Shown here in pieces: positions 1-64,000 of a DNA stretch of 64,000 nt. A model generated the notes under the pieces. The model did no database searches and was not told where the DNA came from. It saw only the letters and a program-made list of their open reading frames with translations. This DNA comes from Gammaproteobacteria bacterium (lineage in GTDB: Bacteria > Pseudomonadota > Gammaproteobacteria > UBA4575): contig JANQOB010000009.1 of NCBI GenBank assembly GCA_028279275.1, positions 1 through 64,000 on the forward strand. Reading direction: 5' to 3'. Numbering within the stretch: the first letter of the stretch is position 1; each line of letters starts with the position of its first letter. The position numbers and the translations under genes are program-made.

Positions 1-3000
1 TCAGTGCCAGTGACCAAGCCGATCCGGACAGTACGCCGAACAACAACGTTGCGGCCGAAGATGATCAAGACAATGCACTGACCACACCGGTGGCTGGAAG
101 CGCAGTTAGTGTTGTTAAACAATGTGTGCCTGATACGATCGTTGCAGGTACACCAACACTACTGACAATTACTTTGGGTAATACAAGCATTGTTGATGCA
201 ACTCTGACTAGTGATTTGCTAGATGACATGCCAGTAGGTATGAGTGCGCTAGCAGTAAATACGGCGACAACCTGTCCTGATGCAATTGATATAAGTAACC
301 CAAATATAATTCGTTACCCAGTAGGTTCAATTATTCCCGCTGGTGGTTGTGATATAGCAATCGACGTAACTTCAATTACACAAGGAACTTCAACAAACAT
401 AATTCCTGTTGGCGCATTACAAACTAATTTAGGTAGTAATTTATTTGAGACTTCAGATGATTTGACAGTTATTGGTGATCCACTTGGGTTTTTCTATTGT
501 GAAGACACTGGTCAAGTTATACCAGGAGGTAGTGTTAATTTTACAGCCGCAGGTGCAGGGATCGTAACACTGCTAGAAGATGGTTCTAGTGGAAGGTATC
601 AAGCTACTTTTAATGGTACTGACACTTACACAATGAATATAACGGTTCCGCCAGGTACTGCGTTAAGTACTACAAGACCTGTTGATCCTGCAAATTATGT
701 TTCGCCCGTTGGAGCACCAAATCCAACTCTATTAGGGAGCGGTGCAACAGGTGGATTTTTAACGGACTTTACGGCTGCAACCAACACGCCATGGTTTGAT
801 GGTTTTGATTTTGTTTCTGGTGATCCAATTATACTGAACAACAATATACCGTTAACAAATTGTGCTTCGTTTGCAACACCTGTGCTGTTAACTAAAACAG
901 CAAACCCTAATCAAGTGGTAATTGGTGATGTGGTTCAGTACACATTGAACTTAGAAAATAATTCAATTTCTGCATTCACAAATATAGATGTAGTAGACAA
1001 TATTCCTGGTGGGTTTAGTTACGTAGAGGATTCTGCATTACTGATTACTGCTGGTCCGGATGGTGAACTAAATACTAACGATGATATTGAAACAACCATA
1101 CCCGTTACTGGTTCTGATCCAATCACTTTTGAAGATATTGATATTGACGTAAATGAATCTGTACAAATTCGTTACTTGTTAAGAGTTTCTTCTGGTGTTG
1201 TTGAAGGAGTATATGAAAATACTGCACAAGTACTAGGAGCGGGAGCATCAACAATAAGTAATGTGGCGAGTGCCTCGGTAGTGGTTACACAAGATTCTAT
1301 TTTGCAGAAGACAACCATTATTGGAAAAGTCTTTAACGATCGTGATGAGGACGGTTGGCAAGATAGCGCGCATGCGACGCATGTAACTATTAAAAGTGAA
1401 CATTTTGGATGGGATGGGCATGACCTAGGTACAGTTTATGGACGTGCGAGTGAATTTGATTCTATTGAAGAAAACCAATTGCAAGTGCGTATGCCACTAA
1501 ATCTTGAAGGGGATAATAGTTTTGTTATTGAAAGTTCGGAAGGCACGATTATTACTGTAGATAATGATGGCAATGTTATTGAGGAATATAAGGGTTCTAA
1601 ACATAAAGGTTTAACTGCTCAAGACCTGACTATAAGTACAGCACGTGAAAATGATGAACTTGTTATAACGATAAGTAATCACGGGATTCAGGAAGCAGGT
1701 ATTCCAGGTGTGCGGTTGGCAACGGTTGAAGGATTGTTAGTAGAAACCGATCAATATGGCCGTTATCATCTGGCTGATATCGACGGTGGTCGCTGGGAAC
1801 GCGGACGTAACTTTATTATAAAAGTAGATCCTGCAACTTTGCCTGAAGGCGCTGTCTTCACTACAGAGAATCCGCGTGTATTACGTATTACACAAGCGTT
1901 GATGAGTAAGTTTAATTTTGGTGTGAAGCTTCCTGCACAAGAAGTAGTGTTGGCTGAAAGAGCCTATGGCGCGGCAAAACGTGTTGAAAGAGAAGTAGAA
2001 GTAGTAGAAACACGTGAAATTAAAGATGTGGTCGATCCAATTTATTTTAATTCAGGTAAAGCAAACATTTCTCAACAAGCATTGGAAGCATTGCAAAAAG
2101 AAATCGAACGATTACAAGATAAAGAAAAAGTAGTAATACGTGTAGTGGGTCATGCAGATAACCAACAACTTTCAGAACGTACAAAAGCTAAGTTTGAGGA
2201 TAATCACGGTTTAGCACGAGCTCGTGCCGAGCAGGTTGCCGAAATTTTACAGCGTGAGTTACAACTTAGTCATGAAATGATCACGGTAGTTGAACATGGT
2301 GCAAAAAAACCAATTGCGTCAAATGATACTGCTAAAGGTCGTGCGAAAAACCGTCGTGCTGAAATTGATGTGGTATATGACGAGCGTTATACCAAAACAG
2401 TTGTGGAAATCGATTATTCACCACCACCTGAGCCAATAATTAAGCGTGAAGCACAAATCCCTAATGGTGGAGCTATATGGGCAGTAGAAGACCCAGCTAC
2501 AAATGATCCTCGCTTAAATGCTATTGCACAAGGTGCGATTGTACGTAAGAACAGAAAAGTTAAAGATTCGATTAACTTTACTTTATACAGTAACTACATT
2601 GCATTTATCGATCGTTGGGAGTTAGCAATTTATGCACATAATGATCGTGACTTGATTAAACCTATTGAAGTGATAACCGGTAATAAGTTTGCGTTTACAG
2701 ACACAATTAAATGGCATGCACAAAATGTTGACGAAAAATATTTTGAAGAAGGCGAAAGCTTATCTTATGTATTAAGAGTTTTCGATAAGCAGGGACGCAT
2801 GGATGAAACGGCACCACGCCCGCTCGCGGTTACTGATGAAAGAATAATTAAAGTGCAACAACGCGACTTTGAGCAAGAGCAAGAAGAAGTTGCACTTGCC
2901 AGTTATGGAGAATCAAATTTAATACGCCAAACCATTCCACTTGCAGGATCACGAGTACGTGTTAATGGTGTGGATCTAGATACAGATTACACTATCACCG

Positions 3001-5858
3001 TAAATGATGAGCGCGTAATTATTGATGAAAATGGTAAGTTTGTTTTAGAGCAACATTTACCAGTTGGCCAGCATCATATGGTGGTTAAGGTAACAGATAA
3101 CAAAAATATAGATTTTGAGCGCACTTTAGATGTAGATGTAACGGGCAAATATATGTTCATGGTGGGATTAGCTAACTTGACTGTTGGTGAGAATAGTTTA
3201 TCTGGAAGTGTTGAACCACTTGGTGATGATGATCATTTCGATGAAGATGTGTGGGTAGATGGAAGAGTCGCATTCTACTTAAAAGGTAAAATCAAAGGTA
3301 AGTATTTGGTTACCGCACAGTTGGATACCACAGAAGATGAATTACACAAGTTAGGCGATCGCTTGGAAGAAGAGGACCCAACCGCAATCTTCCGTCGTCT
3401 TGATCCAGACCAGTTCTATGCGGTCTATGGAGATGACTCAACTACGATTGATGATACCGACAGCCAGGGAGCATTCTATTTACGCGTGGATTGGGATAAA
3501 AGCATGGTGCTATGGGGGAATTACAATACGGATCTTACGGGCACAGAGTTCGCGCAATACAACCGCAGTTTATATGGCGCCAAATTAGAACATCGCAACG
3601 TTGATGTTACTAAATTTGGTGATCATAAACATGAAGTACATTTGTTTGGTAGCGAAGCACAAACTGCAGCAGCACATAACGAGTTTATTTCTACAGGTGG
3701 TTCGCTCTACTACTTGCGTGATCGCGATGTCGTACAAGGTTCGGATAAAGTCTGGGTCGAAGTACGTACACGTGACAGCGAACAATTAGTGGAGTCTATT
3801 ACGCTTGAACACGGTAGGGACTATGACATTGATTATATCCAGGGTCGCATCATTCTCACGCGTCCATTAACACAATTTGATTTTGGTTCGGGCCCTACAA
3901 TTATAAAAGACACGCCTTTGGACGGTAATGACGTGTTCTTGCTTGTAGATTATGAATACCTCCCAGACGCGTTTAGTGCAGATGATGTTACCTCTGGTGC
4001 GCGTGGTAAAGCTTGGTTGAATGATTACATAGCCTTGGGTGGAACTTATGTTAATGAAGATCGTGATGGTGTCGATTACGAGTTGAAAGGTACTGACGTC
4101 ACTTTGCGAGCAGGTAAAGGAACTTATTTACGTCTTGAATATGCTGAGTCTGATGCGAAGCAGGCCGATAACAATTTTATTTCTGCAAATGGCGGGCTTA
4201 GTTTCACAAAACAGAATTCATCAACCGATGAACCAGATGGTGAAGCAAAAGGCATTGAAGCGCGTATCAACTTTGCAGAATTAAGTGATCATGAGGGTTA
4301 CGTATTAGGTTGGTGGAAAGATCGTGATGCAGGGTTCTCATCTGCTGCACGTTTGGATGACGGAATTGAAACCATAGATACAGGCATCGAAGCACAATGG
4401 CAGGCTACTGAGCGCTTAGAACTTACAACACGCGCTACAAAACTGGATAAGAAAACTCAAAGTGAATTTAGTGCAGTCAGCCTGCAAGGTAATTACGATG
4501 TAAATAACAAGCTTAATGTTGGTTTAGAGCTACGGCACGAAGACGAAGAGGATGATGTTTTAAATGAAGAGGGTGAAGCGACCTTAGCTGGCGCAGAGAT
4601 TCGCTATGCCCTAACCGATAATACGGAAGTCTATACAAGCGGACAGTTTGTTATAGAGGATAGTGGTGATTATGAAAGTAATGCGCTCGGTACAGTGGGT
4701 ATACAACAACAAGTAAGTGAGCGATTGGCAATTAAAGGTGAACTTGCCACAGGTGATCGTGGTGATGCCGTAGTACTAGGTATGGAATACGACGTCACTC
4801 CAAATATGAATATTAGTCTTGATGCAGGTTTTGGTAGTGGCGCGACCAGTCAAATTGGTACTAATTACACGACTGCAAGTGGACTAGATTTATATGGTAG
4901 TTATGCGACAGATCCAGATCGCACGGATAGTGGCGAATCCATATTTACATTTGGAACACGTAAACGTTATGGAAATGGTCTTTACTTATATAGTGAGAAT
5001 CAGTTTGGCGAAGGTGAAGATGCACAAAGTATTGCACGTACATATGGGCTGGATTTTGATTTAACTGAACAATGGCGTTTATCAGCATCGGTACAAAAGA
5101 ATGATATCGAAGATGATCTAGGTGATATTGATCGCCGTGCTGCAACATTGGGCGCAAATTACTATGGCGATGACCTTAAGCTTGGTTCAGTGCTTGAATA
5201 TCGTGAAGATTCCAACGCTCAGACTGACGAAGATGCTACCCAATGGATAACTTCAAACACAATAGAATGGCAGCAAAGTGAAAGCTTACGATGGTTAGGT
5301 AAAGCTGAGCTATCTACTACTCATAGTGATGAAAACAAAGGTAACGAAGCAAAATATGTCGAACTTGATTTAGGTTTTGCTTATCGTCCTGCTTTCAATG
5401 ATCGACTCAACATCCTTGGTAAATATACATTTATTTATGATCTTGCTAGTAGTGGGCAGGATACTTCATTGGCGGATCAACGTAGTCATGTATTTGCAGT
5501 GGAAAGTATTTACGATTTGACACAAAAATGGGAAGTCGGTGCGAAGCTTGCCTATAAATCTGGCGACACACGTGTTTCTAGAGGATCAGGCCCATGGTTT
5601 GAAACCGGAGCGCATTTAGCGGTCGCACGCGCGCGTTATCACATGCTTAAAAAATGGGATGCATTATTTGAATATCGATGGTTAGAAACCGAAGAACGAG
5701 ATGATGATAAAGATGGCGCATTAGCAGGTGTGTATCGACATATCGGTAAACACATGAAGGTGGGTGCGGGTTATAACTTTACCGATTTCAGCGATGACTT
5801 AACTGATAACGATTACGATTCTCATGGTTGGTTCTTTGATATAACAGGAAAATACTAA
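1..5858 (+). CDS. Giant DUF11-repeat / OmpA-domain / outer-membrane barrel protein (5' end outside window)
   Basis: The reading frame is open from base 3 with no start in view, so at least 1951 residues are visible and the N-terminus lies upstream. The first visible codons end a DUF11-type repeat (DPDSTPNNN, then EDDQD). Further DUF11-like modules lie at about residues 35-160 and 293-420. Residues about 677-790 form an OmpA C-terminal-like peptidoglycan-binding domain (PIYFNSGKANIS, then GHADN, then a closing KNRRAEIDV). From about residue 1050 to the end the sequence has the alternating strands of an outer-membrane beta-barrel and finishes FFDITGKY, with a terminal aromatic residue as in Omp insertion signals. 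I infer a surface protein that displays repeats while anchored in both the outer membrane and peptidoglycan. Its function is unknown. The next gene starts 10 bases later and shares the repeat type. Confidence 0.85.
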   Translation, partial: SASDQADPDSTPNNNVAAEDDQDNALTTPVAGSAVSVVKQCVPDTIVAGTPTLLTITLGNTSIVDATLTSDLLDDMPVGMSALAVNTATTCPDAIDISNPNIIRYPVGSIIPAGGCDIAIDVTSITQGTSTNIIPVGALQTNLGSNLFETSDDLTVIGDPLGFFYCEDTGQVIPGGSVNFTAAGAGIVTLLEDGSSGRYQATFNGTDTYTMNITVPPGTALSTTRPVDPANYVSPVGAPNPTLLGSGATGGFLTDFTAATNTPWFDGFDFVSGDPIILNNNIPLTNCASFATPVLLTKTANPNQVVIGDVVQYTLNLENNSISAFTNIDVVDNIPGGFSYVEDSALLITAGPDGELNTNDDIETTIPVTGSDPITFEDIDIDVNESVQIRYLLRVSSGVVEGVYENTAQVLGAGASTISNVASASVVVTQDSILQKTTIIGKVFNDRDEDGWQDSAHATHVTIKSEHFGWDGHDLGTVYGRASEFDSIEENQLQVRMPLNLEGDNSFVIESSEGTIITVDNDGNVIEEYKGSKHKGLTAQDLTISTARENDELVITISNHGIQEAGIPGVRLATVEGLLVETDQYGRYHLADIDGGRWERGRNFIIKVDPATLPEGAVFTTENPRVLRITQALMSKFNFGVKLPAQEVVLAERAYGAAKRVEREVEVVETREIKDVVDPIYFNSGKANISQQALEALQKEIERLQDKEKVVIRVVGHADNQQLSERTKAKFEDNHGLARARAEQVAEILQRELQLSHEMITVVEHGAKKPIASNDTAKGRAKNRRAEIDVVYDERYTKTVVEIDYSPPPEPIIKREAQIPNGGAIWAVEDPATNDPRLNAIAQGAIVRKNRKVKDSINFTLYSNYIAFIDRWELAIYAHNDRDLIKPIEVITGNKFAFTDTIKWHAQNVDEKYFEEGESLSYVLRVFDKQGRMDETAPRPLAVTDERIIKVQQRDFEQEQEEVALASYGESNLIRQTIPLAGSRVRVNGVDLDTDYTITVNDERVIIDENGKFVLEQHLPVGQHHMVVKVTDNKNIDFERTLDVDVTGKYMFMVGLANLTVGENSLSGSVEPLGDDDHFDEDVWVDGRVAFYLKGKIKGKYLVTAQLDTTEDELHKLGDRLEEEDPTAIFRRLDPDQFYAVYGDDSTTIDDTDSQGAFYLRVDWDKSMVLWGNYNTDLTGTEFAQYNRSLYGAKLEHRNVDVTKFGDHKHEVHLFGSEAQTAAAHNEFISTGGSLYYLRDRDVVQGSDKVWVEVRTRDSEQLVESITLEHGRDYDIDYIQGRIILTRPLTQFDFGSGPTIIKDTPLDGNDVFLLVDYEYLPDAFSADDVTSGARGKAWLNDYIALGGTYVNEDRDGVDYELKGTDVTLRAGKGTYLRLEYAESDAKQADNNFISANGGLSFTKQNSSTDEPDGEAKGIEARINFAELSDHEGYVLGWWKDRDAGFSSAARLDDGIETIDTGIEAQWQATERLELTTRATKLDKKTQSEFSAVSLQGNYDVNNKLNVGLELRHEDEEDDVLNEEGEATLAGAEIRYALTDNTEVYTSGQFVIEDSGDYESNALGTVGIQQQVSERLAIKGELATGDRGDAVVLGMEYDVTPNMNISLDAGFGSGATSQIGTNYTTASGLDLYGSYATDPDRTDSGESIFTFGTRKRYGNGLYLYSENQFGEGEDAQSIARTYGLDFDLTEQWRLSASVQKNDIEDDLGDIDRRAATLGANYYGDDLKLGSVLEYREDSNAQTDEDATQWITSNTIEWQQSESLRWLGKAELSTTHSDENKGNEAKYVELDLGFAYRPAFNDRLNILGKYTFIYDLASSGQDTSLADQRSHVFAVESIYDLTQKWEVGAKLAYKSGDTRVSRGSGPWFETGAHLAVARARYHMLKKWDALFEYRWLETEERDDDKDGALAGVYRHIGKHMKVGAGYNFTDFSDDLTDNDYDSHGWFFDITGKY

Positions 5859-5868
5859 GGACAGTAAA

Positions 5869-8481
5869 GTGAAAATATTGAAAAGAAAGAAAGTATTTCT
5901 AATCTTACTTTCATTTTTTATGGTAATACCAACAACGGTATTTTCTGCAGTTCTAGATTGGGACGTAAACAATTGGCCGCTTCCTTCACTTGCACAAACT
6001 TATAATGTAGGTGGAAGTAATATTAACGTTACAATTTCTGGAAACACTGCACAGTTAAATACCACAGGAAACCCAGCTTCTCCCGAAACCAGTCAATATT
6101 TAACGGGAGGAACCGTCAACGAAGATGCCTTATTTATTCGCACTGACTTTGTAAATACAAGTCAAAACATAACGGTAACAATTGATTTCACACATCCTGG
6201 AGGTGTAAGTGATTTAAGCTTTACTGTTTGGGACGTAGATGCAGATATTCCGCAATGGAATGATCGTTTACAAGTCACAGCAGTTGCAGGGGGTGCAACC
6301 GTTAATCCTTCAAGCGTATCGGATGGCGTTACTAACAGCCCTATTGGTGCAAATGGTTCGATAGGTGATCCCGCAGATAATAATAATGCAGCAAATGCGT
6401 CTTCAGATGGTAATGTCACCTTTACTTTTAACCAAACAAGAATTACGCAACTAACCATTGTGTATACAAACGCCACAACTGGTACGCCGGGTAATCAATG
6501 GATTTCATTGCATGATTTAACTTTCGACGTTGCACCAACCCTTACGAAATTATTTAGTCCTGACACCATGACAGTGGGAGATGTCAGTACACTCACAATC
6601 AATTTAGGGAATAACGACACGAACACAGCAACACTAAGCTCAAACTTAGTTGACAATTTACCTGCTGGTGTCACGGTAGCAAACCCTGCAAATATTGGCG
6701 GCACATGTCCCGGAACGGTTAATGCACCAGTAGGCGGAGGAGCAATTACCTATACAAGTGGATCTACGATTCCTGCAGGTGGTTGTAGCATCACAGTGGA
6801 TGTCACTTCTTCAACAGTCGGCACCGTTACAAATACTGTTGCCGCAAATGCGTTGCAAACAAACTTAGGAAATAATGCTGTTGCCGCAAGTGATGATCTA
6901 ACTTCAAATGCAGTTGTAGCACCCACAGTAGTAAAGACGTTTAGTCCTGATTCGATCAACGCAAGTGGTATTAGTACACTAACTATAACTTTGGGGAATA
7001 CAAACACTCTTGATGCAACATTAAGCGCACCGTTAGTAGATACATTACCTACTGCTGGAAATAGCGATGTTGTAGTTGCTGCGGCACCTAACATCGGTGG
7101 CACTTGTAACAGTGCGAATGTTTCTGCTGCGGCAGGGGCAGCTACGATAACTTATGCAAGTGGCGCAATCGTTCCAACCGGCGGATGCACAATAACAGTG
7201 GATGTAACTTCATCAATTATAGGTACATATACGAACACCATATCAGCAGGGGCATTGCAAACCGATTTAGGTAATAATAGTACAGCTGCGACAGATTCTT
7301 TAACTGTTAATTCAACATCGCCACCAACGGTTTCAAAAGCATTTAGTCCAAATATCATTAGCGCGGGCGGATCAAGTCAACTTACGATTACACTTGGTAA
7401 TACCAATGCCGCTGCAATTACGCTGACTTCAAACATGGATGATAATTTGCCAGCTGGCGTAACCGCATCTTCTGTAAGTGGTGCCACTACTTGTCCTGGT
7501 ACCGTAGATATAAGTACTAATACACGCGTTCGTTATGTAAATGGTTCAAGTATTCCAAGTGGTGGTTGCAATATAGTTGTGAATGTAACTTCTAGCACAC
7601 TTGGAGTTGTAACAAATACAATCTTTGTTGGTGCGCTACAAACTAATGTGGGTAGTAATGCAAGTTCTGCCAGTGATAATTTAACCGTTAACGCAGGTGG
7701 AGGTTCGCCAACATGTCCTGCAGGGACAACACTGGTAACGCTTGGCACACCTCGAAATGCTGATGCAAGTGCTGCGGGTACATCTGCAGGAATTCTGCGA
7801 GAAGCTCAAGCGTATGGACCGATCGAAGCACTTGGAACTAATCTTCAAAGTACCTTAACCGCGGCACGTTTGCGTTCACCAGAGCCAACTTTAGTATTAG
7901 ATTTGACCGATACGGTTCCGGAGAATTCGACGATTATTCTTTCCATTGCAAGAAATAACAATGGTGGTAATTACGATATTGATGCTTCGGCTGACAATAG
8001 TAGCTTTGGTGGTTTAATAACCTTCAGTGCTGGTCCAAATGATATTTCGCAACAAATTAGTTACACCGTTCCAAGTGGAGGAGCGAGATACGTTCGTTTT
8101 GATCGTAATAGCGGAAGTTTATGGGTGGATGGTGTGCAGTACTCACAAATTTGTCAGGCTGTTCCTCAAGCAGATTTATCTATTACTAAAACGGATAGCA
8201 GTGCAACATACTCTCCAGGCGGCACAGGTACCTATGTAATAACGGTCACCAATAATGGCCCCGAATCAGTGACTGGGGCTACTATTCAAGATTTATTACC
8301 GAATGGTGTTACCTTATCAGCACAATGGACCTGTTCTGCAACAGCAGGATCTAGTTGTAGTGCCGCAAGCGGAGGCAGTGCAGGAGGCAGCACAGTTTCT
8401 CTGACTGCTAACATTATTAATGGTGGAGTGATAACGGTTAATGTGCCAGTGCAGTTTTCGAGTAATATGGGAGATTATTAA
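5869..8481 (+). CDS. Secreted DUF11-repeat protein
   Basis: 870 residues from a GTG start. The Shine-Dalgarno TAAGGA overlaps the stop codon of the preceding gene, so the two are probably co-transcribed. A signal peptide is clear (KILKRKK, a hydrophobic stretch, cleavage near VFSA). After a unique N-terminal domain (about 27-220) come three similar modules of about 125 residues starting near 222, 350 and 484, each opening like PTVSKAFSP and containing IPAGGC and GALQTNLG. The same module occurs near the left end of the preceding protein. Residues 615-760 resemble a beta-sandwich. The last about 100 residues start a classical DUF11 domain (ADLSITKTD) that stops at VQFSSNMGDY, earlier than most. 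No membrane anchor is visible. Probably an extracellular or surface-associated partner of the upstream protein. Confidence 0.8.
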   Translation: MKILKRKKVFLILLSFFMVIPTTVFSAVLDWDVNNWPLPSLAQTYNVGGSNINVTISGNTAQLNTTGNPASPETSQYLTGGTVNEDALFIRTDFVNTSQNITVTIDFTHPGGVSDLSFTVWDVDADIPQWNDRLQVTAVAGGATVNPSSVSDGVTNSPIGANGSIGDPADNNNAANASSDGNVTFTFNQTRITQLTIVYTNATTGTPGNQWISLHDLTFDVAPTLTKLFSPDTMTVGDVSTLTINLGNNDTNTATLSSNLVDNLPAGVTVANPANIGGTCPGTVNAPVGGGAITYTSGSTIPAGGCSITVDVTSSTVGTVTNTVAANALQTNLGNNAVAASDDLTSNAVVAPTVVKTFSPDSINASGISTLTITLGNTNTLDATLSAPLVDTLPTAGNSDVVVAAAPNIGGTCNSANVSAAAGAATITYASGAIVPTGGCTITVDVTSSIIGTYTNTISAGALQTDLGNNSTAATDSLTVNSTSPPTVSKAFSPNIISAGGSSQLTITLGNTNAAAITLTSNMDDNLPAGVTASSVSGATTCPGTVDISTNTRVRYVNGSSIPSGGCNIVVNVTSSTLGVVTNTIFVGALQTNVGSNASSASDNLTVNAGGGSPTCPAGTTLVTLGTPRNADASAAGTSAGILREAQAYGPIEALGTNLQSTLTAARLRSPEPTLVLDLTDTVPENSTIILSIARNNNGGNYDIDASADNSSFGGLITFSAGPNDISQQISYTVPSGGARYVRFDRNSGSLWVDGVQYSQICQAVPQADLSITKTDSSATYSPGGTGTYVITVTNNGPESVTGATIQDLLPNGVTLSAQWTCSATAGSSCSAASGGSAGGSTVSLTANIINGGVITVNVPVQFSSNMGDY

Positions 8482-8588
8482 GCTCCCCTCCACTTAGTGC
8501 TGTTGCCCTCGCTTGGGTTCTATTTCACAATAGCGACCCCATTATTGGTGACCAGAGTAGCGTCACATATATATAAGTATAAAAACAG

Positions 8589-10586
8589 ATGGAAAATCGT
8601 CGAGAACTCGCTAATGCCATACGAGCATTAAGTATGGATGCTGTGCAGCAAGCTAACTCGGGTCATCCCGGCATGCCGATGGGGATGGCAGATATTGCAG
8701 AAGTACTTTGGAACGATTTTCTTAAACATAATCCTAATAATCCTAACTGGCCTGATCGAGATCGATTTGTAGTATCAAACGGCCATGGTTCAATGTTGCT
8801 TTATTCTTTATTGCATTTGTCAGGTTATGACCTTTCCATTCAAGACTTAAAAGATTTTCGTCAACTGAATTCTAAGACCCCAGGCCATCCTGAGTATGGG
8901 GATACACCTGGTGTAGAAACTACGACTGGACCATTAGGTCAAGGAGTGGCTAATGCAGTGGGCATGGCAATTGCAGAAAAAATGCTTGCCGCACAGTTTA
9001 ATAAAGACAACATAAATATTGTCGATCATTATACGTATGTTTTTGTTGGCGATGGTTGTCTGATGGAAGGTATTTCCCATGAAGCGTGTTCACTGGCAGG
9101 CACCTTAGGTCTTGGTAAATTAATTGTGTTTTATGACGATAACGGAATTTCAATTGATGGTGAAATTGAAGGATGGTTTACGGATGATACACCGATGCGT
9201 TTTCGTTCTTATGGATGGGATGTTATTGAAAATGTAGATGGTCATGATGTTACACAAGTTAAGAATGCTATAGATTCAGCAAGAAACGAAATTTCCAAAC
9301 CCACATTAATTTGTTGTAAGACCATAATTGGGTGGGGTGCACCTAACAAACAAGGTACCGGTGATGCACATGGTGCGCCATTGGGTGAGGATGAAATTAA
9401 GTTAGTACGTGAAAAAATTAACTGGCAGTATCCGCCTTTTGAAATTCCTGAATCAATATACAGTGCATGGAGAGCATCAAGTGCAGGAGCTGAAAAAGAA
9501 GAGCAGTGGCAAGAAACATTTGAATCTTATAAGTCAAAATATCCAGAACTTGCTGCTGAATTTGTAAGACGCACAACAAACAAACTACCAGAACACTGGG
9601 AAAGTGTGTCCCAGGAAGTTATTCAAAATGCGGTAGAAGAAAAAAAGACCGTTGCAACACGTAAAGCTTCCGAGCTTGCTTTGGATGGCTACGCAAAACA
9701 CCTGCCAGAAATCGTAGGTGGCTCCGCAGATTTAACACCATCTAATAATACTTGGTGGTCTGGTTCTAAAGACATCGAGGTTGACGATACAACAGGAAAC
9801 TATTTACGTTATGGAGTGCGTGAATTCGGCATGTCTGCAATCAATTCGGGAATTGCATTGCACGGAGGATTTATTCCTTATAGTGCAACTTTCTTAGTAT
9901 TTTCTGACTACGCCAGAAATGCGTTGCGTATGTCTGCGTTAATGGGTTTGCGAAATATATTTATCTTCACACATGATTCGATCGGTCTAGGAGAAGACGG
10001 GCCTACCCACCAAGCGATTGAGCAAACGGCAACCTTGCGCATGATTCCTAATATGTCTGTTTGGCGTACCGCTGACACAGTGGAATCTGCCGTGGCATGG
10101 AAGAGTGCAATTGAACGTACCAATGGTCCAACGAGTTTAATATTCTCGCGTCAGAATTTACCCTTTATAGAACGAACAAATGATCAAGTAGCTGCAATAG
10201 CAAAAGGTGGTTATGTACTGCATGATTGTGACCAAGTCCCAGAACTTATTTTAATTGCCGCGGGTTCGGAAGTAAGTATTACGCTTAGTGCGGCAAAACA
10301 ATTAGCACAATTAGGCAAACAGGTTAGAGTGGTTTCCATGCCTTCGACTGATGTATTTGATCAGCAAGATGATACATATAAAGAAGCTGTGTTACCTGCT
10401 GCGGTGACCAAGCGCTTAGCAATCGAAGCCGGAGTTTCGGATTATTGGTGCAAGTACGTTGGCCTGCAAGGACGCGTGATCGGTATGGATACGTTTGGCG
10501 CTTCAGCGCCAGGGAATGTGGCCATGCAGTATTTTGGATTTAGTGAAGCGAATATCGTTCTACATGCAAATGAAATGCTAGGGTAA
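8589..10586 (+). CDS. tkt: Transketolase
   Basis: 665 residues, the usual bacterial transketolase length. It transfers two-carbon ketol units between sugar phosphates in the non-oxidative pentose phosphate pathway (and the Calvin cycle if present), using thiamine diphosphate. Visible marks are [17 protein letters not shown] at the N-terminus, the ThDP/metal motif GDGCLMEG with the downstream N in DDNGISIDG, and the C-terminal [16 protein letters not shown] and [14 protein letters not shown] segments. It opens a same-strand cluster tkt-gap-pgk-pyk-fba. The ribosome-binding site is poor. The 107 bases upstream must hold the promoter, but I see no clear -35/-10 pair. Confidence 0.97.
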
Positions 10587-10640
10587 AGACAAACTGAAAA
10601 AGCAATTAATATTTAAAGAGATAACGTACGGAGAAAGGAA

Positions 10641-11645
10641 ATGGCTATAAAAGTTGCAATTAATGGTTATGGGCGTATTGGTAGAAATATTATGCGCGCG
10701 ATTTACGAATCAGGCCGCAACAATGAAATTCAAGTGGTAGCAATTAATGATTTAGGTGATGCGCATACCAATGCACATTTAACTCAATACGATACCGCGC
10801 ATGGTAAGTTTAATGGCACGGTAGAAGTAGATGGCGATTACATGGTTATTAATGGTGATCGTATTCGAGTATGTTCAGAACGTGACCCAAGCAAACTTCC
10901 TTGGAGTGAGCTAGGGGTTGATGTGGTACATGAGAGTACCGGTTTTTTTGCAAGTAAAGAAAAAGCTTCAGCTCATTTAACTGCAGGAGCAAAAAAAGTA
11001 ATTATTTCCGCTCCGGGTGGTAACGATGTCGATGCAACAATTGTGTATGGCGTCAATCATGATGTGCTTAAAGCAACGGATACTGTAATTTCAAATGCAT
11101 CATGCACCACAAACTGTTTAGCACCGCTGGTAAAGCCGTTGCATGAAAAGATTGGTGTTGAAAACGGTGTAATGACAACGATTCATGCTTACACCAACGA
11201 TCAAGTTTTAACAGATGTTTATCATAGCGATTTACGTCGCGCACGGTCTGCAACCATGTCGATGATACCCACTAAAACCGGTGCCGCCTCCGCAGTAGGG
11301 TTGGTGTTGCCAGAGCTAAATGGAAAATTAGATGGCTTTGCAATGCGTGTTCCAACCATCAATGTGTCTATTGTTGATTTGACGTTCTTGGCTTCACGAG
11401 ATACCACTGCTGAAGAAGTTAATGCAGTTATGAAGGAGGCTGCGGACGGGCATGTGCTTGATTATGTCGACGCACCATTGGTATCGGTCGATTTTAATCA
11501 TGATCCACACTCTTCTAACTTTGATGCATCACTTACCAAAGTTATGGGTACGCGCACCGTTAAAGTCTGCTCTTGGTACGATAACGAATGGGGTTTTTCT
11601 AACAGAATGTTAGATACCACCATTGCTTTAATGAATGCAAAGTAA
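10641..11645 (+). CDS. gap: Glyceraldehyde-3-phosphate dehydrogenase, type I
   Basis: 334 residues. It converts glyceraldehyde-3-phosphate to 1,3-bisphosphoglycerate, or the reverse. The NAD-binding start NGYGRIGRN, the active site ASCTTNC with catalytic Cys155, and the C-terminal [12 protein letters not shown] are intact. The NDL motif at the end of the second strand (AINDLG) keeps the Asp typical of NAD-preferring enzymes. A strong Shine-Dalgarno (GGAGAAAGGA) lies just before the ATG. It stands 54 bases after tkt and 50 before pgk, so it is probably within one operon. Confidence 0.97.
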
Positions 11646-11695
11646 GTTGAAAAGAAATTCAGATTACAAAATATTGATGAAACGAACTTGAAGCC

Positions 11696-12874
11696 ATGAA
11701 AGTGTTAAGCATGGCGGATCTTGATCTCACGAATCAGCGCGTGCTGATTCGTGAAGATTTAAATGTACCTGTAAATGATGGCCGAGTAACGAGTGCCAAA
11801 CGCATTCAAGCAGCATTACCAACGATTAAACTTGCCCAAAATAATGGTGCAAAAGTCATATTGATGTCGCATCGAGGCCGTCCTACAGAAGGAGAATATA
11901 ATCAAGAACATTCACTCCAGCCGATAGCTGATTATTTATCGAATGAATGCAATTTAAATGTTCGTTTAGAAAAACAATGGCTTTCAGGTATAGATTTTAA
12001 TGCTGATGAAATAGTGCTTTGTGAAAATGTGCGGTTTCAAGTTGGAGAGAAAAAAAACGATGACCAATTGGCTAAGCGAATGGCGAGCCTTTGCGATATA
12101 TTTGTAATGGATGCATTCGGAACGGCTCATCGCGCCCAGGCTTCGACTCATGGAGTCGCAAAATATGCGCCGATTGCTTGTGCGGGACCATTATTAAAAA
12201 AAGAGCTCGACTCATTAGAACAAGCGCTTTCCAATCCAAAGCGCCCGATGGCAGCTATCGTTGGTGGTTCAAAAGTTTCGACAAAATTAACCGTGCTAGA
12301 AACTTTATTGGATAAAGTAGATCAACTAATCGTGGGTGGTGGTATTCTAAATACTTTTTTAGCAGCAACAGGTAAACCAGTTGGAAAATCGCTGTATGAA
12401 GATGATTTAGTGGCTACTGCCAAATCTTTGCTTGCGAAAGCGCAAGACAAAAACACACGTCTCCCAATGCCAACTGATGTCGTATGTTCGAAAGAATTTT
12501 CACAAACAGCAACAGCTGAAATAAAAAATGTTGACGATGTACTAGATGATGACATGATTTTGGATATTGGGCCGCAATCATCTCAACAGTTGGCTACTTT
12601 AATGCAAGATGCCGGTACAATTGTATGGAACGGACCTGTTGGTGTTTTCGAATTTGATGCATTTTCTAAAGGAACGGAAGTGATGGCTAAAGCAATCGCA
12701 GCTAGTAGCGCATTTTCAATTGCGGGCGGGGGAGACACCTTAGCTGCAGTAGATAAATTTGGTTTAGAAACTCAAATTTCTTATATTTCTACAGGCGGTG
12801 GTGCTTTCCTTGAGTATTTAGAGGGAAAAAAACTACCCGCTGTTGAAATTCTCGAACAACGAGCAAATAAATAA
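11696..12874 (+). CDS. pgk: Phosphoglycerate kinase
   Basis: 392 residues, normal for bacterial Pgk. It transfers the acyl phosphate of 1,3-bisphosphoglycerate to ADP. Recognised by [11 protein letters not shown], the substrate segment [21 protein letters not shown] in the hinge region, and the nucleotide-binding GGGDTLAAV close to the C-terminus. The ATG follows gap by 50 bases with no strong ribosome-binding site. Its stop codon directly abuts the pyk start, so translation of the two is probably coupled. Confidence 0.97.
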
Positions 12875-14353
12875 ATGAGTCTAATAACAGAAATACGCCA
12901 ACGCAAAGCGATTCTGCGACATACAAAGATTATCGCAACCTTAGGTCCTGCTACGGACAGTGAAAAAGTAATGGGTCAGTTAATTGATGCAGGGATTGAT
13001 TTGGTTCGTCTCAACTTTTCTCATGGTTCACATGAGGAGCATGCTTGGAGAATAAAAACAATACGCAAGCTTAGTAGAGAAAAAAATTATGAAGTTGGTG
13101 TATTGGGTGATTTGCAGGGAGCAAAAATCAGAATTGGTCTTTTTAAAGATAAAAAAATTAATTTGGAGAATGGAGAAAATTTTTGTGTTGATACTGAATT
13201 ATCTTTGGAAGAGGGTGATCAAGAAAAAGTTGGTACAACCTATAAAGGTTTAGCAGGAGACGTCAATACTGATGATATTTTACTTATTGATGATGGGCGT
13301 ATTGTTTTACGTGTGCTCAACGTCGATGGGAGTAAAATAAATTGTGAGGTTGTCATGGGGGGCGAACTTACTAGCAACAAAGGAATCAATCGCAAGGGTG
13401 GAGGATTATCAGCACCGGCACTTACTGAAAAAGATCGTGAAGATATTCTGCATGCAGTTAATTTTGATGTTGACTACATTGCAATTTCTTTTCCAAGAGA
13501 TGCGGACGATATTAAATTAGCGAAGCAAATTTTTACCGATGCGGGTGGCAAGGCCGGGATTATTGCCAAAATCGAACGTTTTGAAGCATTAGAATCCATT
13601 GATGAAATCTTAGATGAATGTGATGCAATCATGATTGGTCGCGGGGACTTAGGAGTCGAGATTGGAGACGCAGAGGTCCCGGGTGTGCAAAAAACCTTGA
13701 TTGACATGGCGCACGAAAAAAATCGTATTGCCATTACGGCCACACAAATGATGGAGTCGATGACGTATAGCCCAATTCCCACACGTGCTGAAGTATCTGA
13801 TGTAGCAAATGCAGTTTTAGACGGTACAGATGCAGTAATGCTTTCAGGTGAAACGGCAGTGGGCAAGTACCCTGCTGAAACCGTTAGAGCTATGAGCCGC
13901 ACTTGCTTGGCATCGGAACGCCGTGCATTAAAAAAGAACTCAGATGAACGCGTAGATACACTATTTGAAAGAGTGGATGAGGCGATTGCTATGTCAGCAA
14001 TGTACACCGCTAATCACTTGAATGTGGCAGCTATTGCAGCACTAACAGAATCTGGATCCACTGCATTGTGGATGTCGCGCGTGAATTCTGCGATACCTAT
14101 TTACGCACTTTCCCGTATTGAAAAAACCTTGCGTAGAGTAACTTTATATAAAGGTGTATATCCAGCTAGTCTTGAGCTAATGGGGCGCACTCATGCGGAA
14201 GTGAACAAAGAGGCCATTGATGTGCTATTGAAGTGTGCAGTAGTACAGGAGAATGACTTGGTGATAATTACCAAAGGTGATCTCGTGGGTGTTGATGGCG
14301 GCACGAATGCATTAAAAATTGTTCGAGTTGGTCACTTAATTGATCCACAATAG
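12875..14353 (+). CDS. pyk: Pyruvate kinase
   Basis: 492 residues. It makes pyruvate and ATP from phosphoenolpyruvate and ADP. Motifs are TKIIATLGPAT near the N-terminus, RLNFSHGSHEEH, IAKIERFEAL with the catalytic Lys region, GRGDLGVEIG, TATQMMESM and SGETAVGKYPAETV. A C-terminal regulatory domain is present (to about 490). The start ATG immediately follows the pgk TAA. A short N-terminal extension of about 14 residues precedes the conserved core. No own ribosome-binding site is evident. Confidence 0.97.
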   Translation: MSLITEIRQRKAILRHTKIIATLGPATDSEKVMGQLIDAGIDLVRLNFSHGSHEEHAWRIKTIRKLSREKNYEVGVLGDLQGAKIRIGLFKDKKINLENGENFCVDTELSLEEGDQEKVGTTYKGLAGDVNTDDILLIDDGRIVLRVLNVDGSKINCEVVMGGELTSNKGINRKGGGLSAPALTEKDREDILHAVNFDVDYIAISFPRDADDIKLAKQIFTDAGGKAGIIAKIERFEALESIDEILDECDAIMIGRGDLGVEIGDAEVPGVQKTLIDMAHEKNRIAITATQMMESMTYSPIPTRAEVSDVANAVLDGTDAVMLSGETAVGKYPAETVRAMSRTCLASERRALKKNSDERVDTLFERVDEAIAMSAMYTANHLNVAAIAALTESGSTALWMSRVNSAIPIYALSRIEKTLRRVTLYKGVYPASLELMGRTHAEVNKEAIDVLLKCAVVQENDLVIITKGDLVGVDGGTNALKIVRVGHLIDPQ

Positions 14354-14423
14354 TTGGTAAAATCACCCTAAATAAATTTTGTATTACTAAAGATAAAATA
14401 GAGGCCTCATTAGGAGAATAAGT

Positions 14424-15449
14424 ATGAATGTTCAAGAATTAAATAAAATTGCCTGTGCAATGGTTGCGCCAGGCCGCGGCATTTTAGCCATGGATGAAAG
14501 TCATCCTACCTGCAATGGACGTTTTGAAAAATTAGGCATCGCGACTACAGAAGAAATGCGTCAGGCCTACCGTGATATGTTAGTGACTGCTCCTGGTTTA
14601 TCAGATTATATCGGCGGTGCTATTTTATTTGACGAAACAATTCGTCAAAAAACATTAGACGGCACACCATTTGCGGAATACTTGAGTAAAAATGGCATCA
14701 TTCCTGGTATCAAGGTAGATGCCGGTGCGAAAGCATTAGCGGGCCATGAAACTGAAAAAGTTACAGAAGGTTTAGATGGCTTGCGTGATCGCTTTGCAGA
14801 ATATTATGAATTAGGTGCGCGTTTTTCTAAATGGCGTGCAGTGATCACGATTGGTGAAAAAATTCCAAGTTGGGCATGTATAGAAGCTAACGCGCATGCG
14901 CTAGCACGTTATGCAATGTTAAGCCAGGAAGCGGGTATCGTACCGATTGTAGAACCTGAAGTGCTTATGAATGGTGAACACAGCATTGAACGTTGTTATG
15001 AAGTTACCGAGTTAACCCAACGCATCACTTTCCAACATCTTAAGAATCAAGGTATTGCACTAGAAGGTATGATTCTAAAACCATCTATGGTGATTTCCGG
15101 TGACACAAATAACAACAGAGCAGATGTTCAAACTGTAGCTGAGCAAACAATTAAATGCTTACTTGCTTCAGTGCCTGCTGCAGTACCCGGCATTGCTTTT
15201 TTGTCAGGTGGCCAATCTGATGAAGAAGCGAGTGCACATTTAAATGCTATGAATGCATTGGGCATCGATTTACCTTGGGCCTTAACCTTTTCTTATGGTC
15301 GAGCTTTGCAGCAAACTGCTATGAAAACCTGGAAAGGTGAGACTGCAAATGTTGAAGCTGCACAAAATGCCTTGTTATGGAGGGCCAAATGTAATGGTTC
15401 CGCGGCATTAGGCAAGTATTCTGAAGCCATGGAAAAACAAGCCGCTTAA
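14424..15449 (+). CDS. fba: Class I fructose-bisphosphate aldolase
   Basis: 341 residues of the eukaryote-like class I (Schiff-base) aldolase family, not the zinc class II enzyme common in bacteria. It cleaves or forms fructose-1,6-bisphosphate. Motifs are ILAMDES near residue 20, DETIRQ, PGIKVDAG, RFSKWRAV, the Schiff-base Lys219 in GMILKPSMV, and FLSGGQSDEEA. AGGAG lies 9 bases before the ATG. It ends the glycolytic/gluconeogenic cluster. No phosphofructokinase or fructose bisphosphatase lies in the window, so the direction of flux cannot be read from here. Confidence 0.96.
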   Translation: MNVQELNKIACAMVAPGRGILAMDESHPTCNGRFEKLGIATTEEMRQAYRDMLVTAPGLSDYIGGAILFDETIRQKTLDGTPFAEYLSKNGIIPGIKVDAGAKALAGHETEKVTEGLDGLRDRFAEYYELGARFSKWRAVITIGEKIPSWACIEANAHALARYAMLSQEAGIVPIVEPEVLMNGEHSIERCYEVTELTQRITFQHLKNQGIALEGMILKPSMVISGDTNNNRADVQTVAEQTIKCLLASVPAAVPGIAFLSGGQSDEEASAHLNAMNALGIDLPWALTFSYGRALQQTAMKTWKGETANVEAAQNALLWRAKCNGSAALGKYSEAMEKQAA

Positions 15450-15466
15450 ATCTTGCTATAAAGTTA

Positions 15467-15491
15467 TGTAGGGAAAGAAATTTTCCCTACA
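15467..15491 (+). terminator. Hairpin after the aldolase gene
   Basis: A perfect 10-base-pair inverted repeat (arm TGTAGGGAAA, loop GAAAT) starts 17 bases after the fba stop. It is followed by AAAAATTCC rather than a T-run, so if it terminates transcription it is not a classical intrinsic terminator. Confidence 0.4.
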
Positions 15492-15560
15492 AAAATTCCA
15501 AATTCCTCTCTGGTTGTTTAGAAAAGTAACGACTAAATACCGTACAAATTGATAGCCATG

Positions 15561-15577
15561 CGCACTCTATTAGTGCA
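15561..15577 (+). promoter_or_regulatory. NtrC-like binding site upstream of glnK
   Basis: The sequence CGCACT, five bases, AGTGCA matches the dyad GCAC-N7-GTGC of known NtrC sites, such as those before E. coli glnA. It lies about 150 bases before glnK, a usual distance for an NtrC enhancer. It sits inside a larger palindromic region (GCCATGCG at 15555, CGCATGGC at 15580). The 13-mer TAGTGCATTCGCA occurs at 15571 and again at 15602. I could not find a sigma-54 promoter with exact GG-N10-GC spacing downstream. Confidence 0.45.
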
Positions 15578-15666
15578 TTCGCATGGCGCCAGTATCTACA
15601 ATAGTGCATTCGCACTATAATTTAATTATAGTGATGAGGCATAAAGAGGCTAGCAATATAGCCTAA

Positions 15667-16062
<396 letters not shown>

Positions 16063-16100
16063 AAGAATAAAAAATAAAAGAATTTATAAAGGGAAACAGA

Positions 16101-17423
16101 ATGAGTTTATTTAAACAAATATTAGATAAAGGCTTTGTTATGAGTAAACGAGTATTGTCACTTTACTTACTTCTAATGATAGCTATACCTGGGATTGCAC
16201 TTGCGGAGGATGTTCTTGATACAGGAGATACATCGTGGTTACTTACATCCACTGCACTTGTTTTGTTTATGACCATACCAGGTCTATCACTTTTTTATGC
16301 TGGTTTGGTGCGTAGTAAAAATGTCCTCTCTGTTTTGATGCAATGTTTCAGTATTACCTGCTTAGCATCAATTGTATGGCTAGTGTTTGGATACAGTCTT
16401 GCATTTGGTGAAGGAAATAGTTTGGTTGGAGATTTTTCTAACTTATTTTTAAAAGAGGTTACTCGTGATGCTTTAAATGGCACGATTCCTGAAAGTGTAT
16501 TTGTAATGTTTCAGATGACTTTTGCCATTATTACACCTGCGCTCGTAGTGGGTGGATTTGCAGAACGCATGAAATTTTCATCCATGATGTGGTTTTCACT
16601 GTTATGGCTCGTAGTCGTTTATTTCCCGGTGTGTCATTGGGTATGGGGCGGTGGCTGGTTAGCAGAAAAAGGAGTGCTTGATTTTGCAGGTGGATTAGTT
16701 GTGCATTTAACTGCTGGAGCTGGAGCAATTGTTGCCGCAATGGTATTAGGAACTCGTAAAGGATTTCCAAGAATTGCCATGCCGCCACACAATTTAACCA
16801 TGTCAGTAACCGGTGCCGGCATGTTGTGGGTCGGTTGGTTTGGGTTTAATGCTGGAAGTGCAGTGGCTGCTAGTGGAGATGCAGGTATGGCCATGTTAGT
16901 CACACACATTAGTGCAGCAACAGCATCATTAGTTTGGATGTTTGCCGAATGGGTAAAATATGGCAAACCTAGTGTGTTAGGCATTGTGACAGGTATGGTT
17001 GCCGGTCTTGGCACGATTACTCCGGCCTCAGGTTTTGTGGGTCCAATAGGTGCACTCATAATTGGTGCTTCAGCGGGTCTCATTTGTTTCACTGCAACTA
17101 ACTTCTTAAAACGTGTACTCAAAATTGATGATTCGTTAGATGTTTTTCCTGTACATGGTGTCGGGGGAATTTTAGGAACCATTCTCGCCGGTGTATTTGT
17201 TGCTGAACAATTTGGTGGGGCAGGTCTTGCAGAAGGCATGACTATTGGGTCTCAAGTGGGTGTGCAAGTCATAGGCGTAGTGGCTGTTCTAGTTTGGACA
17301 GTTGTTGCAACCTTTATTATTTTACAAGTTGTTAAGTTACTTGTTGGTTTACGAGTCGACGAACAACAAGAAACTGAAGGGCTGGATATCACTCAGCACG
17401 AAGAGACGGGATATAATATGTGA
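16101..17423 (+). CDS. amtB: Ammonium transporter
   Basis: 440 residues with a signal-like N-terminus and about 11 membrane segments, typical of Amt proteins. It conducts ammonium/ammonia into the cytoplasm and is gated by GlnK. The twin pore histidines are His202 (VVHLTAG) and His352 (PVHGVGG). GGGWLAEKGVLDFAGG and WVGWFGFNAGS are family signatures. A second ATG at 16140, also preceded by AAAGG, would give the more usual N-terminus (MSKRVLSLYLLLM). I keep the upstream start because of its AAGGGAA site. The gene is followed at once by an unusual hairpin array. Confidence 0.95.
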   Translation: MSLFKQILDKGFVMSKRVLSLYLLLMIAIPGIALAEDVLDTGDTSWLLTSTALVLFMTIPGLSLFYAGLVRSKNVLSVLMQCFSITCLASIVWLVFGYSLAFGEGNSLVGDFSNLFLKEVTRDALNGTIPESVFVMFQMTFAIITPALVVGGFAERMKFSSMMWFSLLWLVVVYFPVCHWVWGGGWLAEKGVLDFAGGLVVHLTAGAGAIVAAMVLGTRKGFPRIAMPPHNLTMSVTGAGMLWVGWFGFNAGSAVAASGDAGMAMLVTHISAATASLVWMFAEWVKYGKPSVLGIVTGMVAGLGTITPASGFVGPIGALIIGASAGLICFTATNFLKRVLKIDDSLDVFPVHGVGGILGTILAGVFVAEQFGGAGLAEGMTIGSQVGVQVIGVVAVLVWTVVATFIILQVVKLLVGLRVDEQQETEGLDITQHEETGYNM

Positions 17424-17467
17424 GCATAGGAATATGCGAATAAGAGTAGCAACAGGGATGTTGCTAC
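17424..17467 (+). repeat. Double GGA-loop hairpin directly after the amtB stop
   Basis: The first base after the stop begins a hairpin with stem GCATA/TATGC and loop GGAA. After the linker GAATAAGA comes a second hairpin with a 9-base-pair stem GTAGCAACA and loop GGGA. The second loop region, ACAGGGATGT, matches the core of the CsrA consensus (ACARGGAUGU). Related modules follow bioD (18878-18921, minus), the thioredoxin gene (29288-29327) and the SpmA/B-like gene (41206-41239, minus). Confidence 0.7.
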
Positions 17468-17532
17468 AAATTAAAGTCTGTTAGGTTCAAATCGAAAGCA
17501 GGTTGGAAAATTCAAATTAGATCTATTAAATG

Positions 17533-17603
17533 TCCGCTAACGACCGCCAAGGATGGCGGAAGTGCAGAAATTGCAGGAGCAAATTTCTGTCGACCAAAGC
17601 GGA
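17533..17603 (+). repeat. Branched palindromic repeat, long form
   Basis: An outer stem TCCGCT/AGCGGA encloses two hairpins. One is CCGCCA, loop AGGA, TGGCGG (17544-17559). The other is CAGAAATTGC, loop AGGA, GCAAATTTCTG with one bulge (17565-17589). A second, longer copy lies at 41045-41166 on the minus strand. The outer parts match the short palindrome family seen at 30447, 31734 and elsewhere. This accounts for most of the 304-base gap between amtB and ada; no gene is seen there. Confidence 0.65.
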
Positions 17604-17727
17604 TATAGCTCGTACCTGATAAGCTCCAAAATAGATAGTATTTAAAATTGCTTGTAAAGTTTTCGAATGTATCAACTGCCATTAACTCGTATAGTACCTA
17701 TCAGTTTAATTAAATTTGAGTAATTAA

Positions 17728-18765
17728 ATGCTGCTTGATAATCAAACAATGTATGACGCTTTTGTTAGAAAAGACCATTCCTTTGAAGGTGCTTTTATCA
17801 TTTGTGTCAAAACTACCGGCATATTTTGTAGACCAACCTGTACTGCCCGAAAAGCAAAAGTGGAAAATGTTGAGTTTTTTCCTACTACTAAAGAAGCGTT
17901 GGATCATGGGTATAGACCATGTCAGGTCTGTCAGCCTATGGAGTTATATGGGGAAACACCCTCATGGATTAAGAAAATATTAAATGAAGTTAAAACTTAT
18001 CCTGATATTAAATTAAATGACTATGAATTAAAGCAAAAAGGAATTGACCCTGCCAGGATTAGAAGATGGTTCAAAAAACATCATGGCATCACGTTTCATG
18101 CATATTTAAGGTCTCTAAGAATTAATCGCGCCTTTGGCCAGATAAAACACCACCATAAAGTGATTGATACTGCGCTAGACAATGGTTATGAATCATTAAG
18201 TGGGTTCAATGAAGCATTTAAAAAGGCAACAGGATTCGCACCTTCTGATTCAAAAAATGAAAATATTGTGACAATAACAAGAATATCAACACCGATAGGC
18301 CCTATGTTTGCTGGGGCAACCGAAGAAGGTATCTGCCTACTTGAATTTACAGACAGAAGGATGTTGGAAACTCAAATTAAGAGATTACGAAAATTATTAA
18401 AAGCAGAGTTTGTTCCTGGAGATAACGATCATTTCCAAGAATTAGACAAACAACTAAAAGAGTACTTTGATAAAAAGAGAAAGACATTTGATCTTCCGCT
18501 GGTAGTCCCCGGTACTAAATTTCAACAAAAAGCTTGGGATATGCTTCAGTGTATTCCGTATGGTGAAACACGCACCTATCAACAACAAGCAATCGATATA
18601 GGAAAACCTAAAGCCGTAAGAGCAGCTGCAACTGCAAATGGTGATAACAGAATATCAATTATCATTCCTTGTCACCGAGTCATTGCTAAAAGCGGTGAAT
18701 TAGCAGGTTATGGAGGAGGACTTTGGCGTAAACAATATCTTTTGGAATTAGAAAGTAATGCTTAA
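17728..18765 (+). CDS. ada: Bifunctional Ada: methylphosphotriester/O6-methylguanine-DNA methyltransferase and activator
   Basis: 345 residues (E. coli Ada has 354). The N-terminal zinc domain has Cys34, Cys38, Cys65 and Cys68 (FCRPTC and RPCQVC); by analogy one of the first pair accepts methyl groups from DNA phosphotriesters. An AraC-type helix-turn-helix region spans about residues 95-175. The C-terminal Ogt domain carries the suicide-acceptor motif IIPCHRVI with Cys315. Known Ada proteins repair alkylated DNA and, once methylated, activate alkylation-response genes. It stands alone, 304 bases after amtB and convergent with bioD, so it may regulate itself. Its ribosome-binding site is weak. 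Confidence 0.94.
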   Translation: MLLDNQTMYDAFVRKDHSFEGAFIICVKTTGIFCRPTCTARKAKVENVEFFPTTKEALDHGYRPCQVCQPMELYGETPSWIKKILNEVKTYPDIKLNDYELKQKGIDPARIRRWFKKHHGITFHAYLRSLRINRAFGQIKHHHKVIDTALDNGYESLSGFNEAFKKATGFAPSDSKNENIVTITRISTPIGPMFAGATEEGICLLEFTDRRMLETQIKRLRKLLKAEFVPGDNDHFQELDKQLKEYFDKKRKTFDLPLVVPGTKFQQKAWDMLQCIPYGETRTYQQQAIDIGKPKAVRAAATANGDNRISIIIPCHRVIAKSGELAGYGGGLWRKQYLLELESNA

Positions 18766-18829
18766 ATTAAAAAATCAAGAATTGTTTAATGGAGTCAATC
18801 TATACGGAACTTAGTTTCACATTGAATAA

Positions 18830-18849
18830 CCGCTTATGGCCTTAAGCGG
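18830..18849. terminator. Hairpin between convergent ada and bioD
   Basis: A perfect 7-base-pair stem CCGCTTA/TAAGCGG with loop TGGCCT, followed on the plus strand by the AT-rich CTATATTTAAA. It resembles the short CCGCT...AGCGG palindrome family and may serve as a terminator for ada. Confidence 0.5.
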
Positions 18850-18877
18850 CTATATTTAAAACACATAACTTTAATCT

Positions 18878-18921
18878 GAAACAACTTCCATGTTGTTACT
18901 CTTATTCGCACATCCATGTGC
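18878..18921 (-). repeat. Double GGA-loop hairpin 25 bases after the bioD stop
   Basis: Read on the minus strand: hairpin GCACAT-GG-ATGTGC, then linker GAATAAGAGT, then hairpin AACAAC, loop ATGGAA, GTTGTT. It aligns with the module after amtB. A G-C pair in the second stem there is an A-T pair here, so both sides changed together. Confidence 0.65.
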
Positions 18922-18945
18922 TGACCATCAAGCCAATGCAGATAT

Positions 18946-19623
18946 TTATCTTGCTGAGCTAATTAAGTGTTCAATGATTGGCGAATTACTTCCGATAGTT
19001 TCATTATTTGAAACCATAAAAATTGGAACATCTAAAAAACTTTGTAAGTCCTCATGATTGTTCATCGCTTTATCATGAGGTGAGTTTCTACTATTTAAGA
19101 TAATTGCGTTGAGCGTTAAGCCTCTTTGCTGAATTGCTTCCACAGTTAATAAAATATGGTTAATGCATCCTAGCTGATCGTTTGCTACGAGTAATACAGG
19201 GAGTTGCAATGTTTCTGCAAGATCAGCGTTTAAGCCATTTTCACAAAGTGGCGAATAGAAACCCCCAGCACCTTCAACCACAAGAAAGTTTTTATCAGTT
19301 ACATTAACTAGACAGGCTTGTTTAGTTTCTTTAACACTAATGGGTTTGTTCGCTAGGCGTGCTGCACGTTGTGGTGATATGGCTGGCTCAAAACGAAATG
19401 GACAAATTTCTGATAGCGGATTTTTTTTCTGAATCGCTTCATAGTAGCGATTTGCATCATCAGGATGTAATGATCCGTCGATACGTTCACAACCCGATTC
19501 GATAGGTTTGCGTGGCACAACATCAACTTCCAGATCATGTAATCGCGCTACGATTTGTGCACCAATGTAGGTTTTGCCTACATCAGTATCCGTGCCGGTA
19601 ATAAATAATCCTTTTTTTATCAC
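18946..19623 (-). CDS. bioD: Dethiobiotin synthetase
   Basis: 225 residues. It closes the ureido ring of dethiobiotin from diaminopelargonic acid, carbon dioxide and ATP, the penultimate step of biotin synthesis. The P-loop GTDTDVGKT lies at residues 10-18. RKPIESGC and VEGAGGFYSPL are further family motifs. The other bio genes are not in the window. The gene diverges from the TetR regulator, and the doubled operator lies 46-83 bases before its start, so the regulator could affect it, though this may be coincidental. Confidence 0.93.
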   Translation of the reverse strand: MIKKGLFITGTDTDVGKTYIGAQIVARLHDLEVDVVPRKPIESGCERIDGSLHPDDANRYYEAIQKKNPLSEICPFRFEPAISPQRAARLANKPISVKETKQACLVNVTDKNFLVVEGAGGFYSPLCENGLNADLAETLQLPVLLVANDQLGCINHILLTVEAIQQRGLTLNAIILNSRNSPHDKAMNNHEDLQSFLDVPIFMVSNNETIGSNSPIIEHLISSAR

Positions 19624-19661
19624 TATATTATTTATTTAAAAACAGTTACTTATTGTATTGT

Positions 19662-19706
19662 TTGACAAACATACCACCTGGTATGTATAACATACCGACC
19701 GGTATG
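19662..19706 (+). promoter_or_regulatory. Promoter with doubled TetR-type operator
   Basis: A good -35 TTGACA (19662-19667) and -10 TATAAC (19686-19691) are 18 bases apart. The spacer holds the palindrome CATACC-ACCT-GGTATG (19670-19685). A second one, CATACC-GACC-GGTATG (19691-19706), lies immediately after the -10. Their centres are 21 bases apart, two helical turns, so two dimers could bind the same face. The start codon of the TetR gene is 23 bases further on, which fits autorepression. Confidence 0.8.
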
Positions 19707-19728
19707 ATAAACAAAACACAGAATAAGA

Positions 19729-20343
19729 ATGCCATCTACAGCTAAGAATACTGAACAAGAACTCGATACTCGGCAAGTCATATTAGAAGCTGCCTACGAA
19801 GAAATTCACGTGCGTGGATTTCAAGCTGCAAGTTTGTCGAAAATTTTATCCTCTACCAATGTTACTAAAGGAGCGTTGTATCACTACTTTCCTACCAAAT
19901 TAGCACTTGGTTATGCAGTAGTCGATGAAATCCTTGCCGATCATATTCAACAACAGTGGGTGCAACCGCTGCTACAAGCAGATGATCCTATCACAACGTT
20001 TAAAAATATCATTATGCAATTAGGTGGTGAAATTACCGAAGAGGACCTTCAATGTGGATGCCCTTTAAATAATCTTGCACAAGAAATGGCACCAATTGAT
20101 GAAGGTTTTCGTTCGCGAGTTGAAGCTGTCTATCGTGCTTGGCGTAAAGGAATTGAAAAAGCACTTGTTAAAGGCCAAGAAAGTGGTTTCGTTAACAAAA
20201 ATGTAAATGTTACAAGCGTTGCAACGATGATTGTGGCCAGCCTGGAAGGTTGTATGGGTCTAGCAAAAAATTCACAAAGTAAAAAAGTATTATTCCAATG
20301 TGGACAAAGTGTAATGGATTATCTCGAAAGCTTAAGACCATAG
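19729..20343 (+). CDS. TetR-family transcriptional regulator
   Basis: 204 residues. The N-terminal helix-turn-helix domain (about 16-62) shows the usual pattern ILEAAYEEIHVRGFQAASL, then VTKGALYHYFPTKLAL. The C-terminal ligand domain contains CGCPLNNLAQEMAP, as in the YxaF/LmrA-like TetR group. Two palindromes lie in its promoter, so it probably represses itself and the exporter genes that start 10 bases downstream. The ligand is unknown but is plausibly a substrate of that exporter. Confidence 0.9.
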   Translation: MPSTAKNTEQELDTRQVILEAAYEEIHVRGFQAASLSKILSSTNVTKGALYHYFPTKLALGYAVVDEILADHIQQQWVQPLLQADDPITTFKNIIMQLGGEITEEDLQCGCPLNNLAQEMAPIDEGFRSRVEAVYRAWRKGIEKALVKGQESGFVNKNVNVTSVATMIVASLEGCMGLAKNSQSKKVLFQCGQSVMDYLESLRP

Positions 20344-20353
20344 ATACACAGTT

Positions 20354-22693
20354 ATGCTAAGCAAATATTCAGATTTTATTCTCCGTTGGCGTTATCTAGT
20401 AGTACTTATAAGTTTAGTATGTGCATTTGCTTTAGCATCAGGAGGTAAGAATTTAGTTTTCACAAATGATTACCGGTATTTTTTTAGTGAGGACAATCCA
20501 CAGCTGCTTGAATTTGAAACATTACAAGATACTTATACAAAAAATGATAATGTTTTTATAATGCTGGAACCTAAAAGTGGCAATGTATTTGATAAACCGT
20601 TTTTAGCAGCATTAAAAGAACTTACAGAAAGTTCTTGGCAGGTTCCTTATTCTATTCGTGTTGATTCAATTACTAATTTTCAACATACCTATGCAGAGGA
20701 TGATGATCTTATCGTTATCGATTTAGTTGATGATGTAGAAAATTTATCAACGAGTGATATTAGTTACATTCAAAATGTTGCTTTAAATGAACCTTTATTA
20801 GTACATCGATTAGTTTCGGCAGCTTCTCAAGCTGCTGCAGTTAATATTACAATTGAGCTGCCGGGTAAAAATGAAACTACAGAAGGACCTGAAGTCGTTA
20901 ACTTTACAAGGGACATGGTAAAAGCCTTTGAGCAAGCACATCCAGAAATTGATGTATACACCACTGGCATTGTAATAATGAACAATGCATTTCCGGAAGC
21001 CAGCATAAATGATATGAAAAATCTCATACCGTTTGCATTTGCTGCGGTTATCATAGGTTTATTCTTGTTTTTACGTAGTATCAGTGCAACGGTCTCCACG
21101 TTAATCGTAATCATTCTCTCCATTATCATGGGAATGGGCGCTGCGGGTTGGTTGGGCTTTAAGTTAACACCACCCTCTGCATCCGCTCCAACCATGATTC
21201 TTACTTTAGCTGTGGCTGATTGTGTGCACTTTTTGACGACATTTCTTAAATCCATGCGTGCTGGTCTAGATAAGTTTGCTGCAATTAAAGAGTCATTAAG
21301 AATTAACTTTAATCCAATATTTTTAACTTCATTAACCACAGTAATCGGATTTTTAAGTTTAAATTTTAGTGATGTTCCCCCGTTTCGTGATCTCGGCAAT
21401 ATCACAGCAATGGGTGTGACATTTGCGTTTGTTTTATCAATATTTTTCTTACCTGCTTTGGCCGCAATATTACCGTTTAGAGTTAAAGTCGGTATGGATA
21501 GAAAAACAAAACTAATGCAAGCTCTCGCAAATTATGTAATTGCTAAACGTAAAGTTTTGCTTTGGGGGATGGGGGCGGTGATTCTTGCATTCATAGCAAT
21601 TATTCCACGTAATGAAGTTAATGATCGTTTTGTAGAGTATTTCGATGAATCAATTGATTTTCGTCAGCACACAGACTATGTAACTGAAAAAATTTCTGGT
21701 CTTTATAGTATTCAATTTTCCCTAGAAGCAAACGTTTCGGGTGGTATTAGTGAGCCAGCTTTCTTGCAGATAATGGATGACTTTACCAAATGGCTGCGTG
21801 AACAACCTGAGGTGATGCATGTAAATACGGTTTCAGACACTTTCAAACGTCTAAATAAAAACATGCATGCAGATGATCAGCAGTTTTATAAATTGCCAGA
21901 TAATCGCGAGCTAGCAGCACAATACTTATTGTTGTATGAATTATCCTTGCCTTATGGACTTGATCTGAACGATCAAATTAATATTGATAAATCCTCTACT
22001 CGAATATCTACAACTTTGCAGACATTAAGTACTGAGCAGATGTTAAATTTTGAAACAAGAGCAAGAAATTGGATTAATGAAAATGCACCAAACATAGGAA
22101 TGGTTGCCTCTGCCCCAGCAGTAATTTTTTCGCACCTCGCTGTACGTAATGTCGATAGCATGATTAAAGGCACTTTAGTTGCATTGGCGGTTATTTCGCT
22201 AATTTTAATTTTTGCATTAAGATCTTTTAAATTAGGTTTGGTGAGTTTAATTCCAAATCTCACACCTATTGGTGTTGCATTTGGTTTTTGGGCTATTTTT
22301 GATAGTGAAGTTGGACTCGCGTTATCCATTGTTGCAGGTATGACATTAGGCATTGTCGTGGATGATACCGTACACTTTATGAGTAAGTATTTACGAGCAA
22401 AACGTGAAGAAAATGCATCTGCAATTGAGGCTGTCCGCTATGCCTTTGAAAATGTGGGAACCGCATTATTAGTAACTACAATCGTCCTAGCTGCGGGATT
22501 TTTAGTTTTATCTTTGTCAGCGTTTGAGTTGAATTCTGCAATGGGTTTATTAACCGCGATTACCATTGTCATTGCTTTAGTAATTGATTTCTTATTTTTA
22601 CCACCATTATTGATTGCATTAGAAGGTGGCGGTCATGAACAGGAGAACCGTGATGAAAAAGAGTTGGACTCTGATTTGGCAACTGCTGGTTAG
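20354..22693 (+). CDS. RND/MMPL-family exporter
   Basis: 779 residues with two repeated halves. Each half has one membrane helix, a periplasmic domain, then five or six helices (helices near 14-32, 225-380, 398-415 and 620-760). Short motifs such as LAVADCVHFLTTFLKS and GIVVDDTVHFMSKYL hold the charged residues of the SSD-like proton relay. It belongs to the inner-membrane MMPL/hopanoid-transporter type that moves lipophilic molecules, not the tripartite AcrB type. It sits between a TetR regulator and genes for a LolA-like protein and an outer-membrane barrel, suggesting an envelope-spanning lipid route. The substrate is unknown. Confidence 0.88.
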   Translation: MLSKYSDFILRWRYLVVLISLVCAFALASGGKNLVFTNDYRYFFSEDNPQLLEFETLQDTYTKNDNVFIMLEPKSGNVFDKPFLAALKELTESSWQVPYSIRVDSITNFQHTYAEDDDLIVIDLVDDVENLSTSDISYIQNVALNEPLLVHRLVSAASQAAAVNITIELPGKNETTEGPEVVNFTRDMVKAFEQAHPEIDVYTTGIVIMNNAFPEASINDMKNLIPFAFAAVIIGLFLFLRSISATVSTLIVIILSIIMGMGAAGWLGFKLTPPSASAPTMILTLAVADCVHFLTTFLKSMRAGLDKFAAIKESLRINFNPIFLTSLTTVIGFLSLNFSDVPPFRDLGNITAMGVTFAFVLSIFFLPALAAILPFRVKVGMDRKTKLMQALANYVIAKRKVLLWGMGAVILAFIAIIPRNEVNDRFVEYFDESIDFRQHTDYVTEKISGLYSIQFSLEANVSGGISEPAFLQIMDDFTKWLREQPEVMHVNTVSDTFKRLNKNMHADDQQFYKLPDNRELAAQYLLLYELSLPYGLDLNDQINIDKSSTRISTTLQTLSTEQMLNFETRARNWINENAPNIGMVASAPAVIFSHLAVRNVDSMIKGTLVALAVISLILIFALRSFKLGLVSLIPNLTPIGVAFGFWAIFDSEVGLALSIVAGMTLGIVVDDTVHFMSKYLRAKREENASAIEAVRYAFENVGTALLVTTIVLAAGFLVLSLSAFELNSAMGLLTAITIVIALVIDFLFLPPLLIALEGGGHEQENRDEKELDSDLATAG

Positions 22694-23453
22694 CGCTATC
22701 GTATTTAGTGCCAGCCCATTTGCTTGGTCTGAAACACCTGAGGAGAAAGGACTAGCAATTGCTATCGCAGCGGATGAGCGGGATTCTGGCTTTGAAACCA
22801 TTACAGCAGATATGGTGATGATTTTGCGTAATCGTCAAGGGCAAGAAAGCACACGTTATATACGCACGCGCACCTTGGAAGTCGAAGGTGACGGCGATAA
22901 GACCTTATCTATTTTTGATCGTCCTGCAGATGTAAAACATACAGCCGTTCTCACATACAGTCATGGCTTAGAGCCGGATGATCAATGGCTATATCTACCT
23001 GCATTGAAGCGTGTAAAACGCATTAATTCAAGGAATAAATCTGGGCCGTTTGTAGGGAGTGAATTCGCCTTTGAAGATTTAGGTTCGCAAGAAGTAGAAA
23101 AATATTCATATAAATATTTACGAGATGAAGCTTGTGGGGAGTGGGATTGTTATGTAGTAGAACGATATCCTGAATATGAATATTCTGGTTATACACGCCA
23201 GATAGCGTGGATAGACAAGGCCGAGTACCGTCCGGTGAAAATAGAATTCTACGATCGAAAAGATGCCTTACTTAAAACACTAACTTATAGTGGTTATCAA
23301 GAGTATATTGATTACTATTGGCGTCCTGATGAAATGTTTATGGAAAATCATCAAACCGGCAAAACAACTACGTTAAAATGGTCAAACTATAAATTTAAAA
23401 CAGAAGTAGCTGAGCGTGATTTTAATCCTAATGCATTGCCTCGCTTGCGTTAA
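22653..23453 (+). CDS. LolA-like outer-membrane lipoprotein-sorting family protein
   Basis: 266 residues from the ATG at 22653, which has AGGAGA six bases upstream. An earlier GTG at 22626 is possible but has no such site. It overlaps the exporter gene by 41 bases. A signal peptide (MKKSWTLIWQ to FAWSE) directs it to the periplasm. The body matches the PF17131-type LolA-like fold: an opening ADMVMILRNRQG strand, SIFDRPADVKHTAVL, DDQWLYLPALKRVKRI and FVGSEFAFEDLG. Proteins of this family often sit beside MMPL transporters and are thought to carry a lipid or lipoprotein across the periplasm. Confidence 0.87.
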   Translation: MKKSWTLIWQLLVSAIVFSASPFAWSETPEEKGLAIAIAADERDSGFETITADMVMILRNRQGQESTRYIRTRTLEVEGDGDKTLSIFDRPADVKHTAVLTYSHGLEPDDQWLYLPALKRVKRINSRNKSGPFVGSEFAFEDLGSQEVEKYSYKYLRDEACGEWDCYVVERYPEYEYSGYTRQIAWIDKAEYRPVKIEFYDRKDALLKTLTYSGYQEYIDYYWRPDEMFMENHQTGKTTTLKWSNYKFKTEVAERDFNPNALPRLR

Positions 23454-23475
23454 AAAAATAACCTAAAAATTTAAA

Positions 23476-24702
23476 ATGTTTCGGACATTAAAAACTGTCT
23501 TACATGTGCTTATGTGGGGCATTGTTTTTTCACCGTTCTATTTTCATGTGGTTTTGGCAGAAGAAGAATCAACTGGCTATTGGTCTGGTTATATTTCTGG
23601 TCAAGGGCGCGGATTTTGGCAAAGTCCGCAATTCAACGATCAACGTGATGGTGATATTTCATTCGCAACAGAACCAGAGTATTACAAAGATTGGAATAAT
23701 GGTTTACGTGCAATAACTTTTAAACCTTTTATACGAATTGATTCTACTGATCCAGAACGTACTCATGTCGATATTAGAGAAGCACATTATTTGCATGTAG
23801 TCGGTGATTGGGAATGGCGTGTCGGCATAGCCAAAGTGTTTTGGGGAGTAACCGAATCTCAACATCTGGTCGATATCATTAATCAAACAGACTTAGTTGA
23901 GAATATAGATACCGAAGACAAGCTTGGTCAACCAATGATAGAGACTACTTGGTTGCAAGATTGGGGCGCATTACAGTTTTATATTTTACCGGGATTTCGG
24001 GAACGAACCTTCCCGGGTCGGCATGGACGTCTGCGTACGGGTTTAGTGGTAGATACTGATAAAGAAGAATATGAATCAGGGGCAGAAGAATATCACGTGG
24101 ATTGGGCGATACGTTTGAAAACCCAATTTGGGCCCATTGATTTAGGGCTATCACACTTTAATGGCACATCGCGTAATCCAGAATTACGCCCTACTGTTAA
24201 TTCAAGTGGTGATATAGAACTGATCCCATTTTACGGTTTAATTGATCAAACAGGCTTAGACTTGCAAGCCATAATAGGCAATTGGACATGGAAGTTAGAA
24301 TCTATATTGCAGACTAAAAAAGGCCGTGACTTCACAGCAGCCGTAGGTGGATTTGAATATACGTTTTATGGTGTTTCTGAAAGCGGTGCGGATTTAGGCG
24401 TGTTGTCTGAATATCATTATGATGATCGCAAGCAAGATGCTGCTACTCCGTTTCAGGATGATCTATTTTTAGGTGCGCGTTATGTATTTAATGATGCACA
24501 AGATACAGAAATTTTAGCGGGTGGTTTATATGATTTCGACTTTAGCAGTAAAAGTTTTCGTGTAGAGTTGCAGCGTAGATTTAGCGATAGTTGGAAGCTT
24601 GAGAGCGAATTACAAATGTTTAGCAATGTTGCAAATGAAGATCCACAACGTGATTTTCATCGCGATGATTATTTTCAAGTAGATCTTGCATATTATTTCT
24701 AA
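23476..24702 (+). CDS. Outer-membrane beta-barrel protein of the RND/LolA operon
   Basis: 408 residues: an N-terminal signal peptide (to about VVLAEE), then alternating hydrophobic strands and a C-terminal VDLAYYF with a terminal Phe, as in outer-membrane barrels. The region WRVGIAKVFWGVTESQHLVDIINQTD is well formed and recalls DUF1302-like barrels that accompany RND/LolA pairs. It starts 22 bases after the LolA-like gene, so the three genes can form an inner membrane, periplasm, outer membrane set. There is no strong ribosome-binding site. The transported molecule cannot be deduced. Confidence 0.8.
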   Translation: MFRTLKTVLHVLMWGIVFSPFYFHVVLAEEESTGYWSGYISGQGRGFWQSPQFNDQRDGDISFATEPEYYKDWNNGLRAITFKPFIRIDSTDPERTHVDIREAHYLHVVGDWEWRVGIAKVFWGVTESQHLVDIINQTDLVENIDTEDKLGQPMIETTWLQDWGALQFYILPGFRERTFPGRHGRLRTGLVVDTDKEEYESGAEEYHVDWAIRLKTQFGPIDLGLSHFNGTSRNPELRPTVNSSGDIELIPFYGLIDQTGLDLQAIIGNWTWKLESILQTKKGRDFTAAVGGFEYTFYGVSESGADLGVLSEYHYDDRKQDAATPFQDDLFLGARYVFNDAQDTEILAGGLYDFDFSSKSFRVELQRRFSDSWKLESELQMFSNVANEDPQRDFHRDDYFQVDLAYYF

Positions 24703-24707
24703 TAAGC

Positions 24708-25100
24708 ATGGTAAGTAAGGAGCAGCTTGAGAAAAACAAATTAAATGCTAAAGCATTTTATGACCTTATGTTTAATCAATGTAGGCCTTCTGAAGCTATT
24801 GAAAAATACGTAGGGGATTCCTATACCCAGCATAACCCTCATGTCGGTGACGGTAAAAAGGCATTTATTGAGTATTTTGAAAGAATGGCAAAAGAGTATC
24901 CAGAAAAGAAAGTTCATTTTAAAAAAGTGATCGCAGAAAATAATTTTGTTGTTCTACATTGTTTACAAGAATGGCCCGATAATGAAAATTATGCAGGAAT
25001 CGATATTTTTGGTTTTGATGAAAACGGGAAAATTATTGAGCACTGGGATGTTTTACAGGCCGTTCCTAAAGAATCAGCAAATAACAACACTATGTTCTAA
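24708..25100 (+). CDS. NTF2-like / SnoaL-like protein
   Basis: 130 residues with the cone-shaped SnoaL/NTF2 pattern: an N-terminal helix (AKAFYDLMF), YVGDSYTQHNPHVGDGKKAF, then strands ending DIFGFDENGKIIEHWDVLQ. Predicted SnoaL-like enzymes of this subgroup have no settled reaction. It starts 5 bases after the barrel gene and so is probably the last gene of the TetR-controlled operon. Its final four bases overlap the end of the convergent purC. Confidence 0.85.
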   Translation: MVSKEQLEKNKLNAKAFYDLMFNQCRPSEAIEKYVGDSYTQHNPHVGDGKKAFIEYFERMAKEYPEKKVHFKKVIAENNFVVLHCLQEWPDNENYAGIDIFGFDENGKIIEHWDVLQAVPKESANNNTMF

Positions 25101-25981
25101 ATTATTTCGCCAGTGAGAATTTCACAAGCTTCTAAATATTTCTTGCTAGTATTGTCGATAATTTCTTGAGGGAGTTTTGGGCCGGGAGCTTTTTTATTCC
25201 AATCTAAGGTTTCCAAATAGTCACGTACGTATTGCTTGTCAAAACTTTTTGGACTTTGCCCCACTTGATAAGAATCTAAAGGCCAAAAACGAGATGAGTC
25301 AGGAGTGAGTGCTTCGTCAATTAAAATAATTTCTTGATTTTCATCTAATCCAAATTCAAATTTGGTATCGGCAATTATGATTCCACGCTCTAATGCATAG
25401 TGAGCCGCTTCAGAATATATTTGTAAGCTTAAATCTCTAACTTTTTCAGCAATATCTTTTCCTGCTAAATTAATAATTTCATCAAAACTTACATTAATAT
25501 CGTGATCGCCTACAGCAGCTTTTGTAGAAGGAGTAAATATTGCAGTATTCAGTTGCTGGGCTTGCTGTAAATTTTCAGGTAGTTTTACACCACAAATAGC
25601 CCCAGTATTTTGATATTCCTTCCAGCCAGAACCAATCACATAACCGCGTACAATAGCTTCAAATGGCAGCGCTTTTAATTTTCGTGCTATGACGCTTCTG
25701 TCTTTAAGTATGTTTAATTCCTGCTCATCTTTAATGATATCTTCGAGAGGTATGTCACTTAGATGATTCTTTACTTGCTTAGAGAAACGATCGAACCAGA
25801 AGTTGGAAACTTTAGTAAGCACGATGCCTTTTTTTGGAATCGGGTCAGGTAAAATCACATCGAAAGCAGATAAGCGATCACTCGTAACGATAAGCCAATG
25901 CTCACTATCGACTTGGTAAATATCACGTACTTTGCCTTGATAGACCTTTTTCAGGCTTTTTAGGTTAGATTCGAATAACAT
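25097..25981 (-). CDS. purC: Phosphoribosylaminoimidazole-succinocarboxamide (SAICAR) synthase
   Basis: 294 residues, the longer form related to yeast Ade1 rather than the about 237-residue E. coli form. It joins aspartate to CAIR in purine synthesis. Motifs are YQGKVRDIYQ, SDRLSAFDVILPDPIP, EAIVRGYVIGSGWKEY, IADTKFEFGLD and LIDEALTPDSSRFW. It diverges from purE-purK across 114 bases, which presumably hold both promoters. No E. coli-type PurR operator is recognisable there. Confidence 0.96.
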   Translation of the reverse strand: MLFESNLKSLKKVYQGKVRDIYQVDSEHWLIVTSDRLSAFDVILPDPIPKKGIVLTKVSNFWFDRFSKQVKNHLSDIPLEDIIKDEQELNILKDRSVIARKLKALPFEAIVRGYVIGSGWKEYQNTGAICGVKLPENLQQAQQLNTAIFTPSTKAAVGDHDINVSFDEIINLAGKDIAEKVRDLSLQIYSEAAHYALERGIIIADTKFEFGLDENQEIILIDEALTPDSSRFWPLDSYQVGQSPKSFDKQYVRDYLETLDWNKKAPGPKLPQEIIDNTSKKYLEACEILTGEII

Positions 25982-26095
25982 TTCGGTATATTTAATCGTT
26001 AATTTGCCTTTTTATTTAGGTTTTCCGCTGGTTTTATTAAGCTGTCTCAGCGAAAATGCCCGATTAATTTTTTCTACAGAATCAGAGGAATTACA

Positions 26096-26584
26096 ATGGC
26101 CGATCCACAAGTGAGTCTCATCATGGGTAGTGATAGCGACTGGCCTGTAATGCGTGCTGCTGCAGAGGTGCTTGCTCAATTTAATATATTGTACGAGAAG
26201 CGCGTGGTATCTGCTCATCGAACACCTAAATTAATGGCAGAATTTTCCGAGGATGCGGCATCTCGGGGTATCCAATGTATTATCGCAGGCGCGGGAGGTG
26301 CAGCGCATCTACCCGGTATGGTAGCTGCTAATACTACTGTGCCTGTGCTGGGAGTACCCGTACCGAGTAAACATTTGTCAGGACAAGATTCTTTATACTC
26401 TATTGTTCAAATGCCCAAAGGAGTTCCTGTGGCAACTTTTGCTATAGGTGAGGCAGGTGCCGCCAATGCAGGATTATTTGCAGTGGCATTGTTAGCGAAC
26501 AATGATTCTGCTTTAAAAACAAAATTGGATGAATTTCGTGCGACTCAATCTGAAAAAGTTCTCAGCGCTAAACTTCCTGATTAA
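26096..26584 (+). CDS. purE: N5-carboxyaminoimidazole ribonucleotide mutase
   Basis: 162 residues, class I PurE. It converts N5-CAIR, the PurK product, to CAIR. The substrate loop [13 protein letters not shown], the catalytic-loop region [13 protein letters not shown] and the [14 protein letters not shown] motif are intact. AGAGGAA precedes the ATG. purK starts 12 bases after its stop. Confidence 0.97.
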
Positions 26585-26595
26585 TATTTGATTCT

Positions 26596-27732
26596 ATGAT
26601 TTTACCGGGCGCATCGCTTGGCATGTTAGGCGGCGGCCAATTAGGTCGAATGTTTGTACATGCGGCTACAGCAATGGGGTACCGCGTGATTGTCCTGGAT
26701 CCTAACTCCTCTAGCCCAGCAGGAGAAATCGCTCACTTGCATCTGCAGGCGAATTACGATGATGCACATTCTTTAAAAGCACTTATGCAAGAATGTGCAG
26801 TGATTACCACTGAATTTGAGAATGTTCCTGCCGAGGTATTTGCGCATTTAGAAAAATCCTGTCGAGTTTCACCTAACGCGCGTGCACTTGAACTTGCACA
26901 AGATCGAGTCAAGGAGAAACAATTCGCGCAGTCATTGTCTATACCTCCCACGCCTTTTCATGTTGTGAGTAGTGAGCAAGGTATAGTGCAAGCGTTTAGC
27001 TCATTAAGTGCGCCGTTAATATTAAAAACAACACGTCTAGGGTATGACGGTAAGGGTCAAGCTACTGTGAACTCAGCGCAAGAGTGTATTGCGCAGTGGA
27101 GTGATTTAGGAAATGTTGATTGTGTATTAGAACAAAAAATTAAGTTGGCTAGTGAGATCTCTGTAATATTAGCGCGTTCGTTCAGTAAACAAATCAGTTT
27201 TTTTCCAGTTGCAGAAAATGTGCATAAAGATGGCATATTATTTACAAGTACCGTACCCGCTAATGTAAATGAAGAAATTCTCTCTTTAGCAAAGTCTCAT
27301 GTGCAAAAAATTGCGGAGGAATTAAATTACTGTGGCGTCTTAGCGGTAGAGTTCTTCATTAGTGAAGAGGGAGAATTATTTTTTAATGAAATGGCGCCGC
27401 GCACTCATAACAGCGGACACTATTCGATGGACGCATGTTATACCTCACAATTTGAGCAACAAGTGAGAGCAATTTGTGACTTACCCATGGGTAATACAGA
27501 TGCACACAGCGCAGTTACAATGGTAAATGTATTGGGTGATCTTTGGAATCAAAATAAGCAAATACAACCCGACTGGTCGCGGATCTTATCTGATAATGTA
27601 AAATTACATTTATACGGCAAACATCAAGCTCGTACAGGAAGAAAGATGGGTCACTTTAATTATCTTGCTTCAAAAGGAGAAGACACTTTAACCGCTGCTA
27701 AAAAGTGTTTTCTAAAACTTGCTACTGAATAG
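26596..27732 (+). CDS. purK: N5-carboxyaminoimidazole ribonucleotide synthase
   Basis: 378 residues with an ATP-grasp fold. It carboxylates AIR with bicarbonate and ATP to give N5-CAIR for PurE. Motifs are LGGGQLGRM at the N-terminus, KTTRLGYDGKGQ in the ATP-binding region and FFNEMAPRTHNSGHYSMDAC. It forms a two-gene unit with purE. The next gene begins 12 bases later, so it may be read through. Confidence 0.97.
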   Translation: MILPGASLGMLGGGQLGRMFVHAATAMGYRVIVLDPNSSSPAGEIAHLHLQANYDDAHSLKALMQECAVITTEFENVPAEVFAHLEKSCRVSPNARALELAQDRVKEKQFAQSLSIPPTPFHVVSSEQGIVQAFSSLSAPLILKTTRLGYDGKGQATVNSAQECIAQWSDLGNVDCVLEQKIKLASEISVILARSFSKQISFFPVAENVHKDGILFTSTVPANVNEEILSLAKSHVQKIAEELNYCGVLAVEFFISEEGELFFNEMAPRTHNSGHYSMDACYTSQFEQQVRAICDLPMGNTDAHSAVTMVNVLGDLWNQNKQIQPDWSRILSDNVKLHLYGKHQARTGRKMGHFNYLASKGEDTLTAAKKCFLKLATE

Positions 27733-27744
27733 TATTTTTTCGCA

Positions 27745-28740
27745 ATGAAAAATTTTTCTGCTTTTCGAATCCATTCAGATAATAAAGGCACACAAGCAGG
27801 GATTGAACAACTCAGTATAGATGACCTTTGTGAAGGCGATGTAGTTATCAAGGTAAAGTATTCAAGCGTTAATTATAAAGATGCTCTTGCTGGCTCCGGT
27901 AGAGCACAAATTCTTAGACGATCGCCATTAGTGGGAGGTATAGATCTAGCTGGTGAAGTTATTGAATCTACAACTGGTGAATTTGTTCCAGGTGATCACG
28001 TCTTAGTTAATGGTAGCGGTTTAAGTGAAACCCATGATGGAGGATATGCAGAATTTGCTCGTGTCCCTAAAGATTGGGTTGTGCCTTTACCAAAGGGATT
28101 AAGTTTGAGCCAAGCTATGATTATTGGCACTGCGGGTTTTACGGCCGCTTTATGTGTGCATTTGTTAGAGCAGAATAAGCAAAAAATAGATGATGGTCCG
28201 ATTGTAGTTACTGGAGCAAGTGGTGGAGTAGGCAGTTTCTCTATCAACATATTACATAAATTGGGTTTTAAAACCATTGCGGTAACGGGTAAAAAAAATT
28301 CGTTTGATTACCTGTATGAATTAGGAGCTACTAAAGTAGTGGGGCGAGAAAAAATACAAATAGGAGATGGCGTATTAGAAAAAACACGTTGGGCGGGTGC
28401 CATTGATAATGTTGGTGGAGATACATTAAGTGCATTGGTGCGTGCGACTAAGCCATGGGGAAATGTAGTCAGTGTTGGTATTGCGGGAGGTGTGAAGTTT
28501 GAGCTTTCAACCATGCCATTTATTATTCGAGGTGTGAACTTATTAGGTGTGAGTTCATCTAATTGTCCACAAACACTTAGAAAAGAAATTTGGAATCGTC
28601 TTGGTGACGAGTTACATCCTGATCAAATTGCAAAAATACATTCGAATACAGTTAAGTTAGAAGATTTACCGCAGACATTTGAAAAATTACTCAATAATGA
28701 AATTCAAGGCAGAACGCTAGTGGAAGTAAATAGTGATTAG
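27745..28740 (+). CDS. AcuI/YhdH-family acrylyl-CoA reductase-like oxidoreductase
   Basis: 331 residues of the zinc-free medium-chain dehydrogenase/reductase family. The YSSVNYKDALAG opening, GIDLAGEV, and the cofactor loop TGASGGVGSFSI (about residues 155-166) are typical of YhdH/AcuI. Characterised members reduce acryloyl-CoA to propionyl-CoA with NADPH. The exact substrate here is inferred from family membership only. It lies downstream of purK and overlaps nothing; a thioredoxin-fold gene follows by 10 bases. Confidence 0.88.
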   Translation: MKNFSAFRIHSDNKGTQAGIEQLSIDDLCEGDVVIKVKYSSVNYKDALAGSGRAQILRRSPLVGGIDLAGEVIESTTGEFVPGDHVLVNGSGLSETHDGGYAEFARVPKDWVVPLPKGLSLSQAMIIGTAGFTAALCVHLLEQNKQKIDDGPIVVTGASGGVGSFSINILHKLGFKTIAVTGKKNSFDYLYELGATKVVGREKIQIGDGVLEKTRWAGAIDNVGGDTLSALVRATKPWGNVVSVGIAGGVKFELSTMPFIIRGVNLLGVSSSNCPQTLRKEIWNRLGDELHPDQIAKIHSNTVKLEDLPQTFEKLLNNEIQGRTLVEVNSD

Positions 28741-28750
28741 AGGATTATTT

Positions 28751-29287
28751 ATGAAGCGCACTTATACAATTTTGTCTTTTATTTTTGCAATAGTCGCTAG
28801 CACGGTGGTTTATGCAGCAAAAGTGAATCCTCCTGCGCAAATGCCTGAATTTACTCAAGTTGATCAAGCTGCATGGATCAATTCAAAACCATTGGTAGTT
28901 AATGATCTACGTGGCAAGGTTGTTTTGATCGATGTATGGACCTACGGTTGTTGGAATTGCTATAACTCATTTCCTTGGTTAAGAAGTGTTGAGGAAAAAT
29001 TTGCTGATCAAGAGTTCACAGTTATCGGTATTCACACACCAGAGTTTGATCATGAGAAAAAACGTGAAAATATTGTTAAAAAAGTAGAAGAATTTATGTT
29101 GCATCACCCCGTGATGATTGATAACGACTTTGCATATTGGCGTGCCTTGCGCAACAAATATTGGCCTGCGTACTACATCGTTGATAAGCAAGGTAACATT
29201 CGAAAAGGATTTATTGGCGAAACTCACGAAGGTGATCGCAGAGCGAAAAAGATTGAAAAATTAATTGCACAGCTACTTAAGGAATGA
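28751..29287 (+). CDS. Periplasmic thioredoxin-fold protein (TlpA/DipZ-like)
   Basis: 178 residues from the ATG at 28751, with AGAGGA six bases before it; a GTG at 28733 inside the previous gene is less likely. The signal peptide runs to about YAAKV. The redox site is Cys-Trp-Asn-Cys in WTYGCWNCYNSFPWL, followed by the thioredoxin strand FTVIGIHTPEF and the cis-Pro region WPAYYIVDKQG. The W-T-Y-x-C-x-N-C pattern is that of the C-terminal domain of DipZ and related peroxide- or disulfide-handling proteins. It is probably an exported thiol-disulfide protein with an unknown partner. Confidence 0.88.
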   Translation: MKRTYTILSFIFAIVASTVVYAAKVNPPAQMPEFTQVDQAAWINSKPLVVNDLRGKVVLIDVWTYGCWNCYNSFPWLRSVEEKFADQEFTVIGIHTPEFDHEKKRENIVKKVEEFMLHHPVMIDNDFAYWRALRNKYWPAYYIVDKQGNIRKGFIGETHEGDRRAKKIEKLIAQLLKE

Positions 29288-29327
29288 GCGCATGGATGCG
29301 CGAATATGATGTCCATCAGGGATGATG
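29288..29327 (+). repeat. Double GGA-loop hairpin directly after the thioredoxin gene
   Basis: Starting with the first base after the stop: GCGCAT-GG-ATGCGC, linker GAATATGATGTC, then CATCA, loop GGGA, TGATG. Twenty-two of 24 bases (29294-29317) match the minus strand at 41211-41234. Confidence 0.65.
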
Positions 29328-29410
29328 TTTCCGATTAGAGTTAAGTGATCTAAAATGAACAACAGATAGGAAGAGTCAATTGTGCTATTCAATCTCAAAA
29401 GGATCTAATA

Positions 29411-30097
29411 TTGAAAGGATACGAATTTCTAGAATTGGAAAAGGAAAAGTTATTAAATCACCCTTTATTTGATGACCCGTTCCTTTCCACTCTATCGTCA
29501 TTAGATACTTTTGCGCCTGATAAAGCTAAACGATTTGCTCGTTTATACTACCCACACATTTTAAGAACGAGGTTGTACCAGGCAAATACATTAGGAATTA
29601 CTCCGGACGAGAATATTCAGTTTGTACTATCTGAAATTCTTTATGATGAGTATGGTTCCGGGAAGCTTGAAAAGTCTCATATGGAGCAATATCGTAAGTT
29701 TATGTATGCCTTGGGATTTCAGCAAGAAGAGCTCAAAGAGCAGGAAATCATTCCAGAGCTGCAATCGTATATCCGTGCAATGATGCGGTTGACACAAGGC
29801 GATGATTGGTTAGCGGCAATTGCTGCGGTGGGAGTAGCAAGTGAACATGCAATTCCAAAATACTATACGTTATTGTTGCGTGGGTTAAGGAAGATACCAG
29901 ACATAAAAGATAGTGATTTAGAATTATTTATTGGCCATATAAGTTTAGATGAAGAACATTCACAATTAGTTGAACAATCTATTCTTCCTTATCTGGATTC
30001 ACAAGAAAATCAAGCAAGCTTTTCACGCGGTTTAAAAATAAATATGGATGCAAGAAGAGAGTTTCATGCAGGTTTGTATAAGGAAATATTTACCTAA
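29411..30097 (+). CDS. Haem-oxygenase-like di-iron (TenA/PqqC-fold, CADD-like) protein
   Basis: 228 residues from a TTG start at 29411. No in-frame ATG occurs before residue 91, and AAAGGAT lies at a proper distance, which supports TTG. The protein is all-helical. The metal ligands of the HDO superfamily are visible: EILYDEYG with His90, a Glu in VASEHAIPKY, and the H-x3-D-x2-H motif in GHISLDEEHSQ. Known relatives include CADD (para-aminobenzoate synthesis), UndA and SznF, which use two irons and oxygen for varied oxidations, so the reaction here cannot be named. Its gene neighbours give no pathway clue. Confidence 0.8.
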   Translation: MKGYEFLELEKEKLLNHPLFDDPFLSTLSSLDTFAPDKAKRFARLYYPHILRTRLYQANTLGITPDENIQFVLSEILYDEYGSGKLEKSHMEQYRKFMYALGFQQEELKEQEIIPELQSYIRAMMRLTQGDDWLAAIAAVGVASEHAIPKYYTLLLRGLRKIPDIKDSDLELFIGHISLDEEHSQLVEQSILPYLDSQENQASFSRGLKINMDARREFHAGLYKEIFT

Positions 30098-30113
30098 CTT
30101 ACATGAGTATTTA

Positions 30114-30141
30114 ATGTCTGCAAATGATCGAAGGTAGACAT
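30114..30141 (+). repeat. Short palindrome, divergent copy
   Basis: ATGTCT ... AGACAT with an inner AAATGATCGAAG. It resembles the GTCCGCT...AGCGGAC family but is more divergent than the copies at 30447 and 31734. Confidence 0.4.
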
Positions 30142-30157
30142 AACTTAGGAGTAAAGA

Positions 30158-30451
30158 ATGCCTAATTGCCCATATTGTGATTTCTTAATTACGGGTAAGA
30201 ATGTCACTAATACACTTAGTTTTAAGCCGTATAGCAATTGCCCAAAATGCGACGGGCGTTTCACAGTAGACTCTGCAACTAAACGACGGCAAATAATTGC
30301 TCTTTTTATAACACTCATTTCACTTATATTTACTATAGGATGGTGTTTCTTAAATCAAGAATGGTTGTTACCAAGTGTAATGAGCTATATTGTGCTGATA
30401 GGATTTATTATTTGGGCTAATCGTAAAGTTCGGTATATACCTTTTAAATGA
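30158..30451 (+). CDS. Small zinc-ribbon membrane protein
   Basis: 97 residues. It starts with a zinc-ribbon-like pair of knuckles, CPYC (residues 4-7) and CPKC (about 28-31), followed by two hydrophobic segments (about 46-65 and 70-88) and a basic C-terminus. TAGGAG precedes the ATG. I do not recognise a named family. Proteins with an N-terminal zinc ribbon and membrane helices often have unknown roles. Confidence 0.75.
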   Translation: MPNCPYCDFLITGKNVTNTLSFKPYSNCPKCDGRFTVDSATKRRQIIALFITLISLIFTIGWCFLNQEWLLPSVMSYIVLIGFIIWANRKVRYIPFK

Positions 30452-30476
30452 TCGCTAACGATCCAAAGCGGACATT
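30447..30476 (+). repeat. Short CCGCT/AGCGG-type palindrome
   Basis: AATGATCGCTAACGATCC followed by AAAGCGGACATT. It overlaps the last five bases of the zinc-ribbon gene. Compared with the long form at 17533 it is the same element without the inner hairpins. Confidence 0.55.
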
Positions 30477-30525
30477 ATCGTTTTGTAGTAACTATATGTT
30501 ACTACCCTTAAAATTAGGAGAAACG

Positions 30526-30873
30526 ATGTTAGATAGAAGCTGGAAAATTGAAGATGCACAAAAACCGATAGAAGAGTACACAGATGCATTATCAAACCAT
30601 TCAAAAGAAGCTTTTGAACCACTAGAAAAAGGTAATAAAGCAAAGTTAGTGTTTAGTTTTAAATGCGATGACCCTGAAGTACCAAATTCTGAGGAATTGT
30701 GGGTTGAAATCCTATTAGTACAAAATAATAAATACTTAGGGCAGTTAGAGGATGTTCCAAAATATATTAAAGATTTACAGTCTGGAGAAATAATAGAATT
30801 TGAAGAGCGGCATATCATTGATATAGATAGCTCAAAGCCTTACTTGACAAAAAATATTGTTATTAAAAAATAA
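30526..30873 (+). CDS. DUF2314-like small protein
   Basis: 115 residues from the ATG at 30526, which has AGGAG five bases upstream. An open frame from 30448 exists, but its first codons lie inside the palindromic repeat and have no ribosome-binding site. The core (KLVFSFKCDD, LWVEILLV, YLGQLEDVP, IKDLQSGEIIEFEERHIID) fits the DUF2314 pattern: a Trp-containing strand, a G-x-L-x-x-x-P turn and L-x-x-G-x-x-x-x-F. No signal peptide is visible. Function unknown. Confidence 0.75.
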   Translation: MLDRSWKIEDAQKPIEEYTDALSNHSKEAFEPLEKGNKAKLVFSFKCDDPEVPNSEELWVEILLVQNNKYLGQLEDVPKYIKDLQSGEIIEFEERHIIDIDSSKPYLTKNIVIKK

Positions 30874-30880
30874 AAATTAC

Positions 30881-31000
30881 ATGACCATTGAGTATAAAAT
30901 TATCATTGTAATCTTTATAGCATTGTTCCTTTTATCGTCATGTGTTTTATTATTTTCATCATCTCTAGATTCCTCCATGTTGAGAAAACATAAACGGTAA
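30881..31000 (+). CDS. Possible 39-residue membrane peptide
   Basis: An ATG frame encodes a peptide with one strongly hydrophobic helix (IIIVIFIALFLLSSCVLLF) and a basic tail ending RKHKR. It begins 7 bases after the DUF2314-like gene. There is no good ribosome-binding site. The frame continues after the TAA for 21 more plausible codons (to 31066, FRKVEKINADGHLGEANTF), so it may be a longer gene broken by a nonsense mutation. The rest of the 30874-31193 gap shows nothing else I can name. Confidence 0.4.
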   Translation: MTIEYKIIIVIFIALFLLSSCVLLFSSSLDSSMLRKHKR

Positions 31001-31193
31001 TTTAGGAAGGTTGAGAAGATTAATGCTGACGGGCATTTAGGGGAAGCCAATACATTTATAACTTAGGAGGCTAGCCCGCCAGCAAGATATATTATATTCA
31101 ACATCTATAAAATTTGCTCAGTAGCACATTGGTGTGTACTAGACATAAATTAAGAATATGTTGTTTTTGAAGTATGAGAAAAGTTGAGAATAA

Positions 31194-31409
31194 ATGGTAA
31201 CAATACTGAAACTACTTAGAAAAAAAACAGAAGATATGTCACTTGGAGAGCTTCGGCAGCTTTTGTTACAAACAACCGAGGAGCTAAGTGATTATAGGGA
31301 TTTATATAACAAAGAATACGAACACTCGAATGCACTACAAAATAGAATAAATCGTTTAAAGCAAGCACAAAGGAATGCGAATATGGAGTTTAGAGGGTTG
31401 ATAGAATGA
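31194..31409 (+). CDS. Small coiled-coil protein
   Basis: 71 residues, almost entirely helical and charged. Heptad-like spacing runs from about residue 15 to 65 (LGELRQLLLQTTEELSDY, then ALQNRINRLKQAQ). There is no signal peptide or membrane segment. Its last four bases overlap the next start (ATGA), so the two are probably translated together. I do not recognise the family. Confidence 0.65.
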   Translation: MVTILKLLRKKTEDMSLGELRQLLLQTTEELSDYRDLYNKEYEHSNALQNRINRLKQAQRNANMEFRGLIE

Positions 31410-31693
31410 CTTCTGCAGGCCGAAAACATATTCTTGAATATCTCTGTTTGATTCCCGTAACAGTCCTTGTCGGAATTGAATTATATGTACGCAACTTTGA
31501 TGGATGGGGAGCATGGTCTGCAGCACCTTTGTTTCTAATACCTATAATACTTAGCATCGTTATTTCTGGGATGGCTGTATTTGAGTATTTTATTGAGGCG
31601 CGTGCAGGAATGTTTAGAAAATCATTATTAGTTTCGATATTTATTTCGTTAATTCCTCTTGCTTGGGTATTGATCCGCCGACATATTCTATAA
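31406..31693 (+). CDS. Small membrane protein with three helices
   Basis: 95 residues. Hydrophobic segments lie at about 10-26, 38-60 and 70-90, separated by short charged loops (ELYVRNFDGWG and EARAGMFRK). It overlaps the coiled-coil gene by four bases. No named family recognised. Together the pair could form a small membrane complex, but that is only inferred from overlap. Confidence 0.7.
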   Translation: MTSAGRKHILEYLCLIPVTVLVGIELYVRNFDGWGAWSAAPLFLIPIILSIVISGMAVFEYFIEARAGMFRKSLLVSIFISLIPLAWVLIRRHIL

Positions 31694-31733
31694 TTTCTGG
31701 ATTGATTTATTAGCTATAAATAATGGTAACCAA

Positions 31734-31764
31734 AAATGGCGGCTATTGGCCGAAAGGAGACAAT
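31734..31764 (+). repeat. Short CCGCT/AGCGG-type palindrome
   Basis: AATGGCGGCTATTGGCC followed by GAAAGGAGACAATT. It has the central TATTGGCCGAAAG of the family, but the stem is weakened by changes at the 3' side. It lies between a membrane protein gene and the DUF2490 gene. Confidence 0.5.
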
Positions 31765-31801
31765 TATTGTCAGATTTATGGAAATAAAAATATAGGCCGC
31801 T

Positions 31802-32473
31802 ATGAATTGGTATAGCTTTGAGTGTAATAAACAAAGGCTGCTGCCAATTTTATTTTTGATGTGTTTGCTTCATTCAGAACTTCATGCCGAAGATGATTGG
31901 GGATCATCTCATAATCTTCTTTTGAAAAAGACTATAAACGAAGATTGGTTTTTACTTTCACGCTCCAATCTGGCAACACGCCGGGATAATGAACAGCTTT
32001 TCCTGGGTTATACGGGTGCCAGCATCGGTTATCAAATGAATAAAGACTGGAGCGTTCGCGTCGGATACAGAGTTGCACGGTTTCGAATTGGTGAGGATTG
32101 GCGCACTGAAAGGCGGCCTATGATCGAAGCTTACTATGGCGGTATGTATGATGGCTGGCGATTAAGCAGTCGTTCGCGCATCGAGTTTCGTCAACCGGAT
32201 TGGCGTGAGGATGATGTCCGCCTTCGCCAAGAGTTTACGATCACAGCACCTTTAAAATTCACACCTTTAGAACTAAAGCCCTTCATAGAAAACGAAATAT
32301 TTTACAGCACTCGTAATGATTGGGTTGAAGCCAACTGGGCCACAGCCGGACTTTCTTTTTTCCCGATTGATAATGTAAAGGTTAAAGCAGGCTATCGTCA
32401 TAACCGCATTCGTATTCAAGGGGATTTTATTACGCGTCACACTTTGGTGACAGGTGTGAATATCTTTTTTTAA
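31802..32473 (+). CDS. DUF2490 outer-membrane barrel protein
   Basis: 223 residues with a signal peptide (cleavage near LHAED) and repeated amphipathic strands typical of DUF2490: SRSNLATRRDNEQLFLGYTG, YQMNKDWSVRVGYRV, SSRSRIEFRQ and RLRQEFT. It ends VTGVNIFF with a terminal Phe, a usual outer-membrane insertion signal. The function of the family is not established. The gene is convergent with the hydrolase gene, six bases apart. Confidence 0.85.
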   Translation: MNWYSFECNKQRLLPILFLMCLLHSELHAEDDWGSSHNLLLKKTINEDWFLLSRSNLATRRDNEQLFLGYTGASIGYQMNKDWSVRVGYRVARFRIGEDWRTERRPMIEAYYGGMYDGWRLSSRSRIEFRQPDWREDDVRLRQEFTITAPLKFTPLELKPFIENEIFYSTRNDWVEANWATAGLSFFPIDNVKVKAGYRHNRIRIQGDFITRHTLVTGVNIFF

Positions 32474-32479
32474 CAGAGA

Positions 32480-33625
32480 TTATAATTTTTCAAGTTTGAC
32501 ATTCCTAACTTCTAGCAATGCATTTATCGCGCGTAATGCAACCAACCTGTCTAGTTTTTTTGGGTGCACATCCACATGAGCTAGCCCATCAATAAGAAAT
32601 ATATCAGCCTGATTTTCTGTTACAGCACTAGCCAGTGCAATGCTTTCAGTATAAGGAATAATATTATCATCAGTACCATGCAGTAAAATTAACTGAGCCT
32701 TAAGCTGTGTGAGATCTTTGTTAGAAATATTTAATGCATCCAATTCATTGCGAATGGAGCTAGGCAAATCATGTATAAGTTTTGAGACAAGTTTTGGATC
32801 CTTGTTTTCTAACAACCTTAATATTGTATTTGCTTCAAGGGTTAGACCTGTCACTAGATCATCAATGGCTGCATTTGGATTTTTCATCTTCCGCTGAGCT
32901 ATTTTAAAAAAATTTTCTTTATCCATTGGATCTTTCAAACGATCAACATTGCTCAATACGAATACCCACTTACCATATTGGTTAGGCTCTAAAAACTGCC
33001 ATTCATTTTCGTGTTGATAATATCCTGTAGTAAAAAAAGTGACCACTTGTTCTACGTCATAATATCCTCCTACACTAAATACGAAATTTGCTCTTTCACA
33101 TATATTAGGTTGAAGCGCTGCTAATATTGCAGGCCCAACTGCGTAACTCATTGCAGCAATTCCAACTTGTTTTTGGGCCGGCAATTCAGGTCTTTCAATA
33201 AGATATAAAAAAGCAGCTGCGATAGTTCTACTATCTTCTGCCTGAACTTTAAAATCGCGTAGGTTGGGAATATCTGGTACTAAAACGATAAAACGATTTC
33301 GTGCCAGAGTGTTTGCAAAAGCCACTAGTCGTCTGTCATCCCTGCCATGTTGTGCGACACCCGGTATCAACACGATACCGGCTAATGGTGTTTCACTAGG
33401 TTGGTACAAATCACCCTGATAGTCGATCCCCAAAATTTCATAATTAATAGGCGTCCACTTCGGTTTAGTTGTACGCTTTTTAAGACGGCTATCTTTGTCA
33501 CCCGCAGCTAAATCTTCAAGAAACAACACAGCATCACTGTCCCCTAGCCATACACAAGCGGATTCTATACTAAGAACTACACATAACAGTGAGAGGATAA
33601 ATACGAAATGTTTATTGGTTGTCAT
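32480..33625 (-). CDS. Exported alpha/beta-hydrolase
   Basis: 381 residues with an N-terminal hydrophobic signal (FVFILSLLCVVLSIESAC). The Cys would be lipidated only under a relaxed lipobox, so periplasmic or lipoprotein location is open. The hydrolase core has LIPGVAQHGRDDRR (oxyanion region), a nucleophile elbow AAMSYAVG (variant of G-x-S-x-G), an acid in LLHGTDDNIIPY and a His in DGLAHVDVHP. An insert of about 100 residues lies between Ser and Asp. Substrate unknown. Confidence 0.8.
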   Translation of the reverse strand: MTTNKHFVFILSLLCVVLSIESACVWLGDSDAVLFLEDLAAGDKDSRLKKRTTKPKWTPINYEILGIDYQGDLYQPSETPLAGIVLIPGVAQHGRDDRRLVAFANTLARNRFIVLVPDIPNLRDFKVQAEDSRTIAAAFLYLIERPELPAQKQVGIAAMSYAVGPAILAALQPNICERANFVFSVGGYYDVEQVVTFFTTGYYQHENEWQFLEPNQYGKWVFVLSNVDRLKDPMDKENFFKIAQRKMKNPNAAIDDLVTGLTLEANTILRLLENKDPKLVSKLIHDLPSSIRNELDALNISNKDLTQLKAQLILLHGTDDNIIPYTESIALASAVTENQADIFLIDGLAHVDVHPKKLDRLVALRAINALLEVRNVKLEKL

Positions 33626-33783
33626 TGTATATTTAAACCAAGTAAGTATATTTCATGAGGGATTGTGGTTTGTGTTTCGAATAAAGATATTCTTTTTATT
33701 TAAAACCAGCAATATTTCATTGATAGTTTTAACCATTTTCTTGGTTTGCGTCATTTTTTATTAATAAACTATACAAATATCCT

Positions 33784-33805
33784 CTTTCGGCCAATAGCGG
33801 GTATT
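33784..33805 (-). repeat. Short palindrome family, partial copy
   Basis: Read on the minus strand it is AATACCCGCTATTGGCCGAAAG, broken here for length as AATACCCGCTATT then GGCCGAAAG. It has the left half and loop of the family and lacks the right arm. Confidence 0.45.
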
Positions 33806-33851
33806 TTAATCTCTCAACAATTACTCCTCTAGGCTTTGATTTCTGGATATT

Positions 33852-33865
33852 CTGATTTAGATCAA
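33852..33865 (+). promoter_or_regulatory. FNR/Anr-like site before the nitroreductase gene
   Basis: CTGAT-TTAG-ATCAA matches the FNR/Anr consensus TTGAT-N4-ATCAA with one mismatch. A possible -10 (TAAGTA, 33884-33889) lies at the spacing of a class II FNR promoter. The rest of the 318-base gap 33626-33943 is AT-rich and, apart from the partial palindrome at 33784, shows nothing else. Confidence 0.4.
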
Positions 33866-33943
33866 AAGTCCTAACTACTTTCTTAAGTAGACTGCTTGGC
33901 ATTTAGCAATTATTGAGTGCGCAGAGACTTCGAGAAAACTTTA

Positions 33944-35044
33944 ATGATAACTAGAAGAGAATTTGTAATTGGGGCTTCATCCTTTGCTTTAGCCCCTGTA
34001 TTAACTTTGGCTAATAACCAAAGTGATCTCTCATATGATGATTTAGTTTCCCAAACTTATAAGCACCATCAACAGCTAATAACAAAACATTCAGATATTT
34101 TACGTGAGTTGGTACGTTATGGGACCATGGCTGCAAATAGTCACAACACTCAACCTTGGAAATTTAAATTAACTGATCATGAAATACATATTCTCCCTGA
34201 CTTCAGTCGCCGATGTCCCGCAGTTGATCCTGATGATCATCATCTATATGCAAGTTTAGGATGTGCTGCAGAAAATATATTGATTGCAGCTAATGCATTT
34301 GGATTGCATGGTGATTTGATAATTCAAGAAGAACACGAATCAACTATTATCATCTCACTCGATAAATCAAAAGAACATACAACTTCTGCATATGAAGCGA
34401 TTCCTAAGAGACAATGTACACGTGCTCCATTTAATGGGAAACAGGTTTCAAGCTCAGTCTTAAATCAAATCGCTACCTATGCAAATTCTTCAGATATTGA
34501 CATTCATCTTTTAACTACAAATAAGTCAAAAAAAGTCATTACTGATTATGTTGTTGAAGGGAATAGTATTCAAATGGATGACAAGGCGTTTGTAGAGGAA
34601 CTTCAGGATTGGATACGATTCAGCGAAGCTGATGCTCTAGAATTTAGAGATGGCTTAACATATCGATCGACCGGAACCCCATCAGTTCCAAATTGGATCG
34701 GCAATCTTCTGTTTAAATTGATGTACAGAAAAAATAATGAAAACGATAAGTATCGAGAGCAAATTGCTAGTTCTGCTGGAATTATAGTGTTTAGCTGTAC
34801 GAATCAAACCAAACCTGATTGGGTAAACGCAGGACGTGCATATCAACGCTTTGCACTGCTATCAACTGCTAATGGAATTAGGCACTCATTCATTAATCAA
34901 CCAGTCGAAGTGCCTGAATTACGCCCCCAATTAGCTAACTATTTAGAGCTAGGAGATAAACTTCCAGATTTAATTATTAGGTTTGGATATGGTGATCCAA
35001 CACCTCGAACGCTACGCAGACCGATTGATCAAGTCTTAATTTAA
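33944..35044 (+). CDS. Acg-like nitroreductase-family protein with Tat signal
   Basis: 366 residues from the ATG at 33944. A GTG at 33917 in the same frame is less likely because the later start gives a clean twin-arginine signal (TRREFVIGASSFALAP). The nitroreductase/FMN fold appears twice as in Acg-type proteins: RYGTMAANSHNTQPWKF (about 60-80), RRCPAVDPDDHHLYASLGCAAENIL, and near the C-terminus GRAYQRFALLSTANGIRHSF and LIIRFGYGDPTPRTLRR. Mycobacterial Acg is hypoxia-induced and lacks ordinary nitroreductase activity; the reaction here is unknown. An FNR-like site lies upstream. The ABC exporter genes follow after 25 bases. Confidence 0.83.
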   Translation: MITRREFVIGASSFALAPVLTLANNQSDLSYDDLVSQTYKHHQQLITKHSDILRELVRYGTMAANSHNTQPWKFKLTDHEIHILPDFSRRCPAVDPDDHHLYASLGCAAENILIAANAFGLHGDLIIQEEHESTIIISLDKSKEHTTSAYEAIPKRQCTRAPFNGKQVSSSVLNQIATYANSSDIDIHLLTTNKSKKVITDYVVEGNSIQMDDKAFVEELQDWIRFSEADALEFRDGLTYRSTGTPSVPNWIGNLLFKLMYRKNNENDKYREQIASSAGIIVFSCTNQTKPDWVNAGRAYQRFALLSTANGIRHSFINQPVEVPELRPQLANYLELGDKLPDLIIRFGYGDPTPRTLRRPIDQVLI

Positions 35045-35069
35045 GAAACTGGCGCTCAATTAATTAAAG

Positions 35070-35816
35070 ATGAAATTTAACAACAATAACGAATCGAGCA
35101 ATCGTGAAAATTCACAGACTACACTCAGTACAAAAGCTTTAAGTAAAATTTATCAAACTGGGGACGTAAAAGTACATGCATTACATGATGTGGATCTTTC
35201 ATTATATGAATCTGAATTAGTTGTTTTGCTTGGCGCATCTGGAAGTGGAAAATCTACTCTTGTAAACATTATAGGTGGATTAGATATACCTACATCAGGC
35301 CAAGTATTTTTTTATGAGGATGAATTAACCGCTTATAACGATCACCAGCTCACTATGTTTCGTCGCGAAAATGTGGGTTTTGTATTTCAATTTTATAATT
35401 TAATACCAAGTTTAACTGCTTTGGAAAATGTTTCACTTGTAACAGAAATTTCTAAAAACCCCATGCAACCTGAAGAAGCGCTATCGATTGTAGGACTAAC
35501 CGAAAGAATAAATCATTTTCCCGCTCAATTATCTGGGGGCGAACAACAACGAGTTGCAATCGCACGTGCGATTGCCAAGCGTCCTTCAATTTTACTATGC
35601 GATGAACCCACTGGTGCGCTAGATAGCAAAACTGGAGTTTTAGTTCTTGATGCAATTGAGCGAGTCAATCAAGAACTGGGCACAACAACCGTACTGATTA
35701 CACATAATGCTGTCATATCAGACATGGCGGATCGTGTAATCACACTAGCAGACGGAGAAATTGTTTCAATTGATAAAAATGCACATCGGAGCAAACCTCA
35801 AGAGTTAAGTTGGTAA
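35070..35816 (+). CDS. ABC transporter ATPase (MacB/LolD type)
   Basis: 248 residues. Walker A is GASGSGKST, the signature is [14 protein letters not shown] and Walker B is [27 protein letters not shown] is typical of the MacB/LolD/FtsE subfamily, which works with FtsX-type permeases. It carries an N-terminal extension of about 20 residues. Its stop codon overlaps the permease start by one base (TAATG), so the two are translationally coupled. Confidence 0.93.
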
Positions 35817-38179
35817 TGCAAGTTCTAAACTATAAATTAATGCGTGATTTATGGCGTCTGCGTGGACAAGTGCTGGCAATAAGCTTAGTGATAGCTTCAG
35901 GTGTTGCAATGTTAGTCATGTCACTTAGCACTGTTGAATCACTAAGTCTTACAGCGAATACATATTATGATCGTTATCGCTTTGCAGATGTGTTTTCTAG
36001 TTTAGAGCGAGCACCATTAAGGTTGAAAAACCGTATTGCAGATATACCTGGTGTTCAATCTTTACAAACACGTATTGTAAAAGTTGCAGTACTCGATATA
36101 GAAGGATTTGAAGAACCAGTTATTGGTCAATTGGTGTCTATTCCTGAAAAAGGAGAGCCACTTTTAAATCGTCTCGCATTGAGAGAAGGTCGATTCGTAT
36201 CAGCCAGTCGAGTAAACGAGGTGGTACTAAGCGAACCATTTGCTGATGCGCATCAATTACAGATTGGAGATCAACTTAAAGCAATCATAAATGGTAATAA
36301 ACGCACACTCGATATTGTTGGTATTGCTCTAGCGCCTGAATTTGTCTACGCCATTGGGCCAGGTGCGCTTATGCCCGATGAAAAACGCTTTGGGATCTTA
36401 TGGATGGGTCGCAAAGCCTTGGCATCTGCTTATGATCTTGATGGTGCGTTTAATGATGTTTCACTATCTTTGCTTGTAAATACCGAGCCTAATTTTGTAA
36501 TAAAACGATTAGATCAATTAACTAAAGATTATGGTGGTATAGGCGCAATAGCTCGTAAAGATCAAATTTCTAATTGGTTTTTAATGAATGAAATTGATCA
36601 GTTACGCACTATGAGCGTTTTACTACCCAGTATATTTTTAACGGTAGCGGCTTTTCTGACACAAATGGTGCTATCAAGACTAATTGCAACAGAGCGTAGC
36701 GAAATTGGATTATTTAAAGCATTTGGATATACGCGTTTACAGGTTGCATGGCATTATGCCAAATTAGTCATAGTTATTTCGGTAATTGGTATATTATTAG
36801 GCTGGGTTGTAGGAACTTGGTTAGGTAGATACCAAACTGAGTTATTTGCTGAATTATATCGTTTTCCGTTTCTCTATTTTAGACCAAGCATCGCTACTTT
36901 TGCGATAAGTGCTTTGGTTACTATAGCTGCTGCTCTATTTGGTTCAATGCGAGCAGTCTATAGTGCCGCAACACTTCCACCTGCAACAGCAATGATACCT
37001 CCCTCTCCACCAATTTATAAAAGAAGTAAAAATATTTTTACGCAAGTATTTTCGTGGCTTGACCAACCAACTCGTATCATTTTTAGGCAAATTTCTCGAT
37101 GGCCTATTCGTTCATCTTTAACAAGTATTGGTGTTGCATTTGCTATTGCGGTTCTAGTAATGGCTTTACAATGGTTTGATGCTATAGATGAAATTATCAA
37201 AGTATATTTTTTTGACGCACAACATCAAGATGTAACTGTTGGGTTAACTCATGCACAAAATAACGATATTGTAAATGAACTCCGGCACCTACCAGGGGTT
37301 TTGAATGTAGAACCATCACGAATTGTGAATACAGAATTTCATGTAAGTAATCGAACACACCGTGGGAGCATACAAGGGGTTCTATCTAATACAGTATTAA
37401 CTCCTGTACACGACATCAATAGAAGTGAATTACCAATTAATTCAGGTGGCCTGTATTTGGGGAGCATGCTAGCTGAAAAACTACGAGTTAAAGCTGGTGA
37501 TTTTGTTCGTGTAAAAATTCTAGATGATCGAAGACCCGAACTTCATATTCCCGTAGCCGATATTTTTGAAACCTATATAGGCATGCCTGCGTATATAAAC
37601 ATACATACGTTAAATAGATATATGAATGAAGGTAAACAAGTCGATTTTTTAAATTTACTTGTTGATGAGAATTACGAGTCGGAATTGTTTGCTGAGCTTA
37701 AAGAGCTTCCAGATGTATCTGCTGTAGCTTTACGAAAAGCGGCTTTAAAAAAATTTAACGATACTATTGCGGAAATGCTTATTATTTATGTCACATTATT
37801 TTCAGGTTTTGGATGCGCATTAGCATTTGGATTAGTTTATAACAGCACTCGTATAACATTATCAGAACGGGGACGAGAATTAGCAACTTTGCGTGTATTA
37901 GGATTCACAAGAGCAGAAATATCATACATCTTATTAGGAGAAGTAGGTTTATTGATTGCATTAAGCCTTCCCATTGGATGTCTGTTTGGTTATAGCCTTG
38001 CGTGGTTCATGGTAAATGCATTTGAATCAGAATTATATCGAATGGCATTAGTAATTGATTCATCAACATATGGTATGGCTGTCATAATAGCCTTAATTGC
38101 AACAGCTGTTTCAGCATTTTTAGTCAGGAAAAAACTTGATCGACTAGATTTAATCAAAGTTCTAAAAACCAGAGAGTAA
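35816..38179 (+). CDS. FtsX/MacB-type ABC permease
   Basis: 787 residues from the ATG overlapping the ATPase stop. Two FtsX-like units are present. After TM1 (about 20-40) comes a large periplasmic MacB-PCD-type domain, then three helices (about 265-400), then a second unit with a further periplasmic domain (about 460-640) and three helices near the C-terminus (650-775). ATERSEIGLFKAFGYTRLQV and SERGRELATLRVLGFTRAEI are the paired coupling-helix motifs. It probably acts with the ATPase and the HlyD-like protein as an export or mechanotransmission system, not as a channel. Confidence 0.9.
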   Translation: MQVLNYKLMRDLWRLRGQVLAISLVIASGVAMLVMSLSTVESLSLTANTYYDRYRFADVFSSLERAPLRLKNRIADIPGVQSLQTRIVKVAVLDIEGFEEPVIGQLVSIPEKGEPLLNRLALREGRFVSASRVNEVVLSEPFADAHQLQIGDQLKAIINGNKRTLDIVGIALAPEFVYAIGPGALMPDEKRFGILWMGRKALASAYDLDGAFNDVSLSLLVNTEPNFVIKRLDQLTKDYGGIGAIARKDQISNWFLMNEIDQLRTMSVLLPSIFLTVAAFLTQMVLSRLIATERSEIGLFKAFGYTRLQVAWHYAKLVIVISVIGILLGWVVGTWLGRYQTELFAELYRFPFLYFRPSIATFAISALVTIAAALFGSMRAVYSAATLPPATAMIPPSPPIYKRSKNIFTQVFSWLDQPTRIIFRQISRWPIRSSLTSIGVAFAIAVLVMALQWFDAIDEIIKVYFFDAQHQDVTVGLTHAQNNDIVNELRHLPGVLNVEPSRIVNTEFHVSNRTHRGSIQGVLSNTVLTPVHDINRSELPINSGGLYLGSMLAEKLRVKAGDFVRVKILDDRRPELHIPVADIFETYIGMPAYINIHTLNRYMNEGKQVDFLNLLVDENYESELFAELKELPDVSAVALRKAALKKFNDTIAEMLIIYVTLFSGFGCALAFGLVYNSTRITLSERGRELATLRVLGFTRAEISYILLGEVGLLIALSLPIGCLFGYSLAWFMVNAFESELYRMALVIDSSTYGMAVIIALIATAVSAFLVRKKLDRLDLIKVLKTRE

Positions 38180-38197
38180 ACATAGAAGAGGCATGAA

Positions 38198-39412
38198 GTG
38201 AATATTAATTCAAAATGGAGACGTAGTATTTTTTGGTTAATAATTCTTTTATTAATCATTACAGGTTTAATCTTTGCGTTTCGCCCACAAGCTATAGCTG
38301 TTGATTTTGTAAAAGTAAAAAGTGGCTCTTTAGTAGTAACAGTAGAAGAAGAAGGTGAAACAAGAATTAAAGATGTTTATGTTTTATCCGCTCCTGTTAC
38401 AGGTCGTATGTTACGTATTGATGCAGAAGTTGGTGATGAAGTAGCGGCTGCGGAGACCTTAATTGCACAAATTAAACCAATTGATCCAGAGTTTCTAGAT
38501 GTGCGTAGTGAAGAGGAGTCGCGAGCAGCAGTGAAAACCGCTGAAGCATCGCTAAAACTAGCAGAGGCACAATTAGTAGAAGCTGAGTCGGAATTTGAGT
38601 TTGCAACCAGCGAATTGGATAGAGCTAAAAAATTAATACAGAAACAAGTCATTCCAGAACGTGAAATGGATAATGCAAAAAGAGAATTTAAATCCAAAAG
38701 AGCTGGCGTGAATACAGCTAAGGCAGCACTGCGTGCGCGTCAATTTGAACTAGCACAAGCACGCGCACACTTGGTATCACCTGCTGATTTACAAACAAAT
38801 GATGCTGACTGTCAATGTATAACTATACTCTCACCCATAACAGGTAAAATATTACAAGTTTTGAATGAGAGCGAAGGTGTTATATCAATGGGGACACCGT
38901 TGGTTGAAATTGGCGATCCTTTGGATTTAGAAATTGTTGTAGATTTTTTATCTACAGATGCAGTAAAAATCAAACCTGGACAACGTGTAATAATTGATGA
39001 GTGGGGTGGAAGTGATAATTTACAAGGTATCGTACGTAAGATAGAGCCTTTTGGTTTTACTAAAACGTCGGCGCTTGGTATTGATGAACAAAGGGTAAAT
39101 GTAATAATAGATTTGAATGATAATATTGAGAAATGGCAAAGACTAGGCCATGGCTATCAAATAGAGGCAAGTGTCGTTCTCTGGGAAAATGATGAATCGT
39201 TAAAAGTGCCATTAACCGCATTATTTAGAGATAATGAAAAATGGGCAGTTTTTATAGAACAAGAAAATTACGCAAAACTACAACACGTTCAAGTTGGACA
39301 ACGCAATACACTTGAAGCCGAGATTACAGAAGGTTTATCAGTAGGAGATCAAGTAATTTTGCACCCTAGCAATCAGATAGCTGATGGAGTGAGAATCAAA
39401 GAACGTTCATAG
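38198..39412 (+). CDS. HlyD/MacA-like periplasmic adaptor
   Basis: 404 residues from a GTG at 38198 with AGAGG upstream. One N-terminal membrane anchor (about 12-28) is followed by a biotinyl-lipoyl half (APVTGRMLRIDAEVGDEV), a long coiled-coil hairpin (about 105-190, rich in Ala, Glu and Lys), the second lipoyl half (ILSPITGKILQVLNESEGVI) and beta-barrel domains. It is the adaptor that bridges the FtsX permease to an outer-membrane partner. No TolC-like gene is present in the window. Confidence 0.9.
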   Translation: MNINSKWRRSIFWLIILLLIITGLIFAFRPQAIAVDFVKVKSGSLVVTVEEEGETRIKDVYVLSAPVTGRMLRIDAEVGDEVAAAETLIAQIKPIDPEFLDVRSEEESRAAVKTAEASLKLAEAQLVEAESEFEFATSELDRAKKLIQKQVIPEREMDNAKREFKSKRAGVNTAKAALRARQFELAQARAHLVSPADLQTNDADCQCITILSPITGKILQVLNESEGVISMGTPLVEIGDPLDLEIVVDFLSTDAVKIKPGQRVIIDEWGGSDNLQGIVRKIEPFGFTKTSALGIDEQRVNVIIDLNDNIEKWQRLGHGYQIEASVVLWENDESLKVPLTALFRDNEKWAVFIEQENYAKLQHVQVGQRNTLEAEITEGLSVGDQVILHPSNQIADGVRIKERS

Positions 39413-39462
39413 AAAGTTAGGGTACTAGTTAGATAATTTACTTTTTTTGAAGATGAATAATT

Positions 39463-39488
39463 ACCGTTATTAGCTGAAAACGGACATT
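39463..39488 (+). repeat. Short CCGTT/AACGG palindrome (compensated copy)
   Basis: ACCGTTATTAGCTGAAAACGGACATT, split here as ACCGTTATTAGCTG and AAAACGGACATT. It aligns with the CCGCTATTGGCCGAAAGCGG family, but the C-G pair in the stem is replaced on both sides by T-A, which keeps the stem. Confidence 0.55.
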
Positions 39489-39559
39489 CAAATTAAAATT
39501 GGGCCAAATTTGGTTAACTTAAATCTGTGGAAATTTTATTGTAAGTTGATTTTAAATTA

Positions 39560-39599
39560 AATGCTCTGCTGCTATGTAGATACAAATCAGCAGAGCATT
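39560..39599 (-). terminator. Terminator of the fasciclin gene
   Basis: A perfect 12-base-pair inverted repeat (AATGCTCTGCTG, with CAGCAGAGCATT on the other side) lies 16 bases past the gene end. On the minus strand it is followed by TAATTTAAAATC, a weak T-rich tail. Confidence 0.6.
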
Positions 39600-39614
39600 G
39601 GCTTGCTGGTTAAA

Positions 39615-40118
39615 TTATCCTTTAGGAATAATTACCGTGTCAATTACATGTATGACACCATTTGACGTCTCAATGTCGGTTGCGATTACTCGAGCATTAT
39701 CTACCATCACGCCATCACTTGTGTCGATTGTTATTTTCTGTCCTTGCACTGATTTAGCACTGGATAGGTTACTTACATCTTTTGCCATTACTTTACCAGC
39801 TACGACATGATAAGTGAGGATCTCTGCTAGCTTTTCTTTGTCAGCAATTAGACTGTTAAGTTGATCCTCTGGAATTTTTGCAAATGCCTCATCAGTTGGT
39901 GCAAATACAGTAAACGGGCCTTCACCTTTCAAAGTGTTGACAAGATCTGCGGCTTTCACGGCCTCAACTAAGGTGTTGAAATTGCCTGCTGATACTGCTG
40001 TATCGACAATATCCAATTTAGGCTTGCTTTCTGAGGCGTATTTGTTACCAGCTATTGATATTGTTGTCATCACTAGTGAGATTAATAAAGAGAGTAGAAT
40101 GTAACTGATTTTTTTCAT
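39615..40118 (-). CDS. Fasciclin (FAS1)-domain secreted protein
   Basis: 167 residues: signal peptide (to about SIAGNK) and one FAS1 domain. Motifs are [18 protein letters not shown] and the conserved [17 protein letters not shown] (H1 region), then [10 protein letters not shown] (the YH motif) and [12 protein letters not shown] at the end. FAS1 proteins mediate adhesion or bind matrix components; bacterial single-domain forms are usually secreted. It stands alone and ends at a strong hairpin. Confidence 0.93.
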
Positions 40119-40516
40119 GCTATTTCCTGTGTTATTTGTTAATGGGTTGTATCAGATATTTCAAGATAATATTTGCAGGTAGGCTTAACAAATCGATTTA
40201 CAGTACAGAGTTGTAATACAACTGAAATAAATTAAACTCAGTTAATTATTCAATGTGAGCTTTATCAATCACATATCTAAAGATCATTAGTTAAATTATC
40301 TAGAGTTTCATTAAATAAATTTAATTTTGATGTAGTAACCAAGACTTTGTGAGACTTGTTTCTATCATTAAGAAAATTTTATTGGAATGATTCGAGTTCA
40401 TGAATATCCGTTATTGCCGTAGGCAGGCTAATGCATTAATCTGAATATTCTTATATTTTTTCAAATTTTTAATACCTATAGGGTATTAAATCGCTAGTCC
40501 TAAAATAGTGGGGATA
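40119..40516. promoter_or_regulatory. Intergenic region with palindrome TTTAATACC/GGTATTAAA
   Basis: This 398-base gap separates the divergent fasciclin and DUF1499 genes. At 40468-40490 there is a perfect 9-base-pair inverted repeat (TTTAATACC, centre TATAG, GGTATTAAA) 26 bases before the DUF1499 ATG, a likely repressor operator. The ATACC-TATAG-GGTAT layout recalls CsoR/CstR-type operators, but no such regulator lies nearby. A partial copy of the palindrome family (TATCCGTTATTGCCG) is at 40405-40419. No gene seen. Confidence 0.45.
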
Positions 40517-40993
40517 ATGAAAACTTTCGTAATTATATTTTCCATACTTGTATGTTTCTCATTCATTCTACTTCTAGTCATAGGGAAATATTCACAAAAA
40601 GGGCATGCACCAGGCTTGCTAGATGGAAGGCTTTCTAAATGTTCTACAAAACCAAATTGTGTATGCAGTGAATATATTGCTGATATTGATCGATATATCC
40701 AACCCATTGAGGATTCCAATAACATGGATATGATTGATATTTCTAAAGCATCTGCCACTATTCAAGAAATGGGCGGCGTCATTCATAATGAGACAGATGA
40801 TTACATCGCTGCCACTTTTATTTCTAGAATATTTGGTTTCGTAGATGATTTAGAAATAAGAATCGATCAAAATCATAGAGCTTTACATTTCCGATCAGCC
40901 TCAAGAGTCGGATATAGTGATGGTGGGGTAAATCGAAAAAGAGTTGAGTTATTCAAAAGGCTATATAAACGAAAATTTGAAGAGGCTAATTAA
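40517..40993 (+). CDS. DUF1499 protein
   Basis: 158 residues from the ATG at 40517 with GGGGA upstream; a GTG at 40508 is in frame. A single N-terminal hydrophobic helix (about 3-22) anchors it. The DUF1499 signature GLLDGRLSKCSTKPNCVCSEY follows, then ATIQEMGGVIHNETDDYIAATFISRIFGFVDDLEIRID, and a basic C-terminus. The family is of unknown function. A palindromic operator candidate lies just upstream. Confidence 0.88.
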   Translation: MKTFVIIFSILVCFSFILLLVIGKYSQKGHAPGLLDGRLSKCSTKPNCVCSEYIADIDRYIQPIEDSNNMDMIDISKASATIQEMGGVIHNETDDYIAATFISRIFGFVDDLEIRIDQNHRALHFRSASRVGYSDGGVNRKRVELFKRLYKRKFEEAN

Positions 40994-41044
40994 CGTCTAA
41001 GATAAAAATACTTAAGCAATATTTTAAGAATCAACCGAAACCAG

Positions 41045-41166
41045 CAGGTCTCCGCTATTGGCCTGCAGAAATTTGCTTCTCGGCAACTGCTCCGGCGTTG
41101 CTCTAATAAGTTACATCTGTGTAACGATGCAATTTCTGCACTTCCACCATCCATACCGGTCGAAGC
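41045..41166 (-). repeat. Branched palindromic repeat, long form with extra insert
   Basis: Minus-strand copy of the element at 17533. The shared blocks are CGACCGG..GGATGG.GGAAGTGC, then AGAAATTGCA, then AGCAAATTTCTG and AATAGCGGA. About 50 extra bases sit between CAGAAATTGCA and AGCAAATTTCTG, and they fold as GTTACA-CAGA-TGTAAC and GCAAC ... GTTGC with GGA in the loop. It belongs to the 3' region of the SpmA/B-like gene. Confidence 0.6.
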
Positions 41167-41205
41167 GAACAATTTATTTTCAGCTAATTCTAGTCCGTTG
41201 AGTCG

Positions 41206-41239
41206 TTGCAGATGAACATCATATTCTCGCATCCCTGCG
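41206..41239 (-). repeat. GGA-loop hairpin module after the SpmA/B-like gene
   Basis: Read on the minus strand, two bases after the stop: CGCA, loop GGGA, TGCG, then AGAATATGATGTTCATC. It is nearly identical to the module after the thioredoxin gene (29288). The second hairpin is degenerate here. With the long repeat, it accounts for most of the gap 40994-41240. Confidence 0.55.
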
Positions 41240-41240
41240 G

Positions 41241-42470
41241 TTAGGCAAAGAACCAATAGCCTAGTGTAATAGCGGCGATGATTCCTGCTAGGTCTGCAAA
41301 CAATCCACAGCCAATCGCATGTCGCACACGATTGATACCGACACTCCCAAAATATACAGCTAAAACATAAAAAGTTGTTTCAGTGCTGCCTTGTACAATT
41401 GCGGCTACGTTGGCGGCAAAAGAATCTACACCGTAGTTGTTCATAGTTTCTAATAACATTGCGCGTGCTCCACTGCCTGAGAACGGACGCATTAATGCTG
41501 TGGGTAAGGCTGCAATAAAGTCCGGATTTAAACCAAGTGCTATTACAACTTTTTCAATACTTTTCAGCACAATATCCAATACCATGCTGGCACGAAGTAC
41601 GCCAATAGCCACGAGCATGGCAACTAAATAAGGAATAATTTTGAGTGCAACATCAAAACCTTGTTTTGCGCCATCAATAAACGCGTCATAAACATTAACT
41701 TTGCGTAAAAATCCCATTACGAGAAATGTAATGATGATTAAAAGTAATAGTAAATTACCAAGTAGGCTGGATCGCTCTGCAAGTGATACAGAACTTTCGC
41801 CTAGTAAAAAAGCAAGTAACAAGCCGATTAAAGCTCCAAAACCCAAAAGGTAAAATAATACAGTTTTGTTAAATAAATTTAGGCGTTGTATGAATGCAAC
41901 AATGAGTAAACCCGCTAGAGTAGAGCAACAAGTGGCAAGAAGGATGGGAATGAATACAGCAGTAGGGTCTACGGAACCTTGTTGTGCACGAAATAAAAAA
42001 ATTGTGACGGGTAATAAAGTTACCGACGATGTGTTGAGTACTAAAAATAGAATCTGAGCGTTGCTGGCAATTGCTTTATTTGGGTTCAGTTCTTGTAAAT
42101 CCTGCATTGCTTTAAGGCCGAGTGGGGTTGCAGCATTATCTAAACCCAGCATATTCGCAGCCATGTTCATTGTGACCGATCCTATCGCGGGATGATTGCT
42201 TGGAACTTCCGGCATAAGTTTTTTAAACAGAGGGCGGAATGCTTTTGTAAGTAACTCAACGAAGCCTGCGCGTTCTGCAATAGTGAAAAACCCCAACCAT
42301 AGACACAATACTCCAACTAAACCTAGGGCAATCTCGACACTTAAAGAAGCCATGTCGAATGTGGCCTGCACGACCTGTGCAAAGATGCCATTGTTATCAC
42401 GAACAAAAAATTGATAAATACAGCTTAGAAACGCTGCTAAGAAAAATCCGAGCCAAATATAGTTAAGCAT
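41241..42470 (-). CDS. SpmA/SpmB-type nucleoside-recognition membrane protein
   Basis: 409 residues, about 10 membrane helices. It joins two Gate (nucleoside-recognition) domains, corresponding to SpmA followed by SpmB of sporulating bacteria. Motifs are SVEIALGLVGVLCLWLG, NMAANMLGLDNAATPLGLKAM in the first half and ALMRPFSGSGARAM, QGSTETTFYVLAVYFG in the second. Such fusions are frequent in non-sporulating Gammaproteobacteria; their substrate is unknown. The 3' end carries the hairpin elements described separately. Confidence 0.88.
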   Translation of the reverse strand: MLNYIWLGFFLAAFLSCIYQFFVRDNNGIFAQVVQATFDMASLSVEIALGLVGVLCLWLGFFTIAERAGFVELLTKAFRPLFKKLMPEVPSNHPAIGSVTMNMAANMLGLDNAATPLGLKAMQDLQELNPNKAIASNAQILFLVLNTSSVTLLPVTIFLFRAQQGSVDPTAVFIPILLATCCSTLAGLLIVAFIQRLNLFNKTVLFYLLGFGALIGLLLAFLLGESSVSLAERSSLLGNLLLLLIIITFLVMGFLRKVNVYDAFIDGAKQGFDVALKIIPYLVAMLVAIGVLRASMVLDIVLKSIEKVVIALGLNPDFIAALPTALMRPFSGSGARAMLLETMNNYGVDSFAANVAAIVQGSTETTFYVLAVYFGSVGINRVRHAIGCGLFADLAGIIAAITLGYWFFA

Positions 42471-42494
42471 GCATAAGGTTAACAGCTAAATTTT

Positions 42495-42806
42495 TTATCG
42501 ACCGATGGCTAAAAAAAATGGTAGCCACATCATAAATAGAAAAAGTGCAACGGCTAATTCGATAAATCCAATTGTACGAAATTTATCTTTTACTGCTGTA
42601 TCAGACATGCGGATTCGGCACATCATGAAATCAAACATTAAAACCATGAACACTAGCGGTGCTATTGCAGGCGCAACTAACGTAGAAATGACATGCCAGT
42701 CATTTAAATTCACTCCTGTACCAGGCTCGGGAGACAGCAAGGCAATGATCAAGCCAAAAGCAATTAGAATGAGACGTAATGCCCCTAAATCTTTAATAAA
42801 ACTCAT
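42495..42806 (-). CDS. Small membrane protein with three helices
   Basis: 103 residues with hydrophobic segments at about 9-25, 40-62 and 80-98 and a charged central loop (CRIRMSDTAVKDKFRT). It lies 24 bases upstream of the SpmA/B-like gene on the same strand and is likely co-transcribed. No family recognised. Confidence 0.75.
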   Translation of the reverse strand: MSFIKDLGALRLILIAFGLIIALLSPEPGTGVNLNDWHVISTLVAPAIAPLVFMVLMFDFMMCRIRMSDTAVKDKFRTIGFIELAVALFLFMMWLPFFLAIGR

Positions 42807-43123
42807 TAGTTATGTTCTTTATCCGGCTGGAAGTGTAAATAACTGCAAACTAAATCGCCAAAAATTTTACTTTAGGTTCTATATTTTGGACCAAAATTGT
42901 CACTTTATGACTGGCCTCAACACTTTAGTAATTCACGTAACCTTTTGTAACTAAAGCGCTTTATCTCATCGGGCGAGACAATCCAAATTAAGTTTTAAAG
43001 ATATACTTTAGCTCATTGATCTGTAATTTGTACCCATTTGTAGGGAACTCAACAGAATAAGGATTTTAACACCCATACGGATTTGGGAAGATTTTTAACT
43101 ACATATATATAGGAACTTAAATA
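42807..43123. other. Intergenic region before the fimbrial subunit genes
   Basis: 317 bases between divergent genes. It contains the inverted repeat CTTTAGT (42923) / ACTAAAG (42950) with GTAAC-type inner repeats, and AT-rich stretches toward the pilin start. A ribosome-binding site AGGAAC precedes the first subunit gene. No gene or clear -35/-10 pair is identified. Confidence 0.4.
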
Positions 43124-43657
43124 ATGGAAATGAAGAAATTAGTTAAAGGATTGATCGTTGCAGGTGCAATGGTAGCTGGTGGTAGCGCATTTGCGGCTAC
43201 ACAAGGTACATTAGGCGGTACTTCACAAGGTGACATTAATATCGATGTAAGTGTGGGTGATGAAATTTTAGTCACAGCTTTAGCTGATATCACTGGAAGT
43301 CACGTACCTGGAAATAATTTCACTGGAAGCAGTCCTGCCTGTGTGTATACCAACAATCCAACAGGAAACTACAACGTTACTTTGACTAGTGCGAACCCTG
43401 GTGCAGGTAATGAATTCCAGTTAAACGGCCCATCTGGGTTAGTAGTCTATACAGTTGACTATGATGACGGTGATAGTTCAGCAACTATGCTATCTGGTCA
43501 AGTCAATACAACTTTTGATAACGCAGACACTGCTTCAACTAACTGTGGCGGTGCTCCTCAATCTTCAATTGATATTTCTGTACCTGCTGCATCTTTAGAT
43601 GCTGTTGGCTCAGGTACATATTCAGATGTAATTACTATTTTAGTTGCACCTAGATAA
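43124..43657 (+). CDS. Fimbrial major subunit, spore-coat-U-like
   Basis: 177 residues, ATG with AGGAAC upstream (a second ATG six bases later is also possible). A signal peptide ends near SAFAA. The mature part starts ATQGTLGGTSQGDINIDVSV and ends SGTYSDVITILVAPR, the N- and C-terminal strand patterns of SCPU/chaperone-usher subunits. The two Cys residues (SPACVY and STNCGG) are placed to form the usual disulfide. A strong hairpin follows at once, so this gene is probably expressed more than the two subunits behind it, as expected of the main pilin. Confidence 0.85.
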   Translation: MEMKKLVKGLIVAGAMVAGGSAFAATQGTLGGTSQGDINIDVSVGDEILVTALADITGSHVPGNNFTGSSPACVYTNNPTGNYNVTLTSANPGAGNEFQLNGPSGLVVYTVDYDDGDSSATMLSGQVNTTFDNADTASTNCGGAPQSSIDISVPAASLDAVGSGTYSDVITILVAPR

Positions 43658-43686
43658 TTCTAGATAAGTAATTTTCTACGATTGTT

Positions 43687-43719
43687 AATGCGCCAACAGT
43701 AACTATCTGTTGGCGCGTT
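43687..43719 (+). terminator. Strong hairpin between the first and second pilin genes
   Basis: Stem GCGCCAACAG/CTGTTGGCGC, loop TAACTAT, extended by TAAT/GTTA to about 14 pairs including one G-T. The tail is ACATTTAAG with no T-run. It may protect or partly terminate the first pilin mRNA. Confidence 0.65.
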
Positions 43720-43729
43720 ACATTTAAGA

Positions 43730-44344
43730 ATGATAAAAATCAAATTAAATAAAAATAGTATCAGGGGAAAAATAGAAAACTATTTATTTCTCTTCGGTTT
43801 ATTTTTATCATTTTCCATACTTCCATTTTCCTCAATACAAGCGGCTACTCAGGGTTCGTTTGGAGCAACTTCAAGTGGAACGGTAGAACTTGGTATCGCC
43901 GTAAATCGAAGTATCATTATTCTTGGATTACGTGATTTTAATTTTGGTGTATGGAACAGTGGCGATGGCACATTAATTGATAATGATGATGTGTGTGTAG
44001 CTAAAACTTCAAACTTTGGAACATATGGTATTCGAGCTGCAGGAGATGGTGATGGATTTGATCCAGCAGCATTCACTCTTTCTAATGGGATTGACCAAAT
44101 AAACTATAATGTTTACTGGAATGATACAGATACGCCAAGCGGGGCGAATCCAACAAATCAACTTACACCAGGTGTAATACAACATGGGCAAGTTGAGACA
44201 AACTTCCATGTGATCATTGCTGTGATTTTTGGTGCTTGTTTACCTAACGCAAATATCGAAATTGAAATTCCTGATACAGAATTATCGTCTGCAGTCGGTG
44301 GTGCGTACTCTGGCACATTGACACTACTTGTTATTCCCGATTAG
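43730..44344 (+). CDS. Fimbrial subunit, spore-coat-U-like (second)
   Basis: 204 residues: an unusually long, basic N-terminus and hydrophobic signal (about 18-40), cleavage near IQAAT. The mature start ATQGSFGATSSGTVELGIAV mirrors the first subunit, and GGAYSGTLTLLVIPD closes the fold. Cys residues occur in DDVCVAK and GACLPN. It follows the first subunit gene by 72 bases, past the hairpin. Probably a minor subunit or adaptor. Confidence 0.8.
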   Translation: MIKIKLNKNSIRGKIENYLFLFGLFLSFSILPFSSIQAATQGSFGATSSGTVELGIAVNRSIIILGLRDFNFGVWNSGDGTLIDNDDVCVAKTSNFGTYGIRAAGDGDGFDPAAFTLSNGIDQINYNVYWNDTDTPSGANPTNQLTPGVIQHGQVETNFHVIIAVIFGACLPNANIEIEIPDTELSSAVGGAYSGTLTLLVIPD

Positions 44345-44376
44345 TCTTAGTGCTTCTTTAATTTAATGGTTTTCTT

Positions 44377-44850
44377 ATGCTTAAGCATTTGAAGTTCATT
44401 TTGTTGTTGCTGTTATTATTATTGTGCATCTCCTCAGCACATGCTGTTATTCGCATATACGGATTAGAAGATTTTAGTTTAGGCAGATGGGTAACAGGTT
44501 CGGGCTCAATCCGCGCCAATGCAAATATATGTGTCGCAGTCAGGCCTCGAGGCCCATATCAAATAACAGCATATGGACAGGGTACCGCAAACGCATTTGT
44601 TCTCTCTGATGCTGGTGTACATTTACCATTTCGATTATTTTTCAATGACCGTCCACGTCCAAATGGGGCACAAGAGTTATTTGCTGGACAAACGCTTGGG
44701 GGTTTACGTGGTAGAAGAGGGCAAGGTATTCGCAGACAGTGCGGCCGCCCTACAGCAAACATAGCAGTTCTAGTTTCAGATGCTGATCTTACTCAAGTAC
44801 CAGCGGGTCGTTATCGTGGCACTATTGTTTTTGTAGTGGGCCCAGAATAA
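44377..44850 (+). CDS. Fimbrial subunit, spore-coat-U-like (third, Arg-rich)
   Basis: 157 residues with a Leu-rich signal peptide (cleavage near AHAVI). The mature part has IRIYGLEDFSLGRW, similar to LGLRDFNFGVW of the second subunit, and a closing PAGRYRGTIVFVVGPE. It is unusually basic (RGRRGQGIRRQCGRP). Cys residues lie in NICVAV and RQCGRP. It ends two bases from the convergent usher gene. Possibly the initiator or tip subunit, but this is a guess. Confidence 0.75.
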   Translation: MLKHLKFILLLLLLLLCISSAHAVIRIYGLEDFSLGRWVTGSGSIRANANICVAVRPRGPYQITAYGQGTANAFVLSDAGVHLPFRLFFNDRPRPNGAQELFAGQTLGGLRGRRGQGIRRQCGRPTANIAVLVSDADLTQVPAGRYRGTIVFVVGPE

Positions 44851-44852
44851 TA

Positions 44853-47309
44853 CTAGTTGTTGCAAACTAAGCTTTCTACAAATGCAACACCTTGTTTAAT
44901 TTCAAGCTCAGGTAGCTCAATCTTGCATGTCGCAGCACCATTTTTAGATACCTCTAATGGTTTTGTGCCAATAATTTCAGCTTGTAACCAACCATCCTGA
45001 TCTGTAACAGCATATCCGATAGCATTGTCTATTCGCATGCGCGATGCGGGTTCACCATCTTTTAACTCAATTCGGGTGATCAATACTGTAATGGGTTGAA
45101 CTTCATAATCTAATGTTTCTACATTTCCTGGGTACAAGGTTACTTTTCTAAGACCTTCATCAAAATGTAATAACTCATCACTTTGTGAGCGAATTGCGAT
45201 GCTATAGGTTTGAAATGCAATTAATGGCAATACTGTTCGATGACCAATTTTAGCAATACCTCTAGGTTGTCCATTTACGAATATTTCAAAAGGTTCGTTT
45301 TTTATTGGCCCTGTAATATTCAAAATTACACCACTGTCAGTATTGCGTTGACCGCCGAATGCAAGTTGACCATCGTTAGATAATAGGTTTGTATTTTGAA
45401 CGCCTCGATAGCGTACGAAACTTCCTCGCTCGTCATCATCTACCTGCTCAATCTGAGTATCGAATCGACCAAAGGACGAAATATTTTCGGCACGTAAGCC
45501 TGCTGAGGATCGTTCTAATTCTTCTGAAACAAACCCGCCTAATGTGAATTCACCATATTGAAAGTTTTCATAACTCTTATTTAAATTTGCAAATATCACA
45601 GGACCTTGATCAGTTTCGCCATCCGTTTCAGATGCTAAATATCTTGGGCGTATACTTAAATTATGGTTTGGCGCAGATTTTGTAATACGTATACCGGCTT
45701 GAAGGTTATAGTCATCTTCTTCAAAAAAAGAACTTAAATTTGCTTCAATCGAATAACGATTTCTGTAGAACAAAGGATAACGATACTCTAAACCATAAGA
45801 TGTGCTTGCTTCTTCGGTACTTCTATCTCGGTATTGAGTGCGCAAGATTAAATTTCCTCTACTAAGAGGAATACTTGCAGACATATTTCCTTGACTGAAA
45901 TCACTTGGCAAGATTCGAACATCTATATCTTCATCGTCATCTATCTTTGATTCAACCTGACGATAATCCATGTTCAGAGATATCCCTTTAAATCGGAATT
46001 GTCCTAGTAGATGCAAACCCCATTCGCCATCAGCGCCGAGCATTGTTGCATTTTGCAAAATATAGCCCGATCCAAAATAAGCAACACTGCTTTGTAATAA
46101 ATCAGTATCTTTTGAATGTAAAAACTCCAATGATGCACCAAGATTATTTTTAAGGCGATATGCCGTTCCTGCGCGTAGCATTTCTACACTTGAAATTTCC
46201 GGTAAACTATTATTTGAAATATCTTTCTCAAGTAAACCAAGCTCCAAATAATGTAATGGTTGATCTAAGGGTGGAAGTATTGACGACTTTACAAAAAAGT
46301 ATTGCTCTTCTCGCGTACTACCACTGGAGTCTGTAATGCGTAATGTAATCGGATAAGAACCTGATGGCAGCCTTAAGGTATTGAGCTGTTGATTGCCTGT
46401 GTCATAAATACCACCATCAATGAGTTTACCATCTTTGAAAACCTCAATTTGACTGCGAGAATTCAAAAACAAAAAGATCTCAGTTGCTTGAGAATAATCT
46501 AAATCAGCACGTGTTCTAGTAGATCCATAGATTCGTGTTCCGAGTAAATCTAAACTATTTGTAAATGAACTAAATTGCGTACTTGAATTGTAATACCCAA
46601 GTTCTTTCGCAATGCCCGAGTTGTCATTTTGCAGTGACAATGTCTCGAGATTAAAATTACGCGTATCTGAATAGTCCCACTGGGTTTGCAACCGTGATTG
46701 TCCACGAGAAATGATGTGATTTGCACCTGTAGTGTAAGCAGTCTCTCCATCTTCGCCGCTAAAACTGCTTGAAAAAGAACTCACGCTGGTAAATTTGTCT
46801 GATGTATTTTTTGGTAAAAATTTATTAGACACAATTCCCTGTGGTAACAGTTGTAATTTGTTTATAAATACATGTAAATGAAAACGACTTTCATCAAAGA
46901 TAACACCAGCAATATTAGGTTCAATGACTCCGCAATCTCTTTGTAAATCAGATAAGCATACTGCACCGGCATGCGTATCTAGTGGTCCACTAAGTGCTTC
47001 GGTAATTACAGTTGGATCAATTAAATGCGGAATCAAAGCACTGACTTCGTCTGGGAACTTTAGTTCGATGCTTTTAGGTGTATAGGTTGCAAGAGTGTTA
47101 CCAACTTTATCACCACCATAGTACACATCGACTTCTGTGGTTTGTGGTAGTACTAAATCCTCAAAACCGGGAGGAGGGCCATCTTTGACTCGAATGGCGG
47201 GTGTATCTTCTGCAAGGACTTGTGATGAAAATAAAATAAAAATCAATACATATGCGATACGCGCGCATTGAAGCGTATTGACTACAAAGTATTGCAGCGT
47301 ACTCAGCAT
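44853..47309 (-). CDS. Outer-membrane usher of the chaperone-usher pathway (TcfC/CS1-like)
   Basis: 818 residues from the ATG at 47309; a TTG six bases earlier is possible. A signal peptide (to about VLAED) is followed by a usher N-domain-like part, then a long beta-barrel. RADLDYSQATEIFLFLNSRSQIEVFKDGKLIDGGIYD is a plug/TcfC-like stretch and PLHYLELGLLEKD begins a barrel segment. A C-terminal carboxypeptidase-regulatory-like end follows, with VTDQDGWLQAEIIG, two Cys and CNN at the terminus. The outer-membrane usher secretes and assembles subunits delivered by the chaperone. It lies 30 bases after the chaperone gene. Confidence 0.88.
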   Translation of the reverse strand: MLSTLQYFVVNTLQCARIAYVLIFILFSSQVLAEDTPAIRVKDGPPPGFEDLVLPQTTEVDVYYGGDKVGNTLATYTPKSIELKFPDEVSALIPHLIDPTVITEALSGPLDTHAGAVCLSDLQRDCGVIEPNIAGVIFDESRFHLHVFINKLQLLPQGIVSNKFLPKNTSDKFTSVSSFSSSFSGEDGETAYTTGANHIISRGQSRLQTQWDYSDTRNFNLETLSLQNDNSGIAKELGYYNSSTQFSSFTNSLDLLGTRIYGSTRTRADLDYSQATEIFLFLNSRSQIEVFKDGKLIDGGIYDTGNQQLNTLRLPSGSYPITLRITDSSGSTREEQYFFVKSSILPPLDQPLHYLELGLLEKDISNNSLPEISSVEMLRAGTAYRLKNNLGASLEFLHSKDTDLLQSSVAYFGSGYILQNATMLGADGEWGLHLLGQFRFKGISLNMDYRQVESKIDDDEDIDVRILPSDFSQGNMSASIPLSRGNLILRTQYRDRSTEEASTSYGLEYRYPLFYRNRYSIEANLSSFFEEDDYNLQAGIRITKSAPNHNLSIRPRYLASETDGETDQGPVIFANLNKSYENFQYGEFTLGGFVSEELERSSAGLRAENISSFGRFDTQIEQVDDDERGSFVRYRGVQNTNLLSNDGQLAFGGQRNTDSGVILNITGPIKNEPFEIFVNGQPRGIAKIGHRTVLPLIAFQTYSIAIRSQSDELLHFDEGLRKVTLYPGNVETLDYEVQPITVLITRIELKDGEPASRMRIDNAIGYAVTDQDGWLQAEIIGTKPLEVSKNGAATCKIELPELEIKQGVAFVESLVCNN

Positions 47310-47339
47310 GGGCAATCTTTAAAAACTAATTGTTAAAGA

Positions 47340-48083
47340 TTATTTATAAGTTTCAACAGAGTTTTTTGTGCCCACGCTCATTTGATAATCGACGGCTTTG
47401 TTAAAAGGCAATTCAAGTGTCCAACTATTTCCAGGATATAGGCGTCGGCCTGTTAAACGTTGACAACTTTCTGAATCATTAGGTATTCCATCCGGGCATT
47501 GCTTACCTTCACGCAATAAAATGTTTGTATTGCCCTTGTTTTCAAAAAATATTGATTTTCCAGAACGTTTGGCTACTAAATTGGGTTCTGGTGTTGCTGG
47601 TTGCATGAGAACTAAAACCTCATAACCAACTAAGATTTTAACGCCAATTTGTTCAGTTTCTAAATCACCAACAACCGGTTTAAAAGTGACACGATACACA
47701 CGTTCTTTCTCGCCTAAAGGCTGCAAAGACACCACACGCACAAGTTTCCTTCCGCCTGGAGGAACAACAAGTTTGTTGGGAGTGACCAACAAACCCGATT
47801 CACGTGGATCAATTATAGTCAAGCGGTGTTCGTTTTCTGTGCCAGGTTCAGCGACTATTGACGGGGTAATTTCAATATATAAGTTTTCCGAATCACTTGG
47901 GTTTTCAACTTCAATGTCTTTTCGTAATGGTTTACCTGGTTCAAAATGAATGATCGCTTCACTTAATACCATGTTGGCTAAAACAGTAGATGCAGGTGTG
48001 AGAAATAAAAAACACATTGCAACGAAAAGTGCTAAATGTGAAAGATATTTTTGTGTAGTTGAAATGTTTTGTTGAATTGGCAT
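47340..48083 (-). CDS. Periplasmic fimbrial chaperone
   Basis: 247 residues: a hydrophobic signal (about 17-37) and the two immunoglobulin-like domains of PapD-type chaperones. IIHFEPGKPLRKDIEVENPSDSENLYIEI is the first-domain A/B strand region, GLLVTPNKLVVPPGGRKLVRVV and ERVYRVTFKPV carry the G1-strand-like donor and the basic residues that bind subunit C-termini. It is upstream of the usher on the same strand, so the two form an operon that faces the subunit genes. Confidence 0.88.
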   Translation of the reverse strand: MPIQQNISTTQKYLSHLALFVAMCFLFLTPASTVLANMVLSEAIIHFEPGKPLRKDIEVENPSDSENLYIEITPSIVAEPGTENEHRLTIIDPRESGLLVTPNKLVVPPGGRKLVRVVSLQPLGEKERVYRVTFKPVVGDLETEQIGVKILVGYEVLVLMQPATPEPNLVAKRSGKSIFFENKGNTNILLREGKQCPDGIPNDSESCQRLTGRRLYPGNSWTLELPFNKAVDYQMSVGTKNSVETYK

Positions 48084-48395
48084 CAGAACTTAATCCTTGG
48101 TTATATTTTACTCATTATCTATGTATGACTTACACACACATTGGATTAGAGTGCCTAATTAACTGAATTTCCAACAGAAATTGCCAAAATGCCCTTTTTT
48201 GTTGATTGGCTGGAATGAGTGCTTGAACCATTCCTTGAGGGTTTAAAATACTTACAGTTCGTCGCTATAAATCTCGCGTTTATACCTATGCAAGGGGAAT
48301 ATGTCACTCTCCATAATTGTTCATATTTGACTCACTTTTTTGCCATTTTTAGTCATTAAGTTGATATCAATCACTTTCAAATAGTCTGGGGAAAA
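48084..48395. other. Intergenic region between the chaperone and creD genes
   Basis: 312 bases that must hold divergent promoters. The only marked feature is the 10-base palindrome TTGATATCAA at 48361. No open reading frame of note or hairpin array is seen. Confidence 0.4.
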
Positions 48396-49913
48396 ATGAT
48401 TTACGCAGTGCTGATATTGCTCATATTGTTTGCTGTGTTAGCGGGCATTGGATTTCTGATTTATTTATTGGTTCGTAAAATTCAACATACAAGTACAAGT
48501 GCTATGGACAATGATAATTCTAAACTCAGTAATCAATCTGGTAAAAAAGTAAAAAATATGAGTGAGACATTAACGCTACGTGCGCTTATTGTTGGTGTAA
48601 TTGCATTAGTAATGCTGATTCCCTTGGTGATGATGCAAGGTGTTGTTGATGAACGAAATGGATTATATAGAAATGTTTTGCATGACATTGCAAATACTTG
48701 GGGAGGTCGACAATTATTGCAAGGACCTATGTTGGTAGTGCCATTTATAGAGAAACATGTGAATCGAGAAACGACTACGGATGAAAATGGTGAAGAGAAA
48801 GTTAAAACTAAAATTAGCTATAAAACCAAATATGCTATTCACTTACCAAAAGATTTAAAAATTAGTGTTGATATAGAAGAACAACATCGCAAACGTGGTA
48901 TTTATAAGTCTTTAGTATATGAAGCTGCGATATCTTTATCGGGTAGTTTTGAAAAATTAGATATTGAAAACATGTCTGATTACATCCATCGAATTGATTG
49001 GGATAAGTCATACTTCGTTTTAGGTTTATCCGATACGCGTGCAATTAATGAAGTTGCGCCACTAAAATGGAATGGTAATGAGCTTGGTTATTCTCCTGGC
49101 ACGGGAGTCACTAATTTAATTTCACATGGTTTTCATGCAAGCATTAAAAATTTAAGTGCAGCAGCTGAAAAACATAATTTTGCTACTAAAATTTCTATTA
49201 ATGGTAGTCAGGGTTTTAGGTTTGCGCCATTTGGTGAAAAGACCATCGTTTCAATGCATTCAACGTGGCCACATCCTAGTTTTCAAGGGATGACATTACC
49301 TTCAAATCGTGAAATCACAGATACTGGATTTATGGCTGAATGGATTATTCCGCATTTAGCACGCAATTATCCACAAGCATGGGTGTCAGGTAATGTTGAT
49401 TATCATCTCGGTGAATTCGTTGCTGGAGTAGACTTATTCGAACCTGTATTTCTCTATTCTAAAATGACACGTGCAGTAAAATACGGCATTCTTTTTATAG
49501 GGTTAACGTTTTTAACTTTTCTTATCTTTGAGTTAACTACACAAGCTCGTTTGCACTATGTGCAATACGGATTAATCGGTGTGGCCTTAACTATTTTTTA
49601 TCTAGTGTTGTTATCCATAGCTGAACACATAGTATTCATGCATGCATATGTTGTTGCAGCAGTAATTAATATTGGATTGATAACTTTATATACGGGCGCA
49701 GCGCTTAAAAATTGGTCTAAAGCTTGGGTTATATTAGTTTTGTTAAGTGCACTATACACGGTCTTGTATTCGTTGCTGCAGTTAGAGGACTACGCATTAT
49801 TAATGGGTACGATGCTGTTATTATCTGTACTGATAGTATTGATGTATGTTACCCGTAATCTTCGAGTGAATTCACTCAAAGATAGTAATATTCCTCATCT
49901 TCGTAATGGATAA
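48396..49913 (+). CDS. creD: CreD-like inner-membrane protein
   Basis: 505 residues. The CreD core starts at about residue 55 with TLRALIVGVIALVMLIPLVMMQGVVDER, followed by the large periplasmic domain (GGRQLLQGPMLVVPF, GFRFAPFGEKT) and six membrane helices near the C-terminus (from about 360, with VKYGILFIGLTFLTFLIFE). Here the core carries an extra N-terminal helix (about 2-27) and a hydrophilic linker of about 25 residues. In E. coli CreD belongs to the CreBC regulon and affects envelope integrity; no creBC genes are in the window. Confidence 0.88.
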   Translation: MIYAVLILLILFAVLAGIGFLIYLLVRKIQHTSTSAMDNDNSKLSNQSGKKVKNMSETLTLRALIVGVIALVMLIPLVMMQGVVDERNGLYRNVLHDIANTWGGRQLLQGPMLVVPFIEKHVNRETTTDENGEEKVKTKISYKTKYAIHLPKDLKISVDIEEQHRKRGIYKSLVYEAAISLSGSFEKLDIENMSDYIHRIDWDKSYFVLGLSDTRAINEVAPLKWNGNELGYSPGTGVTNLISHGFHASIKNLSAAAEKHNFATKISINGSQGFRFAPFGEKTIVSMHSTWPHPSFQGMTLPSNREITDTGFMAEWIIPHLARNYPQAWVSGNVDYHLGEFVAGVDLFEPVFLYSKMTRAVKYGILFIGLTFLTFLIFELTTQARLHYVQYGLIGVALTIFYLVLLSIAEHIVFMHAYVVAAVINIGLITLYTGAALKNWSKAWVILVLLSALYTVLYSLLQLEDYALLMGTMLLLSVLIVLMYVTRNLRVNSLKDSNIPHLRNG

Positions 49914-50017
49914 GATCAATAAAATACTGCAAAATCAGCTGCATAAAGGGAACCAATAGTTTATCTTTGCAATCTTAATATATAGCAATTAAACAAAATC
50001 AAAGCGGAGCAATCTAA

Positions 50018-50329
50018 ATGAAACAGTTTGTAAGCCTTATTAGTATTTTATTAATAGCACTTTCATCAGGTGTTGTTTATGCAGGTGATGTAGAAGCAGG
50101 AAAAGCAAAATCAGTTACTTGTGCGGCATGTCATGGTGGAGAAGGTATTAGCCCTAATGGTTTATGGCCAAATCTTGCAGGTCAGAAAGAAGAATATTTA
50201 GTTCAACAAATTAAGGCATTTAGAGATGGTGCTAGAGAAAACGCACAAATGTCGCCAATGGCAGCAAATTTAAGCGATGAAGATATTGCAAATTTGGCTG
50301 CATACTACGCATCTTTAGGTTGCAATTAA
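50018..50329 (+). CDS. Small class I cytochrome c
   Basis: 103 residues: signal peptide (cleavage near VYAGD) and a single haem c site CAACH at about residues 35-39. The axial Met is probably in [11 protein letters not shown]. The end [15 protein letters not shown] is typical of c553/c554-like cytochromes that shuttle electrons in the periplasm. GCGGAG precedes the ATG. It ends 17 bases before the convergent CopD-like gene. Confidence 0.92.
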
Positions 50330-50342
50330 GACTTTCGTGAAG

Positions 50343-50371
50343 CGGACTATGCTGCAATGTAGCGTAGTCCG
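50343..50371. terminator. Bidirectional hairpin between cytochrome c and CopD-like genes
   Basis: An 11-base-pair stem (CGGACTATGCT with AGCGTAGTCCG, one G-T pair) and a 7-base loop. It overlaps the last codons of the minus-strand gene and lies 14 bases after the cytochrome stop. There are no T-runs. Confidence 0.5.
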
Positions 50372-50829
50372 ACTGCAACCGCTACGACAATTACTCCTAG
50401 TAACAAATTAATTCCAATGTACTTGCGAATTTGCGCAAGATGTTCGCTGGCGAGTTGAAAATTTTCTTGTTTGACTGCTTTGCATAAGCGTCGAAAGGGC
50501 GCGAAGAATACATGCAAGAAAATTAAAATCATGATCACGCCAATTACTTGCATGATGTGTATGTGCCAGCCAACTCTCGCCATACCTCCATAATGCACTG
50601 CTATGATCCAATAGCCGGTTGCGGGTAAGGTGATGATGCTGACCCATACCCAAAAGAAGAAACTTGATAATGTCCTCTTCCATAGTTTTAAGCGTTGGGG
50701 CATTTCCAAGGCTTTAGCAGCAGCAGGTCGGAGTGATATATAGGCAAAAAACATTCCGCCTACCCATACGACCGCTGCAATTGCATGGGCTGCGATGGCT
50801 GCTGGGAAGTAATATGGCTGTAAGTCCAC
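50347..50829 (-). CDS. CopD-like membrane protein
   Basis: 160 residues with four membrane helices. The first contains AIAAHAIAAVVWVGGMFFAYISLRP, the usual CopD/YozB-type opening with a His and a Trp-x-Gly-Gly. A second His pair occurs in VGWHIHIMQVIG. Family members are linked to copper or haem handling; the role here is not established. It diverges from rpe. Confidence 0.85.
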   Translation of the reverse strand: MDLQPYYFPAAIAAHAIAAVVWVGGMFFAYISLRPAAAKALEMPQRLKLWKRTLSSFFFWVWVSIITLPATGYWIIAVHYGGMARVGWHIHIMQVIGVIMILIFLHVFFAPFRRLCKAVKQENFQLASEHLAQIRKYIGINLLLGVIVVAVAVGLRYIAA

Positions 50830-50978
50830 TTTGTACTCTCTTATTTAAGTTCTTAATTATCTTCAGAGTGATGGACGGTGCGTCCTGATCTACAGATAAA
50901 GTTTACTGTATGTTTGCTGCAAATTATATGCTGATAGGCTAAAGTGCGGGCTTGATTCTAGTCAAACGTAGTTAAAGT

Positions 50979-51677
50979 ATGTCACAAGACTGGCCAAACC
51001 CCGATTGGATAGCTCCTTCTATTCTCTCAGCTGATTTTGCAAGGCTGGGCGAAGAGACTACTGCTGTGCTGGCGGCGGGTGCGGATATTATTCATTTTGA
51101 TGTAATGGATAATCACTACGTACCGAATTTAACCTTTGGGCCAATAATTTGTAAGGCACTACGAGATTACGGAATTCAAGCACCTATCGACGCGCATTTA
51201 ATGGTCAAACCAGTGGACAGGCTGATTTCAGACTTTGCTGCGGCGGGCGCAAGTTATATTACTTTTCACCCTGAAGCATCGGAGCATATCGATCGCAGTT
51301 TGCAGTTAATACGTGATCAAGGATGTAAAGCAGGTTTGGTCTTTAATCCTGCAACGTCGTTGGAACAATTAGAATATGTATTAGATAAGATTGATATGGT
51401 TCTACTGATGTCAGTTAATCCGGGTTTTGGCGGACAAAAATTTATCCCGGCTATTTTGAAAAAATTAAAACAGGCTAGAAAATTAATTGAACAATCAGGT
51501 TTACCGATCCGCCTGGAAATTGATGGTGGTGTTAAAGTGGACAATATTGCAGAAATTAAAGCTGCAGGTGCGGATACCTTTGTTGCAGGCTCTGCCATTT
51601 TTAATACCAAAGATTATAAAGGTACGATCGATAAAATGCGTGAACAACTCGGCAGCTCTTCCAAAGTAACTCCATAA
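50979..51677 (+). CDS. rpe: Ribulose-phosphate 3-epimerase
   Basis: 232 residues. It interconverts ribulose-5-phosphate and xylulose-5-phosphate. [40 protein letters not shown] and [11 protein letters not shown] are all intact, including the metal-binding His and Asp residues. It starts the rpe-gph-trpEGDC run. Confidence 0.97.
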
Positions 51678-51689
51678 TAATTTTCTGTT

Positions 51690-52376
51690 TTGAATAATTC
51701 ACTAACGCAAACGCAATGCGTGATGTTTGATTTGGATGGCACATTAGTTGACAGTGCTCCAGATATTGCGATCAGTATGAATGAAATGTTGCAACAACTT
51801 GGTTATCCAACACATGATCTTGCTCAAGTGAGGAACTGGATGGGAAATGGTGCCGGTAAATTAATTAAACGTGCACTCACAGGTAAAATGGATGGAGAAC
51901 CACCAAAAGATTTGTTCAAAAAAGCTCATCAAAAATTTTTTGATCTCTATGAACAAAACATACATGCTGAAAGCACATTATATCAGGGCGTATTAGAGGG
52001 GTTGGAAGCATTACGTGAGCAATCATATTTCATTGCTTGTGTTACAAATAAACCAAGAAGATTTACTCCACCCTTATTAAAGGCCTTTAATTTAAATCAG
52101 TATTTTAATTATTTAATTTGTGGTGATGATCTCGCAGTAAAAAAGCCAGATCCTCAGGTATTACAGAATGTACTCAGCGAGGCTAATGTAGGTCCTATGC
52201 AAGCGGTAATGGTTGGGGACTCCGCTAGTGATATAAAAGCGGCTCGATCAGCCAATATCAAGTCATTTTGTGTCCGATATGGATATCATCAAGGAGTAGG
52301 TGTTGATGCTTTGGGCGCAGACTATATAATCGACTCCATTGAGGAAGTACCTCAGTATCTATCAAATACAGATTAA
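51690..52376 (+). CDS. gph: Phosphoglycolate phosphatase (HAD family)
   Basis: 228 residues from a TTG at 51690. The first in-frame ATG falls directly before FDLDGTL and would remove the start of the fold. HAD motif I is FDLDGTLVDSAPD, motif II is the Thr in CVTNKP, and motifs III/IV are KKPDPQVL and MVGDSASDI. It hydrolyses 2-phosphoglycolate from DNA repair or Rubisco oxygenation. The gene follows rpe by 12 bases and its stop overlaps the ribosome-binding site of a Trp-rich leader peptide. Confidence 0.94.
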   Translation: MNNSLTQTQCVMFDLDGTLVDSAPDIAISMNEMLQQLGYPTHDLAQVRNWMGNGAGKLIKRALTGKMDGEPPKDLFKKAHQKFFDLYEQNIHAESTLYQGVLEGLEALREQSYFIACVTNKPRRFTPPLLKAFNLNQYFNYLICGDDLAVKKPDPQVLQNVLSEANVGPMQAVMVGDSASDIKAARSANIKSFCVRYGYHQGVGVDALGADYIIDSIEEVPQYLSNTD

Positions 52377-52389
52377 GGAATTATTTTCA

Positions 52390-52443
52390 ATGATCATCTC
52401 ATTACAGAAAGGAATAGCTTGGCTTTTTAGTTGGCGTAGCTAG
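52390..52443 (+). CDS. trpL: Possible trp leader peptide
   Basis: A 17-codon frame reads MIISLQKGIAWLFSWRS and stops at TAG. It has two Trp codons near the end, and AAGGA lies 10 bases before its ATG. This is the arrangement of a transcription-attenuation leader. It lies in the gap between gph and trpE, 56 bases before trpE. Confidence 0.65.
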   Translation: MIISLQKGIAWLFSWRS

Positions 52444-52484
52444 TTTGTAACTAGTTGACCTGACGTATTCGCTGTTCTTTTTTT
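52438..52484 (+). promoter_or_regulatory. Candidate attenuator before trpE
   Basis: The hairpin CTAGTT-TGT-AACTAG (52440-52454) overlaps the leader stop codon and is followed 23 bases later by a run of seven T (52478-52484). The hairpin directly before the T-run is not obvious to me, so the exact terminator/antiterminator pairings are unsolved. Confidence 0.45.
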
Positions 52485-52499
52485 CGATTTGGAGATGAT

Positions 52500-53966
52500 A
52501 TGGATTCCGCACAATTTGACTCACTAATAAACCAAGGTTACACCTGTATTCCGCTGGTGCGTGAAGTACTGGCAGATCTTGATACCCCTCTTAGTGCTTA
52601 CTTAAAGCTAGCTCATCAACCATACACCTATTTGTTTGAGTCGGTGCAGGGGGGAGAGCGTTGGGGTCGTTATTCTTTTATTGGTTTATCTTGTGCTGAA
52701 CGCATTAAGGTATTTGGCAATAAAATAGTACATGAGTTTGATAAAGATGCTAATGAGGAACATGTTGATGATCCATTAGGCTGGATTCAAAACTATTTAC
52801 AACAATTTCATGTTCCAGATATTCCTGATTTGCCACGTTTTACGGGTGGCGTTGTAGGCTATTTCGGTTATGAAACAATTCAATACATAGAACCGCGTCT
52901 TAAAAAAGCCACAAAACCTGATGTGCTGCAAACACCTGATATTTTTTTGATGGTGTCAAAAGAATTAGTAGTTTTTGATAACTTAAGCGGGAAGATTTTC
53001 TTAATTGTTCATGTTGACCCAAAAGATGATCAAGCATTAGAACACGGAAAACAGAAATTAAATTCACTAGCAGAAATGCTTCATCAAATTGTGCCAGATG
53101 TAAATGCTAACTCGACTGTGTCTAATGGAAATTTCGTTACCGAGTATCCTGAAGATGAATTCAAGCAAGCGGTAGAGTCAACCCGTGATTACATTCGTGC
53201 TGGAGATGTAATGCAGGTTGTTTTGTCTCAGAGACAAAGCAGAGATTTTACGGTTCCACCAATCAACTTATATCGTAGTTTACGAAGTTTAAATCCCTCT
53301 CCCTACATGTATTACATGAATATGGAGGATTTTTATATTGTAGGTTCCTCGCCAGAAATTTTGGTTAGGTTAGAAGATGGGGAGGTAACGCTAAGGCCTA
53401 TTGCAGGCACAAGACCACGCGGTAATGATGCTCAAGAAGACTTAGATCTTGAGAGAGAGTTGCTAGCCGATCCTAAAGAATTAGCAGAGCATCTAATGCT
53501 TATAGATCTTGGTCGAAATGATGTTGGGCGTGTTGCTAAAACGGGTAGTGTAAAGTTGACTGACAAGATGATTATCGAACGTTATTCTCATGTTATGCAT
53601 ATTGTTTCAAACGTAATTGGGAAACTTGGTAAAAATCTTGATGCAATTGATGTATTAAAAGCAACTTTCCCAGCGGGCACGGTAAGTGGCGCACCCAAAA
53701 TTCGTGCGATGGAAATTATTGATGAATTCGAACCCACTAAACGCGGAATTTATTCTGGTGCGGTGGGATATATTTCATGGGATGGGAATATGGATACCGC
53801 CATTGCAATACGCACTGCAGTTGTAAAAGATGAAAAACTTTATATACAGGCTGGTGCAGGGATTGTTTATGATTCAATTCCAGAAAATGAATGGATTGAA
53901 ACTAACAATAAAGCCGGTGCAATGAAGAAAGCCGCTGAGCTTGCTAATTTAATTAATCAAAAGTGA
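52500..53966 (+). CDS. trpE: Anthranilate synthase component I
   Basis: 488 residues. With TrpG it makes anthranilate from chorismate and glutamine. N-terminal LESVQGGERWGRYSFIG binds Trp in feedback-inhibited enzymes. The catalytic half has DVMQVVLSQRQSR, GSSPEILVRL, RPIAGTRPRG, LIDLGRNDVGR and AGTVSGAPKIRAMEII. GGAG stands six bases before the ATG. Ten bases separate it from trpG. A Trp-rich leader lies upstream. Confidence 0.97.
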   Translation: MDSAQFDSLINQGYTCIPLVREVLADLDTPLSAYLKLAHQPYTYLFESVQGGERWGRYSFIGLSCAERIKVFGNKIVHEFDKDANEEHVDDPLGWIQNYLQQFHVPDIPDLPRFTGGVVGYFGYETIQYIEPRLKKATKPDVLQTPDIFLMVSKELVVFDNLSGKIFLIVHVDPKDDQALEHGKQKLNSLAEMLHQIVPDVNANSTVSNGNFVTEYPEDEFKQAVESTRDYIRAGDVMQVVLSQRQSRDFTVPPINLYRSLRSLNPSPYMYYMNMEDFYIVGSSPEILVRLEDGEVTLRPIAGTRPRGNDAQEDLDLERELLADPKELAEHLMLIDLGRNDVGRVAKTGSVKLTDKMIIERYSHVMHIVSNVIGKLGKNLDAIDVLKATFPAGTVSGAPKIRAMEIIDEFEPTKRGIYSGAVGYISWDGNMDTAIAIRTAVVKDEKLYIQAGAGIVYDSIPENEWIETNNKAGAMKKAAELANLINQK

Positions 53967-53975
53967 ATTAATACC

Positions 53976-54557
53976 ATGATATTAATGATCGACAACTATG
54001 ATTCGTTCACTTACAACCTCGTGCAATACTTGGGTGAGATTGGTGAGGAAGTGAAAGTAGTGAGAAATGATCAAATTGGTGTAAAAGAAATAAAAAACTT
54101 GCAGCCTGATCATATTGTTATTTCACCAGGACCATGCACACCAAATGAAGCGGGTGTTTCGTTAGAGACTATTACTGAACTAGGTGGTGAGATACCCATT
54201 TTAGGCGTTTGTTTAGGGCATCAAAGCATAGGTCAAGCCTATGGGGGTAATATTGTTAAGGCCCAGGAAGTCATGCACGGTAAAACATCCAGAGTACATC
54301 ATCAGAGCAAACATGTATTTGAAAAATGTGACAACCCTTTTACGGCAACACGCTATCATTCCTTGGTCATTGAAAAACAATCTATACCGGAATGTTTAGA
54401 AGTTACCGCGTGGACTGAAGATGACTCTGGTGAGTTGGATGAAATCATGGGGGTGCGTCATAAACAGTTTGCGGTAGAAGGTGTGCAGTTTCATCCAGAA
54501 TCCATTCTTACCGATTTTGGCCATCACCTGTTAACCAATTTTGTTCGTCAAAACTAA
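53976..54557 (+). CDS. trpG: Anthranilate synthase component II (glutamine amidotransferase)
   Basis: 193 residues. It supplies ammonia to Trp[29 protein letters not shown], the nucleophile in GVCLGHQS and the catalytic His-Glu of QFHPESILT are intact. It stands between trpE and trpD, as in Pseudomonas-type trpE/trpGDC arrangements. Confidence 0.97.
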
Positions 54558-54565
54558 ATTTCATT

Positions 54566-55591
54566 ATGAATATACAACAAGCAATTAATACCATAATTGA
54601 AGGGAATAATTTAAACCGCGATGACATGACAACAGTAATGCGAAGTGTGATGTCAGGTGAAGCTACACCTTCGCAAGTTGCAGGTTTGCTTGTGGCTTTG
54701 CGTATGAAAGGTGAAGTTTTGGACGAGATTTCTGCTGCCGCATCCGTGATGCGTGAACTTTCAACCAAGGTAAAAGTTGCCTCTGAGAACTTAGTAGATA
54801 CTTGCGGCACAGGTGGAGATGCCAAAGGTACTTTTAATGTTTCTACTACTGCTGCATTTGTTGTAGCAGCGGCCGGCGCTAGGGTAGCCAAGCACGGTAA
54901 TCGTTCAGTATCGAGTAAAAGTGGCAGTGCTGACCTATTAGAAAAAGCAGGGGTGAATTTACAACTAACACCTGAACAGGTAGCGAAATGCATAGAAGAG
55001 ATAGGTATTGGCTTTTTATTTGCGCCTGCTCACCACAGTGCTATGAAGCATGCTATCGGTCCTCGTAAAGAGCTTGGAATAAGGACAATATTTAATTTAC
55101 TCGGCCCTCTGACTAATCCTGCCAATGCGCCACATCAAGTATTGGGTGTGTTTAGTGGCGAATGGGTTGAGCCATTGGCGAAAGTCTTACAGTCACTTGG
55201 AAGTAAACATGTTTTAGTTGTGCATGCGGATGATGGTTTAGACGAAATTAGTATCGGTAGTGATACTCAAGTAGCTGAATTAATAGAGGGTGAAATTAAG
55301 GTGTATTCAATTTCACCGGAACAATTTGGTATGCAAAAAACAAGTCTTGAAGAAATTGTGGCTAGCGATGTTTCTGAGAGTCTAAAAATTGTAAACAACG
55401 TTTTTGAAAATCAAGCAGGTGCTGCATTAGATATTGTAAAGCTTAATGCTGGTGCTGCAATTTATGCAAGTGATAAAGCTGCGAGTTTAGAAGATGGTAT
55501 AGAACAAGCTACCAATGTTATAGAAAATGGGGCTGCAAAAAATAAATTTCAACAGTACATCGAATTTACAAAAAGTATGAGTCAAAAATGA
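54566..55591 (+). CDS. trpD: Anthranilate phosphoribosyltransferase
   Basis: 341 residues. It joins anthranilate to [26 protein letters not shown] is the PRPP loop, [19 protein letters not shown] and [22 protein letters not shown] are further signatures. Its last four bases overlap trpC (ATGA). No glutamine amidotransferase domain is fused to it. Confidence 0.97.
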
Positions 55592-56385
55592 TGGATCAGC
55601 CAGAAATACTAAAAAAAATAATTGCTCATAAGGAAAAGGAACTTGTAGAACGTAAATTGCATATGCCGCTTGAGAAATTTCAAGAAATGGCAAAAGAAGT
55701 GCCGGCTCCGCGTGGATTTGAGCGTGCTTTACGAGCCGCGCAAGCATCAAAACGACCGGGTGTTATAGCAGAAATTAAACGCGCATCGCCCAGTAAAGGT
55801 ATATTACGCGAGAACTTTAATCCGATGGAGATTGCTGCAAGTTACCAAATGAATGGTGCAAGCTGTGTTTCCATATTAACGGATAGTGAGTTCTTTAAAG
55901 GTTCTTGTGCAATCTTAGAGCTGGCACGTAAAACCTGTTTTCTGCCAATTTTACGCAAGGATTTTATTATTGATTCTTATCAAGTGTATGAGACTCGAGC
56001 GATTGATGCGGACTGTTTGTTATTAATTGTTGCTGCCCTTGAAGATCAAAAGTTAGCAGAACTCTATGCATTGGGAAATGAATTACATCTTGATATATTG
56101 GTAGAAATACATAATCAAGAAGAACTGGATCGAGCGCTCAAACTTGAACCAACAATGATTGGTATCAATAACCGTAATTTAAATACTTTTGATGTTTCAT
56201 TGGATACAACATTTGAATTGCTGTCTAATATTCCAGAAAATTGTCATGTCGTGACAGAAAGCGGAATCCATACCAAAGAGGACATTGCTCTAATGAATGA
56301 AAAAGGAGTTAATTCATTCTTGGTAGGCGAGGCATTTATGGTGGCGGAAAATCCGGGCGCAAAACTTAAGGAATTATTTTTCTGA
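55588..56385 (+). CDS. trpC: Indole-3-glycerol-phosphate synthase
   Basis: 265 residues, TrpC only (no fused TrpF). [51 protein letters not shown] and [11 protein letters not shown] are the barrel motifs, with the catalytic Lys residues in place. It overlaps trpD by four bases. In Pseudomonas-type genomes crp/vfr comes next; here about 7 kb of other genes intervene. Confidence 0.97.
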
Positions 56386-56437
56386 TTTGCTAAATCATAA
56401 CTAAAGCAAGAATAAATTACCCTCGTCCTAGTTTTAA

Positions 56438-56809
56438 TTATTGATAAGAGGGTGCGTGATACGCTAGTACTTTTCCACCTTGTCGAACGATGGCAACAGA
56501 TCCGTAACCTATTATAGGTTTTGATGAAGGTTCGGGTTTTTTCACTCTACTATCTATCCATTTAAAGGCTTCTTCTAATTTATACGGTACAAGTTCGCAT
56601 AGACGAATACGGCCTTTTTTGGTTTGGGTAAGCAAACCTGCCTTACTTAATACTCCAATATGCTTGCTCACCGCTTGCTGTGTTAAATCAAAATGGCTCA
56701 CGAGGTCTGAGCAAGTTTTTGGGCCTTTCTCGAGTTGAGCCAGTATCTGCAGACGAGTGGCATCCCCTAATGCAGTAAAGGTATTTGCTAAGTTTGAATA
56801 TACAACCAT
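56438..56809 (-). CDS. ArsR-family transcriptional regulator
   Basis: 123 residues. The winged helix has ALGDATRLQILAQLEKGPKTCSDLV, HFDLTQQAVSKHIGVLSKAGLL and a wing with TKKGRIRL. The metal motif ELCVCDL of classical ArsR is missing, so it belongs with the non-metal ArsR regulators. Its first codons (MVVYS) are encoded by one arm of a perfect palindrome, which points to autoregulation. The oxidoreductase gene diverges from it. Confidence 0.88.
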   Translation of the reverse strand: MVVYSNLANTFTALGDATRLQILAQLEKGPKTCSDLVSHFDLTQQAVSKHIGVLSKAGLLTQTKKGRIRLCELVPYKLEEAFKWIDSRVKKPEPSSKPIIGYGSVAIVRQGGKVLAYHAPSYQ

Positions 56810-56822
56810 ATAGTTGTATATT
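56797..56822 (-). promoter_or_regulatory. ArsR-type operator overlapping its own start codon
   Basis: A perfect 10-base-pair inverted repeat: arm AATATACAAC, centre CATATA, arm GTTGTATATT. The ArsR ATG lies in the centre and first arm. The palindrome is 64 bases before the oxidoreductase start, so a single operator may control both genes. Confidence 0.75.
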
Positions 56823-56885
56823 AAATGAACCTGATTTAAGAGTCAAATAACCATAAATATCAAGCGTTGAGGAGGGTTGATATAA

Positions 56886-59186
56886 ATGCAAACTCATAAA
56901 CTCAAAGTAAATGATGGATACACACTTCATCACGTCACCTGTCCACATGATTGCCCAGATTCTTGCTCAATGCTGGTCACCAGGAATGAAGCCACAGGAA
57001 AAGCGGTTCGAATTCAAGGTGATCCCACTCATCCAATTACTAAAGGTTATCTATGTAACAAGGTAAATCATTACCTTGATTTGGTTTATAACGAAAATCG
57101 TGTTCTCTACCCACATAAACGCATTGGCCCAAAGGGACCAGGTGCTCAGTTTGAGAGAATTAGTTGGGACGAAGCACTAAATTGCATTACCAATAATTTT
57201 AAAAATGTAATTTCTGAATTTGGTAGTCAGGCGATTCAACCTTATTCATATTCTGGAACTATGGGAATGGTTGGGTATTGGACTATGGATTCGCGGTTTT
57301 GGAACAAGATGCAAGCCAACGGGCTTGTTCGATCGATATGTACGTATGCCGCAACGGAAGCTACTACACAAACTTACGGCTTAGCTCATCCCAACATGTC
57401 TATACATGAGGCGGCAGCTGAAGCAGGCATTATGATTCTGTGGGGTGCAAATTTAGTAAGCACAGGTGTGCATGCAATTCCTTTTATCCGTGAAGCGAAA
57501 GAGCGAGGTATGAAGTTAATTGTTGTCGATCCCCGTGTCACTCGAACAACAATGATGGCAGATTGGCATATTCAACCTAAACCTGGAACAGATGCAGCAC
57601 TAGCATTGGGGATGATGAAAGTAATCGTAGACGCAAGACTACATGATATTGAATTCTTAAAAGAACAAACAAATGGTTGGAAAGAATTATTGGAAACTAA
57701 ACTACCGGATTATCCACTCAGTAAAGTTGAACGCATCACTGGTATTCCTGCAGAGGAAATTAAAAAGTTTGCATTGGAATATGCATCGACAAAGAAAACA
57801 TTTATACGTGCAAATTATGGTTTAAACCGTCATCAAAATGCAGGGCAAATGTGTCGATCTGTTCTAATACTTCCATGTATAACTGGCGCATGGCGCGAAT
57901 CATGTGGAGGAGCTTGTTTTGGAAACCTAGAAGAAATGTGGAGCCGCTGGGATTTGGATAAATTACATCGCACGGATCTGGGATCATGTGATCGTGCTAT
58001 CAACATGGTGCAATTAGGTCAGGCGTTAGTGGATAACTTAGGAATATCTGAACAAGTTTTAGATCCGCCTATAAAAAGTCTTTTTGTATACAACTCAGAC
58101 CCAGCAAATTGCGCACCTAATTCAAATAAAGTTCGAGAAGGCTTAATGCGAGAAGATTTATTTATAGCCGTGCATGAAACTTTTTGGACAGATACTTGCA
58201 ATTATGCAGACATTGTTATTCCAGCAGATACGCAATTAGAACGCACAGATTTGTTTGCAACCTATGGCAATTGGTATTACAGCATGAATAAACCCGTTAT
58301 AGAGCCGCTCGGCGAGAGTATTCGTAACTCCGAACTTTTTCGTTTATTGGCTAACAAGATGGGTTATGTTGAAAAAGGAGACAATGCATTCACACAAACA
58401 GACGAGGAAATCATTCGTGACATCATGTTTGATGAAGGAGAACACAATCCGTTAATGGAAGGAATAACATACGAAGACATCCAAGAAAATGGCTTTGTGC
58501 GTGCCAATACAAATTCTGAAAGAAGGAATTTTTTAAAAAATGGTTGGCCTACTCCTTCAGGGAAAATAGATATTTGGTGTGATGCATTATTGGAGCAAGG
58601 TGTTGATCCGTTGCCAACCTATATCCCTGAAATAGAAGGACAAGAAGATCCCAAGCGTAAAAAATATCCGCTACAAGTGCTTAGTAGTGCAGCACACTAT
58701 TTTATTGGTGACTCATTCCAATCTGTCCCAAGATTGCAAGCGATGATGTCTAGACCTACCGTGGAGTTAAACAGTGAAGAGGCACAAAAGCGCGATATTC
58801 AGGATGGCGATTTATGCAGATTGTTTAATGATAGAGGTGAAACTTATGCATATGCGTTAATTGTAGATGGCCTGCTACCAGGAGTATGCTCAACACAAAA
58901 ACAATACAAAGGCAGTAATACACCGGGTGGTGTGAATGTAAATGCGCTTAACTCGGAAATATTAACCGATTTTGGTAATAGCCCGACTTTTTATTCTTGT
59001 TTGGTAGAAGTTGAAAAAGCTAATCAGGGAATGATCGCAAAATTGTTGCTAGAAGAATGGGGAGGAAAAGATGGGTATATTACGAAATGGCGAGCCGATC
59101 CACGTAATGAAAATATAAGTGCAACAGATGAAGAGATTCTAAGTTTTGCGGAAAAACAGCATCCAGGGCTATTCGAAAATGTTTAA
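56886..59186 (+). CDS. Molybdopterin-dependent oxidoreductase
   Basis: 766 residues. The N-terminal iron-sulfur motif is CPHDCPDSC with a fourth Cys in GYLCNK; the following domains match the DMSO-reductase superfamily (YSYSGTMGMVGYW, MILWGANLVSTGVHAIPF, FVYNSDPANCAPN, RTDLFATYGNWYY) and the C-terminal MopB-binding part has LLPGVCSTQKQYKGSNTPGGVNVN. There is no Tat signal and no partner iron-sulfur or membrane subunit nearby, so it is probably a soluble cytoplasmic enzyme of unknown substrate. AGGAGGG precedes the ATG. It diverges from an ArsR-type regulator that shares its upstream region. Confidence 0.88.
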   Translation: MQTHKLKVNDGYTLHHVTCPHDCPDSCSMLVTRNEATGKAVRIQGDPTHPITKGYLCNKVNHYLDLVYNENRVLYPHKRIGPKGPGAQFERISWDEALNCITNNFKNVISEFGSQAIQPYSYSGTMGMVGYWTMDSRFWNKMQANGLVRSICTYAATEATTQTYGLAHPNMSIHEAAAEAGIMILWGANLVSTGVHAIPFIREAKERGMKLIVVDPRVTRTTMMADWHIQPKPGTDAALALGMMKVIVDARLHDIEFLKEQTNGWKELLETKLPDYPLSKVERITGIPAEEIKKFALEYASTKKTFIRANYGLNRHQNAGQMCRSVLILPCITGAWRESCGGACFGNLEEMWSRWDLDKLHRTDLGSCDRAINMVQLGQALVDNLGISEQVLDPPIKSLFVYNSDPANCAPNSNKVREGLMREDLFIAVHETFWTDTCNYADIVIPADTQLERTDLFATYGNWYYSMNKPVIEPLGESIRNSELFRLLANKMGYVEKGDNAFTQTDEEIIRDIMFDEGEHNPLMEGITYEDIQENGFVRANTNSERRNFLKNGWPTPSGKIDIWCDALLEQGVDPLPTYIPEIEGQEDPKRKKYPLQVLSSAAHYFIGDSFQSVPRLQAMMSRPTVELNSEEAQKRDIQDGDLCRLFNDRGETYAYALIVDGLLPGVCSTQKQYKGSNTPGGVNVNALNSEILTDFGNSPTFYSCLVEVEKANQGMIAKLLLEEWGGKDGYITKWRADPRNENISATDEEILSFAEKQHPGLFENV

Positions 59187-59203
59187 TTCAAAATTAAATA
59201 TTT

Positions 59204-59222
59204 ATTAGATCTTTAATCTAAT
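59204..59222. terminator. Weak AT-rich hairpin between convergent genes
   Basis: A seven-base-pair inverted repeat ATTAGAT, loop CTTTA, ATCTAAT lies between the oxidoreductase gene and the convergent DUF3299 gene. Low stability. Confidence 0.3.
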
Positions 59223-59227
59223 CAAGA

Positions 59228-59809
59228 CTATTCGCCGTCATAGACTTCCAGCTGTATATTATTCATCGAATACCCGGCGAATCCGTATTCGCTGTCAACA
59301 CTGTCAGTCGTCATAGTTCCCGTCACCCAGACTGCATCCTCTAGCCACCTTTGTTTAAGTTCACCATCGGGTTTTACGTATACAATTTGATTAGATGGAG
59401 GCGGAGGAACATGAATGCATGCTCCAAAGTAGGGTGCAAGTAAAAACTCACTGAACGTTCCATTTTCAAAATCAAATTCTAGTGGAACGATAAAGCCAGG
59501 AATTCTGACGTATTCGCCATCCAGTTCTTTAACGATAGGAGCTGAGCGTAATTCCATCTGCATTTGTTCGTATGCAATTATTGCCTCCTGTGATTCGTCC
59601 TCTTCCTCCTCACTTCCAAACTCTAGTCCATCGAAAATTCCACCCAGTATTGATTCTTGCTTTTTTTCTAAAGATTCGAAATAACCCTCAGGAGCTAAGT
59701 CGCCCCATTCAAGCATTCGTGCATCTTTTGCGAACAAGGCTCCATTGGCATACAGAATGAAACTTATGAACACACAATAAGAAAATATTTTTGCGAAACC
59801 GAAATTCAT
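59228..59809 (-). CDS. DUF3299 protein, last gene of the Zur operon
   Basis: 193 residues from the ATG at 59809, which overlaps the permease stop (ATGA); an upstream start at 59914 would lie far inside the permease gene. A signal peptide (to about LFAKD) precedes an acidic stretch and the DUF3299 core with YVRIPGFIVPLEF, YFGACIHVPPPPSNQI and VWVTGTM. A DUF3299 protein is encoded in the zinc-responsive zrg locus of Vibrio cholerae. Probably a periplasmic component of the same metal-handling system. Confidence 0.85.
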   Translation of the reverse strand: MNFGFAKIFSYCVFISFILYANGALFAKDARMLEWGDLAPEGYFESLEKKQESILGGIFDGLEFGSEEEEDESQEAIIAYEQMQMELRSAPIVKELDGEYVRIPGFIVPLEFDFENGTFSEFLLAPYFGACIHVPPPPSNQIVYVKPDGELKQRWLEDAVWVTGTMTTDSVDSEYGFAGYSMNNIQLEVYDGE

Positions 59810-61071
59810 AATCGAATAGTTAATCCATCTTGCAGTGTTTTTCGATAAGCGCTGATTGCAGGATAAAGTGCCGCTAGAATGCCACCAATTAATACGGCTA
59901 TCAGCATTAACCATTGGAACTTGGTGGGAGGGCTAAGTTCAATATTAAAACCAAAAGTGTTAAATAACATAGGGTTAATAAGAATTAAGAATAAATATAG
60001 AAAGGTTAAGCCAAAAAATATTCCAAGGGATACTAATATTTCAGACTCGATCACCATTAATGAAAAAATTGTTCTTGGTGAGGCGCCGACCGAGCGAAGA
60101 ATTGCAATTTCACGTCGGCGTTCATTTAAGTTAGTTAGTAATATAGTCAACATTCCAATTAAGCTGGTTAATACAACGAGTCCAGCTATTACAAAAAGTG
60201 CTTTTTCTATAATCTCAACAACTTTCCATAGTTCCAATAATGCGATTCCTGGCATGATGGCGAGTAATGGCTCAGATTTATATTCATTAATGCCACGACG
60301 TATCGAAAAAATATCATGTTTGCTTTTCAGTCCCAAAAGAAAAGCGGTAATTGATTCAGGTTCAAGAGAAGCATCATCAAGATTTAGATCTTTTTTAGGA
60401 ATACTTCTAGACGGCGCCCCTTGTTCCCAGCCAATATGAACTGCTTCAAGTCCACTGAGTGAAATTAAAACCGAACGGTCAAGCGGTGTGCCAGTAGGCT
60501 TCAGTATACCCGTTATGGTAAATGGTGAATCTTTATGTTCTACAAAATCAGCGCTACTTATGCCATGTGAGATTATAATTTTTTCACCAAGCTGGTATTC
60601 AAGTGACTTTGCTACTTTTGCACCTATTACTGCATCATAAATACCTGAGAAAATAACGCCATCTGAAAGTTCTAAAGCACGACCTTTACCATATTTGTAA
60701 TACTTAAATATATCTTCTGTCGTGCCAATGACACGAAAACCTTTATGAGAGTCGCCTAGAGAAATGGGTATGGACCAGCTCACTCTGGGATGCTTTGTAA
60801 TCCTGCTATAGCTTTTCCAAGAAACGTTATTGGTTGCATTGCCAATATGAAAAATACTATATAGCAGTAATTGAACAGAACCGCTTCTCGATCCCACAAT
60901 CAAATCTGTATCGCTTACTGTATTAGTAAATTGTTCTTTGGCTTGTACACGGATCATGTCTACCCCTAGCAATAACACTATACTTATTGCTAATGATAAG
61001 ATCGTCAGCCCTATAGTAAGTTTACGAAAACGCAAACTTTTTACCGCTAGCTGGAAAATTCTCTGGATCAT
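59806..61071 (-). CDS. FtsX-type ABC permease of the Zur operon
   Basis: 421 residues: TM1 (about 20-38), a periplasmic MacB-PCD domain (about 45-270) and three C-terminal helices (about 280-415). NLNERRREIAILRSVGASPRTIFSLMVIESEIL is the coupling-helix motif. It overlaps the ATPase gene by four bases on one side and the DUF3299 gene on the other. It forms an exporter-like pair with the ATPase, similar to ZrgBC of Vibrio cholerae. Confidence 0.88.
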   Translation of the reverse strand: MIQRIFQLAVKSLRFRKLTIGLTILSLAISIVLLLGVDMIRVQAKEQFTNTVSDTDLIVGSRSGSVQLLLYSIFHIGNATNNVSWKSYSRITKHPRVSWSIPISLGDSHKGFRVIGTTEDIFKYYKYGKGRALELSDGVIFSGIYDAVIGAKVAKSLEYQLGEKIIISHGISSADFVEHKDSPFTITGILKPTGTPLDRSVLISLSGLEAVHIGWEQGAPSRSIPKKDLNLDDASLEPESITAFLLGLKSKHDIFSIRRGINEYKSEPLLAIMPGIALLELWKVVEIIEKALFVIAGLVVLTSLIGMLTILLTNLNERRREIAILRSVGASPRTIFSLMVIESEILVSLGIFFGLTFLYLFLILINPMLFNTFGFNIELSPPTKFQWLMLIAVLIGGILAALYPAISAYRKTLQDGLTIRL

Positions 61072-61772
61072 GTAGTACAGTGATTAATATCTACAAAAGA
61101 AATTGTACGATCAAAAAACTTTGAAAGAGTAAGATCATGGCTGACAAATAGTACAGCACTGTTACTACTTCTAGCTTCTTCAAATAATAGTTCCAAAAAT
61201 CCTTGCTTGGTATCTTGGTCCAATGCAGATGTTGGCTCATCTGCGATAATCATTTCTGGTGAACCAATCAAGGCGCGTGCTGCGGCAACACGTTGTTGCT
61301 GTCCGGTGCTCAGCTCTGTGACATTTTGTGAAATAATTTTTTCGTCACTTAATCCAAGAGAGCAAAGTAAGCGTACCGATTCCTCATAGATATTACGCTT
61401 TTGAATAGTTAACATTTCTTTTCTTTTCCAAGAAAAAGTGCAAGGCAAAGAAATATTTTCATATACGTTTAAATAAGGAATTAAATTAAATTGCTGGAAG
61501 ATAATTCCTATGTGATCAACACGATATTGATCACGTTCTTTTTGAGAAAGTGAAAATAAGTTTTTACCCAGAATATTAATTTCTCCGCTTGTAGGTCTAA
61601 GTACACCAGTAACTAAATTTAGAAGAGTAGATTTTCCGCATCCACTCGGGCCATGGATAAATAGTTTTTCACCGCGATTAAGGTTTAATGAATCTATATT
61701 TATTAAAGACGGATGACTGTCATCCCAGTGAAATTCAATTTTTGAAAGTTCAAGACATGCGCTACCGATCAT
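61068..61772 (-). CDS. ABC ATPase of the Zur operon
   Basis: 234 residues: Walker A GPSGCGKST, signature ELSTGQQQRVAAARAL (Ser-Thr-Gly-Gln in place of the usual Ser-Gly-Gly-Gln), Walker B MIIADEPTSALD and His in VLFVSHDL. It is a LolD/MacB-type subunit paired with the FtsX permease, whose gene overlaps its stop by four bases. Confidence 0.9.
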   Translation of the reverse strand: MIGSACLELSKIEFHWDDSHPSLINIDSLNLNRGEKLFIHGPSGCGKSTLLNLVTGVLRPTSGEINILGKNLFSLSQKERDQYRVDHIGIIFQQFNLIPYLNVYENISLPCTFSWKRKEMLTIQKRNIYEESVRLLCSLGLSDEKIISQNVTELSTGQQQRVAAARALIGSPEMIIADEPTSALDQDTKQGFLELLFEEARSSNSAVLFVSHDLTLSKFFDRTISFVDINHCTT

Positions 61773-61797
61773 AGACTAGTTTAAAAAATTCGTTAGA

Positions 61798-62478
61798 TCA
61801 TTTTAGTGACTGGAGACGATTTTTATTTGAAGCATTGAATAATGCTTGATGATCACTTGAAATGAATTGCACCTCAATTTTTTCAAGTGTAGGGAAATGG
61901 TCAAAAATTAGATATTCGATAGATTCGAGAGCGCCCTCTGAACACTTGAATGAATAATTAGCATTTACATCACTATGGGTTTCTTTATCATCTGTGTCGT
62001 GATGATCATGTTCTTCATGTTCTTCATGTTCTTCATGTTCTTCATGTTCTTCATGTTCTTCATGTTCATGATGTTGCTCATGTTTATGGTGCTTATCAGT
62101 GTCGGCTTCAATAATTTCACTGTTTACTTTAGCCGAAGCTATTTCACATGCATTATTTCTTTCGAATCGGAAAAGTTTGTTCGTATTTTCGAGAGTAGCA
62201 ATTGATTGCGCAACTTTTTTATGTTGCTCGTCATTTTTTGGTGCATGTTCAAAGCCGAATATATCAATAGAGGGAAAGGATAAATCTATGTTTAAAGCTT
62301 CATTTTCATAGGTAACATTAGCAGTGGCAAGTCCATGAACATGTGATGCATGTTCTTCAAATTGATGATCTTCGTCCTGTTCATGATCATGATCATGGTG
62401 ATGTTCATCCTCTCCTGCATAAACTAGATTTACTAAGCAAAGTGTTACAAACAAAGTTAATATTTTAAATTTAAGCAT
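61798..62478 (-). CDS. His-rich DUF2796 metal-binding protein (ZrgA-like)
   Basis: 226 residues: signal peptide (cleavage near VYAGED), then a His/Asp cluster, the DUF2796 core (HASHVHGLATANVTYE, FPSIDIFGFEH), a very His-rich linker and the C-terminal part (YSFKCSEGALESIEY). It resembles ZrgA of Vibrio cholerae, a periplasmic zinc-binding protein, and lies in the same kind of operon. The linker is coded by six perfect 9-base repeats (His-Glu-Glu). Confidence 0.88.
   Translation of the reverse strand: MLKFKILTLFVTLCLVNLVYAGEDEHHHDHDHEQDEDHQFEEHASHVHGLATANVTYENEALNIDLSFPSIDIFGFEHAPKNDEQHKKVAQSIATLENTNKLFRFERNNACEIASAKVNSEIIEADTDKHHKHEQHHEHEEHEEHEEHEEHEEHEEHDHHDTDDKETHSDVNANYSFKCSEGALESIEYLIFDHFPTLEKIEVQFISSDHQALFNASNKNRLQSLK
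62011..62064 (-). repeat. Six perfect 9-base repeats in the His-rich linker
   Basis: The unit TTCTTCATG (plus strand) repeats six times without a mismatch and codes for (His-Glu-Glu)6 on the minus strand. Copies can be gained or lost by replication slippage in multiples of three residues. Confidence 0.9.
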
Positions 62479-62524
62479 AGTTATAAATCTATATAGAGTT
62501 TAAAACTTTATGGAAATTATTAAT

Positions 62525-62947
62525 TTATTGATTCGCGCAAGATAAACGCATATTGCTTGTAGCAACAAGGTTCATAATATGGCCAATAGCATGCACAATC
62601 CCGCCGGAGATTGTTAACCATGTTTCGCCTTCATGTGGAATGACATGGTTAGAGATTAATGTCCCAGCAAATACTGAAGTAAAAACCAGAATAGAAAGAC
62701 CTACTGCTGCGATTATGGCAGGTAAAATTTGCCGATGACGGCGATATCCTAAAATGATTGCCAAAATACTAAATGGCAATATAAATATTAAAATAAAATA
62801 ATGAAACCAAAATTCGTGCAAAGCACTACCGTGATTCAGTGTAGCAGCAAAAAGGGGAATGAAGCTTGCGACAATAGGCAAGGCTATGCAATGGACTACG
62901 CATACACACGACAAGGTAATAGCGATTCGATCAAAATAAGCTTGCAT
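62525..62947 (-). CDS. MerC-domain membrane protein
   Basis: 140 residues with four membrane helices. The N-terminal motif CVCVVHCIALPIVAS has the Cys-x-x-x-x-Cys of MerC-type proteins. MerC imports mercuric ion in mercury operons, but in chromosomal metal loci the family may carry other metals. Here it sits between zur and the DUF2796 gene, so a role with zinc is more probable. Confidence 0.86.
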   Translation of the reverse strand: MQAYFDRIAITLSCVCVVHCIALPIVASFIPLFAATLNHGSALHEFWFHYFILIFILPFSILAIILGYRRHRQILPAIIAAVGLSILVFTSVFAGTLISNHVIPHEGETWLTISGGIVHAIGHIMNLVATSNMRLSCANQ

Positions 62948-62970
62948 TATTTTTTATTCTAATTATTTAA

Positions 62971-63432
62971 TTATCGTTGAGCACATTGAGAACAAGTGCC
63001 ATGAATTTCTACATTTACGAGGCTTGGAGTAAAGCCTTGTTTTTTACTTATTTCAAATAGAGCCTTGTTGACTTTAGGTTCAATAAGTTCTTCAACTTCA
63101 TTGCATTTATCACAGATTAAAAATTTGCTATCAAAAGAGTCATGATCCGCATTACAGCCGATATATGCGTTTTGGCTTTCTATGCGATGTATTAGATTAT
63201 TCTCGTGAAGAAATTCTAAGGCACGGTAAACTGTGGGTGGTTTTTCAGTAAAATTATCAGAACTCAATTGCGCGAGGAGGTCATAGGCTTTAATCGGCTT
63301 ATGGCTTTTCCAGATGAGTTCTAAAACTTTCTTTCTTATAGGTGTGAGACGACATTTACGAGCAATGCAGGTTTTTTCAGCTCTGCTAATGGCTTCTTTA
63401 ATGCATTCGCTGTGTCGATGTCTTTTCCACAT
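62971..63432 (-). CDS. zur: Zinc-uptake regulator Zur (Fur family)
   Basis: 153 residues. The DNA-binding part has LTPIRKKVLELIWKSHKPIKAYDLL and PPTVYRALEFLHENNLIHRIE. The structural zinc site is two CxxC pairs (CDKCNEV and CSQC). The end CAQR, the CNADHD box and the Zur box upstream favour Zur over Fur. It heads the operon and probably represses it when zinc is plentiful. Confidence 0.9.
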   Translation of the reverse strand: MWKRHRHSECIKEAISRAEKTCIARKCRLTPIRKKVLELIWKSHKPIKAYDLLAQLSSDNFTEKPPTVYRALEFLHENNLIHRIESQNAYIGCNADHDSFDSKFLICDKCNEVEELIEPKVNKALFEISKKQGFTPSLVNVEIHGTCSQCAQR

Positions 63433-63460
63433 AGGATTCAGTTATTGGTCCAGATATGAG

Positions 63461-63490
63461 TGTTATAATATAACATACCTCTTATCGCAA
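63461..63490 (-). promoter_or_regulatory. Zur box over the zur-operon promoter
   Basis: The palindrome TGTTATAATATAACA (63461-63475) matches the core of the Zur consensus. On the minus strand a -10 TATAAC overlaps it and a -35 TTGCGA lies 17 bases upstream. The zur ATG follows 29 bases later. Confidence 0.85.
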
Positions 63491-63525
63491 TAAGACAAAA
63501 TTGAAGTGGTAATTTAGGAGGTTTT

Positions 63526-63546
63526 AGCTAGCAATATATACTAGCT
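63526..63546. terminator. Hairpin between crp and the zur promoter
   Basis: AGCTAG, loop CAATATATA, CTAGCT, followed by TTTTG on the plus strand but by AAAACC on the minus strand, the direction in which crp is read. It may still act as a 3' end for crp. Confidence 0.3.
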
Positions 63547-63556
63547 TTTGTAAGGT

Positions 63557-64000
63557 TTAGCGCGTGCCGTAAACTACAATGGTTTTACCGTGTGCAGAAA
63601 TTAACCCCTGTTGCTGAAGCTCTTTTAGTACACGCCCAGCCATTTCACGTGAGCAACCCACAATTTTGGCGATTTCTTGTCTCGTAATGCGGATTTGCAT
63701 ACCTTCTGGATGGGTTAAGGCATCGGGCTGTTTAGCAAGGTCTAACAGTGTATGAGCTACACGTCCCGTCACATCTAAGTACGCAAGATCAATTACTTTG
63801 CGACTGGTATCACGTAAACGTTTGGCGAGTTGTCCGGCCATGTGCATCAAAATATCAGGGTCAGATTTTATTAATTCACGAAATTTTGAATACTGGATTT
63901 CTGCAACATCACACTGTTCTTTAGCAATAACAAGAGCACTTCGTTCGTTTTCCTCGAACAATCCCATTTCCCCAAAGAAGTCACCCTTATTAAGATATGC
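63557..64000 (-). CDS. crp: cAMP receptor protein family regulator, Crp/Vfr (3' part)
   Basis: 147 residues visible; the frame runs out of the right edge, and the ATG at 63967 is internal (the upstream codons read [11 protein letters not shown]). It has the end of the cyclic-nucleotide fold ([19 protein letters not shown], with the cAMP-contact residues GE and RSA), the dimerisation helix and the helix-turn-helix [29 protein letters not shown]. The C-terminus [14 protein letters not shown] is identical to that of E. coli Crp. It is therefore a close Crp/Vfr orthologue, a global activator of catabolism and virulence-type genes. Confidence 0.93.

Follow-up and report, generated by a model that had tools for sequence, protein, structure and literature searches.

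Behind four unrelated genes of the 64-kb window, the whole stretch of gammaproteobacterial DNA analysed here, stands the same short module of hairpins with GGA in their loops, which raises the question of whether it is an RNA element under selection, a dispersed repeat or a form of transcript end, and what might read its loops.

Four copies in the window

Copy 1 (17419–17479, plus strand; R1 match, 71.5 bits) lies directly 3′ of amtB, whose stop codon ends at 17423. It comprises hairpin 1 (GCATA-GGAA-TATGC, 17424–17437) and hairpin 2 (GTAGCAACAGGGATGTTGCTAC, 17446–17467), the latter likewise with a GGA loop. Copy 2 (18866–18926, minus strand; 70.0 bits) is placed 24 nt past bioD (stop codon end at 18946), with hairpin 1 at 18908–18921 and hairpin 2 at 18878–18899. 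Copy 3 (29283–29343, plus strand; 73.0 bits) stands directly 3′ of a gene assigned by Pfam as thioredoxin-like/AhpC-TSA (stop codon end at 29287), with its hairpins at 29288–29301 and 29314–29327. Copy 4 (41185–41245, minus strand; 50.8 bits) follows a gene with a Pfam Gate domain (nucleoside recognition; stop codon end at 41241), and has an intact hairpin 1 (41228–41239) and a degenerate hairpin 2. The TGA stop codons of amtB and the thioredoxin-like gene are supplied by copies 1 and 3 themselves.

Read directly from the sequence, all four sites carry the module that an earlier note on this DNA had described, three of them with the second GGA-loop hairpin, and the distances of 0, 24, 0 and 1 nt that it gave between stop codon and first hairpin agree with the stop coordinates. 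The compensating G-C to A-T change that it saw between the second stems at 17446 and 18878 is also correct, but another pair there is broken (T-T). A covariance model built from 24 copies, the four in the window among them, finds all four at E <= 1e-14, with the next best match at E = 2.9. Folded one sequence at a time, copy 1 gives a clear result (z = -5.0) and the other copies a weak one, and such folding is therefore not used as an argument for the element.

Structure, spread and position

The complete element is about 60 nt long and consists of GTGAG near the stop codon, hairpin 1 with an A-N-GGA loop, a GAATAwGA linker, hairpin 2 with an N-GGA loop, and an AU-rich tail. In several copies, the upstream reading frame crosses hairpin 1 and ends at the TGA of the linker. 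The A of the first loop is 95% conserved, the next base is free (0.3–0.4 bit), and the GGA carries 1.25–1.8 bits; the linker and the ATTAAA-like tail are conserved to the same degree as the GGA or little below it. A distance of 26–27 nt separates the two GGA motifs in 80 of 85 copies, and predicted stability differs widely from copy to copy. Three loci in the congener G003 (L125:2999-3109, L131:2928-3038 and L132:2926-3036) show a variant form, in which an insert bearing two extra GGA-loop hairpins (TGTGCAGGATGCACA, GACAGGATGTC) takes the place of the hairpin 1 loop.

Both stems covary strongly, and the earlier note had proposed covariation. The 24 starting copies contain 37 double-change cells, versus 18 after shuffling and a maximum of 18 after sliding. 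Among 136 copies from nine genomes, in an alignment fitted to the covariance model and thus leaning towards it, double changes occur at all 14 pairs (224 cells versus 92 shuffled and no more than 99 slid). An unbiased scan of loop triplets is dominated by AT-rich loops and carries little weight, as the stretches scanned had been picked for elements.

The genome from which the window derives (G000, 2.70 Mb) contains 24 matches to the pattern GGATGYGNGAATANGA with at most one mismatch and none to the reversed pattern, a result that, with the E-values in the window, places the copies beyond chance repeats. The covariance model finds about 42 good copies there (>26 bits), 24 of them the sequences used to build it. 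Matches in relatives number 31, 13 and 25 in three genomes of the same genus (G001, G002 and G003, respectively) and 35 in G007, from another genus of the same family. By model searches the element is confined to this one GTDB family; outside it, 276 sampled genomes of the class gave weak single or double matches only, a few of them with the same two-hairpin plan in a different sequence. A scan of named genomes, a set from which close relatives are possibly missing, returned no match to the pattern, and the AmtB relatives in named genomes, all from uncultured or distant gammaproteobacteria, have no credible match near amtB. Open-access papers, where searched, yielded no account of the repeat. 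A single-hairpin pattern, run on 299 genomes of the phylum, exceeded its reversed control in nearly all groups, other classes included, and was discarded because it measured composition along with hairpins.

Position was assessed with genes from a home-made hexamer gene caller. Of 40 copies in G000, 31 have their upstream gene in sense (p = 0.0007 against one half), a count in which short genes overlooked by the caller may hide some sense cases. The earlier note's statement that copies always run along transcription holds in the window but reaches only this proportion genome-wide. A sense stop codon falls within -40 to +30 nt of stem 1 in 27 of 40 copies (simulated mean 4.7; 99.9% point 12), and an antisense stop codon is equally near the 3′ side in none of the 40. 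Copies sit in convergent rather than divergent gaps by 14 to 1, where the background ratio is 41 to 85. G001 has the same gene-end bias (11 copies near stops versus 2.4 under the null), it is marginal in G003 (7 versus 3.2), and the stop-proximity counts of G007 and G002 show none relative to the null. The sense-strand gene-end placement seen in G000 and G001 is not matched by an orientation bias in G003 (upstream gene sense for 13/22 copies) or G007 (13/23), so that sense transcription may not reach many copies in these two genomes. For G000, it is well supported that the element is a dispersed RNA under selection at the 3′ ends of genes. The opposition that the earlier note had drawn between a selected element and random repeats stands as to selection, given the strong covariation, but the copies also make up a dispersed repeat family that turns over between congeners.

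CsrA-type loops

Beyond what had been noted before, the loops match the consensus of CsrA/RsmA sites. In vitro, E. coli CsrA selects RUACARGGAUGU with the GGA in a short hairpin loop (PMC7652899), and CLIP-seq gives an AuGGAug motif in a short stem-loop (PMC5694010). The element agrees with such sites in motif, in loop placement and in the pairing of sites; ANGGA in a short hairpin loop, by which a CsrA-binding RNA is recognised, is present in it. Stem-closed CANGGAYG occurs at 6.7 per kb in elements, a density that is partly by construction since the covariance model contains the motif; over the same stretches, the remaining intergenic DNA has 0.05 per kb and coding DNA 0.004. The reversed-loop control is absent from elements. 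G000 encodes one canonical CsrA, near-identical to the E. coli protein over residues 1–57. Almost all of the family has the gene, genera that lack the element among them, so its co-occurrence with the element is uninformative. Some stems, with 9 pairs in copy 1, are longer than the short stems favoured in SELEX. The conserved linker and AU tail also count against reading the element as a CsrA site, because CsrA binding leaves them unexplained.

From motif, geometry and the near-identical CsrA, we infer binding of the element by CsrA as the best reading. The whole reading, a dispersed 3′-UTR CsrA-binding repeat serving as decoy or tether, is given about even odds (roughly 0.5). On this reading the element would spread within a mosaic intergenic repeat and be retained mainly where it lands just 3′ of a stop codon; retention there leads to the expectation that unrelated mRNAs carry it as their 3′ UTR. 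The two GGA loops, given their spacing, would most likely hold one CsrA dimer, such that each tagged mRNA tail would add a double site to the cellular CsrA-binding pool, and CsrA bound beside the AU-rich tail may, in addition, shield or mark the mRNA 3′ end. A more tentative extension, which we regard as rather unlikely, is that a self-spreading repeat placing ready-made CsrA double sites behind stop codons has turned mRNAs into a distributed CsrA sponge that replaces or works beside CsrB/RsmZ sRNAs, with CsrA activity tracking the total expression of all tagged genes. A dispersed repeat with a conserved double CsrA-type site behind dozens of genes would in itself connect many mRNAs to one regulator in a novel manner, and a repeat family would be seen in the course of being domesticated, or of spreading, as an RNA-protein binding site.

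Turnover, rival readings and known systems

The surroundings of copies 1 and 2 differ between congeners. Between amtB and bioD (17424–18945) lies 1.5 kb that is absent in two congeners; it contains an ada-type methyltransferase gene (17728–18765, plus strand) and is bracketed by the two copies, which point inward and are too different for fresh terminal repeats. In the congeners G003 and G001, amtB ends in TAG or TAA and is followed by one intrinsic terminator common to the convergent bioD, and no such terminator is found 3′ of amtB in G000. At other, orthologous gene ends (those of the 341-aa, 470-aa, 247-aa and 173-aa genes) the element is present in both G000 and G001, and at the 247-aa gene, stem 1 is GCAT/ATGC in one genome versus GCGC/GCGC in the other with the GGA loop kept. 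Further gene ends differ, as those of the 691-aa gene (relative to G001) and the 451-aa gene (relative to G003) do. Gene ends partly common to and partly differing among congeners thus show both turnover and retention of the element.

The element also belongs to a mosaic. At 17530–17606 (plus strand), sequence, folding and the other copies define an associated module in which palindrome arms ATGTCCGCT and AGCGGATAT surround two more GGA-loop hairpins (17544–17559 and 17564–17589), and further copies of this second repeat occur in G000, G001 and G003. The mosaic joins the element to a ATGTCCGCTTTCGGCCAATAGCGGACAT-like palindrome and to the second repeat, both hairpins of which are GGA-looped; its other modules have different stems, with ANGGA loops too. 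On six contigs of G000 (C3, C5, C8, C11, C15 and C17), ten pairs of matches, weak ones among them, are spaced by less than 3 kb, and in nine the two face each other (plus then minus). G001 has a near-perfect 40-nt palindrome, TGTCTGCTACGACCACCATgAATGGTGGTCGTAGCAGACA, directly 3′ of a stop codon (L157:3100-3160).

Such features suit a non-autonomous mosaic intergenic repeat of the REP/MITE type, spreading at the DNA level and tolerated or targeted at gene ends, with hairpins for mobilisation or 3′-end protection and GGA loops read by a factor other than CsrA. Some 40 copies that come and go between congeners, the mosaic, the inverted pairs (one of them around the ada insertion, at the site of the congeners' terminator), the conserved linker and tail, and the lack of orientation bias in G003 and G007 are all consistent with this origin, but strong covariation with fixed GGA loops and a sense-stop bias in G000 that has no antisense counterpart are not, and the alternative as a whole is possible rather than probable. 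A Y1/RAYT transposase, moreover, was found in none of five genomes searched, one of them complete, the ground on which REP/RAYT systems were rejected. The element resembles REP and BIME sequences as a dispersed intergenic hairpin repeat arranged in mosaics, and it differs from the REP palindrome (PMC2817692) in its tandem direct hairpins and fixed GGA loops. An identity as attC sites was set aside, as copies occur in both orientations on many contigs.

Hairpins directly 3′ of stop codons, at amtB in the very place of the congeners' terminator, might instead form an mRNA 3′ end, stabilising against 3′ exonucleases or associated with Rho, that replaces intrinsic terminators and has no role for CsrA. 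We consider this improbable: a plain stabiliser could do without an invariant GGA and a free N in its loops, and the predicted stability is far from uniform among copies. The sense strand, besides, has no T run at the element, as the earlier note had observed in arguing that it is not a plain intrinsic terminator, a candidate rejected here on the same ground. A weak terminator on the opposite strand, where hairpin 2 is followed by CTCTTATTC, is highly improbable: the reverse strand at 17467–17446 scores as terminator-like and the linker's conservation would be accounted for, but the T tract is interrupted, often as CTCATATTC, and placement is fixed to the sense stop codon and not to an antisense gene.

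The preferred reading, a 3′-UTR repeat that CsrA would bind, can be set beside RNAs already known. At gathering thresholds, Rfam places no family in the window; across 20 loci, no credible family falls on the element, and relaxed thresholds add nothing credible but sub-threshold TwoAYGGAY (RF01731). The best score of this family is 23.0 bits (E 0.49), short of its cut-off of 43 bits, and its best matches in the genomes, all sub-threshold at 18–23 bits, coincide with copies of the element. TwoAYGGAY shares Rfam clan CL00106 with RsmY and RsmV and has been proposed as a CsrA binder (PMC4333381). It has two hairpins with A-Y-GGA-Y loops; the element has two GGA loops in which, relative to AYGGAY, G and A outnumber T and C at the N and the final base is variable. 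The TwoAYGGAY model, however, spans 168 positions with a long outer stem, most of which the best alignment shows as deleted or mispaired, and the element, for which no outer stem is present, is therefore not filed as a member; its conserved linker, gene-end placement and dozens of copies per genome set it apart as well.

CsrB/CsrC and RsmX/Y/Z sequester CsrA with several GGA-loop hairpins, which the element resembles, but they are dedicated sRNA genes with many sites per RNA, whereas the element has two sites per copy and occurs in many copies, most of them 3′ of genes. In four genomes, no match to the RsmZ model exceeds its cut-off, and the CsrA sRNAs of Alcanivorax are two single loci. Two arrays of GGA-loop hairpins were encountered farther afield: one with other stem sequences, behind a terminator, in an Ectothiorhodospiraceae MAG (L179:2255-2480), and a weakly RsmV-like run (12.6 bits) at the centre of locus L268 in G355, a gammaproteobacterium of another family. 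In E. coli, CLIP-seq found CsrA bound to mRNA 3′ UTRs, with AuGGAug in a short stem-loop as the enriched motif (PMC5694010); those are seven individual peaks with no known effect and, unlike the element, no repeat family. Against CsrA decoys that have so far been a few dedicated sRNAs, and 3′-UTR binding in E. coli that has no known role, the element offers a concrete, testable case for CsrA function in 3′ UTRs.
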